Assembly: GCA_004525685.1 (NCBI GenBank) | Contig: SPBW01000004.1 | Location: 1-32,534 of the forward strand | Length of the DNA stretch: 32,534 nucleotides | Source of the DNA: Candidatus Atribacteria bacterium | Lineage (GTDB): Bacteria; Bipolaricaulota; Bipolaricaulia; UBA7950; UBA9294 | Direction: 5' to 3' | Shown here: positions 1-32,534 of the stretch, in pieces | Layout: every line of letters starts with the position of its first letter | How positions within the stretch are numbered: position 1 is the first letter of the stretch | The notes under the pieces: generated by a model | Databases searched by the model: none | What the model was told of the DNA's origin: nothing | Seen by the model: the letters and a program-made list of their open reading frames with translations, nothing else | Program-made: the position numbers and the translations under genes

Positions 1-906
1 CCACAGATGCTGCGGATAAATGCCATGCTGGACGAGGGACTGGATGTTGCGTTTCACCTGAGCAAGATCTTGGCGGTGTGTCACGCCCATCCATTTGGCC
101 GCCGTCGGGAGCACGCGAACCCGAGCTTTCCCCTCTGAAACGAGCCTAGACACCGCAGCAGGAAGGAAGAATTCATCTTGACACACATCCGTATTAGAGG
201 ATTGCAGGAAGTCCATGAATTGACCAGCCAGGTCACGCATGAAGCTCCTTGAGAATGCCCACATGTTCATCGACACGACGGCATCTCCCGGAAGCAGATG
301 AGATTCGTTGCCATCACACCAGTAGATCGAAGATCCCTCACCGTGACTGATCTTCGTTCGCTCATCAATCATTGCGAGATACCCTCTCTCATCCAGGACA
401 CACACACCTCGAGACACCGAGCCATGCTTGGTAAGGGTCGTTCGAAGACTGAACCCGACTAGTGCGTGTTCTTCGCCGGAATGCGTCGGCCGCTTGAGAA
501 AACTCGCAACGCTCCCATAGGATTCCCGGCCGTAGAAGTCGTCTGCGTTGATCACTACAAACGATCCATCCACAACATCGCGTGCGCTTAACAGCGCATG
601 CCCCGTGCCCCATGGCTTGGTACGGGCCAATGGCACCTCCATCCCGGATGGCAGGTCTGCCAGTTCTTGATAGGCGAAACTGACTTTGCAGTGGCCTTCC
701 ATCTTGCCGCTCAGCATCTCCCGAAATACACTCTCTTGACTTCTTTGGATGACGAAGACAACCTGATGGATACCCACAGAGATTGCATCGAAGACCGAGT
801 ATTCGACCAGCAGCTCGCCGTGAGGGCCGACTGGCTCGATTTGCTTGAGCCCGCCGTATCGGCTCCCCATGCCTGCTGCCAAGACGACAAGGGTTACCTC
901 ACCCAT
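1..906 (-). CDS. Sugar-nucleotide/NTP transferase-like protein, 3'-truncated by the window edge
   Basis: Reverse strand from ATG at 906 reads MGEVTLVVLAAGMGSRYGGLKQIEPVGPHGELLVEYSVFDAI..., a classic nucleotidyltransferase GxGxRxGGxKQ start, and continues openly to position 1. Not in the ORF track because it has no stop inside the window. SD-like GTGGGGG upstream. Confidence 0.85.
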   Translation of the reverse strand, partial: MGEVTLVVLAAGMGSRYGGLKQIEPVGPHGELLVEYSVFDAISVGIHQVVFVIQRSQESVFREMLSGKMEGHCKVSFAYQELADLPSGMEVPLARTKPWGTGHALLSARDVVDGSFVVINADDFYGRESYGSVASFLKRPTHSGEEHALVGFSLRTTLTKHGSVSRGVCVLDERGYLAMIDERTKISHGEGSSIYWCDGNESHLLPGDAVVSMNMWAFSRSFMRDLAGQFMDFLQSSNTDVCQDEFFLPAAVSRLVSEGKARVRVLPTAAKWMGVTHRQDLAQVKRNIQSLVQHGIYPQHLW

Positions 907-945
907 TGTTCCCCCACATGGCTACGTCTCTTCTCCAATCGCGTT

Positions 946-3924
946 TCATTCGCTCAGCTTCTTACGGAGTTCACGTAGCCTGTCCGCCATGGAGTGAAGC
1001 GCCGGATGCTCTGGCTGAAGCATAGAGGCCTCCCGATACCATCGTTCAGCAGCGCCTATGCTTCGCTCATCAAGCGCAACGTCCATTAGCGCCAATGCGC
1101 ATTCAGCTTGAATGTGACTCCACTTCCTGTGCCCGAGAAACGAAAACGCCTCTTCCAACAGTTCTCTAGCAGACGCACAATTGCCCAGCTGCCTGCAGGT
1201 ATAGGCCAACTCAAGCAGGTTTTGCCCAATTCGAAGGCGATCTCCAATCTCACGACTCAGCTGGAGAGCTCTTTCAGCCAACTCTTCGCTTCTCTTGAGC
1301 TCTCCCAGTTTACGTGTCACGCGTGCCTGGCCGGAGATGGCATCAACAACTCCCGCGACATCGTTGGCAACCGCTTCCCCCAAACGTTGGCTCTCTTCGT
1401 ACCGAGCCAATGCCAATTCAAGATTCTCATAGGCCTCTGCTACGCGGGCCAATGAGAAGAGTATCAATCCTTCCCCCCATCGATCTCCAATCTCTCGGTG
1501 AAGACGCAGGCTCTGATGCGCCAGCGACTCTCCGTATGCCTCATCCCGGCGGCTTTCCAGGACAGACCACGCACCCGTAGCCAGTCCCTCTCCTCTCATG
1601 TCCTGATGTTCTCTGTAGAAGGCAGCGCTTTCTTGTGCCCGGCGCAGATCGCTTTCCAGATCTTCACCAGCAAGAGCATAGGCGCATACCACGTTGGCCA
1701 GGGCATGGAGTCGGCTGGTGAGATCTTCGGCAGTGAGCAGGCTCAAGCCGTCTCTCATCCGATCCATCGCTCGATCTGGCCAGACAGACGACATGAACCA
1801 CCCTGACGTGATTCGCAAGAACGCGTAGACTATGGGGTCTCGATCTTCATGTTTCGCATAGGCATTGGCCGCACTGAGGAAAATCCTCTCCGCCTCTTCG
1901 TACTGCGTGCGCATGTCGTAGTAGAAGAACAACCCCTCACAGCTCGCATTCAGGAGAACTGCGTTGCCGATCTCTGCGGCATGTTGGAACGCAGATCGGA
2001 TGTTCCCTATGTCCTGTCCGATCCGCTCCAGGGTTGCATATTGATTGGGCCCGATCAGTTCTTGGAGCCAATTCCCCACGGCATGCAGATAGTGTTCGGC
2101 GTGTCGGATGTGCACGCGTTCGACCTCGCTCTGCAGCGCGCCCAGCTTTCCAGAAGCAAATTGGCGAAGCAGTTCGTGGATCTCGTATCGATCGGGCCCA
2201 ATTCGCTTGAGAAGGCAGCGATTAGCCAGAAGGGCCAGATGGCTCGGCGAGGTTTCAGTCACATATTCGGCGGCTTCGATGGTGAACGAGCTACGGAAAG
2301 TCGATAGCTTACGAAGCGCAACTTGCGCCCCTTCTGTAAGCATGTTCCATGCCTGTTCGAACACGACAACAAAAGCGCGATGCTTGAGCGCAACATCCTC
2401 CAGCGTATGCGTAAGGAAGCTGAGGTTGTTCGAGATACGATTGGCGATCTCATCCCACGTCAGTACAGATCGCCACCCAGCCGCCATCTCAAGGCCCAAT
2501 GGAGAACCTTCAAGCAATCTTGCCAATCGAGCCATGCCTGCCAACTCCACCTCGTCTCGTCCGGGAGGACTGCCGTGTCGCTGTGCAGAGATGCGAAGCA
2601 GGCGGATTGCTGCATAGTCAGACAACTGCTCTGGAGCAGTATCGGCATCAGGGTACTTCAATCCGTGCAGTGTTATCGCTGTTTCACAGGCAACACCGAG
2701 TGCGATGCGAGAGGTTAGCAGCAGTTGAACGCCAGGTGCTGTCTCAAGCGCAGGCAACAGGGCAGCCACTTGGGGCAGCACGCGCTCGACACCGTCCAGG
2801 ATCAGCAGAAGATTCCGAATACGCAGAAACTCTGCCAGCTGTCGGACAAGCCCCAGCTCGCTTTCTCGGCTGAGGGATACCCCCAAGGCATGGGCCACTG
2901 TGGATGCGACCACATCGTCTCCTCGGATGGCATCGAGGGAGACCATGTACGCGCCTAGTTCATACTGGTCTTCAATTCGGCGCCCCACATGAAGAGCTAG
3001 ACTTGTCTTTCCTGATCCACCCAAGCCGACGATGTTCACAACACGAACCGACTCTTCAAGCAACAGGGCCTCAATCTGCGCAGCGATCTCTTGTCGCCCG
3101 ATGAACGGTACCAGAGCATGCGGAAGACGATGGGGGCGTGCCATGGATTTGGAGGACCTCTTCTCGCTTTGCGTGGCTCGGATCTGTTCTGCCAGCCCGG
3201 ATGTAGACTCCTCTGGCGACAACCCCAATTCAGCTTGCAGCACATGAGAGCACTCTTCGAACACCCTCAATGCGTCACTGCGTTTGCCTTGTGCAGACAT
3301 CGCTTGCATGAGCCTGCGATACCCCAGTTCGTTGAGAGGATCGGCTTGAATCCATTTCCGCGCATATCGGGCACTTGCGGGCCATTCCTCGATAGAGAAG
3401 TAGTACTCGATGATTCGATCCAGCGTCTCCGTCAATTCGCGCTTCAATGCCTCGCCTTCAGCAAACTGCCAATCATCAAACTGACCGGAGTTGGCCACAG
3501 CGAATCCTTGCATGAATGGTCCTTGCCACAGGCGCACGGCTTCCCTAAGGCGCGGCTCGCAAATAGAACAGACAGCCGTCAAGCCATGTTCGTTGGCATG
3601 GCAGTGGCTCGTAAGGTCACGAAACTGGTTGACATCCACCTCAAGCCGCCCCGTGTTGCGCAGTTGAACTGCGCTTCGGTCGCTTGCGATGGCATCAGAA
3701 AGCGGTGTTTGCCGAAGAATCCACAACACATTTCGCAAGGCAGAGTATGCTGCAACTGCATCCGATTCCGGCCACAAGAGGGCGGCCAGCGTCTCTCGAT
3801 GGTGTCGACTACGCGTCACGGCGAGATACGACAACAGAGCCATCGCTTTGCGTCGGCTCAATGGCGTCATCTCTCCATTCTCATACAGCACTGGCGCGCC
3901 GAAGAGCTGCAGGCTCAGCTTCAT
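946..3924 (-). CDS. BTAD/SARP-family transcriptional regulator with NB-ARC-like ATPase and TPR repeats (paralog 1)
   Basis: N-terminal LSRRKAMALLSYLAVT...LLWPES winged-helix/BTAD region, Walker A GLGGSGKTS, Walker B LLLILDGVE, TPR-like C-terminus. Start set at internal ATG (MKLSLQLFGAPVLYENG), matching the paralog's MTSHLQLFGTPVLHWNG, rather than the upstream GTG of the ORF track. Confidence 0.88.
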   Translation of the reverse strand: MKLSLQLFGAPVLYENGEMTPLSRRKAMALLSYLAVTRSRHHRETLAALLWPESDAVAAYSALRNVLWILRQTPLSDAIASDRSAVQLRNTGRLEVDVNQFRDLTSHCHANEHGLTAVCSICEPRLREAVRLWQGPFMQGFAVANSGQFDDWQFAEGEALKRELTETLDRIIEYYFSIEEWPASARYARKWIQADPLNELGYRRLMQAMSAQGKRSDALRVFEECSHVLQAELGLSPEESTSGLAEQIRATQSEKRSSKSMARPHRLPHALVPFIGRQEIAAQIEALLLEESVRVVNIVGLGGSGKTSLALHVGRRIEDQYELGAYMVSLDAIRGDDVVASTVAHALGVSLSRESELGLVRQLAEFLRIRNLLLILDGVERVLPQVAALLPALETAPGVQLLLTSRIALGVACETAITLHGLKYPDADTAPEQLSDYAAIRLLRISAQRHGSPPGRDEVELAGMARLARLLEGSPLGLEMAAGWRSVLTWDEIANRISNNLSFLTHTLEDVALKHRAFVVVFEQAWNMLTEGAQVALRKLSTFRSSFTIEAAEYVTETSPSHLALLANRCLLKRIGPDRYEIHELLRQFASGKLGALQSEVERVHIRHAEHYLHAVGNWLQELIGPNQYATLERIGQDIGNIRSAFQHAAEIGNAVLLNASCEGLFFYYDMRTQYEEAERIFLSAANAYAKHEDRDPIVYAFLRITSGWFMSSVWPDRAMDRMRDGLSLLTAEDLTSRLHALANVVCAYALAGEDLESDLRRAQESAAFYREHQDMRGEGLATGAWSVLESRRDEAYGESLAHQSLRLHREIGDRWGEGLILFSLARVAEAYENLELALARYEESQRLGEAVANDVAGVVDAISGQARVTRKLGELKRSEELAERALQLSREIGDRLRIGQNLLELAYTCRQLGNCASARELLEEAFSFLGHRKWSHIQAECALALMDVALDERSIGAAERWYREASMLQPEHPALHSMADRLRELRKKLSE

Positions 3925-3941
3925 GAGGCATCCGCTTTCAT
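3921..3941 (-). other. Putative leaderless mini-ORF MKADAS* overlapping the regulator start (TCATGA)
   Basis: ATG AAA GCG GAT GCC TCA TGA; ATG lies 6 nt after the TACAAT -10 box; stop TGA overlaps the ATG at 3924. Confidence 0.4.
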
Positions 3942-3947
3942 ACACAT

Positions 3948-3953
3948 ATTGTA
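3948..3953 (-). promoter_or_regulatory. Putative -10 box TACAAT for BTAD regulator 1
   Basis: TACAAT 6 nt upstream of ATG at 3941; weak -35. Confidence 0.45.
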
Positions 3954-4090
3954 CCCTCACTCAACAGCTTGCCGAAGAGGTCCATCATGTCGAACTCGGT
4001 TGCCTCAGCCATGACCCAACTGGCCGCACTGCAGAGAAAGTTGCTAGGCGACAATTGCTACAGCGACGTACTTGTGTAGCCGACGCGAGT

Positions 4091-4118
4091 GTGATGTTCA
4101 TCACGTTTCGCGCGAAAC
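4091..4118. repeat. Two abutting inverted repeats: GTGATG-TT-CATCAC and GTTTCGCGCGAAAC
   Basis: 4091-4104 is GTGATGttCATCAC; 4105-4118 is a perfect 14-bp palindrome; both lie in the intergenic region upstream of BTAD regulator 1. Confidence 0.7.
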
Positions 4119-4151
4119 CAGATGAAAGTTAGAGCTTAAGGGTGATATGCA

Positions 4152-4958
4152 TTACATGGCTTGGCATTGGGGGCAGATATAGCTGGTGGTACTGCCTGTC
4201 TTCTGTTTCTCGATCAAAGCATGACATACGGGACACGACTTACCTTCTCGATAGCCAACCAGCAGATCCTGTGCGCCGAAGCCGCCTCTCGCGCCGAGAA
4301 GGTTCAGTTCATAGTTGGCTGCGCCCTTGGCAATACTGCGCCTGAATTCATCCTGAATGGATTGGTGGAGAAGATCGATGTCTTGATCCTGTAGCGTCGA
4401 AATGCTGCGCAGAGGATGCAGACCAGCGCGAAACAGAATGTCGTGGATATACGCATTGCCAATCCCCGCGATCTTCGATTGATCAAGCAAGAACGACTTG
4501 ATGCGTCCGCGGCGCCCAGCCAATAGGGCATGAAACTCGTCGACCGTCACATCCATGGCATTCGGCCCCAGCTTGGCTGTCATCGTATGGTTGGCGAGCC
4601 CTCCCGGCTCGACGTAATGCACATTACCGAACCACCAGAAATTGATCGCCAACGTCAACCCATCCTCGAAGTCAAAGCGAATGCGCCATTTCTCAGGCAG
4701 AGCATGTCGCTCGACCAGCAGCAATTCGCCTCCCATTCCCAGATTGATCAGCAAGTGCCCTTGAGATGTGTCCGTCACCAGCCACTTGCCTTGCTGATGG
4801 GTGTCGTCAATCCGTGATCCAAGCAATCCGGCTTCGAATGCCTCGACCGACACATTGAGACATTGAGGCTGCTTCACTTCGATGGACGTAATCACGCGTT
4901 CCCTGAGAGACTCATTCATTTCACGGGCGCGGCAAAAGATTTCTGGAAGCTCAGGCAT
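4152..4958 (-). CDS. Formamidopyrimidine-DNA glycosylase / endonuclease VIII family protein
   Basis: Starts MPELPE (N-terminal Pro nucleophile and Glu), H2TH-like IKSFLLDQSKIAGIGNAYIHDILFRAGLHP, C-terminal zinc finger CPVCHALIEKQKTGSTTSYICPQC. Start trimmed to ATG 4958 (GAGGAACACATG). Confidence 0.92.
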   Translation of the reverse strand: MPELPEIFCRAREMNESLRERVITSIEVKQPQCLNVSVEAFEAGLLGSRIDDTHQQGKWLVTDTSQGHLLINLGMGGELLLVERHALPEKWRIRFDFEDGLTLAINFWWFGNVHYVEPGGLANHTMTAKLGPNAMDVTVDEFHALLAGRRGRIKSFLLDQSKIAGIGNAYIHDILFRAGLHPLRSISTLQDQDIDLLHQSIQDEFRRSIAKGAANYELNLLGARGGFGAQDLLVGYREGKSCPVCHALIEKQKTGSTTSYICPQCQAM

Positions 4959-5077
4959 GTGTTCCTCAGTAGGTGGTAGATGGACACATCCTAGCAGGAA
5001 CCTAAAGGACGTGCATAGAACTGATTCCATTGATGTTCTGCGTGCGCCATCCACATCGGTTCCGCATGCTTCGCAAG

Positions 5078-8041
5078 CTAAGCTTGGCTCTTCATCTGCT
5101 CAAGCCTAGCGGATAACTGGGTAATGGATGGATCATTTGGCTTAAGGACGGATGCCTCGCGAAGCCACCTTTCTGCTGAAATCTCATCGGATTCATCGAG
5201 TGCCAGTTCTAGCAATTGCACTGCGCAGGCAGCCTGTAAGCTACTCCATCGCTGATGATTCAGCAGACGAAATGCCTCTTCTAGATTGTCTTCCGCGCAA
5301 GCAGATTCTCCGATCGATCGAGTGGCACGGGCAAGCTCAAGCAACGCTCGTCCAATCTGGAAGCCATAACCTGTCTTCCGCCCAAGGCGAAGCGCCTCTT
5401 CTGCCAGCTGCCTACTTGTCTCCCCATGCCCGAGACGAAGTTCCACCCGTGCTTGGCCGAGAATCGTACTAATCACACCGAATCCATCTCTCGTGAAGGG
5501 CTCAGTCAGCCTTTGTGCATCTTGATATCGAGCCAATGAGAGCTTCAGGTTTCCCTGTAGCTCAGCCGCCCGCGCAAGGAGGAAAAGTGCGATACTCTCG
5601 CCCCACTGATCCTTCAGGCCACGGTGCAGGCGAAGGCTCTCTTGCGCCAACTGCTCAACCCTCATGCTGTCATGGAATGTCTCGACAGTTGCCCAGGTCC
5701 CCAAGGCTGAACCCTCTCCCCATAGATCCGCTTGGGCTCGATAGAAGTCAATACTCTGCATAAGCCGCTCGCTATTCTCATCACGCTCCTGTCCAAAGCT
5801 GACGCCCGCATAGAGTATGTTTGCCGTGGCGTGAAGGCGATCATCGAGCTCCATTCCTGAGAGCAGTTTCAGGCCATCACCTTTCAGGCGGTGTGCCGCA
5901 TCAGGGTGATCCCATACAGCGAAGTATCCGGCCGCAATCGTCAAGAACGCATCGATGATTTCCTCCCGATCAGGGCACTGGCGATAGGACTCAAGTGCCC
6001 TCGTGAAGGTCGCTTCTCCCTCAGTGAGGAGCGTTCGCATGTCGTGGTAGCAAAACAACCCTTCGCACAGATCACGCAGCTGTTGTGATGCGCCGTGGCT
6101 GGCCGCATTTTGAAATGCCAGCCTCACATTCTCAATCTCATTTTCCATGCACCTGAACGTTTGATGCTGATCCGGCCCCTTGAGTTTCTCAAACCACTCG
6201 CCTACGGCGCTCGTGTAGTAGTCAAGATGGCGCAACAGCAGTTGCTCGGCTTCCGTTGTCTCCATTCTTGCAGAGGCGAATTGCCGAAGCAACGCATGCA
6301 TTCTGTAGCAGTCCGATCCGATCCGCGTGAGCAGATGGCGATTAACAAGTACCGCAAGGGACGTAGGATCGCTCTTAGTTACCCGCTCTGCTGCTTGAAT
6401 CGTGAATCCACCTCGAAAGACACTCAGCCGTCTTAAGGCAGCTCGTGCATCCGTTGGCAGCAATTTCCACGATTGCTCAAACACAACGGCCATCGTACGG
6501 TGTCTGGGGGCAACATCCTTTCGTCGATGAACAAGGAATTCCAGGCCGTCTGAAATACGATCAGCAATGGCATCCCACGACAAGATCGAACGCCAGCCAG
6601 CGGCCATCTCCAACCCGAGGGGAGACCCTTCCAGTTGCACGGCAAGGCGTGCCATTCCACTCAGCTCTGCGGCATCGGGCGAGCTGTGCGCTCCTTGCCG
6701 TTCAGCGACAAGGTGTAGAAGCCGAACAGCTGCGCAGTCTGCAATGGTCCTTGGATCGGCATCCTCATCTGGCACCTCCAATCCCTGCAATGGAACGATG
6801 ATTTCGCCCGCAATGCCTATCTCAACCCTTGAGGTGGCAAGGATTCTTACTCCGGGTGCGGTCTCCAATGCTTGGGCAAACGCGGAAACTTGCGGAACGA
6901 GTCCCTCAACACCATCCAGAATGAGCAGCACATGCTGGTCCTGGAGCACATCCGCTAGGCGCGCGTCAAGAGTTGGCCTCGTCCCTCCAATCGATGTCAG
7001 ATTGAGCGCCCTGATCACAGCTGAAGCGATTGAGGAGCCGGATGAGCCTGAATCGAGCGGCACGTACGCCGCACCTTCGGCGAAATGCCCCTCAATGTGT
7101 CGCCCCACGTGCAGGGCGAGGCTCGTCTTCCCCACACCTCCGAGCCCTACTAGGCTCACGAATCGTGTTGACTCGTCAAGCAGAAGGACTTCTACTCTTT
7201 GCGCGGGGACGCTCCGTCCGATCAAGGGAATCGCTGCCTGCGGCAGCCGGCTCACTCGCACCCGGCCGCCTATCGACACGGCAACCTGCGTATTGCGAAT
7301 GGCTGAAGCTAGATCGGACGTCGTATCCTCAGGAGTCAACCCCAGTTCCTCTCCAAGGATGCGGCCACACTCATCATAGACCTGCAGGGCCTCACTCCTC
7401 TTCCCTTGCGCAAGAAGCGCCTTCATGAGCGCGCGATACCCAAGTTCATTCAGAGCATCGATCTTGATCCACTGTCGTGCGTACCGGGCCGTCGCGCACC
7501 AATCTTCGATCGACAAGTAATACTCGATCATCCGGCTCAGCGTCTCGGATGCTTCTCGATTCAGAGCCGCTCCTTCTGCCACTTGCCACTCATCGAATTG
7601 GGTAGAATTCGCTGCTGCGTAGCCATGCATGAATGACCCTGTCCTCAAGCACATCGCTTCCGCCAGACGAGGTTCACACTGCGCGCAGACCACATCCATG
7701 CCGTGCGCCGCAGTGGGGCAATCGCGCACAAGATCACGGAAACGATTCACGTCAATCGATAGGGTCTCGTTCTCCAGAAGTGTGACTGTGCTTCGGTCGC
7801 TCTGGATGTGCTCGGCAATCGGCGTCTTGCGCAGCATCCAGAGAAGATTCCGCAAACCTGCATGCGCCGACTCAGACTCAGATTCTGGCCACAAGAGGGT
7901 GGCCAGAGTCTCTCTGTGATGGCAGCGTCTTGTAACTGCGAGATACGACAGCAACGCCATCGCCTTGCGCCGATCAAGTCGGACAGGAGTGCCATTCCAG
8001 TGGAGAACTGGCGTGCCAAATAACTGAAGATGGGACGTCAT
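5078..8041 (-). CDS. BTAD/SARP-family transcriptional regulator with NB-ARC-like ATPase and TPR repeats (paralog 2)
   Basis: Full-length similarity to the 946-3924 product; Walker A GLGGVGKTS, Walker B VLLILDGVE. Confidence 0.9.
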   Translation of the reverse strand: MTSHLQLFGTPVLHWNGTPVRLDRRKAMALLSYLAVTRRCHHRETLATLLWPESESESAHAGLRNLLWMLRKTPIAEHIQSDRSTVTLLENETLSIDVNRFRDLVRDCPTAAHGMDVVCAQCEPRLAEAMCLRTGSFMHGYAAANSTQFDEWQVAEGAALNREASETLSRMIEYYLSIEDWCATARYARQWIKIDALNELGYRALMKALLAQGKRSEALQVYDECGRILGEELGLTPEDTTSDLASAIRNTQVAVSIGGRVRVSRLPQAAIPLIGRSVPAQRVEVLLLDESTRFVSLVGLGGVGKTSLALHVGRHIEGHFAEGAAYVPLDSGSSGSSIASAVIRALNLTSIGGTRPTLDARLADVLQDQHVLLILDGVEGLVPQVSAFAQALETAPGVRILATSRVEIGIAGEIIVPLQGLEVPDEDADPRTIADCAAVRLLHLVAERQGAHSSPDAAELSGMARLAVQLEGSPLGLEMAAGWRSILSWDAIADRISDGLEFLVHRRKDVAPRHRTMAVVFEQSWKLLPTDARAALRRLSVFRGGFTIQAAERVTKSDPTSLAVLVNRHLLTRIGSDCYRMHALLRQFASARMETTEAEQLLLRHLDYYTSAVGEWFEKLKGPDQHQTFRCMENEIENVRLAFQNAASHGASQQLRDLCEGLFCYHDMRTLLTEGEATFTRALESYRQCPDREEIIDAFLTIAAGYFAVWDHPDAAHRLKGDGLKLLSGMELDDRLHATANILYAGVSFGQERDENSERLMQSIDFYRAQADLWGEGSALGTWATVETFHDSMRVEQLAQESLRLHRGLKDQWGESIALFLLARAAELQGNLKLSLARYQDAQRLTEPFTRDGFGVISTILGQARVELRLGHGETSRQLAEEALRLGRKTGYGFQIGRALLELARATRSIGESACAEDNLEEAFRLLNHQRWSSLQAACAVQLLELALDESDEISAERWLREASVLKPNDPSITQLSARLEQMKSQA

Positions 8042-8058
8042 GAAGCAGCCTCTTCCAT
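8038..8058 (-). other. Putative leaderless mini-ORF MEEAAS* overlapping the regulator start (TCATGA)
   Basis: ATG GAA GAG GCT GCT TCA TGA; ATG lies 6 nt after the TAAACT -10 box; same length and same overlap geometry as 3921-3941. Confidence 0.4.
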
Positions 8059-8064
8059 GACGTC

Positions 8065-8070
8065 AGTTTA
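8065..8070 (-). promoter_or_regulatory. Putative -10 box TAAACT for BTAD regulator 2
   Basis: TAAACT 6 nt before ATG at 8058; weak -35. Confidence 0.4.
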
Positions 8071-8253
8071 CAGACACCGCACGCGCAACAGAAGCCGTCA
8101 GTCAGTTTCCAAGGTTAGATCATCGCGCCGAACGCTCTGCCCTTGGGAAACGCGAGTTCATCGCCGCAGGCGCCCAGCTCATCTAGGCTTGGCTCAGCAA
8201 TCACTGGTCGCAGAACTTCTTAAAACACGCTTGACCAACCATCCAATGGCATT

Positions 8254-8862
8254 CTACGGATGGCACAGCGAACCAAGGTCGATGTCCGCCAGCTTGACTG
8301 CTCGAACATTCTCCATTGACACCCAATGAGCTTGCGCCTCAATGGCTGCCGAACGATTGGCTTGGTAATCGCCATGTCCATCCTTGATGACCACGATGCT
8401 GTAACCCAGCTCGGCCCCGCGGAGCACCGCCGTATTCACGCAACATGTCGAATACAAGCCGCAAATGAGCAACTGCGTGATGCCCTCTTCTTGAAGCAGA
8501 TCGTGCAACGCAGGATCAGCAAACACGTCAGGGTCCGTCCGAGCAATGACTGTGTCAGACCCCGCCGGAGCTATCGATTCACAGAAGTGGAAATGATCCG
8601 CGTTCGTTTGAAGGTCACCGTTGACGAACTTCGCATAGATCATGGGAAGTCCCGCATCCCGCACAAGATCAACAACGCTCTCGACGCGCTCCAGGATCGG
8701 CTGACCATACACAGTCTGTAGCCGACTTCCTCCGAAAGCCAGTAGATTCGCCTGCATGTCAATGACAAGCAGCGCCGTCCTACAAGTTGGCGCCGCATTC
8801 GCCGTTGAAGCCAACACCATCACGACAAGAAGCCCGACTGCCCAGATGCCACTACGTCTCAT
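8254..8862 (-). CDS. Exported isochorismatase-family cysteine hydrolase
   Basis: Signal peptide MRRSGIWAVGLLVVMVLASTANAA; CRTALLVIDMQ; LLICGLYSTCCVNTAV nucleophile region; SD GGAGGGG. Confidence 0.85.
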   Translation of the reverse strand: MRRSGIWAVGLLVVMVLASTANAAPTCRTALLVIDMQANLLAFGGSRLQTVYGQPILERVESVVDLVRDAGLPMIYAKFVNGDLQTNADHFHFCESIAPAGSDTVIARTDPDVFADPALHDLLQEEGITQLLICGLYSTCCVNTAVLRGAELGYSIVVIKDGHGDYQANRSAAIEAQAHWVSMENVRAVKLADIDLGSLCHP

Positions 8863-9021
8863 GTCCCCTCCGTTCGTTCAATGAGTAGGTGCCCGAGGTT
8901 CGACTGATCCTGTCCCAAGCCACCGGGCATGGCCGCTTGCCCGGCCAGGGTCTAGTGCTTTGCAGGGTCTCGTCTCGCTATCCTCTACGCTGCAACGTTC
9001 ACTTCTTCTCAGCCCCGCTAG

Positions 9022-9624
9022 CTAAGGAGTCTTGAGGGAGTCGAGGTCTAGATTTGCAGATCTCACCACGGCCACGTTTGGCAAGCGAGCCCACTGGTAC
9101 TGTCTTGCGCTTGCTTGGGTCAGATTCTCGGGAACATCGCCATGACCTTCCGTGACAACGATGACGTCGTACCCAAGGTCACTCGCATTGCACACAGCAA
9201 TGTCGACGCAGTGCGTTGAGTAAAGGCCACAAATGATGACTCTGGTGAACCCTTCCTCCTCCATCAGAGCTTGTAGCGATGCAGTCATCGGGTCATGATC
9301 GGTCCTCACTAGAACACGATCCGAATCCCGAGGGGTAATGGATGCAGGGAACGGAACTGTCTCTGGATCCTGCATCGATCCCGAAATGTGGGACGAGTAG
9401 ATGATGGGAATCTCGGTAGCTCGTACACGTGCAACGATAGCCTCGACACTATCAAGAATCGGCTGGCTGAATACGTTGACTACTCGCCCAGACCCAAGAC
9501 CAAAAGGATCGACTTGCATATCGACAATCAAGAGAATCGTATCACACGGCCCCGCCAACACAGATACGGATGTGAGCAGCAGCAACATACCAATCAGAAA
9601 ACCACAGAAACTTCGAACATTCAT
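9022..9624 (-). CDS. Exported isochorismatase-family cysteine hydrolase (tandem paralog)
   Basis: Signal peptide MNVRSFCGFLIGMLLLLTSVSVLAG; CDTILLIVDMQ; VIICGLYSTHCVDIAV; SD GGAGGAAGA before ATG 9624. Confidence 0.85.
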   Translation of the reverse strand: MNVRSFCGFLIGMLLLLTSVSVLAGPCDTILLIVDMQVDPFGLGSGRVVNVFSQPILDSVEAIVARVRATEIPIIYSSHISGSMQDPETVPFPASITPRDSDRVLVRTDHDPMTASLQALMEEEGFTRVIICGLYSTHCVDIAVCNASDLGYDVIVVTEGHGDVPENLTQASARQYQWARLPNVAVVRSANLDLDSLKTP

Positions 9625-9683
9625 TCTTCCTCCGACGCACAACATCCGTGAGACCCTAAATCAAGCGATCTCGAACTGGGGTT

Positions 9684-9702
9684 GGAGGCGGCTGCCGCCT
9701 CC
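9684..9702. repeat. Inverted repeat GGAGGCGG-CTG-CCGCCTCC
   Basis: Perfect 8-bp arms with a 3-nt centre upstream of the 9624 gene. Confidence 0.5.
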
Positions 9703-10032
9703 TTCCCGCCAAGCGGCTCTGATTTTTAAGTAGTCTGTCGTTATCAAGTAGCGTTACTTCACCGTGCTACCCGACTCGAAATGCTTGACCCTGGTTCTAT
9801 GACTTGGGCCTTGATCTAGGCGCACTCAAGCCGTTCGGGAGCTGGCATTTAGATTGTTGTGGTACTCGTCACAGCATCGTCACCGCTTGGCGGCGTGTGC
9901 TTTCTTGTCGCGGGAGTACAGGCCCAAACTGGAACAGCGTCGTCTTGGTGGGCAATGCGTCCGGCTGAGCTGCCACGCTTGCGGCTGCGCATTCGCATCT
10001 CGCCAAGTGTATCATGCTCTCGGAGGAGCGCG

Positions 10033-10377
10033 ATGAATATCCCAGCGTCTGATCAAGATCTTCTATACGACTGTCAGGTCGACACGTTCCGCTCTAGCGG
10101 CCCGGGAGGCCAGAATGTGAACACGCGCGATACGGCTGTCCGCATTCGACATCTCCCATCTGGCATTGTGGTGACATGCCAGCGCGAGCGAAGCCAGCTT
10201 CGTAATAAGCAGATTGCACTTCAGGAGCTCAGGGATCGGCTGGAAGCCCTCAACACGCCCAAGAAGAACCGGATTCGTACATCCATCCCAAGACGCGTTC
10301 GTGCCATGATCAGCGAACAGAAGAAGCAGCGCAGTCTCAAAAAGGATCTCCGTAAGAAACCCAGGGTCCATGACTAG
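10033..10377 (+). CDS. RF-1 domain (GGQ) protein, ArfB/PrfH-like ribosome-rescue or peptidyl-tRNA hydrolase candidate
   Basis: [20 protein letters not shown] motif, no codon-recognition domains, basic C-terminal tail [27 protein letters not shown] before ATG 10033. Confidence 0.85.
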
Positions 10378-10438
10378 GTCAAGAGTATGGCCCGGTACCC
10401 TGTCATCGCTACAGCGCACGCATCATCAGGAGGATGCA

Positions 10439-11563
10439 ATGAAGCAGATCGGTCTGGTCGGGGCGAGCTGCGTGTTGTTCGGGATCGCGATGATTGCTGT
10501 GTCTCTTGTCGCGGCATCGTCGGAGAATGCTCAGTTCAGTATTGGCGATCGCGTCGGCAATGCGCTGAGATGGGGGATTGCCCTCGGCGATGCGGACGGT
10601 GACGGCGATCTTGACGCGTTGGTCGCCAATGAATCGCGTGGAAGCCTCCTCTGGATGAATGACGGCTGCGCGTCTTTCATAGAGAACGCGCAGCCGTTTC
10701 CCGATGCAATAGCAGGCAAGCTTGTTGATGTTGATGGCGACGAAGATCTGGAGATCATGCTTGTGATGTGGGACGAGCCGCTGTCAGTCTGGCGCGGTGA
10801 GGGTGACGGTACCTATTCAGAGGTCCTGCAAGGATTACTCCCCGTGGGTGCGATCGATCTTGCTGCCGCCGACCTTGATGCCGATGGTGATCTCGATCTG
10901 TTCCTTGCGCGGGATGGGGAGGACATCGTGCTGATCAACGACGGCACAGGCATGTTCTCGGATTCCGGACAGCGCCTTGGTACTGGATTCTCAGCCGAAG
11001 TGGAGCTATCTGACATGGATCAGGACGGCGACATCGACGCAGTAGCCGATGGGTGGGGAGGTTCCGGGCACATCTGGCTCAACGACGGGAGCGGCTTCTT
11101 CACACAAAGCCATCCGCTGACGGGCCCCAATTGGCATGTGAACGGGCTCGCGCTGGGAGATGTCGATGGCGACGGTGATCTTGACGCCGTGCTCGTCTCC
11201 TCTCTCTACGATCCGCACGAGATTTGGCTAAACGACGGATCAGGATTCCTCGTGGACAGCGGGCAACGTTTGGCTGCGCCCGACGGCTATGGAGTCGCGC
11301 TCGGCGATGTCGATGGAGATGACGATCTCGACATGGTCATGGTCATCGGCGGTCAGCCGCGCACCGGAATTGCTTTGTGGATCAATGAGGACGGCGTCTT
11401 CGTTCAGGGTCAGATCGAACCGTATGCGGCCCTCGGGCGAGACGTCGCGCTGGCGGATCTCGATGATGACGGCGATCTGGATATCTTCGGAGCATTCCTC
11501 GCCTACACAGGAGGTTTTCTTCCGAGCCCAAATCGTATTTGGCTGAACCGCTCGAACGACTGA
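10439..11563 (+). CDS. Exported FG-GAP/VCBS-repeat protein (probable beta-propeller)
   Basis: N-terminal hydrophobic signal; seven DxDxDxD motifs (DADGDGDLD, DVDGDEDLE, DLDADGDLD, DMDQDGDID, DVDGDGDLD, DVDGDDDLD, DLDDDGDLD); SD AGGAGG. Confidence 0.88.
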   Translation: MKQIGLVGASCVLFGIAMIAVSLVAASSENAQFSIGDRVGNALRWGIALGDADGDGDLDALVANESRGSLLWMNDGCASFIENAQPFPDAIAGKLVDVDGDEDLEIMLVMWDEPLSVWRGEGDGTYSEVLQGLLPVGAIDLAAADLDADGDLDLFLARDGEDIVLINDGTGMFSDSGQRLGTGFSAEVELSDMDQDGDIDAVADGWGGSGHIWLNDGSGFFTQSHPLTGPNWHVNGLALGDVDGDGDLDAVLVSSLYDPHEIWLNDGSGFLVDSGQRLAAPDGYGVALGDVDGDDDLDMVMVIGGQPRTGIALWINEDGVFVQGQIEPYAALGRDVALADLDDDGDLDIFGAFLAYTGGFLPSPNRIWLNRSND

Positions 11564-11692
11564 TCCTTCGTCCGGGCGGGCAATCTTCGCTCCATCGTCT
11601 CTACATGCGCTGGGATGCGTATCCAGGCGGTGGCATGAAGTCCCTCTTTGCACATCAGCGGCACCGGCCATCCGTCACGCGTTAGATGTCAG

Positions 11693-11698
11693 TATACT
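11693..11698 (+). promoter_or_regulatory. -10 box TATACT exactly 6 nt before ATG 11705 (leaderless transcript predicted)
   Basis: TATACT-CGGGCT-ATG; no SD-like sequence between. Confidence 0.5.
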
Positions 11699-11704
11699 CG
11701 GGCT

Positions 11705-12391
11705 ATGTTGCCACGAGTTCTCATCATCAATAACGCTGTGCATCGCCACTTGTTCAAGCCAGCCTGGCATTGGCGGGCTCATCTCAAGGGCATCGAAACG
11801 CACGTCGTCAATATCCCGTCCGGCGAGCTAGTCCCTGCGCTAGAAAGCTTCAGCCATATCATCCTCACGGGATCGGAAGCATCCATTCTTGAGCCCAAGC
11901 CGTGGTACGACGTTGAATCGAGCCTGATTCGTGAGGCTGTAGAGCTCGGTATTCCCATTCTCGGGTCGTGCTTTGGTCATCAGATGCTCGTGTATGCTCT
12001 GTCAGGGCCCCAGTACCTGCGACAATCCGATCCACCGGAAGTGGGATGGGCCAACATCGAGATCACGGGCACGGACGTTCTCTCTGGCGGCTTGGAGAGT
12101 CCATGGCCGACGTTCGTCTATCATTTTGATGAGGCAATTGATCCTCCCTCACCGTGGATCAAGCTTGGCAAGACACGCCATTGCGACACACATATGCTTC
12201 GCTTCGGCTCGCACAAGGTATGGGGCATACAAGCCCATCCAGAGATTTCGTCGCGCAAGGCCAGGTTTTTCATTCGAGCGACTCTGTTGATGGGCAGGAA
12301 ACCGATGAAACACATCTTCAAGGCATTGCGCCATGTGCCGCCCCCAAACGACGTTGCGGACAAAATCCTACAACGTTTCCTCGAGCAGTAG
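11705..12391 (+). CDS. Class I glutamine amidotransferase-like protein
   Basis: ILGSCFGHQML nucleophile elbow and WGIQAHPEIS catalytic His/Glu. Confidence 0.87.
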   Translation: MLPRVLIINNAVHRHLFKPAWHWRAHLKGIETHVVNIPSGELVPALESFSHIILTGSEASILEPKPWYDVESSLIREAVELGIPILGSCFGHQMLVYALSGPQYLRQSDPPEVGWANIEITGTDVLSGGLESPWPTFVYHFDEAIDPPSPWIKLGKTRHCDTHMLRFGSHKVWGIQAHPEISSRKARFFIRATLLMGRKPMKHIFKALRHVPPPNDVADKILQRFLEQ

Positions 12392-12429
12392 CCGCCAGCT
12401 CGCAGCGTCGCGGCACGAGATTACACTCG

Positions 12430-13770
12430 CTATGTTCGCCGATCGATTTCGCGGGCGATTTGCTCGTTGATGGCTTTGGCATCGGCTTTCATCCGAATCG
12501 GACGATTGGCAAGCCTTGATTGCACGTTGGGGATCGAGTCGCTGTGATAGCGCGTCTTGAACTCCGTGAACTTGAGGCCGTGGGCAGTGGCAATCACCAC
12601 CACGCGATCGGTTGCACGGATGATACCGTCTTGCACTGCCTTGGATAGGCAAGCCAACGCTACGCCTGTCTGAGGACATGTGTACAGACCGTGCAGATCG
12701 GCTCTCGCTGAAGCATCTGCCAACGCTTGTTCACTGGCCTGTTCCACCACGCCATCCAGCTCTCGAAGCACCTTCACAGCACGCTCATAGCTCACAGGGT
12801 TTCCAATACGGATGGCTGTGGCGAGCGTCGCATCAGCTTCCTGAGGCTCAAAGGACTCAAAGCCGTCTCGATAACTGTGATAGAGAGGGTTGGCACTCTG
12901 CGCCTGTGCCGCCAAAACACGCGGCAGTCGATCAATGAGGCCTAGTTGCTTCATCATCATCAATCCTTTGCCCAACGCGCTGACGTTACCCAGGTTGCCG
13001 CAGGGAATAACAATCCATTCTGGCGGATCCCAGGCGAGTTGCTCGGCCATCTCCACAGCGAGGGTCTTCTGCCCCTCAATCCGAAGCGGATTCTTGGAGT
13101 TGGCGAGGTAGAACTGCGGATCGTGTGATATTTCCTCGACAAGATGCATGCACCCGTCGAAGTCTGTTTCCAGCGCAAGCACGATAGCACCATTGGCCAA
13201 TGGTTGTGCCAGCTGGGCTTCGGAAATCTTGCCTTCAGGCAGAAGGACAAGGGTCGGAATTCCAGCGCTGGCTCCATAGGCAGCAAGCGCCGCCGATGTA
13301 TCCCCCGTCGATGCACAGACGACAGCACGGATTGCCGATCCATGTGCAATCATCTGATTCACGTGCGAAACCAGCACTGTCATCCCTAGATCCTTGAACG
13401 AACCGCTGTGTGTCGTGCCGCACTGCTTCATCCACAGATCCTGGATGCCGATCTCTTGAGCCAGTCGGGGTACTGAAAGAAGAGGAGTTCTCCCTTCTCC
13501 CAGCGAGATGCGCAACTTTGGGTGAAGCGACGGGAGAACCCACTCCCCCTTGCTCCAAACACCGCTGGCTTCAGGTCCCACCATTTCGCAGGCGCGCTCG
13601 CGGAAGAGCTGTTTCCATTCGTCTGCTGTCTTGGATCCCAGGGCAGCCAAGTCATGCTCAACATCGAGCAGGCCACCGCATTTCGGACAGTGATAGATGG
13701 ATTGATCCATCGGGTGACGTCCTTCACAACCACGAACACAGGCGTACCAGCAACTGGGCTCAAGGCTCAT
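12430..13770 (-). CDS. thrC: Threonine synthase (PLP-dependent, N-terminal Zn-ribbon-like)
   Basis: CGTTHSGSFKDLGMTVLVS PLP-lysine motif, SLGEGRTPLL, PCGNLGNVSALGKG; N-terminal Cys-rich CVRGCEGRH...CPKCGG. ATGA overlap with the upstream gene; start trimmed to 13770. Confidence 0.92.
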   Translation of the reverse strand: MSLEPSCWYACVRGCEGRHPMDQSIYHCPKCGGLLDVEHDLAALGSKTADEWKQLFRERACEMVGPEASGVWSKGEWVLPSLHPKLRISLGEGRTPLLSVPRLAQEIGIQDLWMKQCGTTHSGSFKDLGMTVLVSHVNQMIAHGSAIRAVVCASTGDTSAALAAYGASAGIPTLVLLPEGKISEAQLAQPLANGAIVLALETDFDGCMHLVEEISHDPQFYLANSKNPLRIEGQKTLAVEMAEQLAWDPPEWIVIPCGNLGNVSALGKGLMMMKQLGLIDRLPRVLAAQAQSANPLYHSYRDGFESFEPQEADATLATAIRIGNPVSYERAVKVLRELDGVVEQASEQALADASARADLHGLYTCPQTGVALACLSKAVQDGIIRATDRVVVIATAHGLKFTEFKTRYHSDSIPNVQSRLANRPIRMKADAKAINEQIAREIDRRT

Positions 13771-14903
13771 CGTCGACCTCCAATGATGTGGGTTCGGGCC
13801 AGGTGGATTGGCAAGCCGCCCTCGACCCTCGTGTCGGGAGGGAAACAGGCCTCGTCTGGCTTGTCTGAGAGGCCGAAGATCACGCATCCCTGGGCTTTCC
13901 AACGCTTGATTGCCATCCACACTTCTTCGGTGATGACAATCTCCTCATCAAGCATCGTCTCCCGAGATGCATCGTTCGACAGATGCCCCATCAGTCCGGT
14001 TGTGCATCGGTACTCAGCTTGTCGAAACGAAGAAAAGGGCGTTGGATTACCAGCCTTCACCTGCACATAGACGCTCTGTTGGAGCTGAGCCAATGCATCT
14101 GTGAGTTGGCTTCGTCTCGTCTCTAGGTCATTGACGAATGCTCGGAACCCGTCGATCTGCCCGTTGGCAACAGATGCCGTCAACTCCTCCAGATCAATCA
14201 TGCCGCCTGCAACCAGTAGAGAGACGTAGGCAACAGCATCTTGGTTGTCTCCTGTCAGAGGGTGAAATGCAGAACCGTTAACCACATTGTAGATTCGCGC
14301 GAACGCGTCCTCTGCTGCCAGTGATTCATCGGCATGATCACGTGCCACCTCATAGGCGGCTTGCCGCCGCGCACGGTCAATGACCTGGTCATTCCGTCCG
14401 CGCGCACCCAGGAGTGTCTTGTCGATATCGACAACGATCATTGTGCCTTCGTCGCAACCGAAGCCATCCAACAATCCATCCTCCACGAACGAAGCGACGT
14501 CGCTCCACTGATTGGATACAGTCAGGTTTTGCCCCGCAGCCAGCGCGCGCGTCTCCCGGCACGCACTGGGTCCCTCGTCGGCAATGAACGCGCGCCCTTG
14601 CCATCCCATCGCTTGGCAAAGATTGGAGAACGCGGACACATCGTTGTGCATTGTGTCGCCGACAAATACGAGGCGAGAAGCATCAGATGCAGTGCCTGAC
14701 AATCTGCGTGCCTCGCGCAGGATCTCGCCAATGACACTGGCATACTCAGGCTCTGCCTTGCGTGGAAGTCGGTCTCTTGCCATACCCAGCTTCGATCTCA
14801 AGTCACCGATCGTTGGCAGTCGATCATCGACTGGAATCAGGTTTCGGTAGACGAGGAAGCCGCCGAACACATCGTCCAGTGTTCCCGAAGAAAAGCCTGT
14901 CAT
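13767..14903 (-). CDS. HAD-superfamily-like protein with permuted motif order, in the homoserine-kinase position of the thr operon
   Basis: VVDIDKTLLG (HAD motif I, D159/D161), VIFGLSDKPDE (motif II, S346), and N-terminal VGDTMHNDVSAF (motif IV-like) with PRKAEPE (K49, motif III-like). ATGA overlaps with both neighbours. Confidence 0.7.
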   Translation of the reverse strand: MTGFSSGTLDDVFGGFLVYRNLIPVDDRLPTIGDLRSKLGMARDRLPRKAEPEYASVIGEILREARRLSGTASDASRLVFVGDTMHNDVSAFSNLCQAMGWQGRAFIADEGPSACRETRALAAGQNLTVSNQWSDVASFVEDGLLDGFGCDEGTMIVVDIDKTLLGARGRNDQVIDRARRQAAYEVARDHADESLAAEDAFARIYNVVNGSAFHPLTGDNQDAVAYVSLLVAGGMIDLEELTASVANGQIDGFRAFVNDLETRRSQLTDALAQLQQSVYVQVKAGNPTPFSSFRQAEYRCTTGLMGHLSNDASRETMLDEEIVITEEVWMAIKRWKAQGCVIFGLSDKPDEACFPPDTRVEGGLPIHLARTHIIGGRR

Positions 14904-15955
14904 CGCACGTATCCTTCGTGAACGAGCAGCTCGCTATTGAGGATCGATCCGCCTGCTGCTCCCCGCACGGTGTTATGCACGACAATCACCAATCGGAAAT
15001 CGAGCACCGGGCACTCGCGAATCCGTCCGACAGTCACCTGCATGCCACCACCCGCATCTCGATCGAGCCGCGGTTGTGGGCGATCGGGCTCTGTCCTTAC
15101 AACAAGTGGGAACTCCGGTGAGCTCGGCAAGCCCCTCGCTGCAACAGCGCCGCGGAATGCCGCTAGCACCGACCGCACCTCGTCGACGGATGCACGCTGC
15201 TCAAGCTTGAGTGACAGGCAGATGGTATGACCGTCAACTACAGGGACTCGATTCGCCTGCGCACTGAAAGCGAATGAAGCTTCCATCTGACGCTCGTTCT
15301 CCACTTGACCAAGTAGGATTCGCGCTTCTCTCTCCATCTTCTCCTCTTCCCCAGGAATCAGACAGAGAACGTTGTCGATGGCGTCAAGTGAGGACACTCC
15401 CGGATGTCCGGCTCCAGACACTGCTTGCATGGATGTTGCAAGGACTGTCTGGAGGCCGAAAGCGTCAGCAAGCGGCTTGAGAACGAGGGCGATTCCAGTG
15501 GTTGTGCAGTTGGGATTGGTAACGAGAAGTCCAGGCCAACTGCGATTCTTCCGCTGGATATCGATCAGCGCCGCATGCTCTGCGTTGATCTCGGGAACGA
15601 GAAGGGGCACATCGTCTTCGAAGCGATAGGCTGAAGCGTTGGATGAGATGGCTATTCCCGCTTCGGCGAACGCCGGTTCGACTTCGCGTGCCGCCCCAGA
15701 GGGCAGGGCCGAGAAGACAAGGCCGATTCCGTCAAGCCCCTTAGGGTCGAGCGGTTGAATAGTCAGGCGCCCGACCTTCTCCGGAAGCGCAGTGGGCAAC
15801 CGCCACGTACAGGCGTCGGCGTAGGGTTTTCCAACACTCCTTTCCGAAGCAGCGAGCGCGGCAACCTCAAGCCACGGATGGCCTTCGAGAAGCTGAACAA
15901 AGCGCTGCCCGACAGTTCCGGTCGCACCTAGGATGGCCACGGGAATTCGTTTCAT
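14900..15955 (-). CDS. asd: Aspartate-semialdehyde dehydrogenase, resembling the archaeal/yeast-type subfamily
   Basis: MKRIPVAILGATGTVGQRFVQLLEGHPWLEVAAL, catalytic LLVTNPNCTTTGIALVLKPL, SGAGHPGVSSLDAIDNV. Confidence 0.92.
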   Translation of the reverse strand: MKRIPVAILGATGTVGQRFVQLLEGHPWLEVAALAASERSVGKPYADACTWRLPTALPEKVGRLTIQPLDPKGLDGIGLVFSALPSGAAREVEPAFAEAGIAISSNASAYRFEDDVPLLVPEINAEHAALIDIQRKNRSWPGLLVTNPNCTTTGIALVLKPLADAFGLQTVLATSMQAVSGAGHPGVSSLDAIDNVLCLIPGEEEKMEREARILLGQVENERQMEASFAFSAQANRVPVVDGHTICLSLKLEQRASVDEVRSVLAAFRGAVAARGLPSSPEFPLVVRTEPDRPQPRLDRDAGGGMQVTVGRIRECPVLDFRLVIVVHNTVRGAAGGSILNSELLVHEGYVR

Positions 15956-17361
15956 CGTCTCATCACCTCTTCATGGATTGCACGCACAGCGCTCTCGCCG
16001 TCTTCCTCAGTGACAACGATCGAGACGCTGCATTCAGACGAGCCCTGAGCGATGGCGATGATGTTCACACCATACTGTGCCAGCGCGGTGAACAGCCGGC
16101 CGGCGACGCCAGCAATGCCTCGCATCCCGGCCCCCAATGCCGTCACCACGCCAACGCCATCGAGAGCGCCCACTCGGTCGATCTCGCGGCGCGAGATTTC
16201 TAGGGCGAACTCCTCCTCCAACTTGCCACAAACACAAGCAACGTCATGGGCCGGTATGACGAAGCAGATTGACTGTTCAGAGGAGGCCTGGGAGATCATG
16301 AGCACATTCGCCTTGCACCGCGCAACAGCTTCAAAGGTTCTCGCCGCGATACCTGGCACGCCGAGCATGCCTCGCCCCTCGACAGTCACCATCGATAGCC
16401 CCTGGATGTTGGTCACTGCCTTGACGGTTCCAGGTGCTGGATTCGCTTCAGGCTCGATTCGCGTTCCGCTGGCCTGCGGCCTGAATGTGTTCTTGATTCG
16501 CAGCGGAATTCGCCCGTCAACCAACGGACGAATCGTACGGGGATGTAGTACTGCAGCTCCGAAATACGCCAACTCCCCCACTTCTACATAAGAGAGAACT
16601 GGGATGACCCTCGCATCTTTCACCAATCGCGGATCAGCTGACATGACGCCATCGACATCCGTCCATATCCAGACCTCGTCTGCAGCAAGTGCCTGGCCAA
16701 GAACCGCAGCTGAGAAGTCGCTTCCACCTCGACCGAGCGTTGTCGTCACGCCGTCGACCGTCGCGCCGATGAACCCGCCGATCACTGGGATCACGCCTTG
16801 GGCGATCAACGGCGCCAGATGCCGCGCGCAGTGTTCTGCGGTTTCTACTGGCAAAGGCAACGCATTCTGGAAGGTGTCATCGGTCACGATCACCTCTGCA
16901 GGATTCACCACCTGAGAAGAGGCGCCCATCGTGCAGAGGTGAGCTGCCAGCAGATCAGCAACAAGCAATTCACCGCACGATGTCGCGCGATCCAGCACCC
17001 GAGGCGTAGCTTCCGCAAGGACGTGAACACTCCGGCAAACTGCCACGTAGCTGGCTAGCAGCTCCTCAGCGGCAGTCACAACGCTCCGCCGTTCGGCGGC
17101 GCTCGCGGGAATAAGCTTGTCCGCTGCTTCACGCGTCCGGTGAAGGATTTCCTCAGCAACATCTCGGCACACTGCGTCGCTGCCCGTCGCTGCGGCGCGG
17201 ACGCCACTGGTCAGCATGTCGGTAACGCCACTCATCGCAGAGACAACTGCGACAATGCTATCCCCCTCTGCCTGTTGATCCATGATAATGGCTGCGACGC
17301 GCGCAATCGCATCAGCGTCTGCTACAGATGTACCACCGAATTTCATGATCAGCAGGGGCAC
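15952..17361 (-). CDS. Aspartate kinase with C-terminal ACT domains
   Basis: IMKFGGTSVADADAI, TTLGRGGSDFSAAVLGQAL, WTDVDGVMSADPRLV, ACT-like C-terminus. Exact start (17361 or 17346) uncertain. Confidence 0.93.
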   Translation of the reverse strand: MPLLIMKFGGTSVADADAIARVAAIIMDQQAEGDSIVAVVSAMSGVTDMLTSGVRAAATGSDAVCRDVAEEILHRTREAADKLIPASAAERRSVVTAAEELLASYVAVCRSVHVLAEATPRVLDRATSCGELLVADLLAAHLCTMGASSQVVNPAEVIVTDDTFQNALPLPVETAEHCARHLAPLIAQGVIPVIGGFIGATVDGVTTTLGRGGSDFSAAVLGQALAADEVWIWTDVDGVMSADPRLVKDARVIPVLSYVEVGELAYFGAAVLHPRTIRPLVDGRIPLRIKNTFRPQASGTRIEPEANPAPGTVKAVTNIQGLSMVTVEGRGMLGVPGIAARTFEAVARCKANVLMISQASSEQSICFVIPAHDVACVCGKLEEEFALEISRREIDRVGALDGVGVVTALGAGMRGIAGVAGRLFTALAQYGVNIIAIAQGSSECSVSIVVTEEDGESAVRAIHEEVMRR

Positions 17362-18431
17362 GGATTCTCTCCTCTCAGCTTGCTCTTCTCCGCCAGATCG
17401 ATCAGATCGCTCAGCACTCCTGCAGCGGTCGTTTCGGGGCCAGCTCCTGGGCCAGCAATCGCCAGTGGATGGATGGGATAACGCCTTGTATGAATGGCGA
17501 TTCGATTCTCAGTTCCAGCAAGTGCTGCAAACGGGTCATGTAGATCGATGCGCGCTAGGCCAACGCTTATGCGCTCGGGCGTGATCTGCGCCAGATAGCG
17601 GATGGCGATACCATCACAGTCCGCATCAGCGAACAACTCTTTCAGCTTCCGGTCTGCCGACGAATAATCTGCAGATGGCGCACCCTGATACGCGTCGCTA
17701 TCGGGGACTAGGCCATCACGCTCTACGTCAGACAACTCTGCAGGCCATCCCACAGCACGCGACAAGATGACGGCTTTGCGCGCAACATCCCGGCCGCCAA
17801 GATCAGCACTGGGATCCGGTTCCGCATACCCCAAAGCAATTGCGTCGCTCAGTGCTGCAGAGAACGCATGCCCCTCAGACACTTGATTGACAAGATAGCC
17901 GAGTGTCCCGCTCAGTGCCCCCCTCATCCTGGTGACCAAGTCTCCTGTCGCAAGCAATGATCGCAAGGTGGAAAGGATGGGAAGCCCGGCACCCACGGTC
18001 GCCTCGTACCGAACGCGCGGATGATTGAACAGAGGTCCAGAGACACTCCACGCTTCGCACAAGGGCAGCTTGTTGGCAAGAACAACACCCGCTGCGCCTG
18101 ACGACGCGAGTACCTCGCACCAGCCTGCCGCCATACCGGAAGCAGCTGTTGCATCGACAAACAGGGTGCGGCTTGTTGCTAGATCAGAGAAGCGATAGAT
18201 AGGCGGCAGCGCGGAAGGACATATTCCTATGGACGATCCTTCGGCTTTCGCGCTGAGGGCTTCATCAACCAAGCTTGCTGATAAGCCTCTCTCGTGATAG
18301 AGAAGGCCACCGCGATCTGCCAAGCCAACGATGCGAAGCTGGGAATCTGCCTTCTGAATCTGCTTGGCCAGGGCGCGACCGACACGACCAAGGCCAACGA
18401 TGACAACATCCAGGCTCCGATCACTCTTCAT
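17349..18431 (-). CDS. hom: Homoserine dehydrogenase
   Basis: VVIVGLGRVGRALAKQI Rossmann motif, EATVGAGLPILSTL, ALSGTLGYLV, GYAEPDPSADLGGRDVARKAVILSR. SD GAGAGGAGAACTGTCATG. Confidence 0.92.
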   Translation of the reverse strand: MKSDRSLDVVIVGLGRVGRALAKQIQKADSQLRIVGLADRGGLLYHERGLSASLVDEALSAKAEGSSIGICPSALPPIYRFSDLATSRTLFVDATAASGMAAGWCEVLASSGAAGVVLANKLPLCEAWSVSGPLFNHPRVRYEATVGAGLPILSTLRSLLATGDLVTRMRGALSGTLGYLVNQVSEGHAFSAALSDAIALGYAEPDPSADLGGRDVARKAVILSRAVGWPAELSDVERDGLVPDSDAYQGAPSADYSSADRKLKELFADADCDGIAIRYLAQITPERISVGLARIDLHDPFAALAGTENRIAIHTRRYPIHPLAIAGPGAGPETTAAGVLSDLIDLAEKSKLRGENPCPC

Positions 18432-18451
18432 GACAGTTCTCCTCTCTGGTC

Positions 18452-18486
18452 AAAAAGAAAAGGACCGCAGGGTTGGCCTGCAGCCC
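18452..18486 (-). terminator. Intrinsic terminator/attenuator in the hom leader
   Basis: GGGCTGCAGG-CCAAC-CCTGCGGTCC (10-bp stem, two G-U pairs) followed directly by TTTTCTTTTT, 21 nt upstream of the hom ATG. Confidence 0.82.
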
Positions 18487-18492
18487 ATCTCG

Positions 18493-18525
18493 CCATCTGA
18501 CTCCGATTCCTTCGGAGCTAGATGG
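18493..18525 (-). promoter_or_regulatory. Leader hairpin overlapping the leader-peptide stop codon
   Basis: CCATCTAGCTCCGA-AGGAA-TCGGAGTCAGATGG: 14-nt arms with one G-U and one A-C mismatch; the leader TAG lies in the 5' arm. Confidence 0.75.
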
Positions 18526-18607
18526 CCACAGTCGTCGTACCGAAACCCAGCCAGGATCGCGTCAACATCATCATGCTGCGTCCCAGGTGCACGGTTGCGG
18601 TATTCAT
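18518..18607 (-). CDS. Threonine/methionine-rich attenuator leader peptide MNTATVHLGRSMMMLTRSWLGFGTTTVAI
   Basis: 30-codon frame whose ATG is at the predicted +1 of a consensus promoter; tandem ATG ATG ATG and ACG ACG ACT codons; ends in the hairpin preceding the terminator. Confidence 0.72.
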   Translation of the reverse strand: MNTATVHLGRSMMMLTRSWLGFGTTTVAI

Positions 18608-18613
18608 AGAGCT

Positions 18614-18642
18614 AACATAGGCGCAATCGAGCGCGATGTCAA
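18614..18642 (-). promoter_or_regulatory. Sigma70-type promoter of the thr operon
   Basis: TTGACA - 17 nt - TATGTT on the minus strand, then 6 nt to the leader ATG. Confidence 0.8.
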
Positions 18643-18816
18643 CCTCACAGCACTGAGACCTTGACCTGAAGGGACAAATTGCGATCACACAACGGAACCG
18701 CGTTGGAATGGATACCCCTTTCACACAGGTGATCGCCTGTCGTATTTCATGTTAGCCCGAGCGTGCGTTTGCCGAACTGGTCATCAACTCTCACGCGAAT
18801 CGTCAAATCAAACTGA

Positions 18817-20691
18817 CTAGTGGATGGTCAAGTATCCAGCTTCCGCCAGCAAGCTGATTGCCTGCTCGATGTCTGCCGTTGCGAATACCTGCCGGAAGTC
18901 GAGTGACAAGCAAGCCGCAATCTCAGGGACCGTTCTCGTTCCATCTGCCAGGTTTGCCAGCAGCTGCAGCGGCGCACCGTGATGCGAGAACAGCTTCTCT
19001 TCCAAGAACTCTCGATCCTCTTTGGGGAGGTTCTGAATCGCCTCATAGCGCACGGGCCCATCGAGGATCCGTACGGGCCTTATGTCATTGCAGCCACTCG
19101 CATCTGTCTCATTGGAGCTTCTGTGATTCGCCATCAGAGCACAACAGGTTGCTTGCAGGGCGTCCACATGCAAGACAGGATTCCAAGTGTCTTCGCCAAG
19201 CAGCTTGGCGAGCGAGTCAGCTCGCGATGTTTCGGTCGCCAATGCAGTGTCCAGCAGCAGTCGCTGCATCGCGCCGTCCGCAGATCGCGCCAGCGTGCTC
19301 GCTAGAGCCAGTTCGCGTTGACTGAACGCCAGCAGCCACGCCGCCAGCAGCTGCGGCTCGCAAGGTCCCCACGTCGGCAGGGTAGACAGCAGCGCGGTGA
19401 GAACGCCCACACACTTCAGACGCGTCGGATCGACCTTCTCGATCGTGTCCAGATCGGTGTGCCAATACGGATCATCGTGCCCAAGCATCGCCGAAGGAGC
19501 ATTCACCGGAGGCGCCTGAAAGACGAGATGGTCGCTCCCTCCGCTGGGGGCATCGAGGATCCAGTGGAGCACGCGACGCGACCCCTGCGCCGCCAAGAAG
19601 CGCGCATCGGAAGCGATGGTTGCCAACAGTGGCTCGAAACAGGCATTGAGAAAGACGGGATGCGAATTGGGTACGCGGAACACGCGCAGCGGTTCGCCGA
19701 TAAGCTCGGGGGATTGCCCCACCATGTCGAGATTGATGGAGAACAGCACGTCCTTCAGACTGTCCGCATTGGCCGCCGCCCAGGGAACGGCTCCATTGAA
19801 CTCCGGGACCCACACCAGACGAACCGCGTTCGCCAACTCACCCTGCTCCGCCAGCTTGGTGAGAATGCGAGCGATTTCCAGCATCACGCCGCTTCCCGAA
19901 GCGTTGTCATTGGCCGACTGGGCAGGATGACAGAGATGAGCGACCAGCAGAATCTCACGCGCCGCTTCGTCGGATCCAGCAACCGTCGCCTCCAGGACTT
20001 GCATCGGATTGTCGACGAACTCGGCGTCCACTTGGCCGCGAACGCGCACGGGTCCCTTCTCTAGATCCTTCAGCAACGCATCGGCAGTGCGACGAGAGAT
20101 GGAGAAGCCCATCGGCAGCCAATCCAACTCATCAGCCTTGGGAAACAATCCCCCATACTGCACCAAGTCATACGACGGAGCAGCGCGTTCAACATCCGGA
20201 TAGAGGATGATCGCGGCAACGCCCCTTCCCTTCAGGCATTTGAGCATGGAGGCCGGCCGCCCATTCGTCAGCAGGAACTTGCCTCGGAGATCGAGACCCT
20301 CGAAGCAGTCTTCAGAATCGCCTGCGCCGACGTGAACGACCTCGCCGTCTGCGTCCCCTCCGGCCGACTGTCCCAGAATCGATTGTTTGACGATATCGTA
20401 CGACCCGAGTCGCTTCTCCTTGGGATCAATCTGGCTCAGGCTGCCTGCTCGAACGGTCCAACCGGGCGGCGCGATCCACCCGAAGGTTGTCGTTTCGCCA
20501 TCGGCAACGAACGTTGACACCCTAGATTGGATGTCCAGTGCTGTGAGTTCTTCGGCGACGTAACGAACGGCGTCATCGTATCCCGGTGATGCCTGAATCC
20601 GGTGGAATGCGGCAATCTCGGCAACCGTGTTCTTGGCCCGAAGGCCAGACAATTCATCCGCGAGGAACGAGAGAAGCGCGTCAAGTTTCAT
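18817..20691 (-). CDS. M28-type/DUF4910-like aminopeptidase with PA-like segment and C-terminal winged-helix-like tail
   Basis: LLVAHLCHPAQSANDNASGSGVMLEIARIL metal-binding region, INLDMVGQ, HWILDAPSGGSDHLVF; C-terminal LLANLADGTRTVPEIAACL...IEQAISLLAEAGYLTI. SD GGGAGG. Confidence 0.8.
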   Translation of the reverse strand: MKLDALLSFLADELSGLRAKNTVAEIAAFHRIQASPGYDDAVRYVAEELTALDIQSRVSTFVADGETTTFGWIAPPGWTVRAGSLSQIDPKEKRLGSYDIVKQSILGQSAGGDADGEVVHVGAGDSEDCFEGLDLRGKFLLTNGRPASMLKCLKGRGVAAIILYPDVERAAPSYDLVQYGGLFPKADELDWLPMGFSISRRTADALLKDLEKGPVRVRGQVDAEFVDNPMQVLEATVAGSDEAAREILLVAHLCHPAQSANDNASGSGVMLEIARILTKLAEQGELANAVRLVWVPEFNGAVPWAAANADSLKDVLFSINLDMVGQSPELIGEPLRVFRVPNSHPVFLNACFEPLLATIASDARFLAAQGSRRVLHWILDAPSGGSDHLVFQAPPVNAPSAMLGHDDPYWHTDLDTIEKVDPTRLKCVGVLTALLSTLPTWGPCEPQLLAAWLLAFSQRELALASTLARSADGAMQRLLLDTALATETSRADSLAKLLGEDTWNPVLHVDALQATCCALMANHRSSNETDASGCNDIRPVRILDGPVRYEAIQNLPKEDREFLEEKLFSHHGAPLQLLANLADGTRTVPEIAACLSLDFRQVFATADIEQAISLLAEAGYLTIH

Positions 20692-20763
20692 GGAACCTCC
20701 CGCGGAAGTGTAGCCAAGCTGCGTTCACGGATCGACTCCGCGTCTGTCGTGTCGGATGCTGAC

Positions 20764-21729
20764 TCATCGCTCGTAGTAGACACGACGGGTTTGTTCTCCG
20801 AAGTCGGCGATCGAAAGGCGAAGCGCCTCTGGAGAAAGGACCTCAACGGCGCCTCCGAAGCCCAGCAGCATGGACCGCGCTTGCTCGAGGAACTCGAATG
20901 TCAGCTGCAAGCGAAGTCGACCGCCATGCTCCAGCGTCTCACAGATTGCTACCCTCTCCATGCCAAGTTCACTCTTGAGAGAAGGGAGTAAATCCGCATG
21001 AACAAGTGCCGTCACAGCGAATGCCGGTCGATTGGCCTTGTGCCTGGCCGCCCATTGCGACCAGTAAGTGACGAGATCGAAGGTCTCATCCCGCACGAAT
21101 CTCTCTTCGAGCAGCACGGCTTGGACCACAGAGGAGGCGCGATCCACATGAATCCCGCCGTCTCTGGCGCGCCAGATGATGTACCACCGAGTTGCCTTGG
21201 CAACCAAGCCGTAGGGAGCGATCTCCCGATCGATGGTGATTCCTCGCACGCGTTGAAACGTCACGGTCATCCACCGATCAGACCATACGCCTTGACGCAA
21301 GGTCGAGAGCGTCGGTGCAGGATCACAAGTTGCGTTCCACGATTCAGGATCGAGGTAGATCCGGCTTCGCACATGCTGCTCAATGCCTCGCCGGGCAACA
21401 GGAAGCGCCGCAGCCAGCTTGAGCAAGGCACCTCGTGCCTCCTGCCCAACGCCAAGGTCGACCAGCGGCGTAGGAACAGCCATCACGAACAAGGCGGCCA
21501 GCTCATCTTGAGTCAAGTCCGTGAGTCTGATCCGGTAGTCCTCGTGAAGATAGCACCCTCCGCCAAGACCACGCTCGCTATACACGGGAAATCCAGCAAC
21601 CCGAAGCGCATACACGTCGCGATAGACCGTCCGAACAGACACCTCAAGCTCATCAGCCAGTCGATCGGCGGTCATACGCCCACGCGTTTGCAGCAGCATC
21701 AACAACGACAGCAATCGATCCGCTCGCAT
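20764..21729 (-). CDS. YafY-type HTH/WYL-domain transcriptional regulator
   Basis: MRADRLLSLLMLLQTRGRMTADRLADELEVSVRTVYRDVYALRVAGFPVYSERGLGGGCYL; start at internal ATG with GGGAGG SD. Confidence 0.9.
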   Translation of the reverse strand: MRADRLLSLLMLLQTRGRMTADRLADELEVSVRTVYRDVYALRVAGFPVYSERGLGGGCYLHEDYRIRLTDLTQDELAALFVMAVPTPLVDLGVGQEARGALLKLAAALPVARRGIEQHVRSRIYLDPESWNATCDPAPTLSTLRQGVWSDRWMTVTFQRVRGITIDREIAPYGLVAKATRWYIIWRARDGGIHVDRASSVVQAVLLEERFVRDETFDLVTYWSQWAARHKANRPAFAVTALVHADLLPSLKSELGMERVAICETLEHGGRLRLQLTFEFLEQARSMLLGFGGAVEVLSPEALRLSIADFGEQTRRVYYER

Positions 21730-21757
21730 GGTGCCTCCCAACGTGGACAGCCTACCT

Positions 21758-21770
21758 GACACAAGATGTC
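21758..21770. promoter_or_regulatory. Putative operator GACA-N5-TGTC between divergent genes
   Basis: GACACAAGATGTC lies between the WYL regulator and the GyrI-like gene, next to the TATAAC -10 on the minus strand. Confidence 0.4.
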
Positions 21771-21820
21771 TAGTTATAGCGTTACCATGAGCCGTAGATC
21801 AAGGAGCACAAGGAGGAAGC

Positions 21821-22294
21821 ATGGTTCAATTGAAAGTAGAACTCGCCACTCTTCCCGCGATGCGCGTCGCCAGCGCGCTTGGATTCGGAGCAGAGCCTGA
21901 GGGCATTGCGTGGGACATGATCGCATCGTTTGCACAAGAGGCAGGGATTGATCTTGTGGACAAGGACAATGTCACCTTCGGATTCAATAATCCAGACCCG
22001 TCGCCAGGCAGTGAGAACTACGGCTACGAGATCTGGCTACCTGTGGCGGCTTCAGTGGTGGGAGTCGATCCGGTGCAAATCAAGGACTTCGCCGGAGGCA
22101 CGTATGCCACCACTCGCTTCACTGGGTTGTCCAACATTGGCCGTGTGTGGAAGGAGCTGGTCGCCTGGGTTGAGGACAGTCCGCATTCGTTCGGACCTGA
22201 TTTCTGCCACTGTCTAGAGAAGCTACACAATCCATTGGAGACTGATCCTGAGAAATATGTCTTCGACTTGTACTTATCAGTGAGGACATCGTAG
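21821..22294 (+). CDS. GyrI-like/effector-binding domain protein
   Basis: FGFNNPDPSPGSENYGYEIWLPV, FAGGTYATTRFTG...VWKELVAWV pattern; AAGGAGGAAGC SD; divergent from a WYL regulator. Confidence 0.75.
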   Translation: MVQLKVELATLPAMRVASALGFGAEPEGIAWDMIASFAQEAGIDLVDKDNVTFGFNNPDPSPGSENYGYEIWLPVAASVVGVDPVQIKDFAGGTYATTRFTGLSNIGRVWKELVAWVEDSPHSFGPDFCHCLEKLHNPLETDPEKYVFDLYLSVRTS

Positions 22295-22394
22295 CAGTGG
22301 CACCCCTGCGTCGGCTTGTACGCTGGTCTCATGCTTTCGCATGGCTTGGGTGATGAATCGAGTATGATTTCGTACAGTCACTGTATCGCGGCGG

Positions 22395-22418
22395 CAAGGG
22401 CTCCTGCTGGAGCCCTTG
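22395..22418 (+). promoter_or_regulatory. Perfect leader hairpin CAAGGGCTCC-TGCT-GGAGCCCTTG just upstream of the cyclase SD
   Basis: 10-bp perfect stem, 4-nt loop, ends 7 nt before GGAGGAG. Confidence 0.7.
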
Positions 22419-22432
22419 TGCTTGGAGGAGAC

Positions 22433-23068
22433 ATGAAACTCATCGATCTAAGCCAACAATTGCAGCACGGAAGCCTGTCCTACCCCGGCACAACATCGGG
22501 TGTGAGCATTGACCATCTTGATACAGACGTGGAGGGCATCACTGTCTCGGTGCTAGACACATTCGACCCGCATTGCGGAACGCACTACGATGCCCCACTC
22601 CATTTTGTGCCTGGAGCTCTCGATGTGGCTTCAGCACCTCTCGTCCTGCCCGAAGTGGTCCTTCTCTCTTCGGCGATCAGCCCGATCCCCCCAGAAGTGC
22701 TGGACGGTCTGCTGTCATCTCTGGAAGGAAGAGCTGTCCTATTCTCTACGGGTTGGGAACAACATGCAGCCACTCAAGCATTCTTCAAGGATTTCCCTGT
22801 GCTCAGCAAGGAGCTGGCAATCAGACTCATCCAACAGCGCGTAGCGTTGGTGGGGATCGATTCTCCCAGTGTGGATGGGGCAGTCAGCAGCTACCCTGTG
22901 CATCGAGCGCTCCTATCGGCCGGGATTCCTATTCTTGAAGGACTTGTCAATCTCCGGGCTCTCATCGAACCCATCGAGAACGCCAGCAGAGTGCGCCTTG
23001 CCGCATTCCCTCTACGGATACTAGGTCTAGAGGGCTCGCCAGTTCGAGCCGTCGCGCTTGTGGAATAG
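22433..23068 (+). CDS. Cyclase/kynurenine-formamidase-like family protein
   Basis: DPHCGTHYDAPLHFVPGA (HxGTHxDAPxHF), ALVGIDSPSVDG; SD GGAGGAG. Confidence 0.88.
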   Translation: MKLIDLSQQLQHGSLSYPGTTSGVSIDHLDTDVEGITVSVLDTFDPHCGTHYDAPLHFVPGALDVASAPLVLPEVVLLSSAISPIPPEVLDGLLSSLEGRAVLFSTGWEQHAATQAFFKDFPVLSKELAIRLIQQRVALVGIDSPSVDGAVSSYPVHRALLSAGIPILEGLVNLRALIEPIENASRVRLAAFPLRILGLEGSPVRAVALVE

Positions 23069-23144
23069 CGCCATTACCCAGCCTGAGCAGGGCACTCGCA
23101 CAGCTGTCAGCTGCTCCGTACAATCGCCGGGAGATGAAGGAGTC

Positions 23145-24287
23145 ATGATGAAGATAGTTATTCTTGGAGCAGGAAGGGTAGGCAGTGCCATGGCTATCGA
23201 TTTGTCCGTGGACAAGGAGTTCGAGGTCCGTGTTGCTGATCGGGACGCGAAACAGCTGGCGCGGCTGGAAGAAAGCCACGGCATTCGTGGAGAGCGCGTC
23301 GATTTCTCGTTGCCTAGTACTGTCAACAGGGCCATTCAAGATGCCGATCTCATCATCAGTGCCGTTCCTGGATTCCTCGGGTTCCAGACGCTGCAAACCA
23401 TCATCGAAGCAGGCAAGAACGTCGTGGATATCGCCTTCTTTCCTGAGGATCCGTTCAAACTCGATGAGCTTGCCAAGAGCCATGGCGTGACCGCGGTCGT
23501 TGACTGCGGCGTCGCACCGGGCATGAGCAACCTGCTTGTCGGCCGTGCGAGCGCACAACTCGATGAAACCCATTCCGTCGCCATCTATGTAGGAGGGTTG
23601 CCATCGGCTCGCGAAGGGATGTTTGAATATCGCGCCGTATTCTCGCCCATCGACGTCATCGAGGAGTACACGCGCCCGTCGAGAATTGTCGTGAATGGCA
23701 AAGTCGAGATTCGTGAAGCACTGTCCGAAGTCGAAATCCTTCACTTCGCTGAGGTTGGCGACTTGGAGGCATTCAACACAGATGGCCTACGCACACTCGC
23801 CCATACCATCGATGCTCCCGACATGATTGAGAAGACGCTTCGCTATCCCGGACATGCAGAGAAGATGAAGCTTCTTCGTGACATGGGCTTGTTCAGCAAT
23901 GAGCTCACCGACCTTCCCGATGGGAGCTGTGTGCGCCCCCTTGACCTGACGACGGCACTGCTGTTCCCACTCTGGGAGATGAGGGACGGTGAGCAGGATC
24001 TTACGGTCATGAGGATCCAGGTGTCGGGACTGAAGAACGGGAAGGCGGCCCAGTATACCTACGACTTGCTTGATCGCTTCGATGCAGGTTCCGGCACAAC
24101 CTCCATGGCGCGCACAACAGGCTACACGGCCACGGTGGTGGCTCGCATGCTCGCGCAAGGTCTCTACGACATCCCCGGCATCCACCCACCAGAGCATATT
24201 GGAGTCCTCCCCGAATGCGTCGATTTCATTCTGGCCGGACTACGTGAACGGGGCATTGTCTATCGCGAGTCAATCCTAGATGGTTAG
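23145..24287 (+). CDS. Saccharopine dehydrogenase-like NAD(P)-binding oxidoreductase
   Basis: MKIVILGAGRVGSAMAIDL Rossmann motif; VVDCGVAPGMSNLLVG; GLPSAREGMFEYRAVFSPIDVIEEYTRP typical of the family. TACAAT box and GAAGGAG upstream. Confidence 0.85.
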   Translation: MMKIVILGAGRVGSAMAIDLSVDKEFEVRVADRDAKQLARLEESHGIRGERVDFSLPSTVNRAIQDADLIISAVPGFLGFQTLQTIIEAGKNVVDIAFFPEDPFKLDELAKSHGVTAVVDCGVAPGMSNLLVGRASAQLDETHSVAIYVGGLPSAREGMFEYRAVFSPIDVIEEYTRPSRIVVNGKVEIREALSEVEILHFAEVGDLEAFNTDGLRTLAHTIDAPDMIEKTLRYPGHAEKMKLLRDMGLFSNELTDLPDGSCVRPLDLTTALLFPLWEMRDGEQDLTVMRIQVSGLKNGKAAQYTYDLLDRFDAGSGTTSMARTTGYTATVVARMLAQGLYDIPGIHPPEHIGVLPECVDFILAGLRERGIVYRESILDG

Positions 24288-24302
24288 CGAGGATACAACC
24301 GT

Positions 24303-25076
24303 ATGAAGTCTTTTTATGTTGAATCACTGAACGCACATCTGTTTTATCACGATCTGCCTGGAGATGGACCTGTTCTTGTCATGCTCCACGGATTGGGCTC
24401 TTCTTCCTCTTCCTGGTATCCGCCAGCCGCGCACCATGTGTCACTTCGCAATCACCGCTGCCTGCTAGTCGACTTCCTTGGATATGGCTACAGCGATCGA
24501 CCGCGAGACTATGACTACGCCATGGAATCACAGGCAGACACGGTTGCCAAGCTACTGGATCACCTTTGCCTAACCGACTGCATCGTGGTCGGGCACAGTA
24601 TGGGTGGCTCCATTGCCATCCTCCTTGCCGACGCGAGGCCGGACCTTGTTTCACATCTCATTGTCGCAGAAGGAAATCTTGATCCGGGTCCCGGGTTTGT
24701 CAGCGGGAGGATTGTCACGGTATCTGAGCAAGTGTTCGCCACATCGAAGTTCTATGACTTCTGCCAGCAGATGCGCGAGACCGGATACCACGACTACGCA
24801 AGTACGCTGAGGGCATCGGAGCCTGTGGCTCTCTATCGAAGCGCGGTCTCACTAATTGCTGATCGATCTCCCTCGTATCGAGAGCGATTCTACAACGCGA
24901 CCATGCCTCGTACGTTCATCTTTGGCGAGCGAACGTTGCCCGATCCTGATGAGAAGGTGCTTGTCGAGAACGGCATCGACGTACACATCGTGCCCATGGC
25001 CAGTCATGACATGATGGGAGACAATCCACAAGGCTTCGCTGAAGCAATCGTTGAGGGCATCATCCAGGCCTCCTAG
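24303..25076 (+). CDS. Alpha/beta-fold hydrolase
   Basis: VLVMLHGLGSSSSSW, VVGHSMGGSIAILLA nucleophile elbow, C-terminal ASHDMMGDNP His. Confidence 0.9.
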   Translation: MKSFYVESLNAHLFYHDLPGDGPVLVMLHGLGSSSSSWYPPAAHHVSLRNHRCLLVDFLGYGYSDRPRDYDYAMESQADTVAKLLDHLCLTDCIVVGHSMGGSIAILLADARPDLVSHLIVAEGNLDPGPGFVSGRIVTVSEQVFATSKFYDFCQQMRETGYHDYASTLRASEPVALYRSAVSLIADRSPSYRERFYNATMPRTFIFGERTLPDPDEKVLVENGIDVHIVPMASHDMMGDNPQGFAEAIVEGIIQAS

Positions 25077-25132
25077 GTCTGTCTGTCCAACAACCTGAGC
25101 TCTCGATTGCGGATGTCCTGCAGAAGCGCGTC

Positions 25133-25161
25133 TTGCCGTGTCTCTGCGGGACGACTACCAT
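25133..25161 (+). promoter_or_regulatory. Putative promoter TTGCCG-17-TACCAT
   Basis: Upstream of the M1-like gene at 25196. Confidence 0.4.
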
Positions 25162-25195
25162 GCCACGTGACAAGAAAGGTTCTCCGGGAGGTCCG

Positions 25196-28024
25196 ATGAG
25201 TGGAAAACGTTTCAGAATCGCTTTGGTGCTTGCTTCACTGATTGTGGCCGCGGGTATGTTCGCGTTCGGCCAAGATTCCCCAGAAGCCACAAGCTATGAA
25301 ATCAGAATCAGCCTAGACACCGAGATGGATACGATGGTTGGCATTCAGGAAGTTCACGTCGTCAATCGCTCCAGCGAAGCCGTGGATGAGATTCCGTTCG
25401 CGTTGATCGCCAATTGGGGAGCAGAACCCAATCCCTATCTTCATCCTGCGCTCACCGACGCACAGTACGCGGCGGGGTTCGATCCCACCTGGACACGAAT
25501 CTCGCAGGTCAGAGACGCAGATGGGAATCCACTCTCGTTTCGCCTCGCACCCACACCACCGTTTCTTCTGACCTTCTCACTCGAAGCTGGACTCCTCATT
25601 GTCGAATTGGATGCTCCTCTAGCCCCCGGTGCCGAGATCTTGATTCGCATCGATTTCGAAACGAAGTTCGCGCGCGCATCAGCAGGAGACAACTGCGTAG
25701 CCAAGGACACCTATACGTGGCGATTCGGCTGGAATCCCGTGCTGGTCGATTCAGGAGCGCTCGCTGGGAGATTTGAACTACCTGCTGCCAACTACCATGT
25801 CGAGTTGACGATTCCGCAAGGTTATCACGCATTCGGCGGCGCCGACATGCAACAGGAACTCGGCACTGAAGCGGGAATCAAGACCATTGAGCTCTCCAAC
25901 CAGCGCCCCACACGCTCCGTCCCATTGATCATCGGCCCTGAGCTTTCATCCGTATCGACTGAGTGGAACGGAGTGACAATCGAAGCCGTCTATCTTCCAG
26001 GTGGCGAAGCCTACGCTCGCGAAGCGCTATCGTATGCAGAAGAGATCCTGGACTATCATACTGAGCAATTCGGCCCCTTCGCTGGAACCCGTCTGATCAT
26101 CGCTGAGAATCCGACGTCTGGATTCTTCGGTATGGCAGCCGATGGCTTCGTCCTTGTTGGAGCTAGCATCGTCCGCTTGAAAGACATGCCAGCCCTCGGT
26201 ATCTATGATCGCGTTTCGGAGTACCTCCTCGCGCATGAGATCGCCCACCTTTGGTGGGGCATTGGTATCGGCACGGACTTCAATGCCGAGAACTGGATTT
26301 CGGAGGGGTTTGCCGAGTACCTATCTATTAGCTATTTCGAGGACCGATATGGAGGGTTCAATCCCAATCTTCTTAGCCACCTTCAGCCGGGGCTTGTTGA
26401 GGACGCCATGCTGGAATCGATGGGATACATGAATCTCCGGCAACACATGTCGGAGCTACCCTACCTGGCTCTCCTGCAACTGGGATTCGACGAACCGATC
26501 ATTCAACCCATGGCAGATTCGCAGTATCTCAATGGCATTACAATTCGCACCTACAGCAAGGGGTACCTGGCCCTGAGAGCCTTGGAGGCAATCATCGGGA
26601 AAGACACGCTGCACACGATCCTGGTCGAAGCTCTCGATGAATGGAATGGCAAGCTCCTCTCTGTAGAAGACTTCAAGCTTCTCGCCGAGCGGATCTCGCA
26701 GAGTGATTTGGCCGATTTCTTCGCCGATTGGATCTACGGTACGGCTCAACTTGACGTCGGCATCTCGGGGTTCGATACACACGCCATGGAGTCAGGCTAT
26801 CAGACACTGCTCACGCTGTCGGGCATCGATCCCATCTTCCCAGTGGATATCCAAGCCACGTTGACCGACGGCTCAACTGCAGAGATGAGGTTCGTACCTA
26901 CCTGCTGTTCTGCCGACACCGTCGCTTTCGAGACGGTTCTACCCATCTCTGCCATTGCCATTGATCCTGACGAGATGCTTCCAGATGCCAACCGTTACAA
27001 TAATCACTGGCCGCGCAAGATCATGGTCGACCACCCATTCCGATCTGCTGATGCACCTGAGATCGGGAAGCCACTTGATGCCTATGTCATCGACATCTCA
27101 CCGACTGGCATTTCCGGCAGCTTCCGAAACGATCACGCTTGGAGCTTGATGCTTCTCCCACACATCGATCCGAACATGGATTGGGAATCGTTCAATAGCC
27201 TAGATGACAGGCTGCTACTCGACCTGGTCGGCGTGTTTGCCGCGAACATTGGGCGAGATCTTGGCATCTCGTTCACCGGCATGATTACAGCGTTGGATCT
27301 GCAGACGGGAATGGGAGAGCTAGATGCAATGCTGACAGCTCGCATCTTAGGGTTCACTCATCCTCAGACGGGTCAAGCGGGCCTGTACTGGTATCCAAGC
27401 TGGCAGCATACGCTAACCGTAGGAGCTCTCGGGGCCTTGCCCCGTCCCACACCGTATCTGTCGCTGTCTGTTCAATATGACAGCCAGCCGACAATACTGA
27501 TGCGAAACAGGATGCAGCTCGTCTTGGGAATTCCCGGGTTCGGCACGGCGCCCTTCGCGTCCATCACGTGGCAAGGAGAACGCAGACTTCGCCTGTTCCA
27601 CTTGATGTATGTGGACGTTGGTGCCTCGATCGCTGAATCCTTGTCGCAGGATCTTCCAAACGAGTTTCTCTTCTCGCTGAGCCAGCTTCACTCGTTCGAC
27701 TACTTGCCCATGGGGCACCATCAGGCGTATGCCGCCATCGAGGCAGTCTTTCCTCCGCTCGTCAGAGATAGCGGCTATGCCATCTTGAACTTGACTCGAC
27801 TTGACTCGATCACACCGTCGGTGTTCATCCAGGGGGGGCGAACCCAGGCCAATTGCCTGAGCGTCTGTGAACCCGGCATTCGCGTGGAGGCTGGAGCGAG
27901 ACTAGCATTCATCTTCCCAGGATTCCTGGGCACCTCGATCAGGCTTGATATCGGATACGCCGTTCCGCTCATTGGCGTTGACGGGAGTGCCCGCGCCTTC
28001 TTCGAACTAGGAGGCGGCTTCTAG
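25196..28024 (+). CDS. Exported M1-type (gluzincin) metallopeptidase with C-terminal Omp85/surface-antigen-like barrel region
   Basis: Signal peptide; LLAHEIAHLWWGIGIGTDFNAENWISEGFAEYLS (HEXXH-X18-E); C-terminal ~200 aa with beta-rich strands ending SIRLDIGYAVPLIGVDGSARAFFELGGGF with terminal Phe. SD GGGAGG before ATG 25196. Confidence 0.82.
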   Translation: MSGKRFRIALVLASLIVAAGMFAFGQDSPEATSYEIRISLDTEMDTMVGIQEVHVVNRSSEAVDEIPFALIANWGAEPNPYLHPALTDAQYAAGFDPTWTRISQVRDADGNPLSFRLAPTPPFLLTFSLEAGLLIVELDAPLAPGAEILIRIDFETKFARASAGDNCVAKDTYTWRFGWNPVLVDSGALAGRFELPAANYHVELTIPQGYHAFGGADMQQELGTEAGIKTIELSNQRPTRSVPLIIGPELSSVSTEWNGVTIEAVYLPGGEAYAREALSYAEEILDYHTEQFGPFAGTRLIIAENPTSGFFGMAADGFVLVGASIVRLKDMPALGIYDRVSEYLLAHEIAHLWWGIGIGTDFNAENWISEGFAEYLSISYFEDRYGGFNPNLLSHLQPGLVEDAMLESMGYMNLRQHMSELPYLALLQLGFDEPIIQPMADSQYLNGITIRTYSKGYLALRALEAIIGKDTLHTILVEALDEWNGKLLSVEDFKLLAERISQSDLADFFADWIYGTAQLDVGISGFDTHAMESGYQTLLTLSGIDPIFPVDIQATLTDGSTAEMRFVPTCCSADTVAFETVLPISAIAIDPDEMLPDANRYNNHWPRKIMVDHPFRSADAPEIGKPLDAYVIDISPTGISGSFRNDHAWSLMLLPHIDPNMDWESFNSLDDRLLLDLVGVFAANIGRDLGISFTGMITALDLQTGMGELDAMLTARILGFTHPQTGQAGLYWYPSWQHTLTVGALGALPRPTPYLSLSVQYDSQPTILMRNRMQLVLGIPGFGTAPFASITWQGERRLRLFHLMYVDVGASIAESLSQDLPNEFLFSLSQLHSFDYLPMGHHQAYAAIEAVFPPLVRDSGYAILNLTRLDSITPSVFIQGGRTQANCLSVCEPGIRVEAGARLAFIFPGFLGTSIRLDIGYAVPLIGVDGSARAFFELGGGF

Positions 28025-30279
28025 ATCACTATTTGATCTGCGAGGCGCTCGCGCTCAAGCACGACCAGGCAAGCTTCAACGACAGACGAATCAAAAGCGA
28101 TGCCGCTCAAACGGCGCAGTTCAGACACGGTGTCTTCCAAGCTGACCGCAGGGCGGTAAGGTCGGTGAGAGAGCATGGCATCGGCGATGTCAGCCACCGC
28201 CAAGATGCGAGCTTCCACACGCATCTGATCGGCATGAATCCCGTTGGGATACCCCGAACCGTCCAAACGTTCGTGGTGCTGACCTACGATATCGGCAATC
28301 GGCCAGGGAAGGACAACATCTGCAAGCACGTTATGTGCGGCCTCAACATGCGATTGAACAATCAGCATCTCGGCCTTGGTCAGCTGGCTCGGCTTGCTCA
28401 GGATCTCGGCGGGGATGACGATCTTGCCGATGTCATGGACATGGGCCGCTAGCTCAACTGACTGGCATTGATCTGTGGAGAGTCCCATAGCCTCGGCAAT
28501 TCCTACGGCTATCCGGGCAACGCCTTCTTGATGCGCACTGGTGTACGGATCGCGCAACTCGATCGCCTTAGCCAACGCACGGATGACTCCTTCGTACGTC
28601 TCCTGCAACTTCCCAATCAGGCTGCGATTCTCAATTGCACCCGCGGTGATACTCGCCAGTCCAGACAGGAGTTCGGCATCCTCACTCGTGTACGCCTCCA
28701 GAGCATTCGACTGGACCTGGACAATGCCGAAGACTTCGCCTCGGATCTTCATGGGTACAATCAGCGCCGATCTGGGCAGATCGACGACAGCTTCGGCGGG
28801 GCTGAGTCTCTCTGCGTCCCGGCCATTTGCTGACAGCTTGTATCGGGTCCCCATGGTTGACATCGCCTCATGATAATCAGGGACGATCATCGGCTTGCCC
28901 TCTCGAATGACCTTGCTCTGTATGCCTCTTCCCTCGGGCTCCAGTGGGATTGGAGGCATGCCGCTCGTGTCAAGCTCACATCCCCCGTTCTTTGCATATT
29001 CAGTGTATATCGACGCCTCAGCCGCGCTGTACCGAGAGACGATGTAGACGTCCGACGCCATGAGTTCCGAGATGTGCTGATAGGACGTTCTAAAGACGTC
29101 GAGCGTTGTTTCTGCGCCACCAAAATCGATAGACAGCTGTGCCATGGCTGTTTGCCGTTTCAGGAGCTGCGCAATTCGAGTTTGATCGACCATCCTCTGG
29201 CTGATGTCTCTCACGGAAACAGTTAGACCGTCAGTCTTCCCATCAACGACTCGAGCGACTGCTCGCGACTCGAACCAGATCGTTTCTCCGTCTGGAGCCA
29301 CATACTTCGTCACGTAGGATGCAGCTTCTCCAGATGACAGGACCCTCTCCAGCGTATCGCGGATGCGTTGCTGGTCGCTATCCCCTGAGTGTTGGCAGAT
29401 GTAGTCGCCAATCATCTGCTCCGATGTGAAGCCATGCAGGGGTGTGTTGACGTACTCTATCCTGAGATCGCGGCTCAGTAGGATCACATGATCTGGACTC
29501 TCCTCAGTCAGTGCTCGCCACTTCGCTTCAGATTCGTGCAGTCGTTGTTCCGAGAGCTTGGCATGGGTCACATCGCGAAGGATGATGCCAAGATCCTCGC
29601 CAACCTTGAAAGCGCTGACCGCAAATCGACGATCCCTAAGTTGCGCCGGAGGAGTGTACTCGTCGATCGAGAATGGTTCCCCTGTCTCCAGAACACGTCG
29701 GAATTGTGCGTAACGCTCCGTCTGTACCGTGCCAGGCGATATGTCTGTCATCAGGCGCCCAGTTAGGTTTTCGGGGGTTGCATCGAACAGGGCGGCGCCC
29801 ACTTGATTGATGTAGATCAATCGCAGGTCAGCATTGAAGATTCCAAACCCTTCTCCCGCTGATTCCATGAACGCCATTCGCAGCTCTTCGGATTCGCGCA
29901 GCTGCTCCTCTTCTTCTGATCGCTTGGCCAGATCGAAAAATATGCAATTCGCTCGGCGAAGTCGCCCAGCCTCATCGCGTTCGATTCTGCCACTGAAGGA
30001 TACCGAAACCGTGCTTCCATCCTTCCGAATCAAGCTCCACATGACGCCCTGGGCTCGGCCCTCTTCGACGAATTGTGCGAATCGTTCGCGAAACACCGCT
30101 TTCTGATCAGAACAGACGAAGTCTCCGAACCAGCGCCCGAGGACTTCATGCTTGTCAAAAAGAAGCTCTTCCTGCCAGGCACGATTAACCGTCAGCAAGC
30201 GCCCTTCTGAATCCAACGATTGATAGGGAAGCGGCGCTTCGTCAAACAACGAACGATAGAATTGCGTTTCCTGTTGCAC
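28021..30279 (-). CDS. PAS/GAF sensor with HD-GYP phosphodiesterase output domain
   Basis: Several PAS-like segments, GAF-like segment, HVHDIGKIVIPAEIL...HHERLDGSGYPNG. Start proposed at GTG 30279 with SD GGGGAGG; the ORF-track start at 30414 overlaps the divergent promoter. Confidence 0.88.
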   Translation of the reverse strand: MQQETQFYRSLFDEAPLPYQSLDSEGRLLTVNRAWQEELLFDKHEVLGRWFGDFVCSDQKAVFRERFAQFVEEGRAQGVMWSLIRKDGSTVSVSFSGRIERDEAGRLRRANCIFFDLAKRSEEEEQLRESEELRMAFMESAGEGFGIFNADLRLIYINQVGAALFDATPENLTGRLMTDISPGTVQTERYAQFRRVLETGEPFSIDEYTPPAQLRDRRFAVSAFKVGEDLGIILRDVTHAKLSEQRLHESEAKWRALTEESPDHVILLSRDLRIEYVNTPLHGFTSEQMIGDYICQHSGDSDQQRIRDTLERVLSSGEAASYVTKYVAPDGETIWFESRAVARVVDGKTDGLTVSVRDISQRMVDQTRIAQLLKRQTAMAQLSIDFGGAETTLDVFRTSYQHISELMASDVYIVSRYSAAEASIYTEYAKNGGCELDTSGMPPIPLEPEGRGIQSKVIREGKPMIVPDYHEAMSTMGTRYKLSANGRDAERLSPAEAVVDLPRSALIVPMKIRGEVFGIVQVQSNALEAYTSEDAELLSGLASITAGAIENRSLIGKLQETYEGVIRALAKAIELRDPYTSAHQEGVARIAVGIAEAMGLSTDQCQSVELAAHVHDIGKIVIPAEILSKPSQLTKAEMLIVQSHVEAAHNVLADVVLPWPIADIVGQHHERLDGSGYPNGIHADQMRVEARILAVADIADAMLSHRPYRPAVSLEDTVSELRRLSGIAFDSSVVEACLVVLERERLADQIVI

Positions 30280-30364
30280 CGTCGACCTCCCCGTACCACT
30301 CCCTGAGTCTAGTAGATTCCAACGAGAAACCGAAACCCAAGCCATCCGGTCGTAATACACTTCC

Positions 30365-30393
30365 TTGTCCGGCACGCTGGACAGGGCTACTAT
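30365..30393 (+). promoter_or_regulatory. Promoter TTGTCC-17-TACTAT for the MFS gene (near-leaderless)
   Basis: 8 nt from the -10 end to ATG 30402. Confidence 0.55.
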
Positions 30394-30401
30394 CTGCCCC
30401 C

Positions 30402-31547
30402 ATGACACAGGCATCGATCGATCAACCAGGGAAACGTACTGCCTATCTGTTCATTGGCCACCTTCTTAACGATGGATTCGGAGCTTTCCTAGCACCACTT
30501 CTTCCATTACTGATTCAACGCCTTGATCTGTCACTAGCCATGGCTGGTTTGCTGGGGACAGTGAGAATTCTGATGAATTCACTTCTCCAACCAAGCCTTG
30601 GCCACTTGGTCGATCGAGTGCAAAGACCATGGCTAGTCATTATCGGCCCCTTGCTCTCAGTGACAGCCATGAGCCTTATCGGTCGAGCCAACAGCTACTG
30701 GCTCCTGCTTCTCGTGATGGCGATCGCAGGCGTTGGTACAGCGCTCTTCCACCCGGCAGCAGCTGCACTAGTTGCTGCGGGCACTCACAGCCGCCGCGGC
30801 TTGATGATGGCGTTCTTCTCATCAGGGGGAACCCTTGGGGGAGCGGCTGCTCCTATCGTGATTGTCGCCTTCACTCAAACCTTCGATTTGGGCGGCACGC
30901 CGTGGCTGTTGATTCCGGGATTGGCCTTGGTGGCCGCCTTTGCCTTCCCCCTCATGCGCGTGTTGCCACACTCGATTCGCCAGGCCCATGAGAGATTCCA
31001 GCTAGGACATCTGCCTGGTCGATTCGTGGTGCTGTGGACCGTCCTCGTAATCCGTTCTGTGAGTGCCACTGCGTTCGCAAGCTTCTTGGCAGTTCTCGTC
31101 GTGGAACGAGGCGGATCAGCTTGGGCCGGAGCTGTGTCTATTAGCGCATTCCTGCTGGCCGGTGCTGCCGGAAGCTTCCTGGCTGGCAATCTCTCTGATC
31201 GCTGGGGCCGCAAGGCAGTGATCCTTGGTTCGATGGTTATGGCTACGCCACTGTACTTCCTCTTCCTCCACGGCCCGGCAACTTTCCTCCTGCCCGTCAT
31301 TGCCGTGGCCGGACTGTTTGACTTGTCTGCTACGCCAGTTGGCGTTGTTGCGGCCCAGGAGTGCATTCCCGGAAGAACAGGTCTCGTCTCCGGCCTCGTC
31401 ATGGGATTAGCCTGGGGCGTAGGTGGGATCGCCCTCTATCCCATTGGATGGTTAGCCGATCAATACGGAATCATCACCGTCATGTCCTGTGTCGCCATGC
31501 TACCGCTAGTCGGAGCAGGTTTGATGTCGCTCTACAGAGAAGCGTAG
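30402..31547 (+). CDS. Major facilitator superfamily transporter
   Basis: 12-TM-like hydrophobic protein; GHLVDRVQRPW and GNLSDRWGRKAVILG loop motifs. Confidence 0.9.
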   Translation: MTQASIDQPGKRTAYLFIGHLLNDGFGAFLAPLLPLLIQRLDLSLAMAGLLGTVRILMNSLLQPSLGHLVDRVQRPWLVIIGPLLSVTAMSLIGRANSYWLLLLVMAIAGVGTALFHPAAAALVAAGTHSRRGLMMAFFSSGGTLGGAAAPIVIVAFTQTFDLGGTPWLLIPGLALVAAFAFPLMRVLPHSIRQAHERFQLGHLPGRFVVLWTVLVIRSVSATAFASFLAVLVVERGGSAWAGAVSISAFLLAGAAGSFLAGNLSDRWGRKAVILGSMVMATPLYFLFLHGPATFLLPVIAVAGLFDLSATPVGVVAAQECIPGRTGLVSGLVMGLAWGVGGIALYPIGWLADQYGIITVMSCVAMLPLVGAGLMSLYREA

Positions 31548-31581
31548 TGTTCAGCGCGCAAAGCGAGGACAGTGAAATGGC

Positions 31582-32370
31582 ATGACTCAGCTCTATCAAG
31601 ATAACCTTGCGCAGCTCTATGATGCAGCGGTTCCTGACTGGCCGGGCGAGATCGATTTCTATCGAAATCTCGCGCAAGAGGATGTAGACGAGCATCACTC
31701 GATTCTTGAGATTGCCAGCGGTACGGGGCGCGTCGCCATCAAGCTGGCGCAAGCAGGCTTTCAGGTCGTCGGCATCGATCTCTCCCAAGACATGCTGTCC
31801 ATTGCGCGGGCCAAGAGCGCGTCTCTGAAGAACGTGACCTTCGTGCAGGCCGATATGAGATCGTTTGACCTCAACAGGGATTTCGCACTGGCCCTCGTGC
31901 CGGCCTATTCCTTTCAGTTGCTGCTCACCGAGAAGGCACAGAAGACCTGTTTGGAGAAGATCTCGAAGCACCTGATACCTAGAGCTCGACTGGTGCTGCA
32001 TCTTGAACGACAAGATCCTGATTGGTTGGCATCGTTGCCTTCAGACAGCTACACACCCTTCGAAGCCTCAGGTGAAACGACGCATCCGCACACCAGTCAG
32101 CTGATTCGTGTTTCCTATGCATGGTCATTTGACCAAGCGCTGCAGAGCGTTGCCGTCATCATTCGCTATGAGACCATCGATCCGTCCGGCAGGGTCAGTG
32201 AACGTGTAGACCGAGAACCATTGCGCATGCACTGTACATCCGCGCGTCGTCTGGAGTCATTGCTCGTACGTGCGGGTTTCGAGATTGAGGAGCGTAGAAG
32301 CGATTTCGCCAGCGATTCCGCCCCTGACGCATCAGATGAGATGATCTGGATTGCCAGAAAACGACCCTAG
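31582..32370 (+). CDS. Class I SAM-dependent methyltransferase
   Basis: ILEIASGTGRVAIKLAQAGFQVVGIDLSQDMLSIAR motif I; VTFVQADMRSF motif II. Confidence 0.9.
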   Translation: MTQLYQDNLAQLYDAAVPDWPGEIDFYRNLAQEDVDEHHSILEIASGTGRVAIKLAQAGFQVVGIDLSQDMLSIARAKSASLKNVTFVQADMRSFDLNRDFALALVPAYSFQLLLTEKAQKTCLEKISKHLIPRARLVLHLERQDPDWLASLPSDSYTPFEASGETTHPHTSQLIRVSYAWSFDQALQSVAVIIRYETIDPSGRVSERVDREPLRMHCTSARRLESLLVRAGFEIEERRSDFASDSAPDASDEMIWIARKRP

Positions 32371-32431
32371 ACTCATATTCCCCAATGCCAGTTTCCAACG
32401 GCACAATCGAGCTATCATTCCGTTCTAGCTG

Positions 32432-32460
32432 TTGACACTTGGCCATTCTCGGCCTATCGC
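32432..32460 (+). promoter_or_regulatory. Promoter TTGACA-17-TATCGC reading off the right edge
   Basis: Perfect -35 with 17-nt spacing; an open frame starting ATG 32475 (MAEQRLWLAVSPSRTSFSYA...) runs to the window end. Confidence 0.5.
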
Positions 32461-32534
32461 GCGCAACGACACAGATGGCTGAGCAACGTCTTTGGCTCGC
32501 TGTATCCCCATCTAGAACATCATTCTCGTACGCA

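Follow-up and report, generated by a model that had tools for sequence, protein, structure and literature searches.

A predicted outer-membrane-anchored fusion of an M1 zinc peptidase to an Omp85-type barrel in Bipolaricaulota

The general task of Omp85 proteins is to assemble other proteins or to translocate them; they carry a loop, L6, between strands 11 and 12, and the N-terminal domains of the known members are periplasmic. A survey published in 2014 recognized ten Omp85 subfamilies, among which the POTRA domain is not universal and none of which was described with an M1 peptidase (PMC4104836). The nearest precedent for the protein analysed here, as a preliminary description of the locus had already proposed, is PlpD: like other patatin-Omp85 proteins (FplA), it joins an N-terminal hydrolase and a C-terminal Omp85 barrel in one chain, and its patatin domain, earlier thought to be secreted, has since been demonstrated to be periplasmic (PMC11116518). 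The POTRA-less ‘Metallo’ subfamily likewise places a metal-dependent enzyme domain on an Omp85 barrel, although that domain, which Heinz and Lithgow (2014) label a metalloprotease, belongs to PF00149 and not to M1 (PMC4104836).

Looser parallels are offered by two other peptidases. In AaaA an aminopeptidase is tethered by its own outer membrane barrel, although AaaA is a classical autotransporter, presented at the surface, with a barrel unrelated to the one described below (PMC3426542). BepA is a periplasmic zinc metallopeptidase that works at BAM, the outer membrane assembly machine (PMC8423444); the likeness is one of logic only, as BepA belongs to a different peptidase family (M48) and is a soluble protein in its own right.

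Here we describe a gene from the 313-contig assembly of a Bipolaricaulota bacterium, located in a stretch of 32,534 nucleotides (the window). Its product is best read as an outer-membrane-anchored M1-Omp85 fusion with the zinc peptidase on the periplasmic side, a reading to which, architecture and topology taken jointly, we assign a probability of roughly 0.8. Where PlpD has a patatin lipase and one POTRA domain, this protein has a zinc peptidase of the M1 type and lacks a POTRA; the enzyme parts of the two are unrelated in sequence, and Pfam gives no patatin match in the fusion protein. The peptidase also differs from the ‘Metallo’ domain, whose family, PF00149, we take to be that of the calcineurin-like phosphoesterases. 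No description of an M1-Omp85 fusion was found in the open-access literature; the protein thus appears to add a further N-terminal partner type to the ten published Omp85 subfamilies, none of which seems to have included an M1-type zinc peptidase before. Pfam-based annotation labels these proteins plain M1 aminopeptidases, a label that the missing GxMEN glutamate and the barrel both contradict.

The fused reading frame and its M1 unit

The gene occupies positions 25196..28024 of the forward strand and encodes 942 amino acids, from an ATG at 25196 to a stop codon at 28022-28024, with homologues of equal length throughout the phylum; a Shine-Dalgarno-like GGGAGG, read from the sequence (25186..25191, +), lies 4 bases 5' of the ATG. 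Start, frame and length agree with the preliminary description, and the strings quoted there are present in the protein, including HEIAHLWW from residue 347, TSGFFGMAADGFVLVG and the Phe-terminated C-terminal strands. An assembly artefact is excluded, since the fused frame is kept as a single open reading frame across the phylum. Residues 1 to ~26 (25196..25273, +) form a putative Sec signal peptide with a KR n-region, a hydrophobic core and an uncertain cleavage site; the N-termini of the relatives are similar in this region.

Residues 280-512 match PF01433 (Peptidase_M1; E 3.6e-11, with 43.5 bits where the cut-off is 27.7), as do 27/27 relatives, and a full-length AF2 model resolves residues 33-605 as a beta-saddle, followed by a catalytic domain and a third domain that is all-beta. 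Foldseek matches this unit to IRAP, ERAP1 and ERAP2 (E 1e-23 to 1e-26, about 600 columns). On the evidence of the model strands and these matches, domain I, the beta-saddle, spans residues ~33-257 (25292..25966, +; most blocks with pLDDT >80); catalytic domain II, placed by Foldseek and the PF01433 match, spans residues ~258-515 (25967..26740, +); and domain III, which is without helices in the full-length model, spans residues ~520-605 (26753..27010, +). The HExxH-X18-E zinc site (H347-E348-x-x-H351 ... E370; 26234..26305, +) is invariant in 27/27 relatives, as is Y453 (RTYSKG; 26552..26554, +) within its RxYxKG context, which we take, by homology to the M1 YEKG motif, to be the catalytic Tyr. 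Pfam match, zinc site and fold of domains I-III together bear out the earlier call of an M1-type metallopeptidase.

In these three domains, the zinc site and the catalytic Tyr, the protein resembles IRAP, ERAP1/2, LTA4 hydrolase and the tricorn factor F3; unlike them, it lacks the Glu of GxMEN, carries a barrel in place of the helical domain IV (which LTA4 hydrolase does not have in that form) and would be tethered to the outer membrane. The GxMEN Glu of M1 enzymes binds the free amine of the substrate. At the equivalent site, located by alignment of the relatives at residues 308-317 (SGFFGMAADG; 26117..26146, +), the critical position, 314, is never E among the 26 relatives that span it (A in 18, T in 7, G in 1). 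Judged from these residues, the zinc catalysis of the fusion protein is probably intact; classical aminopeptidase activity is unlikely because the Glu is absent in all relatives covering the site, a result that justifies the doubt already voiced in the preliminary description. AMEYP or AVEYP still stands at the GxMEN place in a sister M1 subfamily of this phylum, and the loss is therefore specific to the subfamily of the window protein. A search of viral contigs returned nothing beyond six distant M1 matches.

A predicted Omp85-type barrel at the C-terminus

The four-domain M1 aminopeptidases continue into a helical domain IV; here that domain is missing, and the structure predictions place an all-beta barrel in its stead. 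Residues 626-942 (27071..28021, +) are predicted to form an Omp85-type barrel of 16 strands, on the basis of amphipathic pattern, profile comparison with BamA, strand number and fold matches. Amphipathic-beta windows occur in the C-terminal domain at a rate of 0.154, against 0.057 in shuffles (2.7 times), and the excess (z>1) recurs in the C-terminal domains of 27/27 relatives as against 0/27 for the M1 catalytic domain, in keeping with the alternating amphipathic strands that the first reading of the sequence had noticed. In hhalign, the barrel profile matches that of the phylum's BamA with a probability of 87% (E 4e-6) in an alignment that reaches the C-terminus; all controls (reversed query, reversed template, N-terminal-domain profile) give probabilities <1%.

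A structure model, suggested in the preliminary description as a check, was obtained for a crop of residues 600-942, using an alignment of 5 sequences (four orthologues added; Latescibacterota rows were left out, as the alignment became ragged when they were added). The AF2 crop has exactly 16 strands (pLDDT 72, pTM 0.68), and its longest loop past the first strands joins β11 and β12, the place of L6. Its 14 PDB fold matches with E<=0.001 belong without exception to Omp85 proteins (TamA, BamA, FhaC), with TamA 8us3 at 1.3e-6, and Sam50 and CdiB rank just beneath; compared with TamA, the crop gives TM-scores of about 0.5 and an rmsd of 7-10 Å.

By hhalign, AF2 and alignments alike, the strand 11-12 loop carries QLHSF (residues 830-834; 27683..27697, +) where Omp85 proteins have the L6 motif (V/I)RG(F/Y). 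The loop is in place, but the consensus there is ELxSF, with an Arg in 6/27 sequences and LRGF in one alone (L022); because of this degraded motif, we class the barrel as related to that of Omp85 but divergent, and not as a standard member. Pfam finds no match, PF01103 included, in the C-termini of the window protein and its 27 relatives, and the barrel profile has no relevant match among PDB sequences; the sequence link to Omp85 is therefore remote, as no Bipolaricaulota member of the family reaches PF01103 and no PDB sequence is relevant.

Such silence from Pfam and PDB sequences, together with the full-length AF2 model (8 sequences), in which the barrel is unresolved and most of the C-terminus has pLDDT <50, is what might be expected if the last 317 residues instead folded into a soluble domain, either a beta-sandwich or one like that of ERAP, outcomes that the preliminary description had named as fatal to its proposal. 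The cropped model, however, folds like neither: it consists of 16 hairpin strands, every best fold match is an Omp85 protein, the BamA profile match comes with clean controls, and the helices of ERAP domain IV are absent, making a non-barrel fold the least probable of all the alternatives considered here. The proposed C-terminal barrel is thus retained as Omp85-type, albeit with a size of ~317 residues (626-942) in place of the ~200 first suggested.

Envelope, topology and possible role

The window's genome encodes BamA, and a PF01103 protein (BamA) is present at one per genome in 35/40 relatives; Pfam profiles for LptD and for TamB each find 0/20. LPS genes have not been found in Bipolaricaulota, for which a simple, Thermotoga-like diderm envelope has been proposed as a possibility (PMC6092417). 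Given the presence of BamA and this published proposal, the organism is very probably diderm, which answers the concern, raised at the outset, that it might be monoderm. With BamA present and LptD and TamB undetected, the fusion may be one of few other Omp85-type proteins in the phylum, and its family may offer an entry to the construction and quality control of a minimal outer membrane.

We propose that the protein would be exported by Sec and that its C-terminal domain would be inserted in the outer membrane by BAM, folding there as an Omp85-type barrel of 16 strands. The M1 unit (domains I-III) would then be suspended in the periplasm from the N-terminal strand of the barrel, where BamA, TamA and PlpD carry POTRA domains. 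The region directly ahead of the barrel is M1 domain III, which in the full-length AF2 model is all-beta without helices and is therefore not a POTRA. The barrel substitutes for M1 domain IV, and the M1 unit for the POTRA domains.

Because Omp85 proteins studied so far hold their N-terminal domains in the periplasm, and because PlpD sets a precedent, we infer that the M1 unit faces the periplasm. The idea of a self-anchored peptidase, with M1 domain and barrel in one chain, is supported; of the two locations first offered for it, surface or periplasm, only the second is kept. A surface-exposed peptidase, its M1 domain passed through the barrel or threaded around it in the manner of autotransporters, seems very improbable: it is at odds with the topology of Omp85 N-terminal domains and with the reassignment of PlpD to the periplasm, and a folded M1 unit of ~600 residues would need passage across a 16-stranded barrel. 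Surface aminopeptidase autotransporters do exist, AaaA being an example, but they employ a barrel of another type (PMC3426542).

With its zinc chemistry intact and the Glu that reads a free N-terminus gone, the periplasmic enzyme would most likely cut something besides ordinary peptide N-termini. Our tentative first choice, at somewhat short of even odds, is housekeeping proteolysis of outer membrane or periplasmic polypeptides at the membrane, a form of envelope quality control in which the targets would be misassembled or maturing envelope proteins, by a logic like that of BepA. An important envelope function is suggested by the distribution of the family, which is close to universal in the phylum and usually encoded beside pheT. 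Nutritional processing, in which the tethered M1 domain would trim peptides crossing the outer membrane, perhaps via the barrel, before uptake, is a weaker candidate and on balance unlikely. Peptide trimming is common among M1 enzymes, the active site could be brought close to an entry route by the barrel, and an M28-type peptidase gene is also present in the window; against this, the Glu for N-terminal trimming is lost in 26/26 relatives spanning the site, the usual gene context is corC and pheT rather than transport, and to our knowledge no Omp85 barrel so far described is a nutrient porin.

The M1 unit might alternatively serve, without catalysis, as a POTRA substitute or substrate platform, making the protein a second assembly factor and a TamA-like partner of BamA. 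TamA is indeed the closest fold, the M1 unit sits in the POTRA position, and assembly or translocation is the general task of Omp85 proteins; yet catalysis is favoured by the invariance of the general base, the Tyr and every zinc ligand, TamB is undetected in 20 relatives, the L6 motif is degraded and POTRA domains are absent, so that we regard this role as less likely again. More doubtful still, within the proteolytic reading that we prefer, is a specific arrangement in which the barrel would cap the M1 active-site cleft to form a proteolytic chamber, at the periplasmic mouth or lateral seam, processing chains that meet the outer membrane. If true, this would be a one-polypeptide protease-translocon, present almost throughout a diderm phylum in which LPS export is not detected.

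Distribution, paralogs and related proteins

The M1-Omp85 family is present, usually as a single copy, in 96/100 Bipolaricaulota genomes, representing 39/39 genera. The fusion, described at first as unusual, is undescribed in the literature found, but it is no one-off, being near-universal in its phylum and having relatives in Latescibacterota. At 25 loci examined, a CorC/CNNM-like gene lies upstream in 15 and pheT downstream in 13, with either or both in over half; these neighbour names are presumptive, assigned by reading the sequences. The window's own genome has a core copy of this kind (L205:2551-5373; G000:C136), with a corC-like gene before it and pheT directly after; the gene in the window is an additional paralog, away from the corC/pheT locus. 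Nine sequences, from family f1 and in one case from f3, make up a separate paralogous clade, with full support in the tree, to which the window gene belongs. One genome of the same genus has two window-type paralogs (L005 and L168; G004:C167 and C166) plus a core copy.

The upstream neighbour of the fusion gene encodes an alpha/beta-hydrolase (24303..25076, +) and is not counted as part of the fusion system; an operon of the two was rejected, the neighbourhood being conserved within the genus only. Elsewhere in the window, two regulators of ~1000 amino acids with BTAD, NB-ARC and TPR domains are encoded near one another on the reverse strand (949-3960 and 5081-8041), and an M28/DUF4910-type peptidase of 624 amino acids lies upstream of the fusion gene on the opposite strand (18820-20691, −).

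The sister subfamily of M1 fusions in Bipolaricaulota (L206-L212), which keeps the exopeptidase-like AMEYP/AVEYP, can be aligned through its own C-terminal domain with BamA (E 2.7e-4) and with the window-type barrel (E 4.7e-5), and it groups in the tree with a Latescibacterota protein (support 100/100). Latescibacterota L040 reaches PF01103 at E 0.0013. Because of this grouping and the weak PF01103 matches there, the architecture either predates the Bipolaricaulota radiation or moved between phyla. M1 proteins in a small set of genomes around a Latescibacterota MAG (L039, L040, L200-L203) were seen in 5/60 genomes searched, some with weak C-terminal PF01103 matches.

In hhalign, the C-termini of Latescibacterota or Bacteroidota candidates show no significant match to Bipolaricaulota BamA, and we treat these proteins as leads, not proof. 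Among them, a Cytophagales record and its relatives (L042, L180-L192) are M1 proteins of ~1040-1110 amino acids with an extra ~400 C-terminal residues, for which neither Pfam nor hhalign supports a barrel; these C-termini often bear GGGLN(I/L)RG(Y/F), which resembles the Omp85 L6 loop, and they are possibly an independent M1-barrel fusion. An M1 protein of 992 amino acids in a record titled as a Bifidobacterium breve MAG (L065) resembles Acidobacteria proteins from the same search and perhaps reflects a binning or label error.
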